A model generated the notes under the pieces. It had not been told where the DNA came from. It saw only the letters and a program-made list of their open reading frames with translations, and made no database searches. Made by a program: the position numbers and the translations under genes. Below, piece after piece: positions 1 to 64,000 of a DNA stretch of 64,000 bases. The stretch comes from Eubacteriales bacterium (lineage in GTDB: Bacteria; Bacillota; Clostridia; Tissierellales; GPF-1), in NCBI GenBank assembly GCA_030625815.1, contig DAOUQF010000006.1, forward strand, positions 1 to 64,000. The letters run 5' to 3'. Numbering within the stretch: the stretch's first letter is position 1; the number at the start of each line of letters is the position of its first letter.

Positions 1-1361
1 GATAAAGTACGTATAATGGTGTAAATTCGAAAAAACAAAAAAAGAGCCACTTGGGTTCAACCTCGGATAAAATAGAGTTAACGAAAAACCATCAATCCGA
101 GGAGGAAATACCAAATGACTCAGATTAATATTACCCTAGAAACAGAAATACTGCACGGACTTTTTACTTCAAACGGCAAAGATGAAGCATTTTCCAAACT
201 ATTAGAATGCATTCTTAACCAGGTTTTGAATGCACAAGCTGCCGAACAAGTTGGAGCTGAACGCTATGAACGATCCGAAAACCGCAACGGATACCGAAAT
301 GGATTTCGCATGCGCTCGATAACTACTCGTGTTGGAACCCTCGAATTGCAGTTGCCAAGATTGCGTGACGGTAAGTTTTCAACGGCACTATTTCACCGCT
401 ACCAGCGCAGTGAACAAGCATTGGTTCTTGCCATGATGGAGATGGTGGTTAATGGCGTTTCCACGCGAAAAGTCAGTGCGATCACTGAAGAACTCTGTGG
501 CAAACAATTCTCGAAATCAACGGTATCGGATCTTTGCAAAGGCCTAGATCCTGTTGTAAGCGAATTTAGAAATCGAAAACTAACAAGCAAATATCCATTT
601 GTTATTGTTGATGCTCTATACACCAAAGTGCGTGAAAACAACCATGTGAGGTCAAAAGGATTTTTAGTAGCCATCGGTGTCCGCGAAGACGGCAAACGCG
701 AAATACTCGGCTTCAGCGTTGCTGATTCCGAATCTGAAACTAGCTGGAGCGAGTTCTTTGCATCTTTGAAAGCCCGTGGACTTACAGGGGTTGACCTCGT
801 TGTTTCTGATAATCATGGCGGCCTTGTCGCTGCTGTGAAAAAGCAGTTTCACAACGCTTCATGGCAACGATGCCAAACTCACTTTTCAAGGAATGTTCTT
901 GATAAAACGCCGAAGAAACTGCAACCAGAAATCAAACAATGCTTGAAGGAGATCTATACCGCATCCAAAATTGAAATTGCTCGATCCCTTCGAGACGAAA
1001 TGATTGAAACCTATGCTGAAACGGCACCAAAAGCGATGGATGTAGTAGAACAAGGCTTTGATGATGTGATGGCTGTTATGAGCCTTCCAATCAAATATCG
1101 CAAGCGACTTAGAACTAGCAACAGCATTGAAAGACTGAATCAAGAGATTCGCCGTAGAGAGCGGGTAATTCGGATCTTTCCGAATGAAGCATCCCTTCTC
1201 CGTTTGATTGGGGCACTCTTAATCGAGCAAGATGAGAAATGGTCATCCGGCAAGAAGTACCTCTCGATGGAGGAGTACTACCAGTTCCGATCCACTCATC
1301 GAATCACTGCTGTTGCTTAATTGAATACCCGAGGGAAAGTACACACTTTTTCGGACTTGAC
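1..1361 (+). mobile_element. IS256-family insertion sequence
   Basis: Intact-looking element of about 1.36 kb carrying one transposase. The left end begins GATAAAGTACG followed by TATAATGGTGT, closely resembling the known left end of IS256. The right end at about 1340-1361, read in reverse complement, gives a matching imperfect inverted repeat (GTCAAGTCCG...GTGTGTA). The left flank lies outside the window, so a target duplication cannot be tested. The left terminus coincides with base 1, which suggests that the contig was broken at a repeated element. Confidence 0.85.
115..1320 (+). CDS. IS256-family (Mutator) transposase
   Basis: Catalyses cut-and-copy movement of its own element through a DDE active site. 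The 401 residues match the usual family length. I place the acidic triad at D166 (FVIVDALY), D232 (LVVSDNHGG) and E339 (SNSIERLNQEIRRR), with the family-typical NGYRNGFR motif near residue 60. The start is preceded by GAGGAGG at good spacing. No frameshift or internal stop is present, so the element is probably active or recently active. Codon use is somewhat less G-rich at third positions than in neighbouring genes, as expected for a mobile element. Confidence 0.95.
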   Translation: MTQINITLETEILHGLFTSNGKDEAFSKLLECILNQVLNAQAAEQVGAERYERSENRNGYRNGFRMRSITTRVGTLELQLPRLRDGKFSTALFHRYQRSEQALVLAMMEMVVNGVSTRKVSAITEELCGKQFSKSTVSDLCKGLDPVVSEFRNRKLTSKYPFVIVDALYTKVRENNHVRSKGFLVAIGVREDGKREILGFSVADSESETSWSEFFASLKARGLTGVDLVVSDNHGGLVAAVKKQFHNASWQRCQTHFSRNVLDKTPKKLQPEIKQCLKEIYTASKIEIARSLRDEMIETYAETAPKAMDVVEQGFDDVMAVMSLPIKYRKRLRTSNSIERLNQEIRRRERVIRIFPNEASLLRLIGALLIEQDEKWSSGKKYLSMEEYYQFRSTHRITAVA

Positions 1362-1385
1362 TCCAAAAACAGTGGTGTCTTGAAG

Positions 1386-1526
1386 ATGCTCCATGATATG
1401 AATTATGACACGACCGGCGGCTTATTCAGGATATTGCTTTGGGCGATTCCATTGATTATGAATATTGGGTTTTATGGTTTTTTGCTGTTGGGGATTGCGA
1501 GATTAAGACCGGGTAATCGTGAGTGA
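1386..1526 (+). CDS. short membrane-segment ORF, possibly a truncated 3' end
   Basis: A 46-codon reading frame lies just downstream of the insertion sequence. It encodes about 12 polar residues, one clear hydrophobic helix (IPLIMNIGFYGFLLLGIA) and a basic tail (RLRPGNRE). No convincing ribosome binding site precedes the ATG, and the insertion sequence ends only 24 bp upstream. I infer the surviving 3' end of a membrane-protein gene disrupted by the element. A genuine single-helix small protein is the alternative. A terminator follows. Confidence 0.35.
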   Translation: MLHDMNYDTTGGLFRILLWAIPLIMNIGFYGFLLLGIARLRPGNRE

Positions 1527-1560
1527 ATTTCTGCGATTCCCACCACCTCCACAAAAATGG

Positions 1561-1586
1561 AAAACGGCTTTCGGGTCGTTTTTTTA
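1561..1586 (+). terminator. intrinsic terminator
   Basis: 8-bp stem AAAACGGC/GTCGTTTT with a six-base loop, running into a T-run. It ends transcription leaving the insertion-sequence side. Confidence 0.7.
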
Positions 1587-1772
1587 TTTGCGAGAATATA
1601 TTGGTTCATGCAAGCTTTATCGAATATAAGTACTGGCTAAATTTGTATGTTATAATTTATACGCTGCGTATTATTCATAATAATTCAGGAAATCGAATTA
1701 ACGAAATAGGTAGATCAGTAAACGGTATGTCATAAAGATGAGACGAAAATAAAAGAAAGAGGGAGCAATTCA

Positions 1773-2216
1773 ATGAAAGCAGGTAACCTTAAGAAAAACC
1801 ATTTTTTGATTCCAGGCATAATTGCTGCCGTTATTGCTGCTATTGGCTTTGTATGGATCAATGGCATTCCCTTGTCCAATATTCCTGAAATCGAAGAGGT
1901 TTCCTATGTTGAAATTTCAGATTACAAACTGGATGTTCATGGGAGAAGATTCACAGAAATTGAAGATCTGGAAAAAGCACTGAATCTAACAAATTTTCTT
2001 GCGTACCTACCCGGAAAGTCAGATGGAAAGGAACCGATCATTGAGATGGAATTTCATTTGAAAGACGGGAGTTCTTTTGTCATCAGTTCAAATGAAGAAG
2101 CCGCAACTATGAATGGGAAAGAACATAGCCTCAAAGGCGATAAGGGGAGTGTTTTTATCAAGGTTACGGAAGGAATATTTTTCTTTGATGAATTGGTTGA
2201 GAGTGAGGAAAATTAA
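1773..2216 (+). CDS. single-pass membrane protein of unknown function
   Basis: 147 residues. A basic N-terminus precedes one hydrophobic helix (about residues 11-31, LIPGIIAAVIAAIGFVWI). A mainly beta-strand extracytoplasmic domain of about 110 residues follows, with a predicted signature-free core (EMEFHLKDGSSFVISS). AGAGGGAG lies upstream of the ATG. A TATAAT element at 1651-1656 could belong to its promoter, but no good -35 box is seen. The gene ends 40 bp before the MATE gene and may be cotranscribed with it. I do not recognise the family. Confidence 0.7.
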   Translation: MKAGNLKKNHFLIPGIIAAVIAAIGFVWINGIPLSNIPEIEEVSYVEISDYKLDVHGRRFTEIEDLEKALNLTNFLAYLPGKSDGKEPIIEMEFHLKDGSSFVISSNEEAATMNGKEHSLKGDKGSVFIKVTEGIFFFDELVESEEN

Positions 2217-2256
2217 TAGTGCTTGGCCAAATGCTTGCAGCGTTGGAGGGGACAGC

Positions 2257-3600
2257 ATGAAAGAACAAAAGAGTATGATACAATCACTGAACGCATTGGC
2301 GATTCCTTTGATTGTTCAATCGATCAGCTCGATAATTATCGGTACCACCGACCAGGCAATGATCGGAAGGATTTCTGTTTCAGCTTTTGGCGCGGTTGGA
2401 TCGGTGTATCAGTTGATATACATGCTGGTCGGCATTATGGGATGCACAGTGATAATTTTTAATATTAACGGATCCAAAGCTTTGGGGAGAAAAGACAAGG
2501 AGAGTTTTCAGGAAGAGTTGATCTCATCGCTACTGCTGAGTTTTATTCTTGGTGGGATTCTGCTGATTGGAATCATGGTTTTTCATCGAAACTTGTTGAC
2601 GGGGATCTTTGGATTTCAAGGTGGGATTTTATCTGATGCTGAAGCGTATCTTGGTATTGTCAAATGGAGCATTGTAATACAAATGCTGGTCTTTTCGCTC
2701 AGTACTTATTTCAAGGTGATCCAGAAAACAAAGTATATCTTGTGGGTGTCTCTTGCGGCCTCATTGATGAACCTGCTGCTGGATTATGTTTTGATTTTCG
2801 GCAAGCTTGGATTTGAACCTATGGGTGTTCGCGGGGCGGGTTATGCGACGGTGGCTTCCTTGCTTATGAATCTATTGGTTTATATCGCCATGGCTGCTGG
2901 AGATATTCAATTTAAGTTTGATCGAATGACGGTGTATTTGAGTCGCATCAAGTTGAATTTTCAAGCGAGCTTGCCCATTATGGGATTGGAAGTATTGGAG
3001 AGCAATGTGTTTATGATGGTGATTACCGCCATTGTTTCACGCCAGGGGGAAGTAGCCCTTGCATCCTATCTTCTGATTGTGCAGGTTGTCAGCATCCTGC
3101 ATATGCCAATGTTTATGTATGCCTCGGCAGCGTTAACGCTGGTAAGTGAAAAAATGGAAGCCAATCGACAATTGGTGAAGTCTATACCAAGGCTGGCGGT
3201 TGGTTGTGCCTTATGTTTTTATGGAGGTCTTGCAATATTCATTTTTGGATTTCGGGAATCGATTTTTGCATTGATCAACCCGGCTCTGGACGTTGTTTCG
3301 TTGGCTTCAAGCCTGTTTTTGGTTTACATGGTTGCCAATATCATGAGAATTCCATCAACGGTCTACTCATACGCACTGCAGGCAATAGGGCTTAGTAAGT
3401 TTGTGTTGTACCGGAGTGCTCTGATTAATGCGATGACGCTGGCTATGGTGTTCCTTAGTGCATATCTTTCAAAAGGAGAGGTATATGTCTTCCTAATTAT
3501 GTGTGCAGCTGCAATGCTGGTAAACTATGGATTGATTGCGCTTGTAGGGAGAAACAGATACCTGGAGGCGACAAAGAGATTGGCGTTGGAGTGTCATTAG
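2257..3600 (+). CDS. MATE family efflux transporter
   Basis: 447-residue multidrug/toxin-extrusion type antiporter, expected to export drugs or cations using a Na+ or H+ gradient. The hydropathy pattern fits 12 membrane helices in two halves. The N-terminal stretch (PLIVQSISSIIIGTTDQAMIG) carries the family pattern of an early helix followed by TDQAMIGR. A longer in-frame extension exists, but the ATG at 2257 has GGAGGGG at ideal spacing and yields the normal N-terminus. Substrate is unknown. It sits directly after the single-pass membrane protein gene. Confidence 0.9.
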   Translation: MKEQKSMIQSLNALAIPLIVQSISSIIIGTTDQAMIGRISVSAFGAVGSVYQLIYMLVGIMGCTVIIFNINGSKALGRKDKESFQEELISSLLLSFILGGILLIGIMVFHRNLLTGIFGFQGGILSDAEAYLGIVKWSIVIQMLVFSLSTYFKVIQKTKYILWVSLAASLMNLLLDYVLIFGKLGFEPMGVRGAGYATVASLLMNLLVYIAMAAGDIQFKFDRMTVYLSRIKLNFQASLPIMGLEVLESNVFMMVITAIVSRQGEVALASYLLIVQVVSILHMPMFMYASAALTLVSEKMEANRQLVKSIPRLAVGCALCFYGGLAIFIFGFRESIFALINPALDVVSLASSLFLVYMVANIMRIPSTVYSYALQAIGLSKFVLYRSALINAMTLAMVFLSAYLSKGEVYVFLIMCAAAMLVNYGLIALVGRNRYLEATKRLALECH

Positions 3601-3662
3601 CCTTGCCAATTTTGCCAGATTCGAATAGAATTAGTGATTATGAAAGAGAGGCGGGCGGTTAG

Positions 3663-4355
3663 GTGAAAATCGGGATTATCGGTGCAATGTCAGAAGAAGT
3701 TGAGAAGCTGAAAAATGAAATGGTTGTCGAAGAGAAAGTTGATCGAGCAAATATGACTTTCTATCACGGTGAACTTTTAGGAAAAGAAGTTGTTATCGTA
3801 ACATGTGGGATTGGAAAAGTGAATGCGGCAGTATGTACACAAATCTTAATTGACAGATTCGGAGTGGAGAAAATTATTAATGTCGGTGTAGCAGGCGGAT
3901 TAAATAAAGACATCTATCCGGGTGATATTGTCGTCGCGGAGAATTTAGTTCAACATGATGTTGATGATACGGTTTTTGGTTATCCATTAGGACAAATCCC
4001 TAGAATGGATACCTTTGACTTTCAGTGCGATGAGGAGTTAGTTGAGAAAGCAAGGAATGCCATTGATAAAATTGAGGATGCCAACGGGTTTGTAGGCAGA
4101 GTCGTATCAGGAGATCAATTCATTAGCGAAACTGAGAAGCTAAAGTTTCTAGGGGAACATTTCAATGCGTATGCATGTGAAATGGAAGGTGCAAGTATTG
4201 GTCAAGTATGTTATCTAAATAGCGTGCCTTTTGTTGTGATTCGTTCCATTTCAGATAATGCGATTAATGGTTCGCACGTGGATTATGAAAAATTCTCGCC
4301 ACTAGCGATCAAAAATTCAGTTGCTATCTTAAAAGACATGTTGTCTGTCTTATAG
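3663..4355 (+). CDS. mtnN: 5'-methylthioadenosine/S-adenosylhomocysteine nucleosidase
   Basis: Cytosolic hydrolase that cleaves MTA, SAH and 5'-deoxyadenosine to adenine and the ribosyl moiety, in methionine salvage and AI-2 precursor formation. 230 residues, standard length. Visible motifs: GIIGAMSEE at the start (catalytic Glu in the SEE segment), NVGVAGG, the nucleoside-binding EMEGAS and the SISDNA segment carrying the catalytic Asp. Start codon is GTG, preceded by GAGAGGCGGG. It stands alone between two terminated units. Confidence 0.95.
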   Translation: MKIGIIGAMSEEVEKLKNEMVVEEKVDRANMTFYHGELLGKEVVIVTCGIGKVNAAVCTQILIDRFGVEKIINVGVAGGLNKDIYPGDIVVAENLVQHDVDDTVFGYPLGQIPRMDTFDFQCDEELVEKARNAIDKIEDANGFVGRVVSGDQFISETEKLKFLGEHFNAYACEMEGASIGQVCYLNSVPFVVIRSISDNAINGSHVDYEKFSPLAIKNSVAILKDMLSVL

Positions 4356-4430
4356 AGAAAGTTTGCGTTTTTCTATTAGGCGATTAATCCTATAAATCTA
4401 CAGAAAATCCTCGCCCTGAGCGAGAAAGAA

Positions 4431-4458
4431 ACCACTCTATAACTAGGGTGGTTTTTTG
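4431..4458 (+). terminator. intrinsic terminator after mtnN
   Basis: Stem ACCACTCT/AGGGTGGT (one G-T pair) followed by six T residues. Confidence 0.8.
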
Positions 4459-4647
4459 TGCCTTTCACTCCCAAACGTGAGGGGTGCCGTTAGAGGGGCA
4501 ATTGTTTGTGGTATGAATACGATAAGGCTATTTGGCAGCAACAAAGCAGCGAATGAATTGGAAGCTGTTATTTTTCATAGATCCAAAGACAGTGGTCTTA
4601 TAAAAGGTATGTTGCTTTTGATAAGAGTGACAGGAAAGGAGTTGAAG

Positions 4648-6102
4648 ATGAAACAGAATAGGTTTAAAGTCGGCATTGTTTTCTTATTGATGTTCGCACT
4701 CGTTTTTTCAAGTATGGGCACATCGGCATTTGCAGCGAAACCTCCAAAACCTCCAAAACCTGCAAAATCGGCTACAATTGAGGTTGTTGAATCATTGCCA
4801 TTGATTGTTCCCCTTGGAAACAGTTCGATATCGACAAATTTGATTGTGATGAACGATGATGGTGAGGAGCCGGAAGCAAGTGCTTCACTGGGAGACACAT
4901 CAATCGCATGGGTCTCTGCAAAGCGTAAATCGACTACATATGAAATGACCTATACGAAACCGGATACATATAACGGGGATGGATCTGAGACAGTTACGGT
5001 AACGGTATATAATGTTGATGGAAATCCGACCTCGGTTGATATTTCAATTGATATTGAACAATCAGCGCCATCGATTAATGAACCGCCTGAGAATATAACC
5101 CCGCCTGACATTGACAGCACATTCTTAGTGGGAGATTCGGCATCGCCGATTTTGGGCACATGGGATGATGATTATTCAATTCCTGTTGTAACAAGAACCT
5201 GGGAATTGTCGGATGGCACATCGATTCCTGTAACAGGCGACTTGGTGCTACTGGCTGCATGGGATGGATTGTCCATTGCAATCAAAGAAGTAGCAGTTGA
5301 CGAGGAAGGACTGGAAACTTCTTTTGTTTCTGATTATCATCCGATTACAGATCCAGTGATTGTTACGGATCTTATTTATGTGGCATTGGGTGATTCCATT
5401 GCAACGGGTACAGTGGCGCCTACTTTTGATAATGAAACGACATACGTGGAATACTTCGGTATATTTCTTCATGGAGATACCGGAAGAAATGTCATCACGA
5501 GAGATTTCAGTTCCGATGGCGATCAGACCAGTCATTTACTTGATCGATTGAACGGCGGCGATCCGGATATGATTGCACAAGTCAGAGTGGCTGATATTAT
5601 CACCCTCAGCATTGGTGGAAACAACTTGATGAACGCGGCGAAGTATCATACGTTGTTCTTAGGTTTTATTCCAGTTGACTACTACGATTTCGAGCGAATC
5701 GACTTGGTCAAAGCGGAAGCGGGTAGACAAGCGTTTGTTATTCAGTTTCCAGCGATCATTCAAAAGATTCGGGCCTATAATCCGGATGTGCAGATCATTG
5801 TGAATACGATTTACAATCCTTTTAAAGGGATTCAAGATGCGGCGAATCATACATTGCTTGAAGGGTATTTGTATCGAACAGACAAGATGGGGATCAATGA
5901 TGTGATCCTGGCAACTGACGGAATTGATGTCGCGCCAGTGCATCAAGCATTTGAAACCCGTCATTTCGACACGAAAGACGCAATCACTTATATGTATATT
6001 ACCGATACGTATTTTGGATTTGAGTTGAGAAACCCACATCCGAATCATGCAGGTCAATTGATCATTGAAGAGATGCATGAAGATGTATATCGACCGTTAT
6101 AA
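4648..6102 (+). CDS. secreted SGNH/GDSL-type hydrolase
   Basis: 484-residue exported esterase/lipase-like protein. A Sec signal peptide (MKQNRFKVGIVFLLMFALVF then ...TSAFA-A) is followed by a PPKPPKP linker, a beta-rich Ig-like region to about residue 235, and the SGNH domain. Block I is VALGDSIATG with Ser250; block III is ITLSIGGNN; block V is PHPNHAG. The expected Asp three residues before the block V His is Arg here. The ATG at 4648 has AAAGGAG and gives a proper signal peptide, so the longer in-frame extension is rejected. It is monocistronic with a terminator downstream. Substrate is unknown; a surface polysaccharide ester is plausible. Confidence 0.85.
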   Translation: MKQNRFKVGIVFLLMFALVFSSMGTSAFAAKPPKPPKPAKSATIEVVESLPLIVPLGNSSISTNLIVMNDDGEEPEASASLGDTSIAWVSAKRKSTTYEMTYTKPDTYNGDGSETVTVTVYNVDGNPTSVDISIDIEQSAPSINEPPENITPPDIDSTFLVGDSASPILGTWDDDYSIPVVTRTWELSDGTSIPVTGDLVLLAAWDGLSIAIKEVAVDEEGLETSFVSDYHPITDPVIVTDLIYVALGDSIATGTVAPTFDNETTYVEYFGIFLHGDTGRNVITRDFSSDGDQTSHLLDRLNGGDPDMIAQVRVADIITLSIGGNNLMNAAKYHTLFLGFIPVDYYDFERIDLVKAEAGRQAFVIQFPAIIQKIRAYNPDVQIIVNTIYNPFKGIQDAANHTLLEGYLYRTDKMGINDVILATDGIDVAPVHQAFETRHFDTKDAITYMYITDTYFGFELRNPHPNHAGQLIIEEMHEDVYRPL

Positions 6103-6170
6103 TTTTTTTGATTCAAATGCGGAAATCCTTGAAATGCAGGGAAGAATTTATGCAGAATAGGTAAGATTAA

Positions 6171-6206
6171 CACCATCAATCTGGTTTGGGTTGATGGTGT
6201 TTTTAT
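6171..6206 (+). terminator. intrinsic terminator
   Basis: 9-bp perfect stem CACCATCAA/TTGATGGTG followed by TTTTTA. Confidence 0.85.
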
Positions 6207-6310
6207 TTGGAAGATTTCTTATTGACAAACGACCATAAGGTAGACGAAAATAAAGGAGTCATAGAGAAGTTACAATTGCTATATATTATTGAGTAAAGGA
6301 CAAGTGAGAG

Positions 6311-7153
6311 ATGAACAGAAGAACAAAAGCAGTAATTTACTTAGTCATGGCTTCTTTTTTGTGGAGCACGGGTGGCGTATTGATCAAATACATACCATGG
6401 AGCCCGATCACCATTGCGGGAATGCGCAGCGGCATTGCGGCGATTGTTATGATGGCTTATATTCGCAAGCCTATAAAGCTGAAAAAATTCAAAGTGGTTG
6501 GCGGCATTTTTTATTGCGCCATGATGATCTTATTTGTTACAGCAACCAAGATGACCACGGCGGCCAATGCGATTTTGTTGCAGTATTCAGCTCCGATTTG
6601 GGTTGCGATTTTATCGGGCGTATTGTTAAAGGAAAAGATTCAAAGAAGAGAATGGGTTACAATTGCGGTCGTTATGGGTGGCATGGTCCTGTTTTTTATG
6701 GGAGATTTGCAGACGGGTGCCATGCTTGGAAATGGATTGGCTGTTTTGTCGGGAGTTGCTTTTGCCGGCGCGATTGTGTCGTTAAAAATGGTGCAAGACA
6801 GTTCGCCGGCGGAAATTCCTTTATTGGGGAACGTTATGACCTTTTTGGTCTGTTTGCCGTTTTTGTCTGGAATTACGCTGGATAGTAAAAGTATTTTAGC
6901 GATTCTTGCTTTGGGAATTTTTCAGATTGGGATTGCTTATATTTTATTCACGGAAGGGAGCCGGTATGTATCGGCTATTGAAGCGGTGTTGATTGCCGTG
7001 ATTGAACCCTTGTTGAATCCGGTTTGGGTATTTTTGTTCAATGGAGAAATGCCGGGGGGGATGGCAATCATTGGTGGCGGAGTTGTTGTTATCGCGATTG
7101 TATGGAATAATATTCAAAAAAGCAAAATAGGTCTTGTAAGAGAAAAGTCTTAG
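6311..7153 (+). CDS. EamA-type drug/metabolite exporter (DMT superfamily)
   Basis: 280-residue integral membrane protein with ten predicted helices formed by two EamA repeats. The first repeat begins with SFLWSTGGVLIKY and the second with VAFAGAIVSLKM. The conserved proline-containing helix near the end (AVLIAVIEPLLNPVWVFL) is typical of the family. Members export amino acids, nucleosides or metabolites. It is followed after 16 bp by a RidA gene, so a shared transcript and a link to amino-acid overflow are plausible. One of three EamA paralogues in the window. Confidence 0.9.
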   Translation: MNRRTKAVIYLVMASFLWSTGGVLIKYIPWSPITIAGMRSGIAAIVMMAYIRKPIKLKKFKVVGGIFYCAMMILFVTATKMTTAANAILLQYSAPIWVAILSGVLLKEKIQRREWVTIAVVMGGMVLFFMGDLQTGAMLGNGLAVLSGVAFAGAIVSLKMVQDSSPAEIPLLGNVMTFLVCLPFLSGITLDSKSILAILALGIFQIGIAYILFTEGSRYVSAIEAVLIAVIEPLLNPVWVFLFNGEMPGGMAIIGGGVVVIAIVWNNIQKSKIGLVREKS

Positions 7154-7169
7154 GGAATGAAAGGGGTTT

Positions 7170-7520
7170 ATGATGGAAATTAAGCGTTACGAGGGAACAG
7201 GAAGAATGAGTCGAGTAGTTGTTCATAACAACACGGTTTACTTATGCGGTCAAACTTGCGGAGATGATCTAGGCATTCAGGGACAGACGAAAGTCGTTTT
7301 GGAAAAAATCGAAAACTTGTTGAATCAGTATGGTTCTGACAAGAAGCAACTCTTGTCTGTGACAATCTACATTCGTGATATGAAGGATTTTGCAGCCATG
7401 AATGAGATCTGGGACACCTGGGTGGAGGATGGCCATGAGCCAGCACGAGCCTGTGTGGAAGCGCGGATGGCTCGAGATACAATCTTAGTAGAGATGTCGG
7501 TAACGGCTGCAACAAAATAA
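7170..7520 (+). CDS. RidA family enamine/imine deaminase
   Basis: 116-residue cytosolic protein of the YjgF/YER057c/UK114 family. Members hydrolyse reactive enamines and imines released by PLP enzymes. The conserved substrate-binding Arg lies in [11 protein letters not shown], after the usual [11 protein letters not shown] strand and helix. The GGGTTTATG start region includes AAAGGGG. It directly follows the EamA exporter and precedes a strong terminator. A second, divergent RidA gene lies at 27.9 kb. Confidence 0.92.
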
Positions 7521-7526
7521 GGGCAT

Positions 7527-7568
7527 ACATCAAAAAAGGAAGGTGAATTCACCTTCCTTTTTTGATGT
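7527..7568. terminator. bidirectional terminator, perfect 42-bp palindrome
   Basis: Two 21-base arms form a perfect inverted repeat centred on GAATTC with no loop bases. It includes A-run and T-run arms on both sides, so it can terminate transcription on either strand. It lies between the plus-strand RidA gene and the minus-strand EamA gene. Confidence 0.85.
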
Positions 7569-7679
7569 GTTTGGTTAAAGAACCTAAAATCTCTCGCACA
7601 AGGGCGTCGAATCCTATTCCTATTTATATCATTCGCGTATAACTGGAAAAGAATCAAAAACATGGGCGCTTTTGGATGA

Positions 7680-8576
7680 TTAGTTGGAGATCCTCACCTT
7701 TGTGGTTCCATAGACCCCGATAAGGATCATAAAGCTACCGGCCAATTTGATTAGGTTGAAGGGCTCGTGGAGAACAAAGACGCCAGCGAAAATGGCCACA
7801 ACCGTGGTCAGATTAGCCAAGATGGCTGCCTTTGTCGCTTGCACTTTAGAAAGTACAAAATTCATAAAGAAGAAGGCGACTACGGAAGATAAAACACCCA
7901 GATAGAGTAGAGCGCCTAAAATGTTCAAATCCAGCAGGGGAGAAAAATAGTCATTGATACCCCCATATTGAAGCGTGCGGGTGATGCCGATGATGTTAAA
8001 AAAGATTGCGCCCACCCACATCATGACAAAGGTGATTTCAAGAGGCGTGAAATTGGTGGAGTATTTTCTTGACAAGATCTGATAGATTGCTGCAGAGCCC
8101 ACCGCACCCAATAACAAGAGATTACCGACCATATGATCGGACGAGAATCGAACATCCGAATTGATGATTAAAACGCCCAGAATGGATAGGGCGATAAAGA
8201 GCATTTGCTTGCGATTGGTTCGTTCCTTTAAAAAGAGCATGGCGAGGAGTGAAACCGCTACAGGAACAAAAGCAATCATGACACCTGCTTGAGAAGCGGT
8301 TGAACGTGCAATGCCAAAGGTTTCAAAGATAAAATAGGCAATGGGTTGAACGGAAGACAGGATCAAAAGAAGGGCGACTTTTTTTCCTCGGTAATCGATA
8401 CGAACAAGCTTGAATGCTACACAAAGGGTAAGTGCGAGTGCGGCAAAGGCAAATCGCAAACCCAATAGATGAAAGGGATCGGAGATCTTCTCCAGAGTAA
8501 TCCGTGTAAACATAAATGAAAATCCAAAAATAATGGATGGGATGATGCCGATGATCATGGGATGAATTTTTCGCAT
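7680..8576 (-). CDS. EamA-type drug/metabolite exporter
   Basis: 298-residue membrane protein with two EamA domains and about ten helices. The N-terminus (MIIGIIPSIIFGFSFMFTRI) and the second repeat (LGALLYLGVLSSVVAFFFMNFVLSK) carry the family's characteristic glycine/alanine-rich helices. The C-terminal tail is short and basic (TTKVRISN). Its start has CAGGAGG upstream. It converges on the RidA transcript and stops at the shared bidirectional terminator. Substrate is unknown. Confidence 0.9.
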   Translation of the reverse strand: MRKIHPMIIGIIPSIIFGFSFMFTRITLEKISDPFHLLGLRFAFAALALTLCVAFKLVRIDYRGKKVALLLILSSVQPIAYFIFETFGIARSTASQAGVMIAFVPVAVSLLAMLFLKERTNRKQMLFIALSILGVLIINSDVRFSSDHMVGNLLLLGAVGSAAIYQILSRKYSTNFTPLEITFVMMWVGAIFFNIIGITRTLQYGGINDYFSPLLDLNILGALLYLGVLSSVVAFFFMNFVLSKVQATKAAILANLTTVVAIFAGVFVLHEPFNLIKLAGSFMILIGVYGTTKVRISN

Positions 8577-8731
8577 AATGCCTCCTGGTTGCTAGAATAT
8601 GGAAACCGACTTAGTATGAGTATAGCATGAAATAGTTTGGCGAAGAGCTTGGGTTTATCAGCCAACATTAAGATTGTAACCCTCTGGGTTATTTGATTTA
8701 ATAAAGATAAGAGAATTATGTGCTCTTCGCT

Positions 8732-8869
8732 GTATTGAGACCTTTGATGGTTGTTGCGGCGTTATTGGGCATTTAGGCAATATTTGTCTTTTCGGTATTG
8801 CCGCTAGGGCTGGCATTTATCTTCTTGATCATTTTGAAGCGAAGGATTAGCCATTCCAATGTGGAGTAA
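8732..8869 (+). pseudogene. remnant of a membrane-protein 3' end
   Basis: In the otherwise gene-free 8577-8918 stretch, one frame reads as two hydrophobic segments (VLRPLMVVAALLGI, stop, then VFSVLPLGLAFIFLIILKRR) ending SHSNVE and a stop. An in-frame TAG interrupts it and no start is evident, so it looks like a decayed transmembrane gene end. The family cannot be named from so little. The rest of the stretch holds only the upstream regions of the two flanking genes. Confidence 0.3.
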
Positions 8870-8939
8870 GAATGTATAGAGGGGATTATCAGAAAATTAA
8901 GAGGGCGTTTGAAAAGAAATGATTTTCATGGAGGACATC

Positions 8940-11555
8940 ATGAAACGATTATTCTATCCGTTTGAGACAATTGAAAATCCACAACAGGCTGAAGTCGGGG
9001 CAAAGGCGAAGGCCTTGATTGAGCTTGCCCGTGCAAAATTCCCGGTTCCAGATGGGCTTGTTTTCACGGTTGATTTTTTCAGACCATGGCTGCAGGAAAT
9101 CAAAGCATCGCAGGAGTGGATGGAAGCGAAGACTGATCCAACACAAGAACATTGTGATCGGCTAAAAACACGCGTGGAAGCCATGGCGTACACTGCAGAA
9201 CAGCTAACCGTGTTGAATGAGGTACTTGAGTTATTGGGTGAAGAGGAACTCTTCGCGGTGCGATCGTCTTCGCCGGAAGAAGATCAATCCGGCAATAGTT
9301 TTGCCGGCATGTATGACACCGTTCTGGGGGTGAAAAAAGCCGACCTTCCAAAAGAGATTCGCGTGGTTTTTATTTCTCTGTTGGATTTTCGTGTGATGGC
9401 CTATAAAAGCCAATCAGAGATGGAACTTGAGGATGCATCGATGGCGGTGATCGTGCAAGCGCAGCTTGATTCGGAAATCAGCGGGATTGGCTTTTCCTTG
9501 AATCCAAAGAACAACGCCTATGATGAAGCCGTGATCAATGCGAGCTTTGGATTAGGAGAAGCGATCGTGAGCGGGATTGTCACACCGGATACCTATGTCG
9601 TCGATAAGCTCGAATGTAAGATCATTGAGAAGAATGTGAATCTAAAAGAGAATGGAATTTGGTTGAATGCAGTTGGCGGCGTCGATAAAAGACAATGTGA
9701 AAATCCGGAAGCACAATGCTTGAGTGATGAAAAGATTATGGCGGTTGCCAAGATGATCAGTGGCTGCGAAGCGTATTATGGCGTGCCAGTCGATATCGAG
9801 TGGGCGTATGCAAAGGACGAATTATATTTGTTGCAAGCGCGTCCGATTACCGCGTATATTCCGATCTTCCCGGAGATGATGACGAAACCCGGGGAACGAA
9901 AAAAAATCTATGTGGATGTTCTGAATGTCTCTCAAGGGTTTTCTGAACCCCTTTCTGTTTTGGGACTGGATATTTGGGCGAAGGTAATGGGGATGATTGG
10001 AGGGCAGGGGATTATGCCTGCCGGTGAAGGCGGATATTTGCTGAATCTATATGGACGGCAATATTTTAATATCTCCAATTTGCTCAAGGGAATGGGCAGT
10101 CGATTGGGGATTGTCACCGTAGGCAACCATGATCTGGTGATTAAGGAACAGAAAGAAAAAATCATTCGAGAATATAAGACTTTGCATAAAACGAAGGAGA
10201 TGAGAGAAGCGAAATGGGCGATGGTGAAAGTCGCCTTCACGACGCTTCCGATGATGATTGGCATGTTGATCAATCCCAAAAAACAGGAAATTTTGTATAC
10301 GAAACTAGCCAACGAATTTATGGATCATATGAGAAAACTAAAAACCAATCAACCATTTGATCAAGTTGTGCGTGAGGGGTTTGGGCATCTGCAAATCATT
10401 ATGAAGCATAGCGTTACTTACGCGCCTGGGGAATTGGCGATGAGTCGAGTCAAGCGCATGTTCAAAGGAAAAGAGCTGGAGGACGAAATTGCGGCACTTC
10501 AAATGCTGGTTGTCAGCAACCCGACGGTTGCCATGGGAAAAAGTCAGTATGAATTGGCTTGCGAACCGGAACTGCAAGAAACGAAGGATGGAGAAGAATT
10601 TGCAGAAAGAATCGCCTCGCAGGAATATTCAAAGGCGTTCTTGAAAAAAGTTGAGCGACATTGTTCTCTATATGGGGATCGTGGATTCAAGGAGATCGAT
10701 ATCGCGACACTGCGCTTGCGAAATCAGATGAAGGAATTGTATCAGCAACTGAGTCGAATTCGTATCGGTGACAATCAGTTGATCCGTGCGGGAAAACGCA
10801 AAAGAGAAGCCTATGAACACTTGAGAAACGAAGCGGAAAAAATGGGAAACCGCCAAAAGTTTGAGAAAAACGCAGAAGTCTATGAGCGATTATTTGGTTT
10901 TCGGGAAACGCCAAAGTATATGGTGGCTGTTTTGATTGGTCGACTTCATGACTTGGCGATGGAAATTGGCGAAGAATTTGTGCGGCAGGGAAGGCTCGCT
11001 TCTGTGGAACAAATCTTTGATCTGCATCTCGAGGAAATTGCGAAGGCGCAAGGCGATTCCGAATTTGCTTTAACTTCAGCGAGAGAAAAAAACCTTGTTC
11101 CTTATCGGCGCGTAGCTCATGTCAAAAATTGGCCGACGAATATCGACAGTCGCGGGAAAATTCATTACCCTGAGCGGAAAACGAGCGGGGAAGGGTTTGT
11201 AGGTGAATCCATTTCGAGAGGAATCATTCGCGGCCGGGCAAAGGTGCTCCACGCACCTTATGAAAAACCAATCGAATCGGGAGAGATTCTTGTGACTCAT
11301 GCAACAGAACCGGCATGGACTCCGATTTTTATCAATGCCGCGGGGGTTGTTCTTGAGATTGGGGGCATTCTTCAGCATGGTGCAATTATCGCGCGAGAGT
11401 ACGGAATTCCTTGTGTCAGTGGAATCCGGGAAGCAACCCAGATGATTCAGGACGGAGACCTGCTGGAGGTTGACGGCACGAATGGGATCGTGAGAATAAT
11501 CAGTGAGCAGCAGACAAAGCTGGCTTCGACCGCGTGGTCTCCTTTGAGTAAATGA
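8940..11555 (+). CDS. rifampin phosphotransferase / PEP-synthase-like enzyme
   Basis: 871-residue dikinase-superfamily protein. The N-terminal ATP-grasp domain (about 1-320) has AVRSSSPEEDQSGNSFAG and the IEWAY-LLQARP end. A variable helical middle domain follows. The C-terminal swivelling His domain has LQHGAIIAREYGIPCV, with the phospho-His at about residue 813. Length and domain order match rifampin phosphotransferase (about 867 residues), which inactivates rifamycins. PEP synthase is shorter and its PEP-binding C-terminal domain is not seen here. The ATG at 8940 has GGAGG at correct spacing; an upstream in-frame ATG does not. Antibiotic specificity is inference. Confidence 0.8.
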   Translation: MKRLFYPFETIENPQQAEVGAKAKALIELARAKFPVPDGLVFTVDFFRPWLQEIKASQEWMEAKTDPTQEHCDRLKTRVEAMAYTAEQLTVLNEVLELLGEEELFAVRSSSPEEDQSGNSFAGMYDTVLGVKKADLPKEIRVVFISLLDFRVMAYKSQSEMELEDASMAVIVQAQLDSEISGIGFSLNPKNNAYDEAVINASFGLGEAIVSGIVTPDTYVVDKLECKIIEKNVNLKENGIWLNAVGGVDKRQCENPEAQCLSDEKIMAVAKMISGCEAYYGVPVDIEWAYAKDELYLLQARPITAYIPIFPEMMTKPGERKKIYVDVLNVSQGFSEPLSVLGLDIWAKVMGMIGGQGIMPAGEGGYLLNLYGRQYFNISNLLKGMGSRLGIVTVGNHDLVIKEQKEKIIREYKTLHKTKEMREAKWAMVKVAFTTLPMMIGMLINPKKQEILYTKLANEFMDHMRKLKTNQPFDQVVREGFGHLQIIMKHSVTYAPGELAMSRVKRMFKGKELEDEIAALQMLVVSNPTVAMGKSQYELACEPELQETKDGEEFAERIASQEYSKAFLKKVERHCSLYGDRGFKEIDIATLRLRNQMKELYQQLSRIRIGDNQLIRAGKRKREAYEHLRNEAEKMGNRQKFEKNAEVYERLFGFRETPKYMVAVLIGRLHDLAMEIGEEFVRQGRLASVEQIFDLHLEEIAKAQGDSEFALTSAREKNLVPYRRVAHVKNWPTNIDSRGKIHYPERKTSGEGFVGESISRGIIRGRAKVLHAPYEKPIESGEILVTHATEPAWTPIFINAAGVVLEIGGILQHGAIIAREYGIPCVSGIREATQMIQDGDLLEVDGTNGIVRIISEQQTKLASTAWSPLSK

Positions 11556-11568
11556 TGCAAAAAGTAAA

Positions 11569-11608
11569 ACAACCCCCTATATCCTATTCTTTGGATGCAG
11601 GGGGTTGT
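11569..11608. terminator. convergent terminator
   Basis: Stem ACAACCCCCT/AGGGGGTTGT separates the convergent phosphotransferase and flavin reductase genes. Confidence 0.75.
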
Positions 11609-11614
11609 ATATAT

Positions 11615-13600
11615 TTATAGATTTTTTGCTAATTCATAGGAATCCCAGATCGCATACATGATGTTATGCACTTTACTCGAGTCACCAATATTGTGAACGG
11701 GGATGTCAAGATTCTCCAGATCCGCGAATAAACGATCGTTTTCCGCATAGCCGATGGATGTGATGATGGTATCTGCAGCAAGATCGAAAGATTCTTCCAT
11801 CTGTTTGACTTCGACACTTCCATCTTTCGTATTGAAAACAGAAGCTTTTTTATAGACATCCACATGATGGAATTTCAAGAGATCAATCAGCATGTCATGG
11901 TTCATATGAGGAAGTGCGTCATGACCGCCCAGGATTTCCGGAAGCAGTTCAACCACAGCGACTTTTTTTCCTTTTTGCGCCAACCATAGGGCAGTCTCAC
12001 AACCAACCAAACCGCCGCCAATAACGACAATATTCTCACCGACAGAAACCTGTTCCAATAGTACTTGATCAGCTGTTACTGTCGTTTGGGTTCCCGGAAG
12101 CGTAAGGCTTCTTGGCGTGGAACCAGTAGCTGTAATGATGACATCAGCATTGAATGCTGCAGCACTTTCGCGGTCGATCACAGTATCAAACTTCACCTCA
12201 ACCCCTAAGAGTTCCAGTTGCCGTTCATAATATGCAATGAGTTTTCGATCATAGCGCTTAAAGTGAGGCACGCTGCCTGGAATCAAGTTGCCGCCAAGAC
12301 GGTCCGATTTTTCGCATAGGACGACAGAATGTCCGCGAAGGGCGCTGACGCGTGCCACTTCCATTCCTGCCATACCGCCGCCAACAACAAGAACTTTCTT
12401 CTTCTGAATGGCAGGCGTAAGTCCGTAAATTTGCTCACGGCCACAGCTTGGATTGACTGCACAGCTCACAGGTGCGTTGCCGATTCGACCAAGGCAACCT
12501 TCATGACATCCAACACAAGGACGGATTTCATCGAGACGGTCGTACTTGATTTTTGATACGAACTCAGGATCAGCCAATAGTGGACGACCGTAGCTGACAA
12601 TATCACAGGATTTGCCTAAGGCGTCAATAGCCATGGTTGGGTCATCCATTCGTCCAGCCAAGATGATGGGAACATCGACATGTTTCTTCAGGATCTCGCC
12701 GAATTCTCGGTACATGCCGTCTTCAAAATATGTAGGGGGGTGGTTCCAGTACCACGAGTCGTAGGTTCCGGCGTCAACGTTAAGTACATCGTAACCAGCG
12801 TTTACGAGAATCTTCGCTGCCTCAATGCCTTCTTCAATGTCTTTTCCTACTTCCACGTATTCTTCTCCCGGTAATCCGCCTTGTCGTAAGCCTTTCATGC
12901 AGCTTTTCATGCTGTAACGTAAGCTTACAGGGAAGTCAGGTCCGCAGACTTTCTTGATTCCCTTTACAATTTCAGTTGAAATACGAAGTCGATTCTCCAA
13001 GGAACCACCGAATTCGTCCGTTCGCTTATTGAAGAAAGAAATTGCAAATTGATCAAGAAGATATCCTTCATGAACCGCATGGACTTCAACTCCGTCAAAT
13101 CCAGCTTTTTTCGCAATGGCAGCGGACATGGCGAATTTTTGGATCAATGTTTTAATCTCTTCTTTTGTCATCTCGCGATGGATTATCGACGGGTTAAAAC
13201 GATTTTCTTGTTCCGAAGGCGCGATGGTCTTTGAGACGAACCCGGGAAGGGCGCTACGTCCAAGTCCACCGGTCAATTGCAAGAAAATCTTAGCATCATA
13301 GGCATGAATGCGCTCATTCATTTGATAGGTACTGTGAATAAAAGCAAGTGGATTGCTTGTGGGAGAAGGGAGGCCGTTTGCCGGGATCCCTTCTCCTTGC
13401 ATATCCACACTGCAAATGCCGGTAATGATTAAACCTACATCATTTTTCGCACGCTCAACATAGTAATCTTGGATTCTTTGGTTAAAACCGCCATAGGCAT
13501 CTACATACCCAACAGGACCCATGGGAGCCATGGAGGTTTTATTCTTGATGCGGAGTTTGTTGATTTGGATCGGTTCAAATAATTCTTTGTACTTCAACAT
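11615..13600 (-). CDS. NADH:flavin oxidoreductase / 2-enoate reductase-like (Old Yellow Enzyme family)
   Basis: 661-residue flavo-iron-sulfur enzyme. An FMN TIM barrel (about 1-355) contains HAVHEGYLLDQF and the GGSLENR segment. A 4Fe-4S motif of Cys362, 365, 369 and 380 (CVGCHEGC...C) follows, then an FAD site (VLVVGGGMAGMEVA) and an NADH site (VVIGGGLVGCETA). The organisation is that of 2-enoate reductase, 2,4-dienoyl-CoA reductase and bile-acid BaiCD/BaiH enzymes. It is expected to reduce an activated C=C bond anaerobically. The second ATG is chosen because AAAGGAG lies six bases upstream. It is divergent from a TetR gene and has a consensus promoter. Confidence 0.88.
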   Translation of the reverse strand: MLKYKELFEPIQINKLRIKNKTSMAPMGPVGYVDAYGGFNQRIQDYYVERAKNDVGLIITGICSVDMQGEGIPANGLPSPTSNPLAFIHSTYQMNERIHAYDAKIFLQLTGGLGRSALPGFVSKTIAPSEQENRFNPSIIHREMTKEEIKTLIQKFAMSAAIAKKAGFDGVEVHAVHEGYLLDQFAISFFNKRTDEFGGSLENRLRISTEIVKGIKKVCGPDFPVSLRYSMKSCMKGLRQGGLPGEEYVEVGKDIEEGIEAAKILVNAGYDVLNVDAGTYDSWYWNHPPTYFEDGMYREFGEILKKHVDVPIILAGRMDDPTMAIDALGKSCDIVSYGRPLLADPEFVSKIKYDRLDEIRPCVGCHEGCLGRIGNAPVSCAVNPSCGREQIYGLTPAIQKKKVLVVGGGMAGMEVARVSALRGHSVVLCEKSDRLGGNLIPGSVPHFKRYDRKLIAYYERQLELLGVEVKFDTVIDRESAAAFNADVIITATGSTPRSLTLPGTQTTVTADQVLLEQVSVGENIVVIGGGLVGCETALWLAQKGKKVAVVELLPEILGGHDALPHMNHDMLIDLLKFHHVDVYKKASVFNTKDGSVEVKQMEESFDLAADTIITSIGYAENDRLFADLENLDIPVHNIGDSSKVHNIMYAIWDSYELAKNL

Positions 13601-13629
13601 TAACATCTCCTTTTAACGAAATCGATTCG

Positions 13630-13643
13630 CCGAATGCATTCGG
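13630..13643. promoter_or_regulatory. 14-bp palindrome, candidate TetR operator
   Basis: Perfect palindrome CCGAATGCATTCGG, located just downstream of the reductase -10 box. A bound regulator there would block transcription start. It is the likely target of the divergently encoded TetR protein (inference). Confidence 0.55.
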
Positions 13644-13660
13644 TAAATACGTATGTTAAA

Positions 13661-13689
13661 ATTATAACGTTGGCTTTCATCTTTGTCAA
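13661..13689 (-). promoter_or_regulatory. consensus promoter of the enoate-reductase-like gene
   Basis: On the minus strand, TTGACA (13684-13689) and TATAAT (13661-13666) are separated by exactly 17 bp. Both hexamers are perfect. Confidence 0.85.
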
Positions 13690-13711
13690 CAAAACTTTTA
13701 TTTGATAGAAT
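13683..13711 (+). promoter_or_regulatory. promoter of the TetR regulator gene
   Basis: TTGTCA (13683-13688), a 17-bp spacer and TAGAAT (13706-13711). The -35 box overlaps the -35 box of the opposite-facing reductase promoter. Confidence 0.75.
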
Positions 13712-13772
13712 ACAGAGGAACAGAAAGCGCTGAAGCGTGGGACATAATGCCAAGAGAAGGAAATGGGACGAG

Positions 13773-14366
13773 ATGAAGAAGAAAACATCAAGACAGGTGC
13801 AAGCAGAAAATACAAAAGCAAAAATCATGCTCATGGTGAAGCAATTGCTGGCAAATAAGACCTTGGATGAAATCAGTGTCAATGAAATTTGTAAGCAGGC
13901 AGGGGTATCAGTAGGTGCGTTTTATCATCATTTTGTCAATAAGTCAGGAATCATTGTGGAACTCTATGGAGAGATTGATATTCAATTCGAGCAGGAGGTT
14001 TATCCTGCCATGCTTCAAGAGGAGCCAATTGAAGCGATTTATAAGTATTTAGAGCGTCAATGCAGCATCCCCTCAGAGTTTGGGGTCGACTTTGTTAAAA
14101 ATATTTATAAAGCACAGATCGATTATGGGAGTGAGTTCTTTTTATCGGAAGGCAGGGGATTGTCACATGGACTGTATCTTTTGATCTTGCGAGCACAGGA
14201 GAATTCTTTGATTCGAGAAAATGTCTCAACGAAACAATTGACGAGTGAACTTTTGATTATGTCGCGGGGGATTATTTATAATTGGTGTATCAGTGACGGA
14301 AAGACGGATGCGCAAGCGATCACGCGGTGGATGGCCACGAATTACATGCATGCATTTATGGCATAA
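13773..14366 (+). CDS. TetR family transcriptional regulator
   Basis: 198-residue repressor-like protein. The N-terminal helix-turn-helix (about residues 10-55) reads ...LDEISVNEICKQAGVSVGAFYHHFVNKSGI, the classic TetR pattern. The C-terminal helical ligand domain is not assignable. An upstream GTG (13737) would add 12 residues, but the ATG at 13773 gives the usual N-terminal length. It is divergent from the enoate-reductase-like gene with overlapping -35 boxes, so it most likely controls that gene and itself. The inducer may be the enzyme's unsaturated substrate. Confidence 0.88.
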   Translation: MKKKTSRQVQAENTKAKIMLMVKQLLANKTLDEISVNEICKQAGVSVGAFYHHFVNKSGIIVELYGEIDIQFEQEVYPAMLQEEPIEAIYKYLERQCSIPSEFGVDFVKNIYKAQIDYGSEFFLSEGRGLSHGLYLLILRAQENSLIRENVSTKQLTSELLIMSRGIIYNWCISDGKTDAQAITRWMATNYMHAFMA

Positions 14367-14386
14367 AATAAGAACGTTATAGAAAG

Positions 14387-14409
14387 GGTTGTAAATACAA
14401 CCTTTTTTT
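14387..14409 (+). terminator. intrinsic terminator after the TetR gene
   Basis: 7-bp perfect stem GGTTGTA/TACAACC with a two-base loop, followed by seven T residues. Confidence 0.8.
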
Positions 14410-14456
14410 GATGCGAATTATTATCAAGGGGAAACTAAAGGCGCGTACCAATCGAT

Positions 14457-14515
14457 AAAAAACCACCTTATGAACGGTCTCCTATAAGGGGAGCGGAACA
14501 GTAAGGTGGTTTTTT
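14457..14515. terminator. long branched terminator, usable on both strands
   Basis: Outer perfect 14-bp arms (AAAAAACCACCTTA and its complement) enclose a smaller CTCC/GGAG hairpin. T-runs occur on both strands. It lies between the TetR gene and the opposite-strand nitroreductase remnant. Confidence 0.75.
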
Positions 14516-14525
14516 AATGAGGAAA

Positions 14526-14733
14526 CTAGGAAATGACGGTCGTGATGTCTTCAAGTTTTTTCCGCGGAGGACTTTTCAGGTCACCGTCGGGAATGCCGAT
14601 GGGAAGTGTGGCGGCAAGCGAAAGGGTTTGAAAGGCAGCAGCCAATATTTTTTTGGAGATCTTCCACTGGAATCTGATCAGGTTTGAATTTGCGCACGCT
14701 TTGGCGAAGTGAGATGTTTTGAATAGTAGACAT
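14526..14733 (-). pseudogene. nitroreductase family remnant (internal deletion)
   Basis: The 5' part reads MSTIQNISLRQSVRKFKPDQ then IPVEDLQK, the classic nitroreductase N-terminus, and has an AAGAGG ribosome binding site. After a frame change the sequence reads ILAAA and almost at once SLAATLPIGIPDGD, then SPPRKKLEDI, the typical C-terminus. The middle, about 100 residues carrying the FMN site, is missing. This is an internally deleted, frameshifted and non-functional gene of 69 codons. It shows recent gene decay next to the ABC exporter. Confidence 0.75.
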
Positions 14734-14956
14734 AAGAGCCTCTTTTGATAGTTTGGTATAAAATAAAGCATAACAAATCATTAGTTTGTTGTTTAACCGA
14801 TAGCAAAATATATTGCGTGAATTCATTTCCATTCATAGTTGTGGGAGCTGGATTGCTACGCGAATCAATTGCTGGATATAGAATTGAAAGTAGAGCGAGT
14901 ATACATGAAGTGGAACGAGTATGGATGAACGAGTGAGAAATGAGAGGAGGGAAACA

Positions 14957-15802
14957 ATGAATATTATCGAGATCAATCATTTGTGTAAGAAATTTAAATA
15001 TTTTTCATTGCAGGATGTTTCACTGCAATTACCGCAGGGAGAGATCATGGGTTTGATTGGCGCTAATGGTGCCGGGAAAACGACTTTGATTAAAATTATT
15101 ATGGGCTTGTATTTGTATGATCAAGGTGAGGTGAGCGTGTTGGGGATGGATCCTATCAAGGATGGCAATGTGCTGCGAAATGATATTGGGTTTGTGTTTG
15201 ATGATCCGAGATACTATGATTTTCATTTAAAGAAAATCAGTCGAATCATTGCGCCTTTCTACAGCAACTGGGATGATGAGTTGTTTCATGATTATTTGGG
15301 AAAATTTGAATTGTCGGATCGCATGAAATTCAAAAAGTTGTCGAGGGGAATGAAATTGAAATTTGCTTTGGCAATCGCTTTGTCTCACAAGGCCAAGTTG
15401 TTGGTGTTGGATGAACCGACCTCGGGGCTGGATCCAATTTTTAGAATCGAGTTGCTGAAAATTCTGAGAGAAGTGAAGCGGGATGGGGCCTGTTCGATTT
15501 TGTTTTCTTCTCATATTACCGATGATGTTGAAAGAATTGCGGACTGCATCACGTACATAAAAAACGGCCGGATTATCTTCTCTGGGATCAAAGAGGATGT
15601 CTTGTCCAGATTTTTGCTGATTCAGGGAAAAGAGAAGAGCATACCGGTGGAGATCGCGTCGGTAATGATTTCGGGTCAGGTAATGCCAGAATATTTTGAA
15701 GCGCTTTTGCCGCGGGAAGTCGCTGCATCAAAGGGATGGAACGTAGATATGAAGCCTTCCCTTGAGCAAATCATGCTTTATCATGAAATGCGGGGTGAGT
15801 AA
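14957..15802 (+). CDS. ABC transporter ATP-binding protein (exporter type)
   Basis: 281-residue ATPase. Walker A is GANGAGKTT (about residues 36-44), the signature is LSRGMKLKFALA, Walker B is LLVLDEPTSGLDP, and the H-loop is FSSHITDDVE. The weak signature (SRGM rather than SGGQ) is common in YtrB/antibiotic-exporter-type ATPases. GAGAGGAGGG precedes the ATG. Two ABC-2 permease genes follow at 1 bp and 1 bp spacing, forming a complete exporter. No regulator gene of the usual YtrA type is adjacent. Confidence 0.92.
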   Translation: MNIIEINHLCKKFKYFSLQDVSLQLPQGEIMGLIGANGAGKTTLIKIIMGLYLYDQGEVSVLGMDPIKDGNVLRNDIGFVFDDPRYYDFHLKKISRIIAPFYSNWDDELFHDYLGKFELSDRMKFKKLSRGMKLKFALAIALSHKAKLLVLDEPTSGLDPIFRIELLKILREVKRDGACSILFSSHITDDVERIADCITYIKNGRIIFSGIKEDVLSRFLLIQGKEKSIPVEIASVMISGQVMPEYFEALLPREVAASKGWNVDMKPSLEQIMLYHEMRGE

Positions 15803-15803
15803 A

Positions 15804-16517
15804 ATGCTGACCTTAATTCGAAAGGATTATATTGCGTTTGGACATTTGCTTTTCTTTCAACTGCTGCTCACCCTCGGCATGATGTCCTTTGGATTGTTTA
15901 TCGACAAGAGGGGAACGATGACCTTTATCGCGTTGATCTTGTATCCGTTGATTGTGCCCACTTTGCTGCTAATCAATGACAAGAGGTATTTTGAGTTGTG
16001 CAATGCAATGCCCAATAGCAGAAGGATTTTTGTGTTCAGCAAGTATGTCGGGGGATTCGCTGCGTCCTTTGCCATCATACTGATCGGAATGAGTTACGGC
16101 TATTTGGTTACCCGATACATAATCACCGAGGGGGTGAATTTCAGTCCGGTTTTTGGGTTGAGGGGATTCAGCTTTATTCTGATTCCGGTGGTGCTAATCA
16201 ATAGCATTACCTTTCCTATCTTCTTCAAATTTTCGAGGGAAAAAGGGAGTATTGCGCTGTTTGTACTGTTCGGCATGATTCTGATTGGATTGCTGGTCGG
16301 CGTTGTATTTGTGGAAAAAGGAATACAGGCAGCAAACATGCAGTATTCGGAACAAGAGGTTTTTCCGATGCTGATGCAGAGGTTGGCAAAGTACATCGAT
16401 AGAATCGGCGTCAATCAATTTTTGTTTCAATTGTTTGCCGGTACGGCGGGGGTCTTAGGGATTTCTGTTATGCTTTCGATCTGGGGCTTTTCGAATAAAG
16501 ATATTGGAGGTGAGTAG
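15804..16517 (+). CDS. ABC-2 type permease subunit
   Basis: 237 residues with about six predicted membrane helices, starting MLTLIRKDYIAFGHLLFFQL. Pairing of a soluble N-terminal tip (LIRKDY) with helices is typical of ABC-2 exporters. The start codon directly follows the ATPase stop (one base between), which shows translational coupling. Cargo is unknown; family relatives export bacteriocins or cell-envelope-active compounds. Confidence 0.82.
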   Translation: MLTLIRKDYIAFGHLLFFQLLLTLGMMSFGLFIDKRGTMTFIALILYPLIVPTLLLINDKRYFELCNAMPNSRRIFVFSKYVGGFAASFAIILIGMSYGYLVTRYIITEGVNFSPVFGLRGFSFILIPVVLINSITFPIFFKFSREKGSIALFVLFGMILIGLLVGVVFVEKGIQAANMQYSEQEVFPMLMQRLAKYIDRIGVNQFLFQLFAGTAGVLGISVMLSIWGFSNKDIGGE

Positions 16518-16518
16518 G

Positions 16519-17214
16519 ATGAAAGCTTTGTTGCTTCGGGATTTGCGGGCGTATCGAACGTTCTTCTTGTTGCTGATTACGGTGATGATTCTCTATTCCT
16601 TGTTGATCTTTAAGGTTGGTTCCGTGAATGGACTGGTCGGTTTTTTGGTTGTCTTTCTGCCATCCATCGCGGGGGTTGTTCTCTTCTTGGGCGATCAGGA
16701 ATTGATGCAGCTTACCGCATCGTTACCGGTTTCTCGCACCCAATTGGTTGCATCTAAGTATCTGTCCACCTATTTATTTGGCAGTATCCTCGTTATTCTT
16801 ACCATTGCAATCACGTGGTTGTTTAGCGGAAGCTTCTTTAATGCAAGAGTTGATTTCTTAGAACTCATTTCCATGCGCGGCTTTCTGTTTTCGATTTTGC
16901 CGATTACTCTCATTGTGAGCATCTCCTATCCAGTCTTGTTTCGTTATGGATTGGGGCTGGGGGCAAAAATTCTCCTTGTCGGATTTGCGCTTTTATACGG
17001 AGTTGGGATGATCGTTATGGAGCGGGTTGTTGGGCGATGGTTGATGGTTCAGCGGAGTGGAATTTTTGCTACTGCAATGGCTCTGTTTGCAAGGGGAGAG
17101 ACTCGCTTTGGCGTGGTGCTATTTGATGGAGGCTTGATGGTGCTACTTCTGGTGCTTATGATTGGCTCCATTCTTCTTTCGGTCTATTGGATCAATCGAA
17201 AGGACTTTACATGA
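16519..17214 (+). CDS. ABC-2 type permease subunit (second)
   Basis: 231 residues with about six helices, starting MKALLLRDLRAYRTFFLLLI. It is similar in plan to the preceding permease (RKDYIAF versus LRDLRAY), suggesting duplication and a heterodimeric channel. GGAGGTG precedes the ATG at 16519; an upstream TTG is rejected. The gene ends the exporter operon and is followed by about 100 bp before the XRE gene. Confidence 0.82.
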   Translation: MKALLLRDLRAYRTFFLLLITVMILYSLLIFKVGSVNGLVGFLVVFLPSIAGVVLFLGDQELMQLTASLPVSRTQLVASKYLSTYLFGSILVILTIAITWLFSGSFFNARVDFLELISMRGFLFSILPITLIVSISYPVLFRYGLGLGAKILLVGFALLYGVGMIVMERVVGRWLMVQRSGIFATAMALFARGETRFGVVLFDGGLMVLLLVLMIGSILLSVYWINRKDFT

Positions 17215-17316
17215 ATCTTAAATCTATCTGAAAGCGATGGGTTTGCCCTATGGATTTTTCAAATTTATGGTAAGATAGAGTGAATGACTGGAGAAAATCA
17301 TAAGGGTGGTTAAGGA

Positions 17317-17796
17317 ATGAAAAAAGAGAACATCTATCGTAAGGCAAGGGAGAAATACAATGAAGAAAATCCAACTCCCATGAGCCGAGAAGAGGCTGTT
17401 GAGAGATTACATATTAGCGTGGCAACATTGGGCCGATATGAAAATGGAGAGAGCGAACCCAATCCGGATGTGGTGCATGCCATGAGCAAGGTCTATGAGG
17501 ATCCGGCATTGCGTAGAAGATATTGTTCGGAATGTTGTTTGATTGGCAAGGAAGATCATCCCTATAGTGCGCCTAAAACTCTTTTTGAATCAGGGTATGG
17601 ATTGATTAATGCCAATCGGGTTCTGGATGTATTTAAAAATGAGTTGTTTGAAATATTGTCTGATGGGATTGTGGATGAAAAGGAAATTGTGAAGCTTCGC
17701 AACATGATTCCGCAGATCAAGGATATTCAGAAATTGTTGAGCGATATTGAAATTGAGATCGAAAAGCGTTCCTTGCGGTACGAAAGCCAGGAGTAA
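17317..17796 (+). CDS. helix-turn-helix (XRE family) regulator
   Basis: 159 residues. The N-terminal XRE-like domain (about 1-60) reads MSREEAVERLHISVATLGRY then ENGESEPNPDVVHAMSKVY. A cysteine cluster follows (YCSECCLIGK, with the CxxCC spacing preserved in relatives). The C-terminal helices include LSDGIVDEKEIVKLRNMIPQ, which looks like a dimerisation coiled segment. AAGGAATG forms the start context. A large hairpin terminator follows. Target genes are unknown; the downstream membrane operon is a candidate. Confidence 0.8.
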   Translation: MKKENIYRKAREKYNEENPTPMSREEAVERLHISVATLGRYENGESEPNPDVVHAMSKVYEDPALRRRYCSECCLIGKEDHPYSAPKTLFESGYGLINANRVLDVFKNELFEILSDGIVDEKEIVKLRNMIPQIKDIQKLLSDIEIEIEKRSLRYESQE

Positions 17797-17824
17797 AAAG
17801 AAAGTATTCATTCAAATATAGTGG

Positions 17825-17890
17825 ATGCTAGATTTCCCAGTGAAAAATCGCAATTGTGAATTTTTCCAAGGGAAAATCTAGCATTTTTTA
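17825..17890 (+). terminator. long hairpin terminator
   Basis: Arms ATGCTAGATTTCCC and GGGAAAATCTAGCAT (one bulged A) with a further inner A/T-rich helix, then six T residues. Confidence 0.75.
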
Positions 17891-17892
17891 TA

Positions 17893-17921
17893 TGGAGAGT
17901 AGGCTTAAGTTTTTCTATAAT
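17893..17921 (+). promoter_or_regulatory. putative promoter of the large membrane-anchored protein gene
   Basis: TGGAGA, a 17-bp spacer and a perfect TATAAT (17916-17921), about 90 bp ahead of the start codon. Confidence 0.6.
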
Positions 17922-18009
17922 ATGAGTATCACCGGTGGATGAGGCATGGATACACGCCAACTTGCGAATTGTGTTCGCAAGATACATAAAGTTAGAAAGT
18001 GAGGAAACC

Positions 18010-19593
18010 ATGAAACACATAATGAAAGGTTCCATTGTTGGATTGATCGTCGTTTTACTTATTTTTCTTTTGATTTTGCCTGTTTTAAGTTTTAGTTTTG
18101 CTGGAATTGTTCTCTTAGTGATGAGCTTCTCTGTTATTTTTGTCGGCGTGGGGTACTTGACGCAAGAGCGGGGAAAAATAACCCATAGGCATGCCAAAAT
18201 TGGCGGTGTGATCTTTGGATTATCCCTTGCCTATTTGGTGATTGGATCGATCGCCTCTTCGGGAATTTTTCGAGCCGAGGCGAAATATCAAATGTTGGAA
18301 GTGGAAGAAGTTGTTTTTGATGAAACGATTCCCAATGTGGATATGGATAATTTAATTATTTGGGATGAGTCGGATGCAATCCGGTTCGGTGAGAAACTGA
18401 TTACAGAAAAAGATCCATCCCTGGGTTCCATGTACACCATCTCGAAAGAGTATGGCACCCTATCTGTGATTCAAGGGAAACCGTATTGGCTCTTTCCATT
18501 GGAGCACTCCGGATTCTTTAAGTATATGAAGAATCAATCGATTCCCGGATATATCAAGGTCAATGCGACAACGGGAGATGCGTCCTTTGTGGACGAGGAG
18601 TTCACAGTGGCACCGTCCGCCTTCTTCTTTGATGATTTGAAGCGTGTTGTTTATGCTGAATACAAAGATATTGCCTTAACCGATTATTCTTTTGAAGAGG
18701 ATGAGAATGGTCATCCGCAATGGGTCATCACCGCATATACGCACAAGACGGGTTTGTCGACATCCAATGTTTTAGGAGTTGTGATTGTTGATCCGGCGAC
18801 CAAAGCGGTGACTTTCTATGCAAAAGGGGAAGAGCCAAGCTGGGTGGATCGAGTATCGTCCATGGAGATCTTCAAGGAGCACTTGGATGACTGGGGCAGG
18901 TATGTGAATGGGTGGTGGAATCCATCGGATACTGGAAAACTGAAGAACACGGATGGAATTGGATATGTGTTTAAGGATGGAAGCCTATTCTTTTACTCCG
19001 GGATTACTTCTTATGGCGGAGATGAAGCAACAACGGGGTTTCTGATCTATAATCCTAGAACAGGCCAGGCGCAATACAATCGCATTTCAGGTTCCACGGA
19101 ACAAAAAGCCATGGGGCTGATGGAAGAATTGGTACAGAATGCTGGATATACAGCCAAGTATCCCTACTTGATTAATATCAATGGCGAGCCGACGTATCTG
19201 TCCACATTGAAAGGCAATAGCGGGAACGTTGTGGGCTATGCCATGGCATCGGTGAAAAATTATCGTGCGGTTGCGTGGGGGAAAACCTTGCGGGACGCGC
19301 AAATGGAGTACAATCGCATTTTGGTTGCAGAGGGAAGCATTACCAATATCTTAAGCGATCAATATGATTCCCTTGAAAAGGCAACAGGTGTTGTATCGCG
19401 TGTTGGAAGCACGCGAGACGGTTACTTTATCATTAAATTGACGGGCAACAATACCTTGTATATTGTATCTTCCGATCAACATCCGAGCATTGCATTGACG
19501 GAAGCGGGGGATCAGGTGGTGATTTCCTATATTAAAACGGAAGAGACAGAAAAGATAGACGCCATTGGATTTGAAAATCAATCAATTGAGTAA
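18010..19593 (+). CDS. large membrane-anchored protein of unknown function
   Basis: 527 residues. Three hydrophobic helices occupy the first 90 residues (LIVVLLIFLLILPVLSF, IVLLVMSFSVIFVGVGYL, VIFGLSLAYLVIGSIASSGI). About 430 soluble, mostly beta-strand, presumably extracytoplasmic residues follow. A repeated pattern of tyrosine/tryptophan-rich strands (GKPYWLFPLEHSGFF, SLFFYSGITSYGGDE) suggests a propeller or PepSY-like fold. The C-terminal 70 residues look like an OB-fold (GVVSRVGSTRDGYFIIKLTG). GAGGAAACC precedes the ATG. It is located upstream of nfeD-qmcA-pspC-like genes. I do not recognise the family. Confidence 0.75.
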   Translation: MKHIMKGSIVGLIVVLLIFLLILPVLSFSFAGIVLLVMSFSVIFVGVGYLTQERGKITHRHAKIGGVIFGLSLAYLVIGSIASSGIFRAEAKYQMLEVEEVVFDETIPNVDMDNLIIWDESDAIRFGEKLITEKDPSLGSMYTISKEYGTLSVIQGKPYWLFPLEHSGFFKYMKNQSIPGYIKVNATTGDASFVDEEFTVAPSAFFFDDLKRVVYAEYKDIALTDYSFEEDENGHPQWVITAYTHKTGLSTSNVLGVVIVDPATKAVTFYAKGEEPSWVDRVSSMEIFKEHLDDWGRYVNGWWNPSDTGKLKNTDGIGYVFKDGSLFFYSGITSYGGDEATTGFLIYNPRTGQAQYNRISGSTEQKAMGLMEELVQNAGYTAKYPYLININGEPTYLSTLKGNSGNVVGYAMASVKNYRAVAWGKTLRDAQMEYNRILVAEGSITNILSDQYDSLEKATGVVSRVGSTRDGYFIIKLTGNNTLYIVSSDQHPSIALTEAGDQVVISYIKTEETEKIDAIGFENQSIE

Positions 19594-19664
19594 TAAGGAT
19601 GGTCAAGCCGATTGAGTCGTTGAAGTTAGAAAAGCAACAAATCATGAAATAGAGGAGGGGTGCT

Positions 19665-20108
19665 ATGGATGTCTTACAGCAATATGGATGGCTGATTATT
19701 ATGGTGGTGGCTGTTGGGGTGGAGGCGTTATCGCTGGGGTTGACAAGCGTATGGTTCGCATTTGGCGCTTTGGCTGCATGGCTGGTTTCTTTGGCGGTGG
19801 GTTCTTTTGCCATTCAAATTACGGTGTTTTTATTGGTGTCGTTGGGTCTGTTGATTGGCATTCGCCCATTTGCGGTGAAGGGATTGAAGATCGGGCGCCA
19901 TCGTACCAATGCGGATGCGTTGGTTGGACAGCAAGGGTTCGTATTGAAGCCGATTGAGCCGCTGAGCAGAACAGGACAGATTAAAGTGAATTCACAAATT
20001 TGGACTGCTGTCAGCGATGCAACTTTGGCAGTTGGAGAAAAGGTAAGTGTATTGGACATTCAAGGGGTTAAGCTCGTAGTGAAACGGGCAGAGAAGGAGG
20101 AACTATAG
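19665..20108 (+). CDS. NfeD family membrane protein
   Basis: 147 residues. Three membrane helices (about 8-70) are followed by the soluble OB-fold NfeD domain (DALVGQQGFVLKPIEPLSRT then GQIKVNSQIWTA). The family partners SPFH proteins and is implicated in membrane microdomain organisation. The SPFH gene begins immediately after the stop codon (TAG ATG junction), which supports a functional pair. AGGAGGGG precedes the ATG. Confidence 0.9.
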   Translation: MDVLQQYGWLIIMVVAVGVEALSLGLTSVWFAFGALAAWLVSLAVGSFAIQITVFLLVSLGLLIGIRPFAVKGLKIGRHRTNADALVGQQGFVLKPIEPLSRTGQIKVNSQIWTAVSDATLAVGEKVSVLDIQGVKLVVKRAEKEEL

Positions 20109-21041
20109 ATGGGTGGTTTTATTGGTTTTATCGTTATTGTTGCAGTCGTCATTGCATTGATCGCAACAAATATTCGGATTGTTCCGCAAGCATATGGGTT
20201 TGTTTTGGAGCGTTTGGGGGCTTATCAGGGGACTTGGAGCGTTGGATTGCATATCAAGATTCCATTGCTTGACCGCATTGCAAACAAGGTTTCTTTAAAA
20301 GAGCAAGTGGTGGATTTTCCGCCGCAACCGGTGATTACCAAAGATAATGTCACCATGCAGATCGATACGGTGATTTACTATCAGATTACGGATCCGAAGG
20401 CGTACACCTATGGGGTGAGCCATCCGATCGCAGCCATTGAAAATTTGACGGCAACCACGCTCCGTAATATTATCGGGGATTTGGAACTGGATGAAACGCT
20501 GACTTCCCGGGATACGATCAACACCAAGATGCGGGCGATCCTTGATGAAGCCACGGACCCTTGGGGCATAAAAGTAAACCGTGTGGAATTGAAGAACATC
20601 TTGCCACCGGCTGAGATTCAAGATGCTATGGAGAAGCAGATGAAGGCGGAGCGGGAGCGTCGTGAATCTATTCTTCGTGCGGAGGGCGAGAAGAGATCTA
20701 CGATATTGGTTGCTGAAGGGGACAAGGAAGCTGAAATTTTAAAAGCGGAAGCGGAAAAACGATCCATGATTCTACGTGCTGAAGCAGCAAGAGAAGCGGC
20801 GATTCGTGAAGCTGAAGGCGAGGCGGAAGCCATTTTGAAGGTGCAAAACGCGACTGCTGAAGGTTTGAAGATGTTGAAAGAGGCGAAGACGGACCAAGCT
20901 GTTTTGACTTTGAAATCATTCGAGGCGTTGGCGAAGGTGGCTGACGGAAGGGCAACCAAAATTATTGTGCCATCCGAGATTCAAGGACTGGCTGGATTGG
21001 CGGCATCCTTGAAAAGCGTGGTAGAAACAGAGGAGAAGTAA
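20109..21041 (+). CDS. SPFH/Band 7 domain protein (QmcA/stomatin-like)
   Basis: 310 residues. One N-terminal membrane helix (GFIVIVAVVIALIATNIRIV) is followed by the Band 7 domain (VPQAYGFVLERLGAYQGTW, then about 180 residues). A long Ala/Glu/Arg heptad-like coiled coil (about 180-260, REAAIREAEGEAEAI) and a C-terminal segment (SEIQGLAGLAASL) complete it. Members oligomerise into ring-like membrane scaffolds and modulate FtsH-type proteolysis. It sits in an operon with NfeD and a PspC-domain gene. Confidence 0.93.
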   Translation: MGGFIGFIVIVAVVIALIATNIRIVPQAYGFVLERLGAYQGTWSVGLHIKIPLLDRIANKVSLKEQVVDFPPQPVITKDNVTMQIDTVIYYQITDPKAYTYGVSHPIAAIENLTATTLRNIIGDLELDETLTSRDTINTKMRAILDEATDPWGIKVNRVELKNILPPAEIQDAMEKQMKAERERRESILRAEGEKRSTILVAEGDKEAEILKAEAEKRSMILRAEAAREAAIREAEGEAEAILKVQNATAEGLKMLKEAKTDQAVLTLKSFEALAKVADGRATKIIVPSEIQGLAGLAASLKSVVETEEK

Positions 21042-21042
21042 G

Positions 21043-21309
21043 ATGGCAGGAAAATTGTATCGGGATCCCAATCAGGGAAAGCTTGCGGGCGTGTGTGCCG
21101 GATTTGCCGATTATTTTGGCATTGATGTGACCATTGTGCGAGTCATTTGGTTGGTCATGGTATTTGCTGCAAGTTTTGGATTGTTGTTGTATTTGGCTTG
21201 CTGGATCGTATTGCCGGAGAGGCGCGATGTCGTGAAAGTGATGCGTGAAGATGAATTGTCCGCTGAAATGCGGAGTGCAAGAGACGCGGGCCATTATGAA
21301 ACGGAATAA
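21043..21309 (+). CDS. PspC domain protein
   Basis: 88 residues. The compact PspC motif KLAGVCAGFADYFGIDVTIV is followed by RVIWLVMVFAASFGLLLYLA and CWIVLPE, one or two membrane helices, then an acidic tail. PspC-type proteins take part in envelope-stress responses. It starts one base after the SPFH stop, with GAGGAG inside the preceding gene. Last gene of the NfeD-SPFH-PspC unit; a clear terminator follows. Confidence 0.92.
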   Translation: MAGKLYRDPNQGKLAGVCAGFADYFGIDVTIVRVIWLVMVFAASFGLLLYLACWIVLPERRDVVKVMREDELSAEMRSARDAGHYETE

Positions 21310-21318
21310 GACATTTTC

Positions 21319-21352
21319 AAATCCCTTGGAGAAATCCAAGGGATTCTTTTTT
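21319..21352 (+). terminator. intrinsic terminator
   Basis: 11-bp perfect stem AATCCCTTGGA/TCCAAGGGATT with a GAAA loop and a T-run. Confidence 0.9.
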
Positions 21353-21457
21353 GAAGTTAGCCGGTGTTATTTGCACGTACAATTCGGGTAAGTGAGCAAA
21401 GAGTAGAGTAAATGATCGCCATAAACAAATTGAAGACAATCAGAATGGAGGGATTGC

Positions 21458-22252
21458 ATGTATACCATCGGGCAAGTGGCCAAATTTTTGGGTGTAACAC
21501 GCGACACCCTAAAGTTTTACGAGGAAAAGGGATTGGTCAATCCAAATCAAGATGCGGAGAATGGATATCGGCAATATAGTCATCTCGATATTTATGACGT
21601 GTTGACAACCAATTTTTATCGGGAAATTGATATGGAGATCAAGAAAATTCAAGAGATCAGACAGAGCCAGAGTATCGAAGAGATCGAAAGTATTTTGCAA
21701 GACAAGGAAGAACGGCTTCGTGCGGAATTGGAAAGTAAGCGGCTTCTGTTGGAACGCATTCAAACCGTGAGGAATGATTGTGAAAAAATCATGCGTCATG
21801 TCGGCGAATATTCAATTCGAGAAATGAAACCATTTGCGGTGAAGGGGGAGATCTCAGATTTCACTGCATATGATGAATACGATATTATTCAAAAGAATAC
21901 AAGAAACTTGAAAAATGCAGTAACACTAACGGATTTATGGCGGGTTATTCGATTTGACGAAGCGGGGATTATAGAAGATAAATTTGTTGTTGGTCGAGAG
22001 CTTGATCCGGAGGAGAAAAATTTCGAAGGAGAAATATGCGCGCACCCCAGATGCCTCTACACCATTATAGAAGACGGGCGATATGCAACGGGTGGAGAAC
22101 GGATCGATGGTCAGGTCGGCGACAAATTAAGGCAAATTGCATTCGAACGTGGTTACAAGCTGCAGGGGGTCACCTATGTTAGCACCTTGATGACGGCATA
22201 TAAAGATGGACTGGAGCGCGTTTTTCTAGAAATGTATACCTCAATTGAATAA
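21458..22252 (+). CDS. MerR family regulator with effector-binding domain
   Basis: 264 residues. The N-terminal winged helix reads MYTIGQVAKFLGVTRDTLKF then YEEKGLVNP, with a following Gln-Tyr wing (GYRQYSHLDIYDV). A coiled dimer helix (about 75-115) comes next. A GyrI-like/SOUL-type C-terminal domain (about 120-264) probably binds a hydrophobic ligand. BltR/BmrR-type members activate efflux genes by twisting long promoter spacers. The neighbouring CPBP gene 75 bp downstream is a possible target or operon partner. Confidence 0.88.
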   Translation: MYTIGQVAKFLGVTRDTLKFYEEKGLVNPNQDAENGYRQYSHLDIYDVLTTNFYREIDMEIKKIQEIRQSQSIEEIESILQDKEERLRAELESKRLLLERIQTVRNDCEKIMRHVGEYSIREMKPFAVKGEISDFTAYDEYDIIQKNTRNLKNAVTLTDLWRVIRFDEAGIIEDKFVVGRELDPEEKNFEGEICAHPRCLYTIIEDGRYATGGERIDGQVGDKLRQIAFERGYKLQGVTYVSTLMTAYKDGLERVFLEMYTSIE

Positions 22253-22327
22253 AAGATTTGACTAGGGTGTAAGCCCCAGGTTTAGACTGAAGGTGGCAAT
22301 AAATTTGGTTTAAAGGGGTGCTTTGAA

Positions 22328-23149
22328 ATGAAAATCGCAAATCTTTTAAAAAGGCTGTTCGTCCGTTTTGTTCTATTGAGCAATCTGATTTTTTGGCTGT
22401 TTTTAGTAATCATTGGACTTAGCATGATGCTTGGCGTTCCTAAAAAAATTTTACATGGAATGGAGATAATCGCCGCGTGGTCGTCAACCTTTGCTTTCTT
22501 GATTCTATTTAAAAGGATTTATCCAGACGTAAAAATAAAGGCGTATGTGAAAAAGCAGTTTGCACCAAAAGTAAAGATTTCAGTCATAGTCGCGGTGACA
22601 ATGATTCAGGTTCTAATCTTTCTAGTAGCCAAAGGATTCTTGGTAAATTCGGGTGCGGAACCAAGCTTCACGCTTTCCTTGTCTGGGATGGGGATGCTCA
22701 TTCTTACATTTTTTGATCTGCTTGCCAGAGGTTCTCTCGGGGAAGAACTTGGGTGGAGAGGGTATGCGCTTAATGAGCTGCAAAAGAAAATGAGTCCATT
22801 AAAAGCAGCGCTATTGATTGGGGTTCTCTGGGGATTTTGGCATACACCGCTTTGGTTTTTTTCAGGATATGCCGGTGTGGAGCTTTTCAAGTACTGTATC
22901 TTTTTCATGATTGCAGTTCTTGGGATTTCGGTGATTATGACAGTATTCTATAACCTTAATAAAAATCTAATTGTTCCAATCCTCATTCATCAATCATTTA
23001 ATTTCTCATTAGCCTTAAGTCAAGGTGATTTGCTGGATATTTTGGTATACACGGCGATCGGATATGGTCTTGTGGCATTGGTGTTGATCGCAATAAATCC
23101 GAAGCAGACTTTAGTTATCGGCAGTCGTCATATCGAGGCTGCCGAATAA
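22328..23149 (+). CDS. CPBP family intramembrane metalloprotease
   Basis: 273-residue multi-pass protein of the Abi/CAAX protease family. Motif 1 is GEELGWRGYALNEL (catalytic Glu-Glu and Arg), motif 2 is FWHTPLWFF (metal-binding His) and motif 3 is HQSFNFSLA. About seven helices are predicted. Roles in the family include processing of lipid-linked peptides and bacteriocin immunity. AAAGGGGTG lies upstream of the ATG. No bacteriocin precursor is visible nearby. Confidence 0.9.
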   Translation: MKIANLLKRLFVRFVLLSNLIFWLFLVIIGLSMMLGVPKKILHGMEIIAAWSSTFAFLILFKRIYPDVKIKAYVKKQFAPKVKISVIVAVTMIQVLIFLVAKGFLVNSGAEPSFTLSLSGMGMLILTFFDLLARGSLGEELGWRGYALNELQKKMSPLKAALLIGVLWGFWHTPLWFFSGYAGVELFKYCIFFMIAVLGISVIMTVFYNLNKNLIVPILIHQSFNFSLALSQGDLLDILVYTAIGYGLVALVLIAINPKQTLVIGSRHIEAAE

Positions 23150-23212
23150 AAGGTGGTACCCTCTGTCAATAACCTATGGTCTATTTGATGGAATCGGGAG
23201 TGATATATCGGA

Positions 23213-23262
23213 AACAAAAGAATCTCAAAATGAGAATTTACTCATTTTGAGATTCTTTTGTT
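23213..23262. terminator. strong bidirectional terminator
   Basis: 22-bp perfect stem (AACAAAAGAATCTCAAAATG plus AG, and its complement) with a six-base loop. A-rich and T-rich arms on both sides allow termination in both directions. Confidence 0.88.
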
Positions 23263-23266
23263 TTGC

Positions 23267-23431
23267 CAGATAACCAACGAGGTAAAATCAAGATTAACCG
23301 TTGAAAATGACGGAAATCGTTTTGAAGTCAAAAAATTGGAGCAGGAAAGATGGGGAAAAGAAAAACCATCGAAACGCCATATTATACATGGAGAGCCGAT
23401 GGCTATCAATTTTGAAATTGCAGTGGTTTAA
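23267..23431 (+). pseudogene. 3' gene remnant, family not recognised
   Basis: An open frame without a start codon reads through 54 codons to a TAA. Its composition is ordinary for a soluble protein (EVKSRLTVENDGNRFEVKKL, then HIIHGEPMAINFEIAVV). It begins right after a terminator and overlaps by three bases the end of the opposite LysE gene. I infer the tail of a gene lost by deletion. It could be chance. Confidence 0.3.
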
Positions 23432-24039
23432 TGAAGAATCCCCGAAATGGAAAGAGCGCTATAAATGAGCAACAGACTCATGACGAGATTGAAAGGGCGT
23501 TCATATTGCGAGAGGAATCTGTTGAATATCGTGCCAAAGAGCGCCCAGCTGGATGTTGCGGCCAGCGCGATCAACGACAATAAAATAGAAAACGCGATTT
23601 GCACGAGATAGTTCTGGAAATAGGGTGCAATAAAACTGGAAATGATGGTTAGCCCGACAAGAAGCCCTTTTGGGTTCACAAATTGCAAAAGGATTCCTGT
23701 CCGATAAGTAAGAGGGATAGTTTTCTCTGCTTTTGTTGATTGCTTTTTCAATGTTGAAGGAAGCTGGATGCCAGAAAACTTAAATGCGAGATAGAGCATA
23801 AAAGCAGTTCCCACGAGACGCATAACCAGTTGCGCTTTTGGCAGTAATTGAACCAACAATTGATTGAAAAAAATTGACAATACCAAGATGATAAAAAATC
23901 CAGTTGAAACACCGAGACGAAACGGCAATGTCTTTTTATGTCCGTTTTTGGTTGAATACGCCAAAACCATAATGTTGTTGGGGCCAGGTGTAAAGCTGAC
24001 GATACATGCATAAGTAATGAAAGCAAAGAAATTAAACAT
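23428..24039 (-). CDS. LysE/RhtB family exporter
   Basis: 203-residue membrane protein with six predicted helices. The N-terminus carries the family motif FTPGPNNIMVLAYSTKNGHK, and the third helix region has FVNPKGLLVGLTII. Members export amino acids or related metabolites. AAGGGAGAAAC precedes its start. The upstream neighbour on the same strand is a phosphoesterase gene ending 18 bp away, so the two are probably cotranscribed. Confidence 0.92.
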   Translation of the reverse strand: MFNFFAFITYACIVSFTPGPNNIMVLAYSTKNGHKKTLPFRLGVSTGFFIILVLSIFFNQLLVQLLPKAQLVMRLVGTAFMLYLAFKFSGIQLPSTLKKQSTKAEKTIPLTYRTGILLQFVNPKGLLVGLTIISSFIAPYFQNYLVQIAFSILLSLIALAATSSWALFGTIFNRFLSQYERPFNLVMSLLLIYSALSISGILH

Positions 24040-24057
24040 CCTTTGTTTCTCCCTTCG

Positions 24058-25161
24058 TCATAATTGACTGCGTAAGATCCATCCAAATTCTTCGTTCACC
24101 TTCACGAGGGCGCAATCTTCAAAGGTTTGACAGACTTCTATCTTTTGACCGATTGGCAGATTAAAGAATTTGTTGATATAGGTTGTTTTAATTCGGTATT
24201 GCCCATTCTCTTCTTCAAGCAAAGAGGGGAAGACCGACAAGGGTTTCTTTGTGTGTTGATGGGTACAGAGAATAAAGTTGTCCTGTTTTTTAATGACATC
24301 GACTTCAAAATGCGGAAAAGAAACATAGATTGGATCTTCTGTTTGAAATCGATGAGAGGCTTTGACTGTTGTTTTATCGAAGTCGTTGACTTGGAGATGG
24401 CGGTATTGAATCTCGCCACTATTCTTTTCGATGATTAAGGCATTGAGTTCTCCAGATGATTTTACACCCAGTCCGCCGTCAATGGTGATGATCTTTTTTT
24501 CGGTATTGAACAAGGGCACGTTGGTGAATGAATCACTTCGAAGATTGCTTGCGGGCCAGTGACCGACAACTACTGGTTTGGGATTGATTCCACTGAGCTC
24601 ATTATAATTGTCATATTTCAGGAACTTGGTTTCATCTTTCATCGGGTCAAAACCAGGTTCATAGCCACCATGAACGAAAATAAAATCCTCATTTTCGAGA
24701 ATAATCGGAAGTTGGTTCAGATCTTCTAATAGCGGCATAAAATGAGTCAACATGTGATCGCGAAGTTTTTTCCCATGGGAACAGGCAGCGAGATCAAAGT
24801 CCGTCTTTTCCGCCATTTCGTGCACGATGGTTGGGTAATACGTATGCTGGAGAAACCGAAGAAAGCGATCGGTACGAGATTCGTCCATCAAAGAGCCATA
24901 GACAAAGGATTCATGGTTTCCTTTCAATACATAGGTATTAGGACGCGTTTGAATCTCTTTGATCATCTGATAAGTTTTCAGGCTTGAAGGACCGCGATTA
25001 ATAAAATCGCCGACGATGACTAGAATATCATCCTTTGCTAATTCTAATCGTGCAAGCATCTCTTCAAAATGTGTTGCGTGGGCATGGATATCACTGATCG
25101 CTATGATTCGGTACTTGTCATTTGTTCGCAGTTTGATAATAGGATTTTTGATGTCTTTCAT
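24058..25161 (-). CDS. calcineurin-like metallophosphoesterase
   Basis: 367 residues. The PPP-type phosphatase domain (about 18-225) carries all four metal/phosphate motifs: DIHAH, GDFINRGPSS, GNHESF and HGGYEPGF, plus VVGHWPAS. A C-terminal extension of about 110 residues reads like a small beta (SH3-like) domain. Enzymes of this type remove phosphate from Ser/Thr proteins or dinucleoside polyphosphates. GGAGGAACTGTG precedes the ATG; the second of two tandem start candidates is chosen for spacing. A TTGACA promoter lies upstream. Confidence 0.88.
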   Translation of the reverse strand: MKDIKNPIIKLRTNDKYRIIAISDIHAHATHFEEMLARLELAKDDILVIVGDFINRGPSSLKTYQMIKEIQTRPNTYVLKGNHESFVYGSLMDESRTDRFLRFLQHTYYPTIVHEMAEKTDFDLAACSHGKKLRDHMLTHFMPLLEDLNQLPIILENEDFIFVHGGYEPGFDPMKDETKFLKYDNYNELSGINPKPVVVGHWPASNLRSDSFTNVPLFNTEKKIITIDGGLGVKSSGELNALIIEKNSGEIQYRHLQVNDFDKTTVKASHRFQTEDPIYVSFPHFEVDVIKKQDNFILCTHQHTKKPLSVFPSLLEEENGQYRIKTTYINKFFNLPIGQKIEVCQTFEDCALVKVNEEFGWILRSQL

Positions 25162-25187
25162 CACAGTTCCTCCGTTAGATGCATATA

Positions 25188-25216
25188 ATCGTATAGTTCG
25201 AGGTAATTGATGTCAA
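25188..25216 (-). promoter_or_regulatory. putative promoter of the phosphoesterase-LysE unit
   Basis: On the minus strand, TTGACA (25211-25216), a 17-bp spacer and TACGAT. A near-duplicate of the -10 region (ATATGATCGTAT) occurs at 25244. Confidence 0.55.
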
Positions 25217-25337
25217 GATGTTTGCCTATTATTCTGAATTATTATATGATCGTATCAATATTTATTGCCCGATGAGGTTAATCAATTACTTTTACGCCTA
25301 GACATATAAAGTTTGTAGAAAGTTGAGGAGGACGTAA

Positions 25338-26234
25338 ATGAGAGAGTATAGAAACAGAGGATATGGATTTGTGGCACTTGCTGCGATTCTTTGGGGAACA
25401 ACTGGTACTGCGCAAGCATTTGCTCCTGCTGGGGCGGGGCCGCTTTCTATCGGAGCGATACGCATGATTTTGGGTGGTGCCATTATGGTGATGATTCCGT
25501 TGGTGAAGCAGAGGTTTCAAATCGGGAATATTCCTAGGAAGAAATTTTTATTGCTGGCTTCGGCCAGCATAGCGGCCTATCAGCCATTATTCTTTACTGG
25601 TGTTCAGAGATCGGGTGTCGCGATTGGAACCTTAATTGCGATTGGAAGCGCGCCGATTTTTTCCGGAATGATTGATAAGCTGACCGGGAATCGACTCAGT
25701 TTTCAGTGGAAAGTATCTACAATGATTTCTCTCGTAGGGTGTATTTTATTAGTCGGCGTGGATCGCACGATTCAACTGGATTTGATTGGTGTGAGTTGTT
25801 CGTTGGTTGCAGGGATGGTTTATGCCTTATATGTGAAGGCTGCACAAAAAGTCTTAGCATTGGGACCCAATCAACTGGCTAATGGACTTATGTTTTTAAT
25901 TTCCGGAATGATTTTATTTCCATTTTTATTGATGAATGATTTGACTTGGGTATGGAGTATACGAGGAGGGATTGTAGTCTTGCATCTGGGCGTTTTCTCA
26001 GCAGCGTTGGCATTCACCTTCTTCGCGCGTGGGCTTCAATCGGTGAATGCTCCAACGGCTGTAACCTTAACTCTAGTAGAACCATTGACTGCAACGCTTC
26101 TTGGGTTATTTGTCTTACATGAGCAGATCACCATGATTCAGGGTTTCGGATTGATTGTGCTGTTCTTTGGTTTAGCGGTCAATACAAAATTGGTGTTTCA
26201 GTTTCTTTTCCCAAAATATGAAGAGGCCTCTTAA
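25338..26234 (+). CDS. EamA-type drug/metabolite exporter
   Basis: 298 residues, two EamA repeats, about ten helices. The first repeat opens with GFVALAAILWGTTGTAQAFA and the second ends with APTAVTLTLVEPLTATLLGL, the conserved family signature around the glutamate-proline pair. GAGGAGGAC precedes the start. A flavodoxin-fold reductase gene follows 33 bp downstream. Third EamA paralogue in the window and not especially close in sequence to the other two. Confidence 0.92.
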   Translation: MREYRNRGYGFVALAAILWGTTGTAQAFAPAGAGPLSIGAIRMILGGAIMVMIPLVKQRFQIGNIPRKKFLLLASASIAAYQPLFFTGVQRSGVAIGTLIAIGSAPIFSGMIDKLTGNRLSFQWKVSTMISLVGCILLVGVDRTIQLDLIGVSCSLVAGMVYALYVKAAQKVLALGPNQLANGLMFLISGMILFPFLLMNDLTWVWSIRGGIVVLHLGVFSAALAFTFFARGLQSVNAPTAVTLTLVEPLTATLLGLFVLHEQITMIQGFGLIVLFFGLAVNTKLVFQFLFPKYEEAS

Positions 26235-26267
26235 TGGGATTAATGATTAAACGGTGGAGGGTTGAAA

Positions 26268-26828
26268 ATGAAGGTGCTTTCTATACTTGGTAGTCCAATT
26301 CGAAACGGAAATACGGCTACGTTGTTGCATATGTATGAGAAGGGTTTAACGGAGGGGCAGCCGGACAGTGAGATCACGGAGATCTTTCTTCAGGAAAAGA
26401 CGATTCAAGGTTGTTCGGGTTGTATGAGCTGTGATATGGGAAAAATCAAGCATTGTGCCATCAAGGATGATATGACTGAGATTTATGATCTTTTTGAGGA
26501 AGCGAACATCCTTGTGTTTGCAACGCCCATCTATTTCTTCAGTATGACGGCACAGTTGAAAGCATTCATTGATCGACTTTATGCCGTTCCATTTGAAAAA
26601 TGGCGTGGAAAGAAAATCATATTGCTGATGACTTATGGCGGTGATGATGAGGAGGATTCCGGCGCTGTGAACCTGGTTCACATTATGGAGTATCTCGCCA
26701 ATTACACAAAGACGGAGTTGGTGCAGGTTTATGGGGTGTCAACGAGAATGCGACCGGATGCGGTTGCGGATAATGAAAAGGCTTTGAACGATGTTTATGA
26801 GCTTGGAAGAAGATTATTGACGGTTTAA
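26268..26828 (+). CDS. NAD(P)H-dependent FMN reductase / iron-sulfur flavoprotein-like
   Basis: 186-residue flavodoxin-fold protein. The N-terminal FMN loop is LGSPIRNGNTATLL. A cysteine-rich loop CSGCMSCDMG...C fits the FMN-binding/Fe-S segment of clostridial flavoproteins. PIYFFSMTAQLKAFIDR is the family dimer-interface motif. The ATG at 26268 has GGAGGG at ideal spacing; a TTG two codons upstream is rejected. The physiological substrate is unknown; quinone or metal reduction are typical. Confidence 0.88.
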   Translation: MKVLSILGSPIRNGNTATLLHMYEKGLTEGQPDSEITEIFLQEKTIQGCSGCMSCDMGKIKHCAIKDDMTEIYDLFEEANILVFATPIYFFSMTAQLKAFIDRLYAVPFEKWRGKKIILLMTYGGDDEEDSGAVNLVHIMEYLANYTKTELVQVYGVSTRMRPDAVADNEKALNDVYELGRRLLTV

Positions 26829-26915
26829 TGAAAATCCACTTTTAAGTGGTTTTTCTTTTTATCAGGGAAGCGATTTGGTAAAATGAGAGTACATGATGGA
26901 AAAGGGGAGTGCATG

Positions 26916-27830
26916 ATGAATTTAACGGACTTTACAGAAATCAGCGGGGCGACCCGATTTATGCTGAATGCTATGAACACCTTGAGTCGTGTGCAAAATA
27001 GAAAGCTTTTTGATGATCATTTTCCCTTGGAGGAATCGGAAATCGAGAATTTGCCTCCTTATTTATTCCGGCGTGCCTATGAATTTGATCGGGAATGGAT
27101 TCAATCGCACCAGATGATTACCATGTGGAAGGAAGAAAATCAATCAAAACGGCATATTTTATACTTGCATGGCGGCGGATATGTTTCCCAAGGCAGTACC
27201 TTGCATTGGTATTTTATCGACAAACTGTTGCGAGACTTGGGCGGACGCGTCACTTTTATCGATTACCCTACAGCGCCGGATTATTGTTACCGAGATACCC
27301 ATGATGTGGTCTTTGCGGCATTTCAACTTCTGATGAGCAATTATCCGGATGATGAGTTTGTTTTTATGGGTGACTCTGCCGGGGGTGGATTGGCATTATC
27401 TTTTGCGCAAGTGTTAAGAGACAAAGAGATTGAAAGACGGCCGAAAAAAGTGGTGCTTTATTCGCCATGGGTCGATCTGACCATGACTCATCCAAAATTG
27501 GAAGAGGCAGAAGCGAAAGACGCCTTGCTTTCAAAAGTGATCTTGGAAGATGTGGCGAAGGCGTATTCCAAAGGGGACGATCGAACCAATCCTTTGATTT
27601 CACCAATTTTCGGCGATTTGCATGACCTTGGCGAAATTCAAGTTTATTTTGGCACTGATGAGATCATGGAACCCGAATGCGTGGAACTGCTGCAAATTGC
27701 TGAGGAACAAGATCTGCCGATAGAAGGGTTCCGATATGCTTTCATGCCCCATGTATGGGCGATTATGCCTTTTGAAGAGAGTAATTTTGCTTTTCAGCTG
27801 ATGAAAGCTTTTTTGATTCGACCCGAATAG
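26916..27830 (+). CDS. alpha/beta hydrolase (hormone-sensitive-lipase family esterase)
   Basis: 304 residues. Oxyanion motif HGGGYVSQG (about residue 78) and nucleophile elbow GDSAGGGLALS are both seen. The catalytic Asp is in FGTDEIMEPE and the His in MPHVWAIMP. This is the standard HSL-family triad, acting on short-chain acyl esters. Tandem ATG codons follow GGGGAG; I take the second for spacing. It probably forms its own transcript with a terminator after it. Confidence 0.9.
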   Translation: MNLTDFTEISGATRFMLNAMNTLSRVQNRKLFDDHFPLEESEIENLPPYLFRRAYEFDREWIQSHQMITMWKEENQSKRHILYLHGGGYVSQGSTLHWYFIDKLLRDLGGRVTFIDYPTAPDYCYRDTHDVVFAAFQLLMSNYPDDEFVFMGDSAGGGLALSFAQVLRDKEIERRPKKVVLYSPWVDLTMTHPKLEEAEAKDALLSKVILEDVAKAYSKGDDRTNPLISPIFGDLHDLGEIQVYFGTDEIMEPECVELLQIAEEQDLPIEGFRYAFMPHVWAIMPFEESNFAFQLMKAFLIRPE

Positions 27831-27838
27831 AGATGAAG

Positions 27839-27863
27839 CCGTTCGAGAATTCGAGCGGTTTTT
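27839..27863 (+). terminator. intrinsic terminator
   Basis: 8-bp stem CCGTTCGA/TCGAGCGG with a GAAT loop, then five T residues. Confidence 0.75.
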
Positions 27864-27945
27864 GTGTAAGAAAAAGCGCGATCGAACAGGTGTATGGTAT
27901 ACTATAAAAAACTGAAAATTCGATTTTCAAGTGGAGGAGAAGCTG

Positions 27946-28308
27946 ATGATTAAACGATACCCGACTCATTGTGGGGATGATACCTGTGCTTCTTGTGTGG
28001 AGGCAGGGGGATTTATATATCTAGCGCATCATGCGGGTGGGTTTGCAGAACAAAATATTGCTTACCAAATGCGAAAGACCTTTGAGTCGATGCAGGAAAC
28101 GCTGGAGCAAGCGGGAGCATCTCTGCAGGAGATTGTTCAGATCAATCTTTATCTCAAAGACATACGAGACTTGCGGGAAGCCTGCGATGTATTCGCAGAG
28201 TATTTCGGAGATCAACCGCCGGCGCGAATGACACTAACCACGGACTTTTTTGACGAGCGATGCCTACTAATGATGGATGGTGTAGCCTATAAAGGGAAAG
28301 CAAAATGA
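27946..28308 (+). CDS. RidA family protein
   Basis: 120-residue YjgF-type protein. The family motifs are QINLYLKDIRDLREACDVFA and PPARMTLTTDFF, with the Arg that binds the imine substrate. An unusual pair of cysteines (TCASCVEAGG) lies near the start. GGAGGAGAAGCTG precedes the ATG. The stop overlaps the next gene's ATG (ATGA), so the pair is translationally coupled with a DNA-glycosylase-like gene. Confidence 0.88.
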   Translation: MIKRYPTHCGDDTCASCVEAGGFIYLAHHAGGFAEQNIAYQMRKTFESMQETLEQAGASLQEIVQINLYLKDIRDLREACDVFAEYFGDQPPARMTLTTDFFDERCLLMMDGVAYKGKAK

Positions 28309-29447
28309 TTTCGAAAAAGCAGGCAAGACAGTTTCTATTGCTGAAGCAAGGCTTGTATGGACCAAAAAAATTTCATCAAAAGCAAGGCATACATGAATTT
28401 GTGAAGCAGGCTGCCTGTGTGCAATATGATCCCATTGATGTTTGCGGAAAGAATCACGAGATTGTGTTTCAGTCCAGAGTGGAAGGATTCAACAGAAGTC
28501 AGCTTTATGAATTGCTGTATAAAGACAATGTTTTGATTGATTGGTTTGACAAAAACATGAGCATTTGCTTGAGGGAAGACTGGCTGTATTTCTCCTATCA
28601 GCGGGAGCGGGCATATAATGGTTCGCGTAGCAAGGCAGAGGTGGAGCGCGTAACGGAAGAAGTTCTTACCATTATACGCCAGAACGGCGCGGTTACTTCC
28701 AAGGATCTCGCCATGCGAGAAAAGGTGGATTGGTATTGGGCGCCGACCAGTTTGGCGCGTGCCGTATTGGATACACTCTATGACCAGGGGAGACTGGTCA
28801 TCAGTCACAAGCAGAACACTAGGAAGTTCTATGACTTGCCGGAACGGCATATCCAAAAGGAATTGCTGGAAGCCAGCAATCCGAATCAGACCCAACATGA
28901 GCAATTGTGCTGGAAGGTGTTGAGAAGAATTGGCGGCGTTGGATTGCTTCATCAAAATAATAGTTATGCTTTTATTGGGATTCATGGACTGAAGGCAAAG
29001 GAACGAGTCGAAGTGTTTAACACTCTGCAGGCTCAAGGAAATATTCGCGAAGTATGGGTGGAAGGAAGCAAATTGCCATTCTATTATTTGGCAGAGGATC
29101 AGTCAATCATGGATCAAGTTTTAGAAGGTCTTGAGGAGTCCGAGCGCATTGAATTTATTGCGCCTCTGGACAATCTGATCTGGGATAGGAAGTTGATCGA
29201 AGAGCTTTTCGAATTTTCCTATAAGTGGGAGATCTACACACCTATCAAAGATCGAAAATTCGGGTATTATGTCTTGCCGATCCTGATGGGAGATCGGTTT
29301 GTAGGCAGAATTGAAATGAAACGAGATAGGGAAAAAAAGAAGTTTGATGTTCTTAAGATCTGGTGGGAAGATCAGAGCGACAATACGAAAGAGAATCGAC
29401 AAAGAGTGAAAGGCTATGCGAAGGAATTTGCGAAAGTGATGGCTTAG
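28305..29447 (+). CDS. AlkX/YcaQ-like DNA glycosylase (HTH_42 family)
   Basis: 380 residues, three tandem winged-helix regions and a beta-rich C-terminus, as in the AlkZ/YcaQ superfamily. These glycosylases excise bulky alkyl lesions and unhook interstrand crosslinks. The catalytic segment CVQYDPIDV has Gln40-Tyr-Asp42, fitting the Q-x-D form of YcaQ-like (AlkX) proteins rather than Q-x-Q of AlkZ. A conserved tail segment (EFIAPLDNLIWDRKLIEELF) is also present. Biochemical activity is inferred from family. Confidence 0.8.
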   Translation: MISKKQARQFLLLKQGLYGPKKFHQKQGIHEFVKQAACVQYDPIDVCGKNHEIVFQSRVEGFNRSQLYELLYKDNVLIDWFDKNMSICLREDWLYFSYQRERAYNGSRSKAEVERVTEEVLTIIRQNGAVTSKDLAMREKVDWYWAPTSLARAVLDTLYDQGRLVISHKQNTRKFYDLPERHIQKELLEASNPNQTQHEQLCWKVLRRIGGVGLLHQNNSYAFIGIHGLKAKERVEVFNTLQAQGNIREVWVEGSKLPFYYLAEDQSIMDQVLEGLEESERIEFIAPLDNLIWDRKLIEELFEFSYKWEIYTPIKDRKFGYYVLPILMGDRFVGRIEMKRDREKKKFDVLKIWWEDQSDNTKENRQRVKGYAKEFAKVMA

Positions 29448-29453
29448 ACAGGA

Positions 29454-29981
29454 TTGGTGGAATTGTTGGTTCTAAATTACTTTTTTGTCAGTATGAACGT
29501 GATTTTCTTTGATATTGAATTGGCGCTTTTGTGCTTCTACGGAATCGGCGGGGTGCTGCAGAAGCATCAATTGTTGAAACAGGGGATTTTACTCTTCGGC
29601 GGGTTGGCGGTTGCCGCGATTGGATTTGGCTTGATCCGCAGTAAGATTGAGGAGAATCAGGAAGTAAAGCTAAATGAGTCGATTCCAAAGATTATTGTAT
29701 CCGCTTTCATGGTGACTTGGATGAATCCACAGGCGATTATTGACGGCACCCTTTTATTCGGAGGATTTCGGGCTTCCTTACCGACAGATGTCATCAACGT
29801 CTTTATCATCGGTGTAGCTTTGGCATCATTTATCTGGTTTACTGGACTCGCCGCCGCAACCATATTATTTAGAAAGAGTTTTACTATGAAGATCCTGAAA
29901 GTTATTAACGTGGTTTGCGGAGGGATCTTGATGGTGTATGGGGTAAAGTTGATTCTTTCATTCATCGCGACGTTGAGATAG
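29454..29981 (+). pseudogene. LysE/ArgO family exporter, 5'-truncated
   Basis: 175 codons that read as most of a LysE/ArgO amino-acid exporter: FFDIELALLCFYGIGGVLQK, then AFMVTWMNPQAIIDGTLLFG and a final helix (VVCGGILMVYGVKLI). The expected first helix and the PxGPQN motif are missing. The only start is a TTG with no convincing ribosome binding site, placed six bases after the upstream stop. A deletion has probably fused it to the glycosylase gene. It may be a pseudogene, or a short but still translated fragment. Confidence 0.6.
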
Positions 29982-30041
29982 TATAAGTGAATTTATTCGT
30001 GAGCACTTTATTGCTTGAAGAAAACAACTTTGCAAAACCAC

Positions 30042-30071
30042 TTGACAAACCTAAAAAAACCCCCTTATGCT
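30042..30071 (+). promoter_or_regulatory. promoter of the LacI/oligosaccharide operon
   Basis: TTGACA (30042-30047), an 18-bp spacer and TATGCT. A catabolite-responsive-element-like sequence (GAAAACGTTTCG, 30080-30091) sits at the expected transcription start. The cre match is partial. Confidence 0.6.
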
Positions 30072-30121
30072 TAAAACAAGAAAACGTTTCGAGAGTAAGA
30101 GGTTTTATTTTTTTCAATGTA

Positions 30122-30137
30122 GGTTTAACGTTAAACC
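30122..30137. promoter_or_regulatory. LacI-family operator 1
   Basis: Perfect 16-bp palindrome GGTTTAACGTTAAACC with the central CG typical of LacI-family sites. Confidence 0.75.
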
Positions 30138-30177
30138 CCAGACGGCTATTTTGAGTAGCTGCTCTTTTTAGCCGGTA

Positions 30178-30193
30178 CGTTTAACGTTAAACC
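30178..30193. promoter_or_regulatory. LacI-family operator 2
   Basis: Second copy, 14-bp palindrome core GTTTAACGTTAAAC, starting 56 bp after the first and lying directly before the regulator's ribosome binding site. Two sites suggest looping or a transcriptional roadblock in an autoregulated operon. Confidence 0.75.
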
Positions 30194-30207
30194 TAGGAGG
30201 GGGCATT

Positions 30208-31233
30208 ATGGCGAAAGTGACAATTAAAGACATTGCCAAGCGTGTAGGGGTATCACCCACCACGGTTTCTAATGTGATCAATGGGCGGCACGGAAAGGTG
30301 TCGAGCGATACCATTCGAAAGATTAACGCGGTGATTGAGGAGTTGAATTACGTGCCGGATTTCTCTGCACGAAGTTTGGTTTCCAAACGATCGCGGATGA
30401 TTGGGGTGATTATTCCTCAGACGGAAGAACATCGTCAATTCTTACTGGAAAATCCGTTCTACTCGGAATTTATCAGCGGAATTGAAAACAAGCTGCGAGC
30501 AGAAGGCTATTATATGATGCTGACGGGCGTGGACAAAGACACAACCTATTTGGATATATTGGTGAATTGGAATTTGGACGCGATTGTCCTCTTAGGCATT
30601 TACAAGGAAGGGCTTTATGAACAGCTGAAAGAAGTGAAAGTTCCCGTCTTGCTGATTGACAGTTATGTGGAGGATCAGTATTTTCATCATCTGCGCATTG
30701 ACGACGAGTTGGGCGGTTATCTGGCAACCAAGCATTTGATTGACAAGGGGCATCGGGAAATTGCCATGGTTACGGGGCAGCTGAAGGAGAATGGTGTTTC
30801 GGACAAGCGGTTTGCCGGGTATATTCGAGCCCTCGAAGAAAGTGGAATTCCCTACAATGAAGAATATCTTTTTGAGGATTCCGTTAGTTATGAATGGGGA
30901 GTGGAAGCCGCCGCAAAGATTTGTGGATTGCCGGATGTTTCGGCAGTCTGTTGCACGGCCGACTTGATCGCGACCGGGGTGTTGACTGGTTTACACAACG
31001 CTGGGATTAATGTTCCAACTAAGATGAGCGTTATTGGATTTGATAATTTGTCGATTTCCAAAATGACTTATCCCGCACTGACAACCGTCAATCAAAACAT
31101 CTTCGCTAAAGGAGCCAGGGCGGCTGAGACCGTACTGGATATTGTGAATAAGGGAATCAACTCCGTCGAGAAAGAACAGTGGATGGAAGTTTCCATCCTT
31201 GAACGGGGAACGGTGCAAGCATTGGAGAGATAG
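30208..31233 (+). CDS. LacI family transcriptional repressor
   Basis: 341 residues. The N-terminal helix-turn-helix MAKVTIKDIAKRVGVSPTTV then SNVINGRHGKVS and the hinge helix (YVPDFSARSLVSKRS) are textbook. The C-terminal periplasmic-binding-like sugar domain includes IIPQTEEHRQ and VIGFDNLSISKMTYPALTTV. It is the first gene of the operon and lies directly behind two palindromic operators, so it likely represses its own transcription and that of the uptake genes until an oligosaccharide binds. Confidence 0.95.
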   Translation: MAKVTIKDIAKRVGVSPTTVSNVINGRHGKVSSDTIRKINAVIEELNYVPDFSARSLVSKRSRMIGVIIPQTEEHRQFLLENPFYSEFISGIENKLRAEGYYMMLTGVDKDTTYLDILVNWNLDAIVLLGIYKEGLYEQLKEVKVPVLLIDSYVEDQYFHHLRIDDELGGYLATKHLIDKGHREIAMVTGQLKENGVSDKRFAGYIRALEESGIPYNEEYLFEDSVSYEWGVEAAAKICGLPDVSAVCCTADLIATGVLTGLHNAGINVPTKMSVIGFDNLSISKMTYPALTTVNQNIFAKGARAAETVLDIVNKGINSVEKEQWMEVSILERGTVQALER

Positions 31234-31245
31234 GAGGCGGGCAAG

Positions 31246-32130
31246 ATGGTTGGATTTAACAAATGGAACAAAGTAAAAACCCTTGCGATTTTTCTGCTTC
31301 CCAGTCTGATTGGGATGACGGTGTTTGTCATACTGCCAATCATTTCATCCTTGGGACTGAGTTTTACAAAGTGGGATTTAATTGGAGATATTCAATGGGT
31401 TGGAATGGCGAATTATAGCCGTGTCATCAAAGATCCAAATATTCATGGCGCACTTTGGCATACCTTGCAATTTATTGCCGGGTACCTGCCAAGCGTGATG
31501 ATTATTTCATTGGGAGTGGCCATGCTACTCAATCAAAAGCTAAAAGGTGTCGTCTTTTTTCGGGCATTGTATTTTATCCCGGTGATCACCTCTTGGGTAG
31601 CGGTATCGATGATTTGGAAATGGCTGTTGAACCCGGAATACGGGATTGTGAACTACTTATTATCCCTGATTGGGATTGCTGGACCGGGTTGGCTCGTCGA
31701 TGCGGATTGGGCCATGATCGGGGTCATCTTAACCTCGGTTTGGAAAGACATTGGATTTATTACTGTGATCTATCTGGCAGGGCTTCAAGAAATCCCCGGC
31801 CATTTATATGAAGCGGCAGCCATTGACGGCGTTAACGGATGGCAAAAGTTTCGCCATATTACCTGGCCAATGCTGTCATCAACCACCTTCTTTGTAGTGA
31901 CGATTTCCTTGATCAACTCATTCCAAGTGTTTGATCAGGTTTGGGTTATGACCGAAGGCGGGCCGGCGGGTGCAACAAGCGTTATGGTGCAGCAGATTTA
32001 CTTAAACGCATTCCGCTACTATAAGATGGGGTACGCTTCAGCGATCTCATGGGTCTTGTTTATTATTATCTTCGCTTTCACATTTGCACAAAATCGAATG
32101 CAGAAGAAGTGGGGGTATAGCGATGAATAA
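31246..32130 (+). CDS. carbohydrate ABC transporter permease (MalF type)
   Basis: 294 residues, six membrane helices (LPSLIGMTVFVILPIISSLG onward). The ATPase-coupling EAA loop is recognisable as EAAAIDGVNGWQKFRHITWP. It pairs with the following MalG-type permease. GGAGGCGGGCAAG precedes the start. No dedicated ATPase is encoded in the operon; a shared MsmK/UgpC-type ATPase elsewhere would be required, as is common in Firmicutes. Confidence 0.93.
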   Translation: MVGFNKWNKVKTLAIFLLPSLIGMTVFVILPIISSLGLSFTKWDLIGDIQWVGMANYSRVIKDPNIHGALWHTLQFIAGYLPSVMIISLGVAMLLNQKLKGVVFFRALYFIPVITSWVAVSMIWKWLLNPEYGIVNYLLSLIGIAGPGWLVDADWAMIGVILTSVWKDIGFITVIYLAGLQEIPGHLYEAAAIDGVNGWQKFRHITWPMLSSTTFFVVTISLINSFQVFDQVWVMTEGGPAGATSVMVQQIYLNAFRYYKMGYASAISWVLFIIIFAFTFAQNRMQKKWGYSDE

Positions 32131-32944
32131 AAGCAGAATGAAAAAAATAGGGATGTATCTCTTGTTGACGATCGGTGCAATTGCCATGATTTTACCATTT
32201 TTATGGATGCTATCGACTTCGCTTAAGAGTTCCAATGTAACCTTTGTATTGCCGCCAAAATGGATTCCTGATAATCCGAATTTGGAGAGTTACCGTCAGG
32301 TGTTTGAAACGGTACCTATGGGACGATTTTTTTTCAATAGTATTTTTGTGGCGGTTATATCTACCTTCTTTCAGGTGTTGATCTGCTCCATGGCAGGTTA
32401 TGCCTTTGCACGAATTCAATTTAAGGGAAGAGAAGTTCTCTTCTATGTGTATCTAGCCACCTTGATGGTACCGCAACAGGTAACCTTGACACCGCTATTT
32501 ATTATGATGAATATGTTGGGCTGGGCGAATACCTATCAAGCATTGATTTTACCGGGGATCTTTAGCGCGTTTGGCACCTTTCTCATGCGGCAGTTCTTTA
32601 TGGGGATTCCTAACTCCATCGAAGAGGCAGCTTTTATCGATGGGGCCGGATATGTGACGATTTTCTTTCGGATCATCATTCATCTGGCAAAGCCAGTTTT
32701 TGCAACGTTGTTCATCTTCGCATTTATGGCAAGCTGGAACAATTTTTTGTGGCCGTTGATTATTACCACGGATACGACCCATATGACGTTGCCGCTGGGA
32801 TTGGCGAGTCTGAAAGGGCGCTGGACAACGGATTGGAATGTGTTAATGGCGGGAACCCTCGTCAGTATTGTACCGATGATGTTTGTGTATATTTTTACGC
32901 AGAAGTATATCATTAAAGGTTTGACCCATACGGGTCTAAAATAA
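32123..32944 (+). CDS. carbohydrate ABC transporter permease (MalG type)
   Basis: 273 residues, six helices, starting MNKSRMKKIGMYLLLTIGAI. The EAA loop is EEAAFIDGAGYVTIFFRIII, and the C-terminus THTGLK is typical of MalG-type subunits. The start overlaps the preceding gene by eight bases, giving translational coupling. A longer in-frame reading from 32084 lies wholly inside the upstream gene and has no ribosome binding site. Confidence 0.93.
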   Translation: MNKSRMKKIGMYLLLTIGAIAMILPFLWMLSTSLKSSNVTFVLPPKWIPDNPNLESYRQVFETVPMGRFFFNSIFVAVISTFFQVLICSMAGYAFARIQFKGREVLFYVYLATLMVPQQVTLTPLFIMMNMLGWANTYQALILPGIFSAFGTFLMRQFFMGIPNSIEEAAFIDGAGYVTIFFRIIIHLAKPVFATLFIFAFMASWNNFLWPLIITTDTTHMTLPLGLASLKGRWTTDWNVLMAGTLVSIVPMMFVYIFTQKYIIKGLTHTGLK

Positions 32945-32956
32945 GGAGGAGAAAGA

Positions 32957-34252
32957 ATGAAGAAGTGGACCAGTTTTGCATTGATTTTTATTCTTGTAGT
33001 TTCTGTACTTAGTGGCTGTACGTCAACGGAAGCACCTGCGGCGACAGAAGAACCGGCAGCAACAGAAGAACCGACTGCGGCCGAACCAGTAACCGTGAAG
33101 TATATGACTTTTTCAGCGGCACCGGATCATATCGCGGACTTGGAGGCGATGATATTAGCCTTTGAAAAGGAAAACCCAGGGATCAAAGTGGACTACGAAA
33201 CAGTAGGCTGGGATGATTATTTCACAAAACTACAGACTCAAGTCGCATCAAAAACAGAATCGGATACCTTTGAGTTGAACTATGAAAACTTTGTTACCTA
33301 CGCGTCAAAGAACGCATTGTATGATATGGATGCATTAATGGCAAAGGATACAGCCTTTGATCCTTCCGTCTTTAACGAGACAGCGCTGAATGCGTTCCAA
33401 CTGAACGGAAAGCAATATGGGTTGGTGGAAAGTTTCTCGAATGTCGTTATGTTTTACAACAAAGATCTTTTTGACGCGGCAGGCGTGGCATATCCGGATC
33501 CATCGTGGACATGGCAAGACGAGCTAGCGGCGGCACAAAAATTAACCGATGCCGATGCTGGCGTTTGGGGTACATTTGCTCCGATCCAATTCTGGGAATT
33601 TTACAAGACCATTGAACAAAACGGCGGAAAGATTTTCAACGAAGACAAAACAGAAGTCTTGATTGATTCAAAAGAAAATGTAGAGACATTAACATGGATG
33701 ATCGACAAGATCAACAAATACAATGTGACACCGAATGATGCGAAAATGAGCGGTCAATCTGATGGCGATATGTTTAAAGCCGGTAAGATTGCGATGCTTC
33801 GATCTGGGATTTGGATGTTTGGATTATTCGCGGATGCGGATTTCAATTGGGACATTGCATTAGAACCAGGGAACACGCAAAAAGCACATCACTTCTTCTC
33901 GAACGGTGTTGCAATTTCGAAGAACACGAAGAACCCAGAAGCGGCATGGGAATGGGTAAAATTCTATACTTCCAGCCAAGAAGCGGCTGAGATTCGTGTT
34001 GCATCCAGCTGGGAATTGCCAGCATTGACTGATGAAACTCTATTGGCGGCATACTTGGAGCAAAGCCCGCCAGAAAGCAGAGAAGTTGTATTTGAAGCCT
34101 TGAACACCTTGGTTGTTCCACCGGTTATTGAAAGCTGGAATGAATTAACCGATATCGTCGGACAAGAATTGGAACAAGCAAAATTGGGACAAAAAACACC
34201 AGAAAAAGCATTACAAGATGCAAAAACCGCCTTAGAGCAGTTGATTCAATAG
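32957..34252 (+). CDS. sugar-binding lipoprotein of ABC transporter
   Basis: 431 residues. Lipoprotein signal peptide with lipobox LSGC (Cys21), then a low-complexity repeated linker (PAATEEPAATEEPTAAEP) that keeps the domain off the membrane. The cluster B (MalE-like) binding fold follows, including VKYMTFSAAPDHIADLEAMI and the aromatic-rich ligand region (YPDPSWTWQDELAAA). AGGAGGAG precedes the start. It would capture the oligosaccharide degraded by the three downstream glycosidase-type proteins. Confidence 0.93.
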   Translation: MKKWTSFALIFILVVSVLSGCTSTEAPAATEEPAATEEPTAAEPVTVKYMTFSAAPDHIADLEAMILAFEKENPGIKVDYETVGWDDYFTKLQTQVASKTESDTFELNYENFVTYASKNALYDMDALMAKDTAFDPSVFNETALNAFQLNGKQYGLVESFSNVVMFYNKDLFDAAGVAYPDPSWTWQDELAAAQKLTDADAGVWGTFAPIQFWEFYKTIEQNGGKIFNEDKTEVLIDSKENVETLTWMIDKINKYNVTPNDAKMSGQSDGDMFKAGKIAMLRSGIWMFGLFADADFNWDIALEPGNTQKAHHFFSNGVAISKNTKNPEAAWEWVKFYTSSQEAAEIRVASSWELPALTDETLLAAYLEQSPPESREVVFEALNTLVVPPVIESWNELTDIVGQELEQAKLGQKTPEKALQDAKTALEQLIQ

Positions 34253-34261
34253 TTTTAGAAT

Positions 34262-34285
34262 GTGGGGTTGCAGGCGCAACCCCGC
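34262..34285 (+). other. intercistronic hairpin after the binding-protein gene
   Basis: GC-rich 10-bp stem (core GGGGTTGC/GCAACCCC, AGGC loop) without a T-run. Hairpins of this kind commonly protect upstream mRNA and partly reduce downstream expression, which would give excess binding protein over enzymes. Confidence 0.6.
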
Positions 34286-34332
34286 GTTCCCCTTATGAAA
34301 GGGAGATATGACAGAATGAGTGGGAGAATACT

Positions 34333-36126
34333 ATGAAGAAACGATATTATCCAACAGGAAATGAATATATCGCTTTGCCAACCATCGCAGAGAATGGCGC
34401 CATTGAAAGTATCAATTACTTATCTATGAGAGACCGCGGCGTGATAGAAATCACGGGCGAACCATTTTTAACCCCAGTCATTATAGTGGACGGGGAAGTT
34501 GTGCCCATGGATAAACTGGCATGGGAATGGGAATCATACTGGATTCCAACCTTTAGAGTCGAAAGCAACGGCGTACGCATTTGTGGAAAATACGTTGCGC
34601 CGCAACATACAAAAGGATTTTTTCTTCGAATCGAAATAGAAGCAGAAGGCGTAACGCCTGAAGTGATGATTGGTGTCAATGGTCACTTTGGCGAAGTCCT
34701 CCACAGCATTAATGAAAGCAAGCCAGTTGAAGGAACCCGTGAAGTCTATCACAGCTTATGGAATCAAGGTCTGGTCTTTGATTTTCGAACGGGAGTGACG
34801 AAGTTTTCCTTTGGATTTTTAACGGAGGGTGGCTTTGATCAGCAGGAGTGGAGAGAGGAAGAAACGGCCTTTTCCCTTCAAAAGAAGGTGCAGTGGAAGT
34901 CGGGCAAATCGGGCTTGACAGGCAGGGTGGATTTATTTATGGGCATCGGATTGGAAGAAGTAGGCGCGGTGACTCAAGCCATTCATATGCAACGAGAGAC
35001 GGGCGATTATCTCCATAAACAATTAAAGGATTGGCTGGACGAGCGAACCTTGTACTTGTATAACGATCATTTGAATCAAATATTGAATGTGAATCAGTTT
35101 TTCAATTACTTTTATGCAACGGGGAAAACCTTGGATACAGAGGAACGAATACTTTGCACTTCGAGAAGCCCGCGGTATTATGTCAGTGCCGCTTATTGGG
35201 ATCGCGATAGTTTGATTTGGAGTTTTCCAGCCCTGCTGTTAACCGAACCGGAAACGGCGAGAGAGGCGCTTGAATATATTTTTACGCGCCAGATCAAGAA
35301 CATTGGTATTCATAGCCGATATATCGATGGAACCGTTTTGGAACCGGGATTTGAAATGGATGAACTATGCGCACCACTTTTGGCTTTGGAGCAGTACCTA
35401 GAGACAACGGGCGATTGGACATTTTTAGAAGAACCAATGGTGAAAAAGGGATTGGAGCTCATTTGGAAACGAATGATGAGCTGGAAGCACAAAAAGATTG
35501 ATCTTTTTGGTACCTTTCTGATGCCGACGGATGATATGCGAGTGTACCCCTACCTCACCTATAACAATGTTTTGGTATGGAAAGCACTCAAGATTTTCGA
35601 AGTGATTGATAGGAAACTTCATATTGATTTAAGGTCTGCGGGTATTTTGGCTGAGCAGGTGAAGCGGGCGATTTGGGATCATTTGGTCATTGAAGTAGAT
35701 GGAAAGAATATTTTCTGCTGGAGCGCTGACTTGGAAGGACAGACAGACTTTTACGATGAGCCACCGGGAAGTTTAACCCTGTTCGCTCATTATGGATTTG
35801 TAGAAAAATCAAACGAAGTATATAGAAATACCATGGCGCGGCTCTATTCGCCAGCCTTTGAACATTACTTTGACAACTCGGCTTTTCAGGAACTGGGATG
35901 TTCCCATGCGGATCATCCGTGGATTCTAAGCGTGTGCAATAGCTTGTTGAACGGCCGTAAAGAAGAAGCGCTCGATATGTTGATGCGTACAGAGATGGAT
36001 AATTATATCGCATGCGAAAGTATTGATGAGGAAACGGGCGAGTGGGTAACGGGCGCTCATTTTGCGACCTGCGCAGGATTCTTGGTTCATGCGTTGGCAG
36101 CAGCTGGAAGGGATGAGAACAAATGA
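34333..36126 (+). CDS. (alpha/alpha)6-barrel glycosidase-like protein
   Basis: 597 residues, no signal peptide, so cytoplasmic. The first ~250 residues are beta-rich; the rest is helical and resembles six-hairpin glycosidases (GH15/GH125/debranching-enzyme type). YYVSAAYWDRDSLIWSFPAL resembles the WGRD segment of amylo-1,6-glucosidase-like enzymes. EMDELCAPLLALEQYLETTG and the late CESIDEETGEWVTG are candidate acidic catalytic segments. I cannot assign a GH family. It overlaps the next gene by four bases (ATGA). Probable role: trimming the imported oligosaccharide. Confidence 0.65.
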   Translation: MKKRYYPTGNEYIALPTIAENGAIESINYLSMRDRGVIEITGEPFLTPVIIVDGEVVPMDKLAWEWESYWIPTFRVESNGVRICGKYVAPQHTKGFFLRIEIEAEGVTPEVMIGVNGHFGEVLHSINESKPVEGTREVYHSLWNQGLVFDFRTGVTKFSFGFLTEGGFDQQEWREEETAFSLQKKVQWKSGKSGLTGRVDLFMGIGLEEVGAVTQAIHMQRETGDYLHKQLKDWLDERTLYLYNDHLNQILNVNQFFNYFYATGKTLDTEERILCTSRSPRYYVSAAYWDRDSLIWSFPALLLTEPETAREALEYIFTRQIKNIGIHSRYIDGTVLEPGFEMDELCAPLLALEQYLETTGDWTFLEEPMVKKGLELIWKRMMSWKHKKIDLFGTFLMPTDDMRVYPYLTYNNVLVWKALKIFEVIDRKLHIDLRSAGILAEQVKRAIWDHLVIEVDGKNIFCWSADLEGQTDFYDEPPGSLTLFAHYGFVEKSNEVYRNTMARLYSPAFEHYFDNSAFQELGCSHADHPWILSVCNSLLNGRKEEALDMLMRTEMDNYIACESIDEETGEWVTGAHFATCAGFLVHALAAAGRDENK

Positions 36127-37976
36127 GATACCCAGGTTTAGGCATTATTGGCTGCGGAAAATTAGCGGGCATGTACGGGGTGAATGAAGGAATTATCGAT
36201 GGGAAAGGGACTGGAGTGAGGCACCTTTTCTATGATGGATTTGATTTGGATCTGGTCCATAGTGCTGTTACATTGATCAAGGACGGCGATACCATTTACT
36301 ACGGCAATCGAGTAGAGAAAAAGACAGGCCACCCGATTCACTTGAAGCCTGTTGAAAGCAAAACGGAAGAGGGATTTTGCTTTACAGATCGTTTTGAAAC
36401 GACTAAGTTGAGTAAAATTGACCGAGGATTTGGCTTTGGTGAGAGTTGTTTGGGATTTCAATGTGAGATCAAAGACGAACGGGATCAGGAACGTGAAATC
36501 GAAGTATATGCCTATGTTTTGCTTCGACCACAACCGCGGATGATGGTGGCTAAAAGAGCGAGCCAAGTTATTGCGGTTGGAGAACATAGTGCCATTGGAA
36601 TTGACGCGGAAAATTGTGATTTGGTAACCCTGGTTGAAGAGGGACCAACAGGTTTTATCTACCGGTTAACGAGTGCTCTTTTGTACGAAGAAGGAAATGA
36701 TGCGTCGATTGAACCGCGCGATGATTCTTTGACAGGGATTTTATTGGGGAAACGGATGACCTTGCCAGCGATGGGATCTGTTTCTTTTGAGTGGAAGATG
36801 CAGTTTGAGCGAACGGAAGAAGAATTAGAAGTGGCGCTGAATTCATGTAATGATATAAAGACGCAGGCCAGAATGTATTGGGATGCGTTTATTCAGCAAG
36901 GGAATTGTCGGGTTGATCCGATGCATGAAGCGCAAGAGAGAATCAATCGAATTGCTATTAAAAGCGCGATGATTGGTGGATTTGTGCCTGCTGATCTCAC
37001 CGGACATTATTACTCCGATGGGATGCCGAGTTACTATGCGAGAGACTCGATGATGGTAGCCCGCGCCTTTCTTTTGGCCGGGCATTATCGGGAAGCAAAA
37101 GAAATTTTAATTTATTTAGTCAATCGAAAAAGAAAAATGAGCGGTGAGTTCTATCAGCGTTATAATGGTAAAGGGAATCCTTCCGAAGGCGCGAATAATA
37201 ATGTTTTCCATCAACTGGATTCTATTGGATATTTTGCCCGCAATTTACGAGAATATGAGCGAATGACGGGAGAACGGTTGATGGAAGAATCCGATTTAAA
37301 AGGGCTCTTGCATGCTTTATTGACTTGTGAGAAAAAACAAGGCATGGTGGGACCGGAAGGTGGCGTCAATGAAGGGGTATTTGGTCCTGCATTTATTACG
37401 TCCTCAAATATGTTTATCTATGGTGGTGTGCAGGCGGCCATGGAGATGATAGAAGATGATGTTTATAATGAATCACTAAAAAATCTAAACAAAGAGATCT
37501 TGCGGGGCGTTGAATCAACCTATCTTGCAGGCGAAGGCTATCAATATGGATATGTATCACATCATGATGATTTGGTGAAGAAGTATGATACACCTCAATA
37601 TTTTGGATTGCTTTACGGGTTTGAAGATACGGAGAATATGAGGGCGACCCATCAGAATTTGTTGCAGCACGCAGCCTTCTTTGAAGATGGAATCGGATAT
37701 AGTGAACAAGAATATCATCATGGCCCTTGGATTTTTAATACAGGGGCATGTGCGCAATATGCGCATCTTATCGGAGATTTAGAAACCTATACCCGAAAAC
37801 TTGCATGGATCAGCGACCATGGGAATGCTTATGGATTAATGCCGGAGGCAGTCAGTGGGGACGATGAAACACAATGTTATATCAATCCTTTGATTTGGGC
37901 GTGTGCGGAGTATGTATCGACTTGTCATATCAAAAAAATCGAGGAGAAACAGGATGGAAAAATTGGAAATCAATGA
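36123..37976 (+). CDS. second (alpha/alpha)6-barrel glycosidase-like protein
   Basis: 617 residues, cytoplasmic, organised like the preceding protein: a beta-rich N-terminal domain (about 1-260), then an alpha-hairpin barrel. Visible are GMPSYYARDSMMVARAFLLA, EFYQRYNGKGNPSEGANNNV and a C-terminal GLMPEAVSGDDETQCYINPL that resembles the GH15 general-base region (PEE...plaWshA). The two proteins are not close duplicates but share the ARDS/DRDS barrel motif. Activity is inferred from fold and operon only. Confidence 0.6.
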   Translation: MRYPGLGIIGCGKLAGMYGVNEGIIDGKGTGVRHLFYDGFDLDLVHSAVTLIKDGDTIYYGNRVEKKTGHPIHLKPVESKTEEGFCFTDRFETTKLSKIDRGFGFGESCLGFQCEIKDERDQEREIEVYAYVLLRPQPRMMVAKRASQVIAVGEHSAIGIDAENCDLVTLVEEGPTGFIYRLTSALLYEEGNDASIEPRDDSLTGILLGKRMTLPAMGSVSFEWKMQFERTEEELEVALNSCNDIKTQARMYWDAFIQQGNCRVDPMHEAQERINRIAIKSAMIGGFVPADLTGHYYSDGMPSYYARDSMMVARAFLLAGHYREAKEILIYLVNRKRKMSGEFYQRYNGKGNPSEGANNNVFHQLDSIGYFARNLREYERMTGERLMEESDLKGLLHALLTCEKKQGMVGPEGGVNEGVFGPAFITSSNMFIYGGVQAAMEMIEDDVYNESLKNLNKEILRGVESTYLAGEGYQYGYVSHHDDLVKKYDTPQYFGLLYGFEDTENMRATHQNLLQHAAFFEDGIGYSEQEYHHGPWIFNTGACAQYAHLIGDLETYTRKLAWISDHGNAYGLMPEAVSGDDETQCYINPLIWACAEYVSTCHIKKIEEKQDGKIGNQ

Positions 37977-40900
37977 TCTTTATCGTGGACATGCATTTAT
38001 TGAAACAGAACAATGGAACGATCTTCGCCAATTGGTAGAGGATCGTTCTTGTGCCGAATTTGTGAATTCCAATCTTATAAATCAAGGGATCACGGTGTAT
38101 CTGGCAGCGCTCTATGCGAGTGCGACTATGGATGCAACGGTGTTGGAAGACGTAAATATTGGACGGATGGTGGACGCGTTAGTGAAAGAAGCGATGGAGC
38201 CAACAAGAGCCGTTTGTTTTGATGACGCCATAAGCCATCATACCTCAACCCTTGGATTGATCTATGGAAGTTTGCGGAACGCCAATTTGTTTTTAAAGCG
38301 AGATGATATTCGAAAAACGATTCGTGAGATTCGCAGCTTTGTCTTTCAACATTTGATTTCAGGCGTCACTTTGGCAGCTGATACAAGAAAAGAAGCACTT
38401 CGATTTGACATGCTCTTGGCCTGTGTGCCTTTTGGACTTTTTGAACCAGAGGATCTTGTGTTGGTTGAAGCTGTGAAGGTGTTGAATCAATGTGTATTGG
38501 AGGCTGGCGTTTCCAGTCAGGAACGATTGCTGTTAGCTTGGTATTATGTCGAGCAGGGAAGTTTTCAACGGGCGAGAGAATTGCTGTTTGCATCTCCTTC
38601 TGAAGAAGGCTTATATGTCATTGTTTCTATGAAGTTGGAGGCCCGCGGACAGCTTGAATCAAGCTTTATCCTGCATCGGCCTGCAGGGAATGGGAATCGC
38701 TATGAACCGTGCTTTGAGGAGCGCTCGCCGCTTCAGCCAATGGAAGGCGATGGAATCGTCATTCAAGCGATTGCGGTACCGTTAGATGAGTTGAATCCTG
38801 TTGTGCTCCATTGGAATGGAGAAGCGGTAACAGGCAAGATTTTGGAGGACGGATGGCGCTTTGAGATTTCACCGCAGGCGGCGAATCAGGTTTGTGAATA
38901 TTATTTGTCATTTGAAAAGCATCCGGAGGTTCAGACGGAAGAATTTTGCGTGCAAATTGGCGAGAAGCAATGGCTGAAAACTTTAGATACAATTTTGACA
39001 AACGAATCAGATAGATGCTACATAGGAGATGGGATTCGTTTTATAGTGAATCTTCATATCTATGGGCTGGAATGGTCGATCGAAAAGGAAGAGATATCTT
39101 GGAGTGGATTCAATCGGTATAAAGGCACCCATCGCGATAGTATGAGACAACACACCTTTGAAATTACGGCAGATCCGTTTTCATTTGTCTTCTCTGAATA
39201 TGGAGAAGAGCGGATGAGGTCTGCGAAAGAGGGAGGCGTATGCCTCCATCTGGTTGACGGCGAAGTGGTGGGAGCGGAACTTGCTCTTGAATTGACTGAT
39301 GAGAAGATTTATGGCTTGGGCGAACGCTATAATGCACTCAATCAACGCAGTGAGTTTGTCGATCAGTTTGTCTACAATCAATACAAGGGTCAGGGGTTGC
39401 GCACCTATATGCCGATGCCGATACTCTATACAACGGCCGGATACGGCATGCGCATTAAAACGGATCATTATTCTTGGGTTGATTGCGGGAAGCAATCGGA
39501 AAACACGTTGCGCCTTGGCGTGGAAGCGGATGTCATGGAAGGGACTGTGGTTACAGGTTCGATTCAAGAGCAGGTAAGAACAATTAATCAAAAGAATGCA
39601 ATAGCCGAGATGGTGCCGAGATGGGTCTTGGGACCGTGGATGTCCAGCAATAATTGGGACAGCGAGGCTGAGGTTCGTGCACAGGTAGAGTTAACGAAGA
39701 AACATGGAATTCCAGCGACTGTAATGGTGATTGAGGCATGGAGTGATGAAGCTACTTTTTATATCTTCAATGATGCGATTTACGAAGAAAAGAAAGATGG
39801 TGGAATACTCGCATATGATGACTTTGCTTTTCCAGAATGGGGACGCTGGCCGGATCCAAAGGGTTTGGTGAATTACCTGCATAAAAATGATCTCAAATGC
39901 ATGCTGTGGCAAATTCCTGTAATCAAACAGATTACAAGCCTTCAACATCGTCAAAAAATGATGGATGAAGCTCATTTTATCAAACAGGGATTTTGTGTGA
40001 AGAATGCGGATGGGAGTCCTTATCGGATACCGGAAGGCTGGTTCAAAGATAGTTTACTCATGGATTTCAGCAATGAAGAGGCAAAGAAATGGTGGTTCGC
40101 GCAACGGCAGTATCTGATTGATGACTTGAAAGTCGATGGATTCAAAACCGATGGTGGCGAATTTGTCTTTGGATATGACTTGCAGTTTGCGGACGGACGG
40201 ACCGGGCGTGAGATGCGCAATGCTTATCCCAATGACTATGTGGAAAGCTATTACCAGTTTGCCCAACAGAATCAGGGGATTACATTTTCTCGCGCAGGAT
40301 ATACGGGAGCGCAGCGCTTCCCTGCTCACTGGGCGGGCGATGAGCGTTCTACCTTTGGCGCTTTTCGAAGGAGCTTGCTGGCAGGCTTATCCGCAGGGTT
40401 GTCTGGTGTAATCTTTTGGGGCTGGGACTTGGGCGGATTCAGTGGAGACGTGCCGACGGCTGAACTATTTATCCGTTCAACACAGATGGCTGCATTTTGT
40501 CCAATCATGCAATACCATGCCGAGAGCAAGGCAGAATTAAATCAGGATCGCACGCCGTGGAATATCGCTGAGCGATCGGGCAACGATCGGGCGATTTCAG
40601 TGTACCGTTACTTTGCGAACTTGCGTATGAGCTTGTTGCCGTATATCGAAGAAGAATCAAAAGTTGCCGTGGCGACAGGCGAACCGCTGATGAGGCCGCT
40701 CGTACTGGATTATGAGGATGATCCAAACACCCATGAAATTTGGGATGAATATCTGTTTGGCCGCAGTTTGCTGGTTGCACCGATTGTAGAGGAAGGTGCA
40801 AGAAGCCGTTCGGTTTACCTGCCGAAAGGACGATGGCTTGAGCTTTTTGACGACAGATGGTACGAAGGCGGACAATGGATTGATGTTAAGGTTCCATTGG

Positions 40901-41139
40901 AACGGATTCCTGTCTTTGTAAAAGAAAATACGGTGCTCCGATTGAACATGCCAGAATCGTTAATACTGGGCGATCCGATGCCATCAGATCCATACCGATT
41001 GGATAACCTTGTGCATTATGTGATTGGAGTGAAGGCGGCAAGGGAAATGGAATTGAAGAGTAGTCGGTCCAGTGAGAAAATTGTGGTTCAGATGATGAAT
41101 GGATCCGGATGGGAACTAGCTTCAAGTTGGAAGGAATGA
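37954..41139 (+). CDS. GH31 family alpha-glucosidase/alpha-xylosidase with extra N-terminal helical domain
   Basis: 1061 residues. A ~210-residue all-helical N-terminal domain, unusual for GH31, precedes the beta-sandwich and TIM barrel. The catalytic nucleophile is Asp733 in FKTDGGEFVFG and the acid/base is Asp796 in WAGDERSTFGAF. Sugar-binding AHWAGDE and IFWGWDLGGFSGD are conserved. Family members cleave terminal alpha-glucosyl or alpha-xylosyl units. GAGGAGAAACAGG precedes the ATG at 37954, 22 bases inside the previous gene. The N-terminal segment may recruit another enzyme or bind substrate. Confidence 0.85.
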   Translation: MEKLEINDLYRGHAFIETEQWNDLRQLVEDRSCAEFVNSNLINQGITVYLAALYASATMDATVLEDVNIGRMVDALVKEAMEPTRAVCFDDAISHHTSTLGLIYGSLRNANLFLKRDDIRKTIREIRSFVFQHLISGVTLAADTRKEALRFDMLLACVPFGLFEPEDLVLVEAVKVLNQCVLEAGVSSQERLLLAWYYVEQGSFQRARELLFASPSEEGLYVIVSMKLEARGQLESSFILHRPAGNGNRYEPCFEERSPLQPMEGDGIVIQAIAVPLDELNPVVLHWNGEAVTGKILEDGWRFEISPQAANQVCEYYLSFEKHPEVQTEEFCVQIGEKQWLKTLDTILTNESDRCYIGDGIRFIVNLHIYGLEWSIEKEEISWSGFNRYKGTHRDSMRQHTFEITADPFSFVFSEYGEERMRSAKEGGVCLHLVDGEVVGAELALELTDEKIYGLGERYNALNQRSEFVDQFVYNQYKGQGLRTYMPMPILYTTAGYGMRIKTDHYSWVDCGKQSENTLRLGVEADVMEGTVVTGSIQEQVRTINQKNAIAEMVPRWVLGPWMSSNNWDSEAEVRAQVELTKKHGIPATVMVIEAWSDEATFYIFNDAIYEEKKDGGILAYDDFAFPEWGRWPDPKGLVNYLHKNDLKCMLWQIPVIKQITSLQHRQKMMDEAHFIKQGFCVKNADGSPYRIPEGWFKDSLLMDFSNEEAKKWWFAQRQYLIDDLKVDGFKTDGGEFVFGYDLQFADGRTGREMRNAYPNDYVESYYQFAQQNQGITFSRAGYTGAQRFPAHWAGDERSTFGAFRRSLLAGLSAGLSGVIFWGWDLGGFSGDVPTAELFIRSTQMAAFCPIMQYHAESKAELNQDRTPWNIAERSGNDRAISVYRYFANLRMSLLPYIEEESKVAVATGEPLMRPLVLDYEDDPNTHEIWDEYLFGRSLLVAPIVEEGARSRSVYLPKGRWLELFDDRWYEGGQWIDVKVPLERIPVFVKENTVLRLNMPESLILGDPMPSDPYRLDNLVHYVIGVKAAREMELKSSRSSEKIVVQMMNGSGWELASSWKE

Positions 41140-41160
41140 CAAGAATATGTGTGAAAATAA

Positions 41161-41200
41161 GGGAGTAAGACTTATAATCTTAAGTTTTACTCTCTTTTTT
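41161..41200 (+). terminator. terminator of the oligosaccharide operon
   Basis: Imperfect stem GAGTAAGACTT/AAGTTTTACTC followed by a T-run. Confidence 0.75.
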
Positions 41201-41276
41201 TGCGAGTTTAGACTTTTGTCTAAGGTTGAATAGGCATAAGAAAAGAAGAAAATACATACAGTTAGCTGTGAAAGCG

Positions 41277-41298
41277 ATTTCCGGAGAGTTCTGGAAAT
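41277..41298. promoter_or_regulatory. dyad upstream of the FGGY operon
   Basis: ATTTCCGGA, four bases, TCTGGAAAT: nine-base arms with one mismatch. Possible regulator-binding site. Confidence 0.45.
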
Positions 41299-41301
41299 TC
41301 T

Positions 41302-41389
41302 ATTGCTTATACGAAGGGATAAGGCTGATAAGCAATGAGTGTGATTTTGCCTTTTGGTTTATAGATGTTTTCGGGCATATGTTTATAAT
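41302..41389 (+). promoter_or_regulatory. putative activator site and promoter of the FGGY operon
   Basis: A second dyad, ATTGCTTAT (41302-41310) and ATAAGCAAT (41328-41336), has perfect nine-base arms. A perfect TATAAT occurs at 41384-41389, but the -35 position (41361-41366, ATAGAT) is poor. A weak -35 with dyads about 60-120 bp upstream fits an activator-dependent promoter. The nearby GAF-LuxR protein is the candidate. Confidence 0.45.
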
Positions 41390-41432
41390 GGAAGTAGGCG
41401 GAAACGTCAATAAATGAAAGAAGGAGATAAGT

Positions 41433-42458
41433 ATGGATTTTACAACATTGATTTTCGCATTTTTTGCCGGTATTTTTGCTTCAGCAATTGGACCACTCAT
41501 GACCTTTGTTTTTTGTGGAATTTTTGGAATCGTCGGTGTTGCTGCCGTAGCGGCTGGTGTACAAGTTGACATCTTGGGAACCTTTGCTTTCGGAATTTGG
41601 TTTGGACCGCATGTGGCCTTTGCCGGTGCTGTCGCAGCCTTGTCGTATGCACAAAAACGTGGGTATATCGAATCGGGGCGAGACATTACCTTGCCAATGA
41701 TGAATATGAAAAAACCCGATGTTTTGATTGTTGGCGGACTTTTTGGAGCCATGGGCTATGTAACAAATTTCTTGATTGGGTTGGCTTTGCCGGGAAAAAT
41801 TGATACCATTGCCGCTTCAATCATGATTACATCGGTTTTTGCAAAACTGATCTTCGACAATAGCGGACTATTTGGCAAAGTTGACGCGGAAGATAAAAAA
41901 CTTGGTGGCCGTTACAGTATTTTTGCAAAGAATAACTGGGTTCCATGGATGGCGACGCCGCCGATGTTATTAACGCTTGCTTTAGGGATTGGCGGATTGT
42001 CAGCTTACACCGTGAAACTATTGTTAGACACGTCGATTGCAGGCTTGGCAGCACCGTTGATGTTTTTGATCTGTGCGGTACCGCTTGCTCTATTCTATGT
42101 TGGGTTGCCGGTTCCAGTAACGCATCATATTGCAATTGGAGCAGGATACGCTGTTTTTGCCAGCGGCGGAAACCTGTTCTGGGGTTTTGCGGGAGCGATC
42201 ATTGGTGCCTTTTTCGGTGAGTTTTTCGCGCGACTTTGGTTGGTCTATGGGAAAACACATATCGACCCACCTGCATGCTCTGTTGCAATAACTTCTTTGC
42301 TGATGCTAGGAATTTTACCGGCACTGAATTTTTATGAAATTGATCCAATGATTACACCGAGTGTGATTGTGGCAGCGGCAGTTGTTTATTCTGTATACAG
42401 CTACGGTCAATTGGAAAAACATGCAAAGCAAGAAGACAAAGTTGCAGTTAATCAGTAA
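41433..42458 (+). CDS. multi-pass membrane protein of unknown function, probable transporter
   Basis: 341 residues, eight to ten predicted helices rich in Gly/Ala (FFAGIFASAIGPLMTFVFCG, IAIGAGYAVFASGGNLFWGF) and a central hydrophilic loop (FGKVDAEDKKLGGRYS). AAGGAGATAAGT precedes the start. It is first in an operon with two SDR-like genes, a transglutaminase-like gene and an FGGY kinase, so uptake of the polyol, sugar or glycoside handled there is the simplest inference. I do not recognise a characterised family. Confidence 0.7.
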   Translation: MDFTTLIFAFFAGIFASAIGPLMTFVFCGIFGIVGVAAVAAGVQVDILGTFAFGIWFGPHVAFAGAVAALSYAQKRGYIESGRDITLPMMNMKKPDVLIVGGLFGAMGYVTNFLIGLALPGKIDTIAASIMITSVFAKLIFDNSGLFGKVDAEDKKLGGRYSIFAKNNWVPWMATPPMLLTLALGIGGLSAYTVKLLLDTSIAGLAAPLMFLICAVPLALFYVGLPVPVTHHIAIGAGYAVFASGGNLFWGFAGAIIGAFFGEFFARLWLVYGKTHIDPPACSVAITSLLMLGILPALNFYEIDPMITPSVIVAAAVVYSVYSYGQLEKHAKQEDKVAVNQ

Positions 42459-42476
42459 GAATGAAGGAGCAGTCAG

Positions 42477-43262
42477 ATGAGGAACGAATATCAGCCTTTG
42501 AAAGACAAGGTGACCTTAGTTACGGGTGCCGGGGGTGGAATCGGACAGAGAATAGCTTATGAATTTGCGCAATTGGGTTCGCTGGTTTATCTCTGTGACA
42601 TTAGCGATACACAAGAATTGGCAAATGAGATTTTCGAGCAGGTAGGTGGAGTGAAACCGATGTCGGTGATTTGCAATCTATCGAAGAAACAAGAAATTGT
42701 TGAAATGATGGATCGAATCAGGCAAGAAAATCAGGGCGTGGATATTTTGGTTAACAATGCGGCGATTAAGGGACCAGAAGGGGAACACAGCTTTCCTGAG
42801 ATGAGTTACGAAGGCTTTAAATTAACGATTGATATCGATTTATCAGCAGCGGTTTATCTGTCTTTGCTGTCATTTCCGCATATGAAAGAGCAGCAATGGG
42901 GCCGAATCTTATTTACTGCAGCACCATTATCGTCATCGGGGATTCCGGCGCCGTATCTGGCGGGTAAAGCGGGTTTCCTTGGCCTTTCGAAACATATGGC
43001 TTCGGTAGGGAAAGACGACAATATTAAAACATTGGCGCTGGCACTGCGACATACACAAACTCCAATGATTCGACGAGTTATTGCAAGCAAGGGAATTGAT
43101 GTGGAAGAAGGATTGCGGAAAATGAATGCGAAATCTTTGACGGGGAGAATGACCACCCCGGAAGAAATTGCAAAACTATATGCATATTTTGCAGTTGCGG
43201 AAAACCCAGAGATCACCGGTGTATCGCTTTTGTCGGACGGTGGAATTACATACTTACGGTAA
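42477..43262 (+). CDS. SDR family NAD(P)-dependent oxidoreductase
   Basis: 261 residues, classical short-chain dehydrogenase. Nucleotide-binding TGAGGGIGQRIA, then NNAA (ILVNNAAIKGPE), the Ser region AAPLSSSGIPAP, and the catalytic YLAGK. The C-terminal GVSLLSDGGITYL matches the family end. It probably oxidises a polyol or sugar alcohol before or after phosphorylation by the operon's FGGY kinase. Its stop codon is part of the next gene's ribosome binding site. Confidence 0.93.
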   Translation: MRNEYQPLKDKVTLVTGAGGGIGQRIAYEFAQLGSLVYLCDISDTQELANEIFEQVGGVKPMSVICNLSKKQEIVEMMDRIRQENQGVDILVNNAAIKGPEGEHSFPEMSYEGFKLTIDIDLSAAVYLSLLSFPHMKEQQWGRILFTAAPLSSSGIPAPYLAGKAGFLGLSKHMASVGKDDNIKTLALALRHTQTPMIRRVIASKGIDVEEGLRKMNAKSLTGRMTTPEEIAKLYAYFAVAENPEITGVSLLSDGGITYLR

Positions 43263-43266
43263 GGAG

Positions 43267-43968
43267 GTGAGGGATATCGATTCTTATTTTTTCGATCATA
43301 CGGGAAAGAAATGTTTGATTCTCGGTGCGAATGATTTTATTGGTGAAAAGGTGATTGGTTTTTGCAAGGAACAAGGAATTCAAGTAGGCGCCATTGATCT
43401 TGAAGAACATCAAAACGATCGTTTGCAAGCAGAGTTGGGTCTTGACTATCGTTGCATTGTTACGGGAGATGAAAAATCGGTTGAAAGCGTGGTGGATCAT
43501 TTCGTTGACCGGTTAGGCGATTTCGATTATATTGTCTGCAATTACTATTTGGATGAGTTGCGAGATCAACTGATCAAGCAAGATGAAACCTGCGAGCAGT
43601 GGGAAAAACTGCTTCAAGATTGGACCTTGAATTATTTCTTGCTGCTGAAGACGATTGCAAGCCGGTTTGATGACGCGCATCAGCGAAGAATTATCTTCTT
43701 TAATAGCGCAAGAGGATATACCGGCGAGGGAGAGGGGGAAGGTCAGCTGGTAGAAGGTGGATCGATTTGTGAAGCGGCGTGCGCCAGTGGGATCACAGGC
43801 ATGATGACCTCCATTGCCCGCAGTATTATTCCCAAGGGATATTCGGTAAATGGAATAGCTTTGGGTGAAGAATACAAGGAGAAATGGGACCATATTGAGT
43901 GGGCAATGAATTTATGGTTAACAGGAATTGGCGAGTATTCATGTGGAGAAACGTATCGGGTGTATTAG
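43267..43968 (+). CDS. degenerate SDR-fold protein (catalytic Tyr/Lys absent)
   Basis: About 233 residues with a Rossmann N-terminus (CLILGANDFIGEKVIGFCKE) and an SDR-like order of strands and helices. At the active site GSICEAACASGITGMM aligns with the partner's YLAGKAGFLGLS, replacing the Tyr and Lys, so it is unlikely to be an active dehydrogenase. AAGGAGG (43261-43267) overlaps the first in-frame GTG. Translation may instead begin at the ATC at 43276, eight bases after the Shine-Dalgarno. It may be a structural partner of the preceding SDR. Confidence 0.7.
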   Translation: MRDIDSYFFDHTGKKCLILGANDFIGEKVIGFCKEQGIQVGAIDLEEHQNDRLQAELGLDYRCIVTGDEKSVESVVDHFVDRLGDFDYIVCNYYLDELRDQLIKQDETCEQWEKLLQDWTLNYFLLLKTIASRFDDAHQRRIIFFNSARGYTGEGEGEGQLVEGGSICEAACASGITGMMTSIARSIIPKGYSVNGIALGEEYKEKWDHIEWAMNLWLTGIGEYSCGETYRVY

Positions 43969-43988
43969 ATGGTAAAGGAGAATAAAAA

Positions 43989-44630
43989 ATGGCAATGACA
44001 TTGACAAAAGAGCAAAGACAAGAGATTCTTTCGGCATGGGGAATCGATCAACTATCCAAGGCTCAACAGGTTGTAGCGCTTTATGAAAAAGTGCGCGACA
44101 TTCCTTTTGGCACTATCGGATCGCGTGATCCTTACAAGGTATACCAGGCCAATAAAGGGACTTGCTCCGGCAAGAACTTTTTAATCAAAGAACTTTTCAA
44201 TGAGATTGGTGTAGAGACAAAGGATATGATTTGCCTGCAGCGTTGGAAAGACTTGACTTGGTATCCGGATGACGAGTATAACGTTGTGAAGCTTCCCGAA
44301 AACTTGATGAAGTTGTTTGACGATGATGAGATCGTTGATTTTCATAACTTTGTGAAAATTTTTGTGGATGGGAAATGGGTGCAGCTTGATGTAACCATCG
44401 ATGCGCCATTACAGGCCTTGGGTTTCCATGTTGTCGAAAATTGGGACGGGAAATCAGATATGCCGTTATGCTTTGTCGGCACTCATAAAGTGTGGGACTG
44501 CGGAGACGAAGGACATGTCAAAAAGGTTGAACTCACTGCCATGTTGCCGGATGGAGCTGAGGATGCACGAAAATTTTTTTTAAAAAGTTTAACCAGTTGG
44601 ATTGATGATTGGAGAGCAGGACAGAAATAA
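43989..44630 (+). CDS. transglutaminase-like (papain-fold) protein
   Basis: 213 residues, cytoplasmic. A candidate Cys-His-Asp triad is visible: Cys59 in NKGTCSGKNFLIKELFNEIG, His119 in DFHNFVKIFVDGKW and Asp134 in VQLDVTID. This spacing is typical of the transglutaminase/protease superfamily, whose bacterial members act as proteases, amidases or peptide cyclisers. AAAGGAG precedes the start. Presence in a sugar-kinase/dehydrogenase operon is unexpected; the substrate might be an amide- or peptide-linked sugar derivative (speculation). Confidence 0.75.
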   Translation: MAMTLTKEQRQEILSAWGIDQLSKAQQVVALYEKVRDIPFGTIGSRDPYKVYQANKGTCSGKNFLIKELFNEIGVETKDMICLQRWKDLTWYPDDEYNVVKLPENLMKLFDDDEIVDFHNFVKIFVDGKWVQLDVTIDAPLQALGFHVVENWDGKSDMPLCFVGTHKVWDCGDEGHVKKVELTAMLPDGAEDARKFFLKSLTSWIDDWRAGQK

Positions 44631-44671
44631 GAACAGGTAACATTTATTTTGATGATTGAAAGGAGATTAGC

Positions 44672-46243
44672 ATGGGAAAAAAATATATTTTAGTCAATGA
44701 TATGGGGACAACAGGCAATAAGGCGTTGCTTCTTGATGAAAAATTGAATATGGTTGCTTCTGTAAGTAAAACTTATGAAACCTATTATCCAAAACCCAAC
44801 TGGTCAACTCAGAAGATTTCAGAAGTAAATGAGGTTGTTATTCAATGTATGAAAGAAATGATCGACAAAAGCGGAATCGATCCCAAAGAGATTGCTGTAA
44901 TTTCTTTTAGCAATCAGATGATGACTATGATTCCGGTGGATCGCGACGGGAACGTTTTATTGGACGAGGTCGGGATTTGGTGTGATATGCGTCAGGGGGA
45001 ACAAGCTGATCGATTGATGAATAAACTTGGCGGTAATGACGAGTATTATAAAATTACCGGTGTGGGCTGGCAACCAGAACTGGCGCCAATCTGCAAGACC
45101 ATGTGGTACAAAGATAATGTGCCTGAGATTTATGAGAATACATACAAGTTCTTGCAATATAAGGAACTGATCTCTTATCGCTTAACAGGCGTGATGGCAA
45201 CTGAATATGGCGATATGTCCATGAACGGCATGATGGACTGTGCAAAAAAAGAATTATCAAAAACAATCTTTGACGCGGCTCAAATTGATATGGAAAAAAT
45301 CCCAAAAATCATCAATTCAGATGATGTAATTGGAACCGTAACTAAAGAAGCTGCCAATCTATTTGGCGTTGCTGAGGGCACTCCTGTAACTTTGGGTTCT
45401 GGCGATGTAATCTGCGCGAATATCGGAGCTGGGGTTATCAAAGAAGGAATGGGTTATACCTGTATCGGTTCGGCGAACTGGTCTGCTGTATTTGCGGATA
45501 AACCATCCCTTGATCCACGATACAAAATGAACTGCAACACGATGCAACCAACGGGCGGTTATAATCTGGTTATGATTACCGCCGCTGGCGGAATAGCGCA
45601 AGATTGGTTTAAAGACGGTTTCTATGCTACCGACAAGGAAAACGCTAACCAGTCTGAGTATGAAGCGAGTATATACGACAAGATGACGAGGGATACGCAA
45701 AATGTTGCACCGGGTGCAGAAGGATTGCTATTCTATCCATACCTTCGCGGGGGTGGAGCGCCTCACTTTGATATCAATGCGAGAGGAAGTTTTGTTGGGT
45801 TGGACATTGCGCATACAAGGGGACATATGCTGCGAGCGATCTATGAAGGCGTTTGTTTCAATATGCATTGGCTCTATGATCTTTATGAAGAGCTGGGGAT
45901 TAGCATTTATGGACTTGACACCATTCGCGCAATCGGCGGAGGGGTATTGAATGATCTTTGGATGCAGACTTATGCCAATGTAAACAGCATGAAATTTAGC
46001 CGCTTAACTTCACCGCAGCAATCAACCGCATTGGGTGCAGCGATTATTGGCGGCGTTGGTGTCGGAATCTGGGAAGATTATGAAGAAGCGACAAATCAGA
46101 TTGCCATTGATAAAGAATTCTTGCCGGATCAAGAAGCGAGCAAGGTTTATCAAGATCTTTACAAGATTTATCGTGAGACCTACGAAGAGATTTATCCATT
46201 CTATGCGAAGCGAAGCAACTTTATTGCTGAGCATACAAAATAA
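44672..46243 (+). CDS. FGGY family carbohydrate kinase
   Basis: 523 residues, xylulokinase-like. The phosphate-1 loop NDMGTTGNKALLLDE is at the N-terminus; GIWCDMRQGEQ resembles the substrate loop (W-D-R). The C-terminal ATP region IRAIGGGVLNDLWMQTYANV is the family signature. It phosphorylates a ketose, polyol or related substrate with ATP. AAAGGAG precedes the start. Last gene of the operon with a strong terminator. The exact sugar cannot be read from the sequence. Confidence 0.9.
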   Translation: MGKKYILVNDMGTTGNKALLLDEKLNMVASVSKTYETYYPKPNWSTQKISEVNEVVIQCMKEMIDKSGIDPKEIAVISFSNQMMTMIPVDRDGNVLLDEVGIWCDMRQGEQADRLMNKLGGNDEYYKITGVGWQPELAPICKTMWYKDNVPEIYENTYKFLQYKELISYRLTGVMATEYGDMSMNGMMDCAKKELSKTIFDAAQIDMEKIPKIINSDDVIGTVTKEAANLFGVAEGTPVTLGSGDVICANIGAGVIKEGMGYTCIGSANWSAVFADKPSLDPRYKMNCNTMQPTGGYNLVMITAAGGIAQDWFKDGFYATDKENANQSEYEASIYDKMTRDTQNVAPGAEGLLFYPYLRGGGAPHFDINARGSFVGLDIAHTRGHMLRAIYEGVCFNMHWLYDLYEELGISIYGLDTIRAIGGGVLNDLWMQTYANVNSMKFSRLTSPQQSTALGAAIIGGVGVGIWEDYEEATNQIAIDKEFLPDQEASKVYQDLYKIYRETYEEIYPFYAKRSNFIAEHTK

Positions 46244-46285
46244 CAAAAAGAGAAACGCTCCAAATGGGGCGTTTCTCTTTTTGTT
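46242..46285. terminator. convergent bidirectional terminator
   Basis: 20-bp near-perfect stem (AACAAAAAGAGAAACGCTCC and its complement, one wobble) with AAAT loop. It serves the FGGY operon and the opposing regulator gene. Confidence 0.88.
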
Positions 46286-46295
46286 GGTAAAACTT

Positions 46296-47081
46296 CTATT
46301 TGAAATTGCAATTGCTGTTATTGTATTTATAGAGCTTTGTGATGGCATCCGGCGTATTTTTCACATTGAATTTTCGATAGATTTCGTGTTTGTGGTATTT
46401 GATTGACTGAACCGAATAATTGAGGTTTTCTGCGATTTCAGATTCTGTCTTTCCATTGGCAAGGAGAGAGAGAATTCGGAGCTGAAGCTTGCTCAGCATA
46501 TTTTTATGTTTTCTGCATTGCTCAAGATGAAGCTTGTTCATCATGGCTGAGGATAGAATATCCAGCAGATATCGGAACTCATCAAGGGAGTTGTCGCTTG
46601 TCGTTAAAATATTAAAATAGCCGATGGCTTCTCCTGATATTTTCAATGGAATAGCGCTCGAATAGAAATCCCGCAGGAAAACACAAAAATGCTGATTGGT
46701 ATCCAGAAAGACAGCGGAATCTTTTTCAGCAGCCAGGCTGACTGCATTTACGCCAACGCTTTTTGGATGGAAAGAGGTACCCAAAACGAGACCCTTTGCA
46801 TCCAGGATCTTTTTGTTTTCTGTGTAATTTGCGCTTGCGAGCATATGAAAAGTTTTATCAAAGAGTAAAAAGATAAAGCTTTGACAGCATTTTAAATTAA
46901 ACAATTCGTACGTGCATTCATTAAAAACAGAGATCAGTTCATCTTCTTTTTCAAGAAGCTTTTCGAGTGCAACGCTGTTCATATGGATTAAAGGTTTCGT
47001 GATATAGGGACTCAACTCGTGATGAATGCTGGTATCCCATGCCGTAAGTATTTCCTTCTGAATCGGAATAAATTCAATCAT
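46296..47081 (-). CDS. GAF-domain LuxR-type transcriptional regulator
   Basis: 261 residues. The N-terminal GAF-like sensor resembles that of AcoR/DhaR-type activators, with LGTSFHPKSVGVNAVSLAAE matching their G-T-(s)-G-x-N-A segment. The C-terminal NarL/LuxR helix-turn-helix reads LQLRILSLLANGKTESEIAE then NLNYSVQSIKYHKHEIYRKF. Such a fusion of a sigma54-activator-like GAF with a LuxR output is unusual. GAGGAGAG precedes the ATG at 47081. It converges with the FGGY operon, which it may activate. Confidence 0.85.
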   Translation of the reverse strand: MIEFIPIQKEILTAWDTSIHHELSPYITKPLIHMNSVALEKLLEKEDELISVFNECTYELFNLKCCQSFIFLLFDKTFHMLASANYTENKKILDAKGLVLGTSFHPKSVGVNAVSLAAEKDSAVFLDTNQHFCVFLRDFYSSAIPLKISGEAIGYFNILTTSDNSLDEFRYLLDILSSAMMNKLHLEQCRKHKNMLSKLQLRILSLLANGKTESEIAENLNYSVQSIKYHKHEIYRKFNVKNTPDAITKLYKYNNSNCNFK

Positions 47082-47199
47082 AAACTCTCCTCTACAACCC
47101 GTTTCTCTCTGAATATGCAACACTAAACATTTCTATATAAATATTCTATCAAAGTTCGAAAGAAAATCAAACTAGAAATGGCATGATTATTTTGTCTGA

Positions 47200-48300
47200 T
47201 TATTTTAATATATTGCTATTATTGATAACCAGGGTGCTGTAGAGGAATAAGACATCGCTGCCTTCAAAGTCGACAAATCTGTTAATGAGTTCGCGGCTGA
47301 CATAGCGTAAATCAATCAAGGTGATTTTTTGATATTCTTCAATGAGCAGGGGTGCCAGGCTGCTGGCAAAGGAGTCTCGAAAGATGATTAGTTCCTTATT
47401 GGTTGCGCTGTTGGGGTTTTCGATGGTGATTAGCGGTGTACTGCCGGACAGGAAGACATCATAAGAATCCATGCTGCCTAAGCTTGTTTCTTCGTAAACA
47501 CCGGGTGCCTGATTTGGATCGCCGGTGTATTCGAAGTTCTTCACGATGGCATTTTGGATCGCATTGCTTACACGGTACTCGAGGGTATCAGGCGCAAGAT
47601 CCAAGGCGGACTGCCCGTAATAGGCGCCGTAAAAGGGAGAATACCGTCTGGCCGTGTAGGCAATGGTTGAAAAATCGGTTTCCAATTGCATGATTTCGCT
47701 CAATCGTTCAACTACGCCGTCCAGTTTTTCTTGTTTCCAATGGGGATCCGTATGGTAGTAATCATCCAGGCTTAATACTTCTTTAAGATCAATGGTGGTT
47801 ATATCAGATAGGGAATCTTTGAGAAGCTCTTCCAGTTTTTGATAATTCATGGAGAGGAAGTCTGGAGTTTCCTCGACATAATAGTTTTTTTCAGGGATCA
47901 TGGCGAAATAGACCTGACTCTCTTGCAGGAGCGTCTTTGTAATGGCATTGATATACTCAGAGAAGTGGATTACACTCGTCTCGTCCAGTGGATATTCGAG
48001 TTTAAAAGCATCATTACCAATGACGACAATGTCGTTGTTATCGGTTTTTTTCAGAATTGTGTGTGCTACAGATGCTTTGAGTCTTCGAAACTGATCACGA
48101 AGAATAAACTGATCCAGAGCGGCTTTATCGAAGTCGCCTAAAAAATCGCCTGTCAAAAGTTTTCGGATTTCGAGATCTTCAAACTGATGGAGTTCTCGGC
48201 GCTCCGCAAAGGAGACTATCGTGGGTGGGGTGAGCACGTTCAGGATGGCGATTGAGAATAAAAGAATCATAAATGAGAATACTACAATTTTATTTTTCAT
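47200..48300 (-). CDS. DHHW-family (AlgJ/AlgX-like) acyltransferase accessory protein
   Basis: 366 residues with an N-terminal membrane anchor (VVFSFMILLFSIAILNVL). The SGNH-like fold is marked by YYHTDPHWKQEKLDGVVERL (the D-x-H-W element) and RDSFASSLAP (Ser region). DHHW/AlgJ proteins complete O-acetylation of exported polysaccharides together with an MBOAT protein. The MBOAT gene lies two bases upstream on the same strand, confirming the pair. The modified polymer is unknown. Confidence 0.85.
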   Translation of the reverse strand: MKNKIVVFSFMILLFSIAILNVLTPPTIVSFAERRELHQFEDLEIRKLLTGDFLGDFDKAALDQFILRDQFRRLKASVAHTILKKTDNNDIVVIGNDAFKLEYPLDETSVIHFSEYINAITKTLLQESQVYFAMIPEKNYYVEETPDFLSMNYQKLEELLKDSLSDITTIDLKEVLSLDDYYHTDPHWKQEKLDGVVERLSEIMQLETDFSTIAYTARRYSPFYGAYYGQSALDLAPDTLEYRVSNAIQNAIVKNFEYTGDPNQAPGVYEETSLGSMDSYDVFLSGSTPLITIENPNSATNKELIIFRDSFASSLAPLLIEEYQKITLIDLRYVSRELINRFVDFEGSDVLFLYSTLVINNSNILK

Positions 48301-48302
48301 AA

Positions 48303-49706
48303 CTAAAACCTAAAATACAAGAATGGATTAAAAGACGAATCCACCAAGTACCCTGTGACCAATAGAAGTAGAGACAATAGAAATACGGGTTCCAATCCGT
48401 TGATGAGCTTTTCCGATTTGTTGTGCTTGATTCCCCAGTGAATAAGATTTTTCATCACGGGAGTAGCCCCAATTATGGCGATGAGAATAATGATCGCATA
48501 ACTACGGAGATAGTAGACGGCCTCCGCATTGAGGATTGGAATCTTAAGAAGACCAAACATTCCCTGGAGGGTAAGGCCTATGGTGTGCAGATTCTCGTTG
48601 TTGAAAATGACAAAGCCAATGACAACAATGAAGAGTACGTAAAGGTGCTGGACGGATTTTGGCAATTGTTGCAAAAGTCTGTTGAGAATCGCTTTTTCAA
48701 GCATTAAGATGATACCAAAGTATAGACCCCAAATGATGAAATTCCAGTTTGCTCCGTGCCAAAAACCTGTTAAAAACCATACGATGAAAATGTTGCGAAA
48801 CCAGTTCAGGTTTGAACCGCGGTTGCCCCCCAAGGGAATGTATAAGTAATCCTTAAACCAGGTGCCCAAGGAGATATGCCACCGACGCCAAAATTCTGAG
48901 ATGCTTTTGGAGACATAGGGATAATTGAAGTTTTCGAGAAAATGAAAGCCAAAGATTCGTCCCAAACCAATGGCCATATCGCTATATCCTGAAAAATCAA
49001 AATAGATTTGCAAGGAAAAAGCAATGGCGCCCATCCAATAAAAAAGAATAGAGGATGAATTGGCGGAACATGTAATTTGATAGAGCTCTCCCAATTGGTT
49101 GGCAATTAAGACCTTTTTGGCTAGACCGATAACAAATCGTCTGACGCCATAGGCAAAGAGGTCAAAGGAGTGGGTCCGTTCATTGATTTCTTCCGCAATG
49201 GTTCGATAGCGTACGATTGGACCGGCGACCAATTGTGGGAACAGCGTAATATACGTAGCCAAACCCAGCGGATTTTTTTGGATGCTTGCTTCGTTTCGAT
49301 AGACATCAATGGTGTAACTCATGGTTTGGAAAGTGAAAAAGCTGATGCCCAGAGGAAGGGGAAGCTGCAGCAAAGAAAAATTCGTCGAAAAAAGCGCGTT
49401 GATATTTCCAATAAAAAAGTCCGAGTATTTAAAGAATCCTAGAATGGATAAATTTAAGACAATCGATGAAATTAAAGCGTATTTTGCAGCTGGAGTTCCT
49501 CGCTTTTTATCAATGATCAAACTGTGGGTGTAATCCACGACGGTAGAAAAAAGTAAGATAATGGTATATCTGGGTTCACCAAAAAAATAGAATCCGAGGC
49601 TACTGATTAGTAGAACAAGATTCTTGAACTTGGCGGGAACCGCAAAGTAAATGAGGAATACGAGCGGTAAAAAATAATAGATAAAACTAATGCTTGAAAA
49701 TAACAT
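48303..49706 (-). CDS. MBOAT family O-acyltransferase (AlgI/DltB-like)
   Basis: 467-residue multi-pass membrane enzyme. The MBOAT core includes LPLGISFFTFQTMSYTIDVY, PQLVAGPIVRY, WRRWHISLGTWFKDYLYIPL and the catalytic-His segment FLTGFWHGANWNFIIWG. It moves acyl groups from the cytoplasmic donor across the membrane to a surface polymer. It is cotranscribed with the DHHW gene. AAGGAGTT precedes the start. A hairpin separates it from the DUF4358 gene upstream. Confidence 0.95.
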   Translation of the reverse strand: MLFSSISFIYYFLPLVFLIYFAVPAKFKNLVLLISSLGFYFFGEPRYTIILLFSTVVDYTHSLIIDKKRGTPAAKYALISSIVLNLSILGFFKYSDFFIGNINALFSTNFSLLQLPLPLGISFFTFQTMSYTIDVYRNEASIQKNPLGLATYITLFPQLVAGPIVRYRTIAEEINERTHSFDLFAYGVRRFVIGLAKKVLIANQLGELYQITCSANSSSILFYWMGAIAFSLQIYFDFSGYSDMAIGLGRIFGFHFLENFNYPYVSKSISEFWRRWHISLGTWFKDYLYIPLGGNRGSNLNWFRNIFIVWFLTGFWHGANWNFIIWGLYFGIILMLEKAILNRLLQQLPKSVQHLYVLFIVVIGFVIFNNENLHTIGLTLQGMFGLLKIPILNAEAVYYLRSYAIIILIAIIGATPVMKNLIHWGIKHNKSEKLINGLEPVFLLSLLLLVTGYLVDSSFNPFLYFRF

Positions 49707-49737
49707 AGAACTCCTTCACTTTCTGTAAGAATAATAA

Positions 49738-49785
49738 AAGGCGATGAAGCCCCTTGCATACGCATGTATGAGGGATCATCGCCTT
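49738..49785. terminator. hairpin terminator between the DUF4358 and MBOAT genes
   Basis: 10-bp outer arms AAGGCGATGA/TCATCGCCTT with an inner CCC/GGG and CATA/TATG helix. On the minus strand a T-rich run (TTTTATTATT) follows, so it terminates or attenuates DUF4358 transcription before the MBOAT gene. Confidence 0.75.
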
Positions 49786-49797
49786 ATTGTTATACCC

Positions 49798-50286
49798 TTA
49801 TTCTGCTAGTGCTAAAAAGCTTTCATGTAGCGTATCGGCGTCGTGGCTCATAATCAATACGACAATATCGCCAACATGATCAACAATTACTTGATCGTCT
49901 TCTACACCTACGCAAATCCATTTTCGCGGATCGACATTTTCTTTGATGGAAGTTTCAATGCTTTCAATATCTGCATTTTCTGCTACGCGAAGCAGTACAA
50001 CAGAATGTGCAACAGAGGACATCATGGGTTCAGATGCGATTCCTTTTATATAGGATACATCGTTGTTGCCCAAGAAGTATGCTTCGTTTTCTTCATTAAG
50101 TTCTGTGATCATAGTTTGGGGAAGTTCAAGTTCTGTTCCACCATAGATGTTTTCAATAATCTCTTCCAATGTTCCGGAAATTTGAGGGGCTTCTGTTACG
50201 GGTTCCTCAACTGGAGCGGTGCTTCCGCAACCTGCGAGACTAAAAACCATCAAACCTGCAACAATCAACAATAATACTTTTTTCAT
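49798..50286 (-). CDS. DUF4358 family lipoprotein
   Basis: 162 residues. Lipoprotein signal MKKVLLLIVAGLMVFSLAGC with Cys20, a short acidic linker, then the DUF4358 region (LEEIIENIYGG, with a PRKWICVGVEDDQVIVDHVG end). The family recurs beside MBOAT/DHHW genes in clostridia but has no established function. AAAGGAGAAAG precedes the start. I infer a surface accessory of the O-acylation system. Confidence 0.85.
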   Translation of the reverse strand: MKKVLLLIVAGLMVFSLAGCGSTAPVEEPVTEAPQISGTLEEIIENIYGGTELELPQTMITELNEENEAYFLGNNDVSYIKGIASEPMMSSVAHSVVLLRVAENADIESIETSIKENVDPRKWICVGVEDDQVIVDHVGDIVVLIMSHDADTLHESFLALAE

Positions 50287-50533
50287 TTCTTTCTCCTTTT
50301 ATGTCTGTGTTTTTTTGTTCTGTAGGTACAGACGGACATGAAATGAAAAAGTTTCATTTCAATCAGATTTTGTTCTTTTTGGTTTTGTATTCTATAAATT
50401 TACATCAATGGAACAAACTTCATTTTAAGCAATATGGGAGATTGATTTCATTGTTTAATTCGCGGAGAATGGGGTGTTAGGTAGATGTTTGCGGGTATAA
50501 AATCAGTGTACATGAATGATAAGGAGTGATCGA

Positions 50534-50842
50534 ATGACCCCACAATCAGGCAATGCGCACGGCTCAGGTTTTCATCTGAAAACAAAGAATACTTTAAGGG
50601 AAAAGGCCAAGAAACATTACACGGAAGAACGAAAAGAAATGGAACATGAATTTGAGTCAACGGAACAAGAGATCTTGAAAGCGATGAATGAACGGTATGA
50701 ATTTGGTGAAATGAAGCGTGAACATAACCGATATATCCTTGAGTTTTTTAATCGAAATACGAAAGACAAGAAGAATTTTACCATTGCTTTTGAAGAGAAT
50801 TATGTTAAGTTGAAACACTTATGGGAAACTGAAGAAGAGTAA
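50534..50842 (+). CDS. small charged helical protein, unknown function
   Basis: 102 residues, very rich in Lys/Glu/Arg, almost entirely helical after residue 18 (LREKAKKHYTEERKEMEHEF, STEQEILKAMNERYEFGEMK). It has no membrane segment or signal. AAGGAGTGATCGA places the start at 50534, six codons after an upstream ATG that lacks a site. TATAAA at 50495 could be a -10 element. A terminator follows. Family not recognised. Confidence 0.7.
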   Translation: MTPQSGNAHGSGFHLKTKNTLREKAKKHYTEERKEMEHEFESTEQEILKAMNERYEFGEMKREHNRYILEFFNRNTKDKKNFTIAFEENYVKLKHLWETEEE

Positions 50843-50844
50843 TG

Positions 50845-50873
50845 GATGCGAGTTTTACACTCGCATCTTTTTT
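50845..50873 (+). terminator. intrinsic terminator
   Basis: 9-bp stem GATGCGAGT/ACTCGCATC followed by six T residues. Confidence 0.85.
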
Positions 50874-50907
50874 GTATGAATCGCAAATGAAACGGGAGGG
50901 AGAATAG

Positions 50908-51201
50908 ATGACGAGGCATACGACTTGGGTAGAAAACTTGGAAGTATATGTAGTCGGTCAGGGTCAAATTCAGTACAATGAAAAAGAAAGTGGATACTTT
51001 GGTGAGGCGATTGTGAGATTGGCAATGTACGAAAACTTCCATGAGGACTTGCTTCGCGAACAAGAGGTGCTTTTGAAAAAGCTGGAGGGACTTCGCGCGG
51101 AGGGGAAGACGAGGACTGTTACTTTCAAGCAATTGGTGGCAGCCAAGTTGACAAACAGTCACGTGCTTCTTCTTTTGGCGCAGCATGGGTTGCGGGAATA
51201 A
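50908..51201 (+). CDS. small protein of unknown function
   Basis: 97 residues; N-terminal beta-like segment (VENLEVYVVGQGQIQYNEKE), then helices including LLREQEVLLKKLEGLRAEGK and a hydrophobic C-terminal helix (LTNSHVLLLLAQHGL). GGGAGGGAGAATAG precedes the ATG. No recognised family. A possible short gene follows at 51213 with its own Shine-Dalgarno. Confidence 0.7.
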   Translation: MTRHTTWVENLEVYVVGQGQIQYNEKESGYFGEAIVRLAMYENFHEDLLREQEVLLKKLEGLRAEGKTRTVTFKQLVAAKLTNSHVLLLLAQHGLRE

Positions 51202-51212
51202 GGAGTGAAATT

Positions 51213-51359
51213 GTGATAGAGTCAGGGATGATGGGGCTGGGTGCAATCGGGTATTTGCTGCAATTTGATCCATTGATTTTTTGCGCTGAACATTGGATTG
51301 GATGGAGCGATGTTGTTTGGATCCCTGTTATTTATCACCGATTTTATACAAATATATGA
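51213..51359 (+). CDS. possible 48-residue hydrophobic protein
   Basis: GTG start preceded by AAGGAG eight bases upstream. The product is hydrophobic and tryptophan-rich (ESGMMGLGAIGYLLQFDPLI, EHWIGWSDVVWIPVIYHRF). It lies in the otherwise empty stretch before the purine riboswitch. It could be a true small membrane-associated protein or a decayed gene end. Confidence 0.35.
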   Translation: MIESGMMGLGAIGYLLQFDPLIFCAEHWIGWSDVVWIPVIYHRFYTNI

Positions 51360-51385
51360 ATATTACGATTTTTGCAAATCATTGG

Positions 51386-51414
51386 TTGTCAAACTGTTAC
51401 TTCTATGTTATTAT
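51386..51414 (+). promoter_or_regulatory. promoter of the purine riboswitch operon
   Basis: TTGTCA (51386-51391), a 17-bp spacer and TATTAT (51409-51414). It is placed about 25 bp before the aptamer. Confidence 0.75.
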
Positions 51415-51437
51415 TCAATTTGTTCCATAAAATAGAA

Positions 51438-51610
51438 GAACTGTATAATCTCTGTAATATGGTCAGGGAGTTTCTACAGGATCACCTTAAATGATCCTAC
51501 TATGGTGAGAAGACATCCTTTCTTGTGAGGAACAGAGTCTCTGTTGCTGCAGGTTTGTTTTGTGTATTTGCTTTTTTAAGCTGATAATCTCTCCGGTTAT
51601 CAGTTTTTTT
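51438..51610 (+). ncRNA. purine riboswitch (guanine-type) with terminator
   Basis: The aptamer (about 51438-51508) contains the conserved TATAAT...TAATATGG, GTTTCTAC, CCTTAAA and ACTATGG blocks in order. P2 forms from CTCTG/CAGGG and P3 from AGGATC/GATCCT. The ligand-reading base aligns as C (TACTATG), predicting guanine/hypoxanthine rather than adenine. An intrinsic terminator, CTGATAA/TTATCAG with seven T residues (51581-51610), is the expression platform. The downstream genes encode a purine permease and a phosphoribosyltransferase, which fits ligand-induced termination. Confidence 0.93.
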
Positions 51611-51651
51611 AGTTTATGGGCAGAATACGGGGAACAGAGAGGATGGAGAAG

Positions 51652-52698
51652 ATGGATTTATGGAAAGATGTACTGGCGATCTTTAGTGTGATTTTGAATG
51701 GATTGCCGCAGGGATTATTGGCGTTATCATTTGGCTTTGCAACGGTACCAACGGCTTTGGCATTTGTGGTTGGTGGTGTTGGCAATGCGATTGTGGGTTC
51801 AGTTGCCCCAATTTCATTTCAGGCAGAAACAATTACCTTAGCGGGTACGATGGGTAAAAATATGAGAGAGCGCTTATCGATGATCTTTATCGGCGCTGCG
51901 ATTATGGCCCTTATTGGGATTTTTGGATTTTTGGAAGATATTGTTGATTTTATCGGCCCAGTAATCACGAGCGGGATGATGGCTGGTGTTGGAATTATGC
52001 TGGTAAAAGTATCCGTTGAGATGACAAGAAAAAGTCATTTGGTTGGGATCACCTCTATGGGCTCAGCGTTTATTGTCTATATGTTGACAAAAGATTTGGT
52101 GTATACCATTTCGGTTTCGGTTGTGGCATCCAGTGCTGTATTTGTGATGATGAACAAAGATGCAAAAGAATTGAAAGTGGAGCGAGAGAAGTTTGTATTG
52201 CAAAAGATTCAAGTGACACCAGATATTTTACGCGGTGCAATGGCCATGGTGTGTTTGAATATTGGGGCAAACATCGCTTTTGGAAATATCACGGGTGCGA
52301 TTGCCAATACGGATGTGAATATTGATCATTTGGCGGTAATCAGTAGCTTTGCGGACATGGCGTCATCCCTATTTGGCGGCGGTCCGGTAGAATCGATTAT
52401 CTCGGCGACGGGAAGCGCGCCACATCCTGTACTTGCGGGGGTTGTTATGATGTTTGTAATGGCTGCAATTCTGATTAGCGGATTGTTGCCGAAACTGGGC
52501 AAGTATATCCCGAGTGAATCGATTGCAGGATTCTTGTTTGTATTGGGAGCAATAGTAACCGTTCCAATCAATGCGGCAATGGCTTTATCGGGTGATGGTT
52601 CTATGATCGGGGGCGTGACCATGGCTGTTACTGCGATAACAGATCCATTTTTAGGCATGCTGGCTGGTTTGGTTATGAAATTATTTATTGGTGCGTAG
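51652..52698 (+). CDS. purine permease, NCS2-like
   Basis: 348-residue membrane protein with ten or more predicted helices (NGLPQGLLALSFGFATVPTA, FADMASSLFGGGPVESIISA). The second segment resembles the substrate-binding loop of xanthine/uracil permeases (...GG.P.t). Shorter than typical NCS2 proteins (about 430 residues). Start choice among clustered ATG codons is uncertain; the one at 51652 has GAGAGG nine bases upstream. The purine riboswitch upstream and phosphoribosyltransferase downstream support purine uptake. Confidence 0.75.
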   Translation: MDLWKDVLAIFSVILNGLPQGLLALSFGFATVPTALAFVVGGVGNAIVGSVAPISFQAETITLAGTMGKNMRERLSMIFIGAAIMALIGIFGFLEDIVDFIGPVITSGMMAGVGIMLVKVSVEMTRKSHLVGITSMGSAFIVYMLTKDLVYTISVSVVASSAVFVMMNKDAKELKVEREKFVLQKIQVTPDILRGAMAMVCLNIGANIAFGNITGAIANTDVNIDHLAVISSFADMASSLFGGGPVESIISATGSAPHPVLAGVVMMFVMAAILISGLLPKLGKYIPSESIAGFLFVLGAIVTVPINAAMALSGDGSMIGGVTMAVTAITDPFLGMLAGLVMKLFIGA

Positions 52699-52710
52699 AG
52701 GGGAAGAGAA

Positions 52711-53256
52711 ATGAAGAAAACATACGAGCTTCAAGTTGCAGGTTTATCGAGGAAGTTGCCGATCATACAAATTAGTGATTCTTTGGCAATTGCAAGTTTT
52801 GTGATTTTAGGAGATACGGAATTGGTGTGCGAGTCGGCAAAAGTATTGGCGGATCGGTTGCCAGAGGTTGATGTACTCGTCACCGCTGAAGCAAAAGGAA
52901 TTCCGTTAGTGTTTGAGGTGTCAAAAATCTTGGGCATGAAAAATTATATTGTGGCTCGAAAGAGCATCAAAGCCTATATGGATACTCCATTGGTCAATGA
53001 AGTGGAATCTATTACAACAAAAGAGAAGCAAATGCTATGTTTGGATGGAAATGATGTTGTTTTGATTCAAGGAAAGCGTGTGGCGATTATCGATGATGTG
53101 ATTAGTACGGGGGAATCTCTTCGCGCGGTAGAAGCGTTGGTGAAAAAGGCTGGCGGCGAGATTGTCGCCAAGGCTGCAATTCTGGCTGAAGGCGATGCAG
53201 CAGATCGAACTGACATCATATTTCTTGAGAAACTTCCGCTATTTCCAATAGAATAA
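52711..53256 (+). CDS. purine phosphoribosyltransferase (adenine/xanthine type)
   Basis: 181 residues. The PRPP-binding motif is VAIIDDVISTGES, and VLVTAEAKGIPLVFEVSKIL forms the family's N-terminal strand-helix. It converts a purine base and PRPP to the nucleotide in salvage. The N-terminus looks more like Apt than Xpt, but the riboswitch suggests a guanine/xanthine-related base. GGGGAAGAG precedes the ATG. Last gene of the riboswitch operon. Confidence 0.88.
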   Translation: MKKTYELQVAGLSRKLPIIQISDSLAIASFVILGDTELVCESAKVLADRLPEVDVLVTAEAKGIPLVFEVSKILGMKNYIVARKSIKAYMDTPLVNEVESITTKEKQMLCLDGNDVVLIQGKRVAIIDDVISTGESLRAVEALVKKAGGEIVAKAAILAEGDAADRTDIIFLEKLPLFPIE

Positions 53257-53260
53257 GTTA

Positions 53261-53341
53261 AAAGGACTGCTTCGGTGCTTACCCCCAAAAGTTAGATTTC
53301 ACTCTAACTTTTAGGGGTCGGTACCTTTGGCAGTCTTTTTT
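53261..53341 (+). terminator. long rod-shaped terminator
   Basis: Three stacked helices: outer AAAAGGACTGC/GCAGTCTTTTT, middle GGTGC/GTACC, inner ACCCCCAAAAGTTAGA with its near-complement, then a T-run. Longer than a normal terminator but with no evident aptamer. Confidence 0.7.
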
Positions 53342-53391
53342 TATTTCGCGTTCAAGTTGATAGGATAAGGATAGCCAGGAGGCGAACACGG

Positions 53392-53578
53392 ATGACGAAA
53401 GTAATCGTTCAAGAATGCGAGGTCTGGATTGGAGACAGCTCTGGTGGAGCGATTGCAGGGATCGCAGCGACCGTGCAGGGATTAAGACTTCCGGCTTGGA
53501 GCAAATGCGAAGGAAGAAGGCGCCCTGATCAAAACCTTTGACAAGGAAGGCGCTGTGGAAGTATTAAATAGGAATTGA
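53392..53578 (+). pseudogene. frameshifted gene fragment, family not recognised
   Basis: CCAGGAGG precedes an ATG encoding TKVIVQECEVWIGDSSGGAI then AGIAATVQG. Around 53500 the sense passes to another frame, reading GANAKEEGALIKTFDKEGAV and EVLNRN before a stop. Both halves look protein-like, which suggests one small gene broken by a one- or two-base indel. The remainder of 53579-53666 holds only a GC hairpin (GCCGTCC/GGGCGGC, 53612-53634) ahead of brnQ. Confidence 0.45.
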
Positions 53579-53666
53579 CAGAAAGAGCGCAGGCTTATAT
53601 AGTGAATTTCGGTGCCGTCCTTTGGAATAGGGCGGCATTTCAATGAACTTCATTAGGGGGACGCAA

Positions 53667-54998
53667 TTGGAAAAGTTGACAAAAAAAGATGTATTTTTAG
53701 TAGGACTTATGTTATTTTCGATGTTTTTTGGAGCTGGAAATTTGATTTTTCCGCCATTTCTCGGACAGTCGGCGGGTGAGCAAACCTGGATCGCCATGGG
53801 GGCTTTTGCAATTACAGCCGTTGGATTTCCGATTCTTGGAGTTGTTGCAGTGGCGCGATCGGGGGGATTGACGCAATTGGCAAGCCGTGTCCATCCCTGG
53901 TTTGCAGGGGTTTTTACCGTGAGCATTTACTTGGCGATTGGTCCATTTTTAGCAATACCTCGCGCGGGCAGCTTGCCATTTGAGATGGCGGTGGCACCCT
54001 ATTTATCTAAGGGGGTTTCACCCGCCTCCGCCATGGTGATTTATACCGTACTGTTTTTTGCCGTTAATTTCTGGCTGTCGCTATCGCCGGGAGAGCTTAT
54101 TGATCGGATGGGGAAGATTCTAACGCCGATTCTTTTGATTCTGATTTTTGTCATATTCGGAGGTGCGCTAATTTATCCAATCGGCAGCTATGGTGCAGCA
54201 GTTGGCACCTATCAAGCCGCGCCCTTTGTTCAGGGGTTTCTGGACGGATATTTGACGATGGATACCTTGGCGGCATTGATTTTTGGCATTATTGTTTCGG
54301 TTTCAATTCGCTCGAAGGGCATCAAAGACGAGAAGGCAGTTGTAGCGGGAACCATTCAAGCCGGAGTGATTGCCGGGGGATTTTTATTCTTGATTTATGC
54401 GATGCTGGCTCACTTGGGAGCGATGGGGGGAGCTGAGTTTGGCCTTGCAAAGAACGGCGCTCAAACCTTGACTCATGTGGTGACAACTTTGTATGGATTT
54501 CCAGGCGCGGTTCTTTTAGCCGTGATTTTTACATTGGCGTGCATCTCGACAAGTGTTGGCCTGACGGCTGCCTGCAGCCAGTATTTCTCCGAGCGCACAC
54601 CGCTGTCATATGGCCTGTGGGTCGGCGTGATTACCTTGATCAGCATGCTGTTGGCCAATATGGGGTTGACCAAGATTCTAGTGGTTTCCATTCCGGTTTT
54701 GGTCGCGATTTATCCAATCGCAATTATGTTGATTCTTCTGGGATTGGCGGATCAAGTGATTCAAGGCGACGTATTCACCTATCGCATCACAGTTATTCTT
54801 ACGGGCGTTGTCAGCATCATTGACGCCTTGGGGCAGAGCGGAATTCATCTTGGGAAGCTATCTCAAATAATAACGAGCCTTCCACTCTATGAGCAAGGAC
54901 TGGGATGGGTTCTTCCGGCTTTTTCTGGGATCGTTGTCGGATTGCTTGTCAAGGGGATGCGGAAAAAGCGATCAACGCGTGAGTTTGTGCGATCATAA
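53667..54998 (+). CDS. brnQ: branched-chain amino acid:cation symporter BrnQ (LIVCS family)
   Basis: 443 residues, 12 helices. The N-terminus EKLTKKDVFLVGLMLFSMFF then GAGNLIFPP is the family hallmark. It imports Leu/Ile/Val with Na+ or H+. The start is taken as TTG at 53667, because AGGGGG lies six bases upstream and it yields the usual N-terminus. An ATG eight codons earlier has no ribosome binding site. A terminator follows. Confidence 0.93.
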   Translation: MEKLTKKDVFLVGLMLFSMFFGAGNLIFPPFLGQSAGEQTWIAMGAFAITAVGFPILGVVAVARSGGLTQLASRVHPWFAGVFTVSIYLAIGPFLAIPRAGSLPFEMAVAPYLSKGVSPASAMVIYTVLFFAVNFWLSLSPGELIDRMGKILTPILLILIFVIFGGALIYPIGSYGAAVGTYQAAPFVQGFLDGYLTMDTLAALIFGIIVSVSIRSKGIKDEKAVVAGTIQAGVIAGGFLFLIYAMLAHLGAMGGAEFGLAKNGAQTLTHVVTTLYGFPGAVLLAVIFTLACISTSVGLTAACSQYFSERTPLSYGLWVGVITLISMLLANMGLTKILVVSIPVLVAIYPIAIMLILLGLADQVIQGDVFTYRITVILTGVVSIIDALGQSGIHLGKLSQIITSLPLYEQGLGWVLPAFSGIVVGLLVKGMRKKRSTREFVRS

Positions 54999-55006
54999 AA
55001 GAGTTA

Positions 55007-55038
55007 GAGGGACCGAGATTCGGTTCCTCATTTTTTTT
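55007..55038 (+). terminator. terminator after brnQ
   Basis: 10-bp stem GAGGGACCGA/TCGGTTCCTC (one wobble) and a run of eight T residues. Confidence 0.88.
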
Positions 55039-55173
55039 GCTTGAAAATCACAGAAAAATCGAGTTGTTCTTATTGAGGAGAAAAGGATGATTTGCGATCT
55101 TATAAACTGGAGGAAGCGCAAGCGGAACCGGAAGTTGGAATGGGTATGAAAATAATAGAGAGGGGATGACACT

Positions 55174-55776
55174 ATGGTTGACAAATTAGATATGGAGGGG
55201 AACCTCATTCGATATTTTAACCAATTGGATCGAAGTGTTTTTATTCCGGAAGCGGTACAGGCGAGTGCGAGGTGGGATGTGCCGTTGCCGATTGGATTTG
55301 GGCAGACTATCTCTCAGCCATCGCTTGTGTTGGAGATGACCCTGCAATTGGACTTGAAACCCGATCAGCGCGTTTTGGAGATTGGAACAGGTTCTGGATA
55401 TCAAACGGCATTTTTGGCTGAATTTGCGCAAGAGGTTTTTACGGTTGAGCGCCATGAAGCGTTGTCGATTTCCGCCCAAGGAAGTCTGAGCAGCCTTGGC
55501 TACGACAATGTGGTGTTTCGGGTAGGGGATGGCAGCTTGGGATGGCCGGAAGAAGCGCCTTTTGATCGGATCATGGTAACGGCAGCCGCGGGAAAGATGC
55601 CAACGGCTTTAATGGAACAACTTAAATCTGGAGGGAAGATGGTAATTCCTGTTGGACCTCGAGAGGTGCAAAAAATCATGCTGATTCATCGATTGGAAGA
55701 CGGGAGTTTCACGTATAAAGAATTGATGGCGGTGCAATTTGTTGAATTCATTGGGGAATATGGCTGGAAAGATTGA
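55174..55776 (+). CDS. pcm: protein-L-isoaspartate O-methyltransferase
   Basis: 200 residues. It repairs isoaspartyl damage in proteins by methylation with SAM. The PCMT signature IGFGQTISQPSLVLEMTLQL is near residue 40, motif I is VLEIGTGSGYQTA, and the substrate-proximal FDRIMVTAAAGKMPTALMEQ is present. Length matches the family. AGAGGGGATGAC precedes the start. Not common in Firmicutes, so acquisition is possible. Confidence 0.93.
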   Translation: MVDKLDMEGNLIRYFNQLDRSVFIPEAVQASARWDVPLPIGFGQTISQPSLVLEMTLQLDLKPDQRVLEIGTGSGYQTAFLAEFAQEVFTVERHEALSISAQGSLSSLGYDNVVFRVGDGSLGWPEEAPFDRIMVTAAAGKMPTALMEQLKSGGKMVIPVGPREVQKIMLIHRLEDGSFTYKELMAVQFVEFIGEYGWKD

Positions 55777-55835
55777 AGCCGCAGAGTAGCGGCTTTAGGG
55801 ATATAATGGAAAATGTGAAGAGAGGGGATGACATG

Positions 55836-56615
55836 ATGGAGTTCCGATTGCATGCATTGGATTTGGAGCAGGCAGAACGGGTGAAATTGGCGTACTATGC
55901 GAGAATTGGACATACTATTGATGATTTTTTCCGTCATGTGATTGTTGGGAAAGCCAAGGGATATGAAATCAGGTTTAAGACCCAAATAGTGGGGCATTGT
56001 TTTCTTACAGATGACGGCGAATTGGTGCAGTGGTGGATGGGTGAGGAAGCCATGCCATTGGCGCAAGCTTGGATGCGGCAAATGCTGATCGAAGAAACCG
56101 TAAAATCGGCGTGTGTCTCTACGCGTGAACCCAGGTTTTTGTCCCTGTGTTTGGAATTTCAAAAATCGGTTGCGATCGAGTCCTACTTGTTTGAGAGTCG
56201 TGAGATCAACGTAACACCGAATCCGCCCATGGAAGAGTGTGTGTTTGAGGAAGCCTCGGAAGAGGAAATGATGATTTGTCAGACGATATCCAGGGAGCCA
56301 TATGCAGGATATTATGCAAGTTTACAAGAAAATCATGGATTGTTCGTAGTAAAAACAAACGGAAAGATTATAGGGACCGGGGAATTGAGAGTGGATGCGA
56401 ATTTTCCGGGGTTTGCAAATTTGGGGGTGGTGACGCATCCTAAGTTTCGAAAGATGGGGCTTGCCACGTATGTGATCGCCAACCTGCTCGCTGAGGTTAG
56501 GGAACGGGGGCTGAGAGCGAATGCGGCCTGCGATTTTACAAATGTGGGATCGCGGAAGACCTTGGAAAAGGCGGGGATGATGGCAACGCACCGCATGTTG
56601 AAGATTCGATTTTAA
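55836..56615 (+). CDS. GNAT family N-acetyltransferase
   Basis: 259 residues. The C-terminal GNAT domain (about 135-259) has the acetyl-CoA loop THPKFRKMGLATYVIANLLA and the preceding strand GFANLGVV; the end (FTNVGSRKTLEKAGM) matches the family. The N-terminal ~130 residues lack a recognisable motif and may be a degenerate second GNAT fold. Tandem ATG codons follow GAGGGG; the second is chosen for spacing. Substrate unknown. Confidence 0.85.
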   Translation: MEFRLHALDLEQAERVKLAYYARIGHTIDDFFRHVIVGKAKGYEIRFKTQIVGHCFLTDDGELVQWWMGEEAMPLAQAWMRQMLIEETVKSACVSTREPRFLSLCLEFQKSVAIESYLFESREINVTPNPPMEECVFEEASEEEMMICQTISREPYAGYYASLQENHGLFVVKTNGKIIGTGELRVDANFPGFANLGVVTHPKFRKMGLATYVIANLLAEVRERGLRANAACDFTNVGSRKTLEKAGMMATHRMLKIRF

Positions 56616-56672
56616 TCGGTTTGATCAAGCATGAAATGATAGGAAATCACCCGTAACCAGTGACGATCCGGG

Positions 56673-56716
56673 ATAATAATCCACCTGCCTTGAATACCGG
56701 AGAAGTGGATTATTAT
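56673..56716. other. isolated 12-bp stem-loop
   Basis: Perfect arms ATAATAATCCAC and GTGGATTATTAT with a 20-base loop, no T-run on the plus strand. It lies between the GNAT gene and the Trp-leader promoter in a stretch with no gene. Role unknown. Confidence 0.5.
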
Positions 56717-56758
56717 TGCGATGTTTGGATAGATATTAAGAAAATGTAAAAAAAGTGC

Positions 56759-56787
56759 TTGACGGAGTCGGGAAAACTCGATATACT
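56759..56787 (+). promoter_or_regulatory. promoter of the Trp-importer leader
   Basis: TTGACG (56759-56764), exact 17-bp spacer and TATACT (56782-56787). The spacer contains a GAGT/ACTC dyad. The transcription start is expected near 56794, giving a leader of about 250 bases. Confidence 0.85.
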
Positions 56788-56818
56788 AGCGATAAATAAT
56801 TTCGAAGGAGGCGGAACA

Positions 56819-56911
56819 ATGAAAATGACTATGATGAATTGGCGTTGGCAAATGAATGAACTTATTAAAAAAGCTGATAACATGGGTCAGGTTCGTTTGT
56901 TTGCCGTATAA
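56819..56911 (+). CDS. tryptophan leader peptide (30 residues)
   Basis: A strong site, AAGGAGGCGGAACA, precedes an ATG encoding a 30-residue peptide: MKMTMMNWRWQMNE then LIKKADNMGQVRLFAV. Two Trp codons (56840-56842 and 56846-56848) flank a single Arg. The second Trp codon overlaps the first base pairs of a 15-bp RNA helix. Its role would be to sense Trp-tRNA supply by ribosome stalling rather than to act as a protein. It is the first gene on the transcript of a TrpXYZ-like importer. Confidence 0.85.
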   Translation: MKMTMMNWRWQMNELIKKADNMGQVRLFAV

Positions 56912-56964
56912 TCGATTTTTAGATTAAGTCAATTGGAACCTGTGCCTCGCGTGCGGGTTTTTTT
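56847..56964 (+). promoter_or_regulatory. ribosome-mediated transcription attenuator
   Basis: Region 1 (56847-56861, GGCAAATGAATGAAC) pairs fully with region 2 (56891-56905, GTTCGTTTGTTTGCC), 15 bp including three G-U pairs. Part of region 2 with upstream bases (56888-56894, CAGGTTC) pairs perfectly with region 3 (56936-56942, GAACCTG), overlapping the 5' arm of an intrinsic terminator. That terminator is CCTGTGC/GTGCGGG (56939-56957), with flanking A-T pairs and seven T residues to 56964. A ribosome stalled at the Trp codons covers region 1 and frees 2:3. A ribosome at the stop codon (56909) covers region 2 and lets the terminator form. Confidence 0.85.
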
Positions 56965-56994
56965 ATGCTTGAAATAAGTGTAGCTGTAGATCAT

Positions 56995-57027
56995 GAGTCT
57001 ATCCGTAGGGGTAGGCTCTTTTTTTAT
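56995..57027 (+). terminator. second terminator in the Trp-importer leader
   Basis: 10-bp stem GAGTCTATCC/GGGTAGGCTC (three G-U pairs), four-base loop, seven T residues, only 18 bp before the first importer gene. No alternative pairing is obvious, so it may set a ceiling on expression or be controlled separately. Confidence 0.75.
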
Positions 57028-57044
57028 TAAGGGAGGAGACAACA

Positions 57045-58019
57045 ATGAAAATTCAGATGGAAAAAGTGGTGGGTTTAGGGATTGGCATCCTGGTAATGGT
57101 AGGTTTACTGGCAGGTTGTACGGAGGCTGAGTCGGCGACGGAAACGGAAGCGAAGCCGATTGAAATTGGAATAACACAGATCGTTGAGCACCCGTCTTTA
57201 GATGAGATTAGACAAGGAATTATCGATCAACTGGAAACCGAGGGGTTTTCTGATGGACAAGAAATTGCCATTGATTTTCAAAATGCCCAAGGAGCCATTG
57301 AGAACACGCAGATGATTGCTCAGGAATTTCAGTCGAGAAAAAAAGATTTGATTATTGCGATTACGACGCCAAGTGCGCAAAGTATGAAAAATGTCATCGA
57401 TGGAATCCCGGTGGTCTTCTCGGGGGTTACGGATCCTGAGGGTGCGGGTTTGATTGGACCCGGGATGACGGGAGTCAGCAATCAAGCACCAATTGACAAG
57501 CAATTCGAGTTGCTGCAGAAATTAGTGCCGGATGCAAAAATCATCGGGATGGTTTATAACAGTTCGGAAGCGAATTCGGAATTCCAAGTGCGAAAGGCGC
57601 AGAAACAAGCGCTGCAAATGGGCTTCGAATTGGAATTGGCAGTCATTACTTCAACCAACGAGATGGGCATCGCCCTGGATCAATTGTTGCCAAAGGTTGA
57701 TGTGTTGTACACCCATCAAGACAATACAATTGCTTCTGCATACCCGGTTGTGATCGAGAAAGCGAAGGAAGCGGATGTTCCAGTTATTGGATCGGTTGAG
57801 CAGTATATTCAGCAGGGCGCGATCGCCATGGATGGTGTAAGTGATTATCAGGTTGGAATTCAAACCGGCAAAATGGTGGCTCGAATCCTGAAAGGTGCGA
57901 GTGTGGACGAAATTCCATTTGAAACCGTTCCGGAAACGGTGTTGAAAGTGAATGAAGAGGCGCTGGCATTCTTTGGCATTGTATTGCCGGAAGACGTACA
58001 GGCGCGATTGGGTGAATAA
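57045..58019 (+). CDS. trpX: ABC transporter substrate-binding lipoprotein, TrpX-like
   Basis: 324 residues. Lipobox LAGC with Cys25, then the ABC_sub_bind (PF04392-type) fold: IEIGITQIVEHPSLDEIRQG, LIIAITTPSAQSM, VFSGVTDPEGAGLI and YTHQDNTIASAYPVV. Characterised relatives (TrpX) bind tryptophan and other aromatic amino acids. AAGGGAGGAGACAAC precedes the start. The Trp-codon attenuator upstream independently supports tryptophan as ligand. Gene symbol is by family and context. Confidence 0.85.
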   Translation: MKIQMEKVVGLGIGILVMVGLLAGCTEAESATETEAKPIEIGITQIVEHPSLDEIRQGIIDQLETEGFSDGQEIAIDFQNAQGAIENTQMIAQEFQSRKKDLIIAITTPSAQSMKNVIDGIPVVFSGVTDPEGAGLIGPGMTGVSNQAPIDKQFELLQKLVPDAKIIGMVYNSSEANSEFQVRKAQKQALQMGFELELAVITSTNEMGIALDQLLPKVDVLYTHQDNTIASAYPVVIEKAKEADVPVIGSVEQYIQQGAIAMDGVSDYQVGIQTGKMVARILKGASVDEIPFETVPETVLKVNEEALAFFGIVLPEDVQARLGE

Positions 58020-58043
58020 GAGCAATTAGATAGGGGTGAGGTT

Positions 58044-58886
58044 ATGGATTTTCTTTCATTATTGGAACAAGGACTGATATTTGGCATTATGGCAGTAGGA
58101 ATTGTAATCAGCTTTCGGATCTTGAACTTTCCAGATCTTTCAGTAGATGGCAGTTTTGCGTTGGGGGCCGCAGTTTCAGCGAGTGTGCTGATTAATGGCG
58201 GGTCGGCGATTCTGGCAACCCTCGCGGCAATCATTGCGGGATTTGCGGCAGGATCGGCAACTGGACTGATCCACGCCAAGGGGAAAGTGGACGGCATTCT
58301 GTCGGGGATCTTGGTGATGATTGGGCTATATAGTGTAAATCTGCGGATTATGGGAAAATCCAATATCCCTCTATTTGCAGTGAATCATCTATTTGCTTCA
58401 AAGGAAGGCAGTCTTTTAAAAATTGTTTTAATCGTAGCGGCGGTTAAAATTGTGATTGATTTGTTTTTACGTACCCATGCGGGTTTTGTTTTAAGAGCCC
58501 TTGGCGACAACACGAAAGTGGTTGAAGGCTTGGGCGTCAATCCTGGGAACTACAAAGTTCTCGGTCTCGGGTTGGCCAATGGGCTGGTTGCTTTATCCGG
58601 TGGATTAATGTCGCAATATCAGGGATTTGCCGATATCAGCATGGGAATCGGAAGTCTGGTTACGGGGTTGGCATCCATTATTCTGGGTGAAAGCCTGCTG
58701 AAGCGTTTTGGGTTTATTGGTGTGACAACCATCGCTATCGTAGGCAGCGTGATTTATCGAGTCATTCTGGCAATGGCCATTCATTATGGATTACAGCCGA
58801 GCGACTTAAAATTGGTAACGGCGTTGATCTTGTTGGTGATTCTAATTTTGGAAAAGAAAATGGGAGGGAAATATGCTCGAGTTTAA
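58044..58886 (+). CDS. trpY: ABC transporter permease, TrpY-like
   Basis: 280 residues, eight to nine helices, of the branched-chain/BPD_transp_2 permease type. Visible are MAVGIVISFRILNFPDLSVD, GSFALGAAVSASVLINGG, the coupling segment ALGDNTKVVEGLGVN and GLASIILGESLLKRFG. GGGGTGAGG precedes the start. It overlaps the ATPase gene by 14 bases. It forms the membrane channel of the importer. Confidence 0.88.
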   Translation: MDFLSLLEQGLIFGIMAVGIVISFRILNFPDLSVDGSFALGAAVSASVLINGGSAILATLAAIIAGFAAGSATGLIHAKGKVDGILSGILVMIGLYSVNLRIMGKSNIPLFAVNHLFASKEGSLLKIVLIVAAVKIVIDLFLRTHAGFVLRALGDNTKVVEGLGVNPGNYKVLGLGLANGLVALSGGLMSQYQGFADISMGIGSLVTGLASIILGESLLKRFGFIGVTTIAIVGSVIYRVILAMAIHYGLQPSDLKLVTALILLVILILEKKMGGKYARV

Positions 58887-59625
58887 GCAGATTCAAAAAT
58901 CATTTCAAACCGTACAAGGCGAACAGGTTCTCTTTTCAGGCTTGGATCTCGCCATACAAAAAAATGAATTTGTAACCATGGTTGGAAACAATGGTGCCGG
59001 GAAGTCGTCTTTGTTTAAAATGATCGTCGGTGATATGCAACCGGATGGAGGTGACGTCTTATTGGGGAATCATTCCATTCTGTCGATGCCGACCCATTTG
59101 AAAAAGGCGCGAATCGGCAAGGTCTATCAGGATCCTGCCGCGGGCACGATTGGCATTATGACGCTTTTGGAAAATATGGCGTTGGCGGATCGAAAAGGCG
59201 AGCGAGTCAGTCTGCAATTTGCGATTCGGAAATCAGCGAGAGAACGGTACGGCGAATTGTTGAAAGATCTTGGATTGGGACTGGAAAACAAATTGGATAC
59301 GCCGATGAAGGAACTTTCTGGCGGGCAGCGACAAGCCGTTGCTTTGGTCATGGCGACCATGAAAACGCCACAATTACTTTTGCTTGATGAGCATACGGCG
59401 GCTCTCGACCCCAAAACGGCGCGCCTGATTCTGGATAAAACCCAGACCTTGGTGACGGAAAAGGGAATTATGACGATGATGGTCACCCATAATTTGCAGG
59501 ATGCCTTATCCTATGGGAATCGATTGATCATGATGCGGGAAGGCAAGATTGTGGAAGATGCGCAAGGCAGAACAAGAGATCAGCTTTCCTTATCTCATTT
59601 GCTTGAACAATTCTACACGGCATAA
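58873..59625 (+). CDS. trpZ: ABC transporter ATPase, TrpZ-like
   Basis: 250 residues. Walker A GNNGAGKSS, Q-loop VYQDPAAGTIGIMTLLENMA, signature LSGGQRQAVALVMA, Walker B LLLLDEHTAALDP (Glu replaced in position by the usual DEH form) and H-loop MMVTHNLQDAL. The GIMTLLENMALADR segment is typical of this importer group. It energises import. Followed by a terminator with a UUCG-capped inner hairpin. Confidence 0.92.
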   Translation: MLEFKQIQKSFQTVQGEQVLFSGLDLAIQKNEFVTMVGNNGAGKSSLFKMIVGDMQPDGGDVLLGNHSILSMPTHLKKARIGKVYQDPAAGTIGIMTLLENMALADRKGERVSLQFAIRKSARERYGELLKDLGLGLENKLDTPMKELSGGQRQAVALVMATMKTPQLLLLDEHTAALDPKTARLILDKTQTLVTEKGIMTMMVTHNLQDALSYGNRLIMMREGKIVEDAQGRTRDQLSLSHLLEQFYTA

Positions 59626-59654
59626 GTGTGTTTCCTTGCTTCAAAAAAAGAAGT

Positions 59655-59705
59655 GCCCCAAGGTGAAATTCAGGTTCGAGCCTGATCGCCTTGGGGTATT
59701 TTTGC
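59655..59705. terminator. terminator after trpZ
   Basis: CCCCAAGG/CCTTGGGG outer stem and TCAGG/CCTGA inner stem around TTCG, then a T-run. It is convergent with the small minus-strand gene. Confidence 0.8.
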
Positions 59706-59890
59706 TATGGAATTTCAACGACAATCAACAGATAATCGTATCGAGCGGTTGCTCCCATGGGGTGCATGCGCGGGGTGATATTGGGAACGATGGAAATAAT
59801 TTTCCCTTCCAGTCCATTTAAGTAGAGCTCCAATTCATCGGGCTCGATTTTCTTTTTTAAGTTGACTTTGTGGACACGATAGCGCGCCAT
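59705..59890 (-). CDS. small conserved-looking protein, unknown function
   Basis: 61 residues: MARYRVHKVNLKKKIEPDEL then ELYLNGLEGKIISIVPNITP and a beta-strand end (ARYDYLLIVVEIP). AAAGGAGAG lies directly before the ATG. The alternation of short beta strands suggests a small OB- or ferredoxin-like fold. Convergent with the Trp importer. Family not recognised. Confidence 0.75.
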   Translation of the reverse strand: MARYRVHKVNLKKKIEPDELELYLNGLEGKIISIVPNITPRMHPMGATARYDYLLIVVEIP

Positions 59891-60014
59891 TTTTCTCTCC
59901 TTTCTAAACAAAAGAATGATTTTCAATATATAGATACCCAGATGCAGAAAAACACTTTTATTTTCTCGTAAATCAGGTAAAATGAAGGTAGAGAAAACAA
60001 AGGAGGAACAAAGA

Positions 60015-60569
60015 GTGCGAGCAGTGATTCTTGATGGACATTCTGGGAAAAATCATCTTGAGGAAATTCTTTTGGAAGAGTTGCATAATCAAAACTGGAA
60101 GGTGGAATCCTTCTTCTTGCCAGATATGCAGATCTTGCCCTGTCGATCTTGTGGTTCTTGTGGAACGAAAACCCCGGGGACTTGCATCCTGAAGGATGAA
60201 ATGGAGCCAATTTTTCATGCCTTGGCCAACTGTGATGTGATGATTTTCTTTACACCTATTCAATTTGGCGGATATAGCGCCTCGCTGAAAAAAGCAGTTG
60301 ACCGCCTGATGACCATGGGCTTGCCGCTTTATCGGGTAAAGGGAGATCATCTTTTGCATCCCACGCGATATGGAAACAAGCGATTGATGGGGCTGGGAAC
60401 CTATCAGCATTGCGATGGAGAAGAGGTCGTGAATTTCAATTTGTTAGTTGAGCGAAATGCCTTGAATATGATTTCGCCAGCCTATTCGCATCGTGTATTC
60501 TGTCCCAAGCTTGAGACGCATACGATTCGAACCATGATTCAAGAGATGGTGGAGGAGGTCACGTCATGA
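60015..60569 (+). CDS. flavodoxin-fold NAD(P)H-dependent oxidoreductase / Fe-S flavoprotein-like
   Basis: 184 residues. The N-terminal VILDGHSGKN replaces the usual G-S-P-R loop. The cysteine loop CRSCGSCGTKTPGTC matches the compact cysteine motif of iron-sulfur flavoproteins. FTPIQFGGYSASLKKAVDR is the family's FMN-side motif. The GTG at 60015 is chosen because AAAGGAGG lies nine bases upstream. Overlaps the next gene by four bases, forming a two-gene unit with a related fold. Confidence 0.8.
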   Translation: MRAVILDGHSGKNHLEEILLEELHNQNWKVESFFLPDMQILPCRSCGSCGTKTPGTCILKDEMEPIFHALANCDVMIFFTPIQFGGYSASLKKAVDRLMTMGLPLYRVKGDHLLHPTRYGNKRLMGLGTYQHCDGEEVVNFNLLVERNALNMISPAYSHRVFCPKLETHTIRTMIQEMVEEVTS

Positions 60570-61231
60570 GAAGTATGATCTTGTTGAACGGAAGTCCGCG
60601 TCGGGAAAAAACATCGTTTCGGTTTTCTCAAGCGATCCAAAAGCAGGCGGAAGCTTGCGGTGTGGAGACGGAAATTTACCATATTATCGATGCCTTTGAA
60701 TCTTCATTGCGCATGGATGAAGTGATCGGAAAGATCGAAGAAGCTGACTATTTGGGACTGGTGACACCCTTGTATGTGGATTATTTGCCATATCCGGTCT
60801 TATGGTTTATGGAGGAATGCATTAAGCGAGAGATTCGTGTTAAGTCAGGAGCGAAGTTCTTTGCCATAGCACAATGCGGATTTCCGGATGTTCGATTATT
60901 GGATCCGATCATGGGGGCGTGCGAAATCTTTGCGAAAAAGATGAAAAGAGAATGGGTCGGAGGAATTGGCTATGGCGGTGGTGCGATTTTAGATGGAATT
61001 CCCATGGAAGAGCTGGGGAAAAGGGGAGAATTGATTACACACGCCTTTTCAATGATGGTAGAGGATCTTGTTAATGATCAAAAGATTCGGGAGGATGTTC
61101 AGGTGGAAATGACGGTTCGGATCCCTCGAATACTTTATCGTCCTCTTGCATTTTATCTGAATCATCGCTCAAAACAGATCGCAAGGAAAAATGGCGTGCA
61201 TGATCTTTGGACGCAACCGTATATAGACTAG
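60566..61231 (+). CDS. flavodoxin-fold NAD(P)H oxidoreductase-like protein
   Basis: 221 residues. It has the FMN loop ILLNGSPRREKTSFRFSQAI and VTPLYVDYLPYPVLWFMEE in the position of the family's PIYW motif. A C-terminal helical extension of about 50 residues (RIPRILYRPLAFYLNHRSKQ) is additional. GGAGGAGG lies within the end of the preceding gene. The paired, overlapping arrangement suggests the two proteins act together, perhaps as an electron-transfer pair. Confidence 0.78.
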   Translation: MRSMILLNGSPRREKTSFRFSQAIQKQAEACGVETEIYHIIDAFESSLRMDEVIGKIEEADYLGLVTPLYVDYLPYPVLWFMEECIKREIRVKSGAKFFAIAQCGFPDVRLLDPIMGACEIFAKKMKREWVGGIGYGGGAILDGIPMEELGKRGELITHAFSMMVEDLVNDQKIREDVQVEMTVRIPRILYRPLAFYLNHRSKQIARKNGVHDLWTQPYID

Positions 61232-61276
61232 GATTCGGGTATATAGGAAGTAAAGCTAAATTGAAAGGAGCTTCCT

Positions 61277-61807
61277 ATGAAAGAACGCGGGAAAATCACT
61301 TGTTATATTGCAATGAGTTTGGATGGGTATATTGCTCGGGAAGATGGAAATGTAGATTGGTTGCCGGCCATTGGAGAGCAAGAAGATTATGGTTATTATG
61401 AATTCTTGTCTACGATTGACGGGATCGTTGTTGGTAACTCCACCTATGAACAATTCATTAAAGGGCAAGCGTACCCTTTCGGAAATCGGCCATGTTATGT
61501 CTTTTCCCATGAAGACGAAGAAGCCCATGGCAATGTGCAGTATATGAAGCAACCCATTGCTGAATTTGTGGATTCGTTGCGGGAAAGGGAAAATGAGAAC
61601 CTGTGGCTGATGGGCGGTGCAACGATTATCGCCGGATTTTTGGTGGCGGATGCGGTGGATGAATTGATGGTCACCATTCTGCCGATCGTATTGGGGAATG
61701 GTATTCCGCTCTTTATACCGGGGATTCCCGAGAGTTTATGGAAGTTAAAAGGCACCATGGTTTATCCCCATGGCATTGTGCAATTGAAGTATGTAAAAGA
61801 AGAATAA
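61277..61807 (+). CDS. dihydrofolate reductase family protein (RibD C-terminal-like)
   Basis: 176 residues. The opening ITCYIAMSLDGYIAREDGNV and the later LWLMGGATIIAGFL and LPIVLGNGIPLF are the signature of the YwjB/YyaP-type DHFR-like family, NADPH-dependent reductases of uncertain substrate. AAAGGAGC precedes the start. Monocistronic with a terminator immediately downstream. Confidence 0.92.
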   Translation: MKERGKITCYIAMSLDGYIAREDGNVDWLPAIGEQEDYGYYEFLSTIDGIVVGNSTYEQFIKGQAYPFGNRPCYVFSHEDEEAHGNVQYMKQPIAEFVDSLRERENENLWLMGGATIIAGFLVADAVDELMVTILPIVLGNGIPLFIPGIPESLWKLKGTMVYPHGIVQLKYVKEE

Positions 61808-61831
61808 GCAGCGAGAACGCTGCTTTTTTTT
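61808..61831 (+). terminator. intrinsic terminator
   Basis: Stem GCAGCG/CGCTGC with AGAA loop, then eight T residues. Confidence 0.88.
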
Positions 61832-62007
61832 GTAAAAAATTCAAAAAAAATATTAAAATAGGAATATTAGGGACATTAATTTCAATACATAAGGAAAGTG
61901 TTTTCAATCCACCAAATTTTCTCATTTGTTTATTTATGAATAAATTGACAAAACCAGGGTATCATAAATGAGAGAAATTAAGCGGGTGTTTAACGAAAGG
62001 AGAAGAA

Positions 62008-62655
62008 ATGAAAAAACTGAGTTTGATCTTAGTGGTTATGTTACTTATGGGAGTGTTGGTTGCGCCAAGTTTTGCGAAAACAACAGGAAATGGAGCGCCG
62101 TCTGGACCGCATTATACGTTGAATATCATTGGAACTTCTGAGAAGAACATGGACAATCCACAGTCGAATGGTCATGTGATTTTTGCCTTGTACAACAAGG
62201 CATCAGGAAGAGTATCGACTCGAATTATGTTGAGTCAAGGAGAGAAATTCTCTGTGCTCGATAAGAATGGTACTGATGGAGAGGCTGCATTCCAACTGCC
62301 AAATGATTTGTATCTTTCTGCGGAAGTAGATGGGACTATTATTAGCAAGTATGCGGTTTATGTTCGGGCTTTAGGGAAACCGGGTTCAGCGACAATAACT
62401 CCGGGATTTATTGATGAGTCTGGGGTGGAATGGTTCTCAGTAGGCACGGTAACAGTGAAAAAGAAAGCGGGTCAAGCGCCTAAGTTTGTTAATGCTACGA
62501 AAGAGCTGTTCTCAATCGAATATACGGATGCGCTCGGTGAAGTGCATACAGCGCCACTTTTTGCAGATGAGCTATGTGAATATTTCTGGGATCTAGATGG
62601 AAATCTTCGTCATTTACAAATGCGATTCTACGAAGAAACAACTTATATCAAATAG
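62008..62655 (+). CDS. secreted protein of unknown function
   Basis: 215 residues. Signal peptide MKKLSLILVVMLLMGVLVAP with cleavage after SFA. The mature part is beta-rich (NPQSNGHVIFALYNKASGRV, SVGTVTVKKKAGQAPKFVN), suggesting an Ig-like or jelly-roll fold, with no catalytic motif seen. AAAGGAGAAG precedes the start. The upstream 200 bp hold AT-rich sequence with TTGACA at 61944 but no well-spaced -10 box. Family not recognised. Confidence 0.75.
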   Translation: MKKLSLILVVMLLMGVLVAPSFAKTTGNGAPSGPHYTLNIIGTSEKNMDNPQSNGHVIFALYNKASGRVSTRIMLSQGEKFSVLDKNGTDGEAAFQLPNDLYLSAEVDGTIISKYAVYVRALGKPGSATITPGFIDESGVEWFSVGTVTVKKKAGQAPKFVNATKELFSIEYTDALGEVHTAPLFADELCEYFWDLDGNLRHLQMRFYEETTYIK

Positions 62656-62687
62656 TACATATAGTATGCTAAAAGAAGCACACCCGC

Positions 62688-62714
62688 CCAGGTCCTCAAA
62701 TGAGGGCCTGGTTT
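62688..62714 (+). terminator. intrinsic terminator
   Basis: 10-bp stem CCAGGTCCTC/GAGGGCCTGG (one wobble), AAAT loop, weak T-rich tail. Confidence 0.75.
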
Positions 62715-62776
62715 CGTTTGGAGGAAGAAGGAAGGGGTAAAAGAATAATGAACGACGTTTACTATTGGGGGATGAA

Positions 62777-63808
62777 ATGAAACGGATTTTGGTGACGGGT
62801 GCGAGTGGTGAGATTGGCTTGAAAGTGATCGAGATGCTGTTGAATAAAACAGATTATCTGATTCGAGTATTGAGTCTGCCGGATCGCTTTTCAAAGCGCA
62901 GATTAAAGCGATTCTCCGGTCAACTTGAATTTGTATGGGGCGACATTACACAAAAGGAACAGATTCAAAAGGCTGTAGAAGATTGTCAAGCGGTGATCCA
63001 TTTGGCTGCGATTCTTCCCCCTTTGGCGGATGAGAAGCCGCAATTGGCGCAACGGGTGAATGTAGAGGGGACAAAGAATTTGCTAGAGGCTCTGGAGAAA
63101 GAAAAAAACAAGGGGTTTTTCTTGTATGCATCATCGGTTGCGATTTATGGAGATCGATTAGAGCGTCCCTGGATTCGAGTGAGCGATCCGCCGATTCCCA
63201 GCGAATCGGATATCTACGCGCAAACAAAAATCGATGCGGAAGAATTGATTCGAAAGAGCGAAGTAGATTGGACGATTTTCCGCTTGTCGGCGATTATGAG
63301 CGAAAATCGAAAATTGGATCCTTTGTTTTTTCATATGCCCCTGGATACGGAGATTGAAGTGACAAGCACGAGGGATACGGCCTATGCCATGGTGCAAGCC
63401 CTGCAACATAGGGAGAAGTTGACTCATCGCATCTTTAATCTTGGCGGCGGTCCATGTTGCCGCGCCACATATCGAGAGTTTTTGCGTGAAAATTTTGCGA
63501 GAATGGGCATCGATTTTTCCTTGGTTCCGGAAAAAGCCTTTGCGGAGAGAAATTTTCATTGCGGGTATTATGCGGATTCAGGCGAATTGGATTCGATTCT
63601 CCATTTTCAACGAGATTGTATTCGCGATCTTTATTCGAGAATGGAGCAGAAAGTGCCGCCTCCGCAACGATTTTTCTCCCACATGTTTCAGCGGATTATT
63701 GTATCGGAATTGGTGAAGCGATCGGCGCCATGGAAGGCGAGAAAGGAATTGGCGTCAGCGGCGGCGAAGCGATTCTTTCGATCGGTTGTCAAAAAGGACT
63801 CAGAGTGA
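62777..63808 (+). CDS. NAD(P)-dependent epimerase/dehydratase-like protein (extended SDR)
   Basis: 343 residues. The nucleotide-binding motif MKRILVTGASGEIGLKVIEM is at the start; VIHLAAILPPLAD and LYASSVAIYGDR mark the extended SDR core. The catalytic Tyr-Lys falls in SDIYAQTKIDAEEL (YAQTK). Substrate probably a nucleotide sugar or other sugar derivative. GGGGGATGA precedes the ATG at 62777. A terminator hairpin overlaps its stop codon. Confidence 0.9.
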   Translation: MKRILVTGASGEIGLKVIEMLLNKTDYLIRVLSLPDRFSKRRLKRFSGQLEFVWGDITQKEQIQKAVEDCQAVIHLAAILPPLADEKPQLAQRVNVEGTKNLLEALEKEKNKGFFLYASSVAIYGDRLERPWIRVSDPPIPSESDIYAQTKIDAEELIRKSEVDWTIFRLSAIMSENRKLDPLFFHMPLDTEIEVTSTRDTAYAMVQALQHREKLTHRIFNLGGGPCCRATYREFLRENFARMGIDFSLVPEKAFAERNFHCGYYADSGELDSILHFQRDCIRDLYSRMEQKVPPPQRFFSHMFQRIIVSELVKRSAPWKARKELASAAAKRFFRSVVKKDSE

Positions 63809-63822
63809 TGAGTTCTTTTTTT
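63791..63822 (+). terminator. terminator overlapping the stop codon
   Basis: 12-bp stem AAAAAGGACTCA/TGAGTTCTTTTT (one wobble) whose loop contains the TGA stop of the preceding gene, followed by T residues. Confidence 0.8.
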
Positions 63823-63864
63823 CTGCCATTTTACATGGTAGGATGGGAATAGAGGAGGTGCCTT

Positions 63865-64000
63865 ATGCTATTAAGTCAGGAAATTGCTCAAAAAATCACA
63901 GATCAGATTATGAAGAATTTGGGACACAATATTAATGTGATGAATGAATCCGGTGAAATCATTGCCAGCGGTTCAAAAGAACGATTGGGCACCTTTCATT
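63865..64000 (+). CDS. CdaR-type (sugar diacid recognition) regulator, partial
   Basis: Only the first 45 codons lie in the window: MLLSQEIAQKITDQIMKNLG then HNINVMNESGEIIASGSKER. This is the typical start of the sugar-diacid-recognition domain of CdaR family activators, which regulate glycerate/glucarate use. AGAGGAGGTG precedes the ATG. The DNA-binding C-terminus is outside the window. Confidence 0.8.
   Translation, partial: MLLSQEIAQKITDQIMKNLGHNINVMNESGEIIASGSKERLGTFH

What the first reader, a model, noticed from the sequence alone, without database searches (positions are those of the whole stretch)
56759..57045. Complete tryptophan leader-peptide attenuator in front of a TrpXYZ-like ABC importer
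Seen directly: a consensus promoter, a strong Shine-Dalgarno and a 30-codon ORF with Trp-Arg-Trp. A 15-bp helix 1:2 begins inside the second Trp codon. A 7-bp perfect helix 2:3 overlaps the 5' arm of an intrinsic terminator 3:4 with seven T residues. Geometry fits: a ribosome stalled at 56846 would cover about to 56861, the end of region 1, and one at the stop codon would cover region 2 but not region 3. Established: this logic is known for trp operons of proteobacteria and some actinobacteria, whereas in Firmicutes trp genes and trpXYZ transporters are expected to be under T-box or TRAP control. Inference: this lineage uses ribosome-stalling attenuation for tryptophan uptake, which also gives independent evidence of the transporter's ligand.
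Basis: partly seen in the sequence, partly recalled or inferred. Interest (0 to 1): 0.92.

Follow-up and report, generated by a model that had tools for sequence, protein, structure and literature searches.

The report
Tryptophan leader-peptide switch before tryptophan importer
In front of a probable tryptophan importer of a Clostridia-type bacterium lies a short leader gene with two tryptophan codons and a set of competing RNA hairpins that very likely lets a stalled ribosome switch the importer on when tryptophan runs out, a well-known trick for which related bacteria often use another kind of RNA sensor.

Summary
In detail: promoter, Shine-Dalgarno, 30-codon ORF (56819-56911, MKMTMMNWRWQMNELIKKADNMGQVRLFAV), helices 1:2 and 2:3 and terminator 3:4, before a trpXYZ-like importer.

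The element occurs in 3 of 3 held genomes of the genus, gapless over 220 nt, 94-96% identical (trpX DNA 71-82%); synonymous sites of the leader ORF are constrained too. The model search gave no convincing copy in the other 246 held genomes of the order. The 94-96% is what orthologous T-boxes show in these genomes: it marks a functional cis-RNA, nothing more exotic.

In folding models a ribosome stalled at either Trp codon gives antiterminator 2:3 for transcript ends 56946-56956 in all three species; one at the stop codon never does. For the next few bases equilibrium favours the terminator in most cases, so the switch must be kinetic. The genome's trpE has a T-box with specifier UGG; so has the nearest outside relative's trpX: a sensor exchange.

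Best reading: a trp-type ribosome-mediated attenuator, a known kind in a new place (leader peptides instead of T-boxes in Firmicutes are in print for His and Leu). How T2 is passed is unexplained.

The parts
56759..56787 (+). sigma-70-type promoter TTGACG-17-TATACT
   Evidence: hexamers and spacing kept in 3 of 3 species, spacer diverged
56806..57025 (+). whole conserved element, SD to end of second U-tract, 220 nt gapless in three species
   Evidence: 94-96% identity versus 71-82% for trpX DNA; alignment A3
56819..56911 (+). leader ORF, 30 codons, Trp at codons 8 and 10
   Evidence: synonymous differences 0.07-0.21 versus 0.59-0.73 in trpX
56840..56848 (+). regulatory codons Trp-Arg-Trp (TGG CGT TGG)
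   Evidence: invariant in 3 of 3
56847..56861 (+). region 1 (5' arm of 1:2, 15 pairs)
56888..56905 (+). region 2 (3' arm of 1:2 at 56891-56905; 5' arm of antiterminator 2:3 at 56888-56894)
   Evidence: invariant in 3 of 3
56936..56942 (+). region 3 (3' arm of 2:3; lies in the 5' arm of terminator T1)
56935..56964 (+). intrinsic terminator T1 (3:4) with seven T
   Evidence: two wobble pairs are Watson-Crick in G001 and G002, but the outermost pair is lost there
56965..56994 (+). inter-terminator segment, invariant in all three species; role unexplained
   Evidence: folds in every ribosome state tested once complete
57045..58019 (+). trpX-like substrate-binding lipoprotein
   Evidence: PF04392 259 bits; NF041285 TrpX 301.5 bits, below its 390 cut-off; 6hni, 3lkv, 3lft
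58044..58886 (+). trpY-like permease
   Evidence: PF02653; kept next to trpX in G001 and G002
58873..59625 (+). trpZ-like ATPase
   Evidence: PF00005; kept in G001 and G002, cut by the locus end in G001

Best explanation
A trp-type, ribosome-mediated transcription attenuator controls the trpXYZ importer. With enough Trp-tRNA the ribosome reaches the leader stop codon and masks region 2, or has left and region 2 is held by region 1; terminator T1 forms and transcription stops. When Trp-tRNA is short the ribosome stalls at Trp8/Trp10, masks region 1, region 2 pairs with region 3 while T1's 3' arm is still being made, and RNA polymerase passes T1. Shown: all sequence elements, their conservation in three species, and, in equilibrium models, that 2:3 depends on ribosome position. 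Inferred: translation of the leader, stalling, that 2:3 persists long enough, termination, Trp as ligand. Not explained: how polymerase passes T2.
For: Element in 3 of 3 genus genomes, gapless. RNA-level constraint: leader ORF pS 0.07-0.21 against 0.59-0.73 for trpX; identities 206, 211, 207 of 220, within the 0.870-0.971 range of 29 orthologous T-box pairs of these genomes. Folding of nascent transcripts at 24 ends, 56943-56966, with ribosome footprints: for ends 56946-56956 the mean 2:3 probability is at least 0.54 with a stall at Trp8 or Trp10 in all three species; with the ribosome at the stop codon 2:3 is 0.00 at 24 of 24 ends in each species, and T1 reaches 0.95-1.00 at 56966; without a ribosome 2:3 is at most 0.02. 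Standard pairs over three species: 1:2 44 of 45 cells, 2:3 21 of 21, 3:4 31 of 33. Target family: solved relatives hold Tyr, Phe, Trp (PMC6816091, passages). The nearest outside relative (G040 trpX, 55%) has a T-box with UGG at the specifier.
Against: T2 (about -15 kcal/mol) folds in all ribosome states once complete, so T1 control alone would not express trpX unless T2 is leaky or also regulated. From about 56957 on, at equilibrium, the growing T1 displaces 2:3 even with a stalled ribosome: at 56960 2:3 is 0.01, 0.00 (own W8, W10), 0.89, 0.01 (G002), 0.02, 0.04 (G001); at 56966 it is back at 0.50, 0.23, 1.00, 0.87, 0.88, 0.94. So the model needs kinetic persistence, most of all in the window's own sequence. 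No two-sided compensatory changes. One 1:2 pair is broken in G002, where 1:2 without a ribosome reaches only 0.36. Six of 30 leader codons are Met, so codon content does not single out Trp. Only three species, one genus. No expression data. (Odds lowered from 0.80 to 0.77.)
Confidence: 0.77

Rival explanations
1. The leader senses another amino acid or general slowing of translation: Met (6 of 30 codons) or Arg9 rather than Trp.
For: Met codons 3, 5, 6, 12 surround the Trp codons; conservation is so complete that it does not single out the Trp codons (27 of 30 residues are the same in all three species).
Against: From the coordinates, a stall at Met5/6 would leave region 1 free; only Met12 is placed like Trp10. 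The target family binds aromatic amino acids and the nearest relative's trpX has a UGG T-box.
Confidence: 0.08
2. TnaC-like: free Trp makes the nascent peptide arrest the ribosome at the stop codon, masking region 2 and favouring T1, so Trp itself switches the importer off.
For: The peptide's second half is invariant (KKADNMGQVRLFAV) and the position would give the same direction of control.
Against: Synonymous sites are strongly constrained too (pS 0.07-0.21 against 0.59-0.73 in trpX), while three residues vary, which points to RNA at least as much as to peptide. No terminal Pro as in TnaC (recalled, no call).
Confidence: 0.06
3. The leader transcript or peptide also acts in trans, as reported for the Sinorhizobium trp leader peptide peTrpL, and T1/T2 are simply its 3' ends.
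For: Invariant stretches outside the classical helices (loop 56867-56887, inter-terminator 56965-56994); a dedicated second terminator.
Against: The degree of conservation equals that of ordinary T-boxes in the same genomes, so it needs no trans function. PMC7298713 seen as search listing with abstract start only.
Confidence: 0.05
4. Chance arrangement: an ordinary 5' UTR with terminators and an unused small ORF.
For: W-rich small ORFs with an SD are common by chance (4 in window, 4.3 expected).
Against: Same ORF, helices and terminators kept in three species where synonymous sites of trpX differ by 0.59-0.73; the combination with a terminator had mean 0.0 in 20 simulated windows.
Confidence: 0.02

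Closest known systems
E. coli-type trp operon attenuator (trpL; Rfam RF00513)
   Same: Leader ORF with close Trp codons, mutually exclusive 1:2, 2:3, 3:4, terminator with U-tract
   Different: No match to the family (RF00513 13.8 bits against 41 needed, E 4.7); drives an importer, not biosynthesis; longer peptide (recalled); second terminator
Actinobacterial trp and trpS attenuators (PMC1262725, passages read)
   Same: Gram-positive ribosome-mediated Trp attenuators with UGG codons (predicted, some studied)
   Different: Other phylum; biosynthesis and synthetase genes
Firmicutes leader-peptide attenuators: hisS*/hisZ (PMC2965389) and S. aureus ilv-leu (PMC5794164) (passages read)
   Same: Leader peptide where a T-box would be expected in Firmicutes
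   Different: His and Leu/Ile, not Trp; not a Trp importer
Streptococcus suis trpXYZ T-box (PMC9382623, passages read)
   Same: Same kind of importer, same signal (Trp-tRNA charging), transcription attenuation
   Different: Sensor is a T-box with specifier UGG, not a translated leader

Membership tests
Ribosome-mediated (trp-type) transcription attenuator | Short leader ORF with SD and codons for the amino acid the operon supplies | tested here: met
   ORF, SD and TGG8/TGG10 in 3 of 3 species; that it is translated, and that Trp is the ligand, not tested
Ribosome-mediated (trp-type) transcription attenuator | Mutually exclusive 1:2, 2:3, 3:4 with 3:4 an intrinsic terminator | tested here: met
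Ribosome-mediated (trp-type) transcription attenuator | A ribosome stalled at the regulatory codons lets 2:3 form; one at the stop codon does not | tested here: met
   model only: ends 56946-56956, all three species; 0 of 24 ends with the ribosome at the stop codon
Ribosome-mediated (trp-type) transcription attenuator | 2:3 then keeps 3:4 from forming | tested here: inconclusive
   at equilibrium T1 displaces 2:3 from about 56957 in 5 of 6 stalled cases, with partial return by 56966; kinetics not modelled
Ribosome-mediated (trp-type) transcription attenuator | Compensatory base changes in the helices | tested here: inconclusive
   too little variation; one-sided changes and three broken cells only
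Ribosome-mediated (trp-type) transcription attenuator | Read-through rises on starvation for the amino acid | not testable with these tools
   needs reporter or RNA ends
Rfam RF00513 Trp_leader | Covariance-model score at or above 41 bits | tested here: not met
   13.8 bits, E 4.7
T-box (RF00230) | Covariance-model match upstream of trpX in the window | tested here: not met
   none listed for 56700-57060 at E up to 10 nor window-wide at gathering
TRAP-controlled leader | About 11 (G/U)AG triplets 2-3 nt apart, and an mtrB gene (recalled) | not tested
TrpX (NCBIfam NF041285 equivalog) | Score at or above 390 bits | tested here: not met
   301.5 bits over residues 15-319 of 324: TrpX-like, not formally TrpX
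Trp-binding SBP by selectivity residues (PMC6816091, passages) | Non-acidic residue at the CD0873 Glu263 position and a Trp-permitting residue at the Tyr279 position | tested here: inconclusive
   Val251/Asp267 in the three genus members and in no other of 102 rows; unlike the Tyr type, but SP1069 has Ala/Gln, and three E/Y-type proteins (L102, L104, L105) stand behind a UGG T-box by pattern, so the rule is not strict

The most novel reading that the evidence does not exclude
A two-stage attenuator: a single ribosome stall controls two tandem terminators in series. Before T2 is complete, a small anti-T2 hairpin (56986-56991/56997-57002, -2.6 kcal/mol) is favoured when the ribosome sits at Trp8/Trp10 (0.78-0.79 own, 0.63-0.82 G002, 0.72-0.75 G001 at transcript end 57009, unconstrained folds) and disfavoured when it is at the stop codon (0.16, 0.27, at most 0.04), because leader codons 2-6, freed when the ribosome moves on, pair with that segment (0.53, 0.22, 0.63). 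Against it: in G002 the hairpin is as high without any ribosome (0.82) and falls to 0.08 when T1 is held with a stall at Trp8, and T2 wins in every state once complete. The same tandem plan in an unrelated Lapidilactobacillus leader (L035) would make serial terminators a recurrent design for leader-peptide control of trpXYZ in Bacillota.
Probability: 0.12. Interest if true: 0.72.

Novelty: new member of a known kind. Interest (0 to 1): 0.5.

Why it matters
It shows within one genome both Trp-sensing devices side by side (T-box on trpE, leader peptide on trpXYZ) and, within one order, what looks like a sensor exchange on related importers. That makes a natural test case for how and why RNA sensors replace one another. 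It also gives a ligand hint for a poorly typed aromatic-amino-acid importer.

Tried and rejected
Second antiterminator '4:5' (T1 3' arm 56952-56958 with T2 5' arm/loop 57001-57007): 7 pairs kept in all three (21 of 21 cells), but shuffles give a run as long in 0.18 and an energy as low in 0.055 of cases, and the equilibrium probability with 2:3 held is 0-0.13. Rejected as not shown; not excluded.

Region 2 as a second antiterminator against T2 ('2:5', 8 pairs, G-U rich): chance 0.11 (run), 0.32 (energy); populated only in G002 stalled at Trp8 (0.60-0.85 with T1 held, transcripts 57006-57012; up to 0.26 unconstrained). Rejected.

Hyperconservation as a sign of a trans-acting RNA: I first thought 94-96% exceptional; the T-box control showed it is ordinary for cis-RNAs of this genus. 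The control compared own T-boxes with 30 fetched loci of the 48 matches listed for G001 and G002; of 37 best pairs, 8 were evidently not orthologous (downstream BLAST score below 100 bits, identity 0.655-0.721) and are left out of the 0.870-0.971 range. The trpE T-box itself had no ortholog among the fetched loci.

T2 as a repeated genomic terminator word: TAGGCTCTTTT occurs once in the window (T2) and 0 times in 81,039 and 96,186 bases of loci from own and from G001/G002 (parts of the genomes only). One terminator of similar sequence lies behind an unrelated gene in G001 (L071).

Weak covariance-model hits outside the genus (G218, G139, G360; 20-24 bits) and a second weak hit in G001 (L071): inspected; all look like terminators, none has this leader.

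Selectivity-residue rule as proof of Trp binding: weakened by L102, L104, L105. My pattern also printed TGGAT for three Ala-Glu-Tyr proteins (L125, L129, L131); I took these for misreadings of the specifier place but did not check them.

First fold series sampled only four transcript ends, with footprints one base downstream of the exact place; it showed 2:3 high at 56950 but low at 56945 and 56958 in most stalled cases. One search repeated it at 24 ends with exact footprints and replaces it.

Leader peptide in plasmid records: no match. L035 trpX in plasmid records: nothing closer than 42.8% listed.

Full report
OBSERVATION. Exact places: promoter hexamers 56759-56764 and 56782-56787; leader ORF 56819-56911; Trp codons 56840-56842 and 56846-56848; 1:2 56847-56861/56891-56905; 2:3 56888-56894/56936-56942; T1 56935-56961 with T's at 56958-56964. 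A second terminator, T2 (stem 56995-57018, T's to 57025), whose stem ends 26 nt before the trpX start codon, was not mentioned. A window-wide scan found this the only SD-preceded small ORF with W.?W followed by a terminator within 160 nt (1 of 4 such ORFs; mean 0.0 in 20 simulated windows).

GENES. The downstream genes are an ABC_sub_bind lipoprotein (PF04392), a BPD_transp_2 permease and an ATPase. NCBIfam's TrpX equivalog matches residues 15-319 but below cut-off (301.5 of 390 bits). The three close solved relatives, 6hni, 3lkv and 3lft, hold Tyr, Phe and Trp (passages of PMC6816091). The trpX-trpY-trpZ order is kept in G001 and G002 (trpZ is cut by the locus end in G001).

CONSERVATION. The genome collection holds two further species of the genus, G001 and G002; G002's contig has the length of, and appears to be, that of the MAG 'Clostridiales bacterium GPF-1' (L031). 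Both carry the element directly upstream of trpX, in G001 with about 113 nt more between T2 and the trpX start. From SD to the end of T2's U-tract the three align without a gap over 220 nt; identities 206, 211 and 207 of 220 (own-G002, own-G001, G002-G001). trpX DNA is 75%, 71% and 82% identical for the same pairs. In the leader ORF the proportion of synonymous differences is 0.102, 0.212, 0.067, in trpX 0.634, 0.726, 0.594. So the RNA, not only the peptide, is under constraint. As yardstick I compared T-boxes of own with G001 and G002: 29 pairs with clear downstream orthology lie between 0.870 and 0.971 (8 of 37 computed pairs dropped as non-orthologous; 30 of 48 G001/G002 T-boxes had been fetched). 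The leader is thus constrained about as strongly as a T-box, no more.

COVARIATION. Over three species 44 of 45 cells of 1:2, 21 of 21 of 2:3, 31 of 33 of 3:4 and 30 of 30 of T2 are standard pairs; the changes are one-sided (wobble against Watson-Crick in T1 and T2) or breaks (one in 1:2 of G002; the outermost T1 pair in G001 and G002). Compatible with the helices, but no covariation proof.

MECHANISM MODEL. I folded nascent transcripts at 24 ends (56943-56966) with ribosome footprints kept unpaired. With a stall at Trp8 or Trp10, 2:3 exceeds 0.5 for every end from 56946 to 56956 in all three species (lowest 0.54). With the ribosome at the stop codon it is 0.00 at 24 of 24 ends in each. Without a ribosome it is at most 0.02, and 1:2 prevails in own and G001 (0.98-1.00 and 0.93-0.99 up to 56956) but not in G002 (at most 0.36). 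From 56957 on the growing T1 displaces 2:3 at equilibrium in 5 of 6 stalled cases (not G002 at Trp8); by 56966 2:3 is back at 0.50, 0.23 (own, Trp8 and Trp10), 1.00, 0.87 (G002), 0.88, 0.94 (G001), while at the stop codon T1 stands at 0.95-1.00. So the ribosome decides whether 2:3 can form, as in classical attenuation, but whether 2:3 lasts is a kinetic question that I did not model; the window's own sequence is the weakest of the three here.

SECOND TERMINATOR. T2 folds in all modelled states when complete. Possible relief by T1's 3' arm or by region 2 was not convincing in chance or equilibrium tests. A weak local hairpin (56986-56991/56997-57002, -2.6 kcal/mol against about -15 for T2) is favoured by a stalled ribosome and less so at the stop codon in all three species, but in G002 it is also high with no ribosome (0.82). 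It is the basis of the novel case, not of the verdict.

DISTRIBUTION. A covariance model of the three sequences found the element in 3 of 249 order genomes, all of this genus, with weak hits in two others, and in 1 of 391 class genomes (a sample that had the window's own genome but listed no match in G001 or G002), with one weak hit. The weak hits look like terminators. These large searches used stricter filters and scored few candidates per genome, so diverged copies may be missed.

SENSOR EXCHANGE. The own genome has 24 T-box matches, 21 over the cut-off; one stands directly before trpE, with UGG at the specifier position. The closest outside trpX (G040, 55%) has a T-box with UGG. In a table of 102 trpX-like sequences with upstream DNA (from the order and five other named records; not all matches were fetched), a leader like this one was found only in the three genus members; L035 has another kind; several further W-rich small ORFs look like chance.

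LIGAND. At the two positions named as selective in PMC6816091 the genus has Val and Asp, unlike the Tyr binder (Glu, Tyr), the Phe binder (Ala, Tyr) and the Trp binder (Ala, Gln). G040 has Val and Asn behind a UGG T-box. T-boxes with UAC or UUC by pattern stand mostly before Ala-Glu-Tyr proteins, some before Ala-Asp-Tyr and one before Ser-Glu-Tyr; but L102, L104, L105 (Ser-Glu-Tyr) have UGG by pattern, so the rule is only suggestive. Trp is the best guess.

PRIOR ART. Searches of the open-access library (listings capped at 15-20 papers) showed me no Trp leader-peptide attenuator in Clostridia and no leader-peptide control of trpXYZ; most subscription papers are not covered. Leader peptides instead of T-boxes in Firmicutes are reported for His in bacilli (PMC2965389, passages) and Leu in S. 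aureus (PMC5794164, passages). S. suis trpXYZ is T-box controlled (PMC9382623, passages). Hence: new member of a known kind.

POSSIBLE SECOND CASE. Lapidilactobacillus luobeiensis trpX (L035) shows no T-box at gathering, and none of its genome's 15 T-box matches lies on its contig C12. It has an SD and a leader MTQLSLTHAKSLKSWQSWRR, then a chain of overlapping helices A:B 12 of 13, B:C 13 of 13, C:D 10 of 12, D:E terminator 10 of 10, then a second terminator. At transcript end 3750 A:B has probability 0.82-0.98 with a stall at a Trp codon, 0.85 without a ribosome and 0 at the stop codon; at later ends B:C and the terminator prevail in all states, so a switch would have to be kinetic. None of the 7 other genomes of its genus has a close trpX (best 49%), so conservation could not be tested; of their upstream regions I looked only at that of L208.

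Noticed in passing
L035 3640-3855 (Lapidilactobacillus luobeiensis, NZ_BROC01000012.1): Candidate independent Trp leader peptide (MTQLSLTHAKSLKSWQSWRR) with a chain of overlapping helices ending in two tandem terminators before trpX; no T-box found, no close ortholog in 7 other genomes of the genus.
   Followed up: partly
window 56965-56994: Inter-terminator segment invariant in three species though outside the classical attenuator helices; an open frame MLEISVAVDHESIRRGRLFFY starts at ATG 56965 without an SD; role unknown.
   Followed up: partly
window 51421-51522: Purine riboswitch aptamer, 75.2 bits.
   Followed up: no
L060 (G000 contig C11, 31513-31860): trpE T-box with a long insert (348 nt match, 81 nt unaligned) that, by eye, holds a G+C-rich hairpin followed by seven T inside the T-box, as if an extra terminator were embedded.
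   Followed up: no
L102, L104, L105: Trp-type (UGG by pattern) T-boxes before substrate-binding proteins with the Glu/Tyr residues typical of the Tyr binder.
   Followed up: no
L184-L212 (29 trpX upstream regions from the family of L035's genome): No T-box core pattern in the 305-650 nt searched upstream of trpX in 29 of 29; their regulation is open (pattern search only).
   Followed up: no
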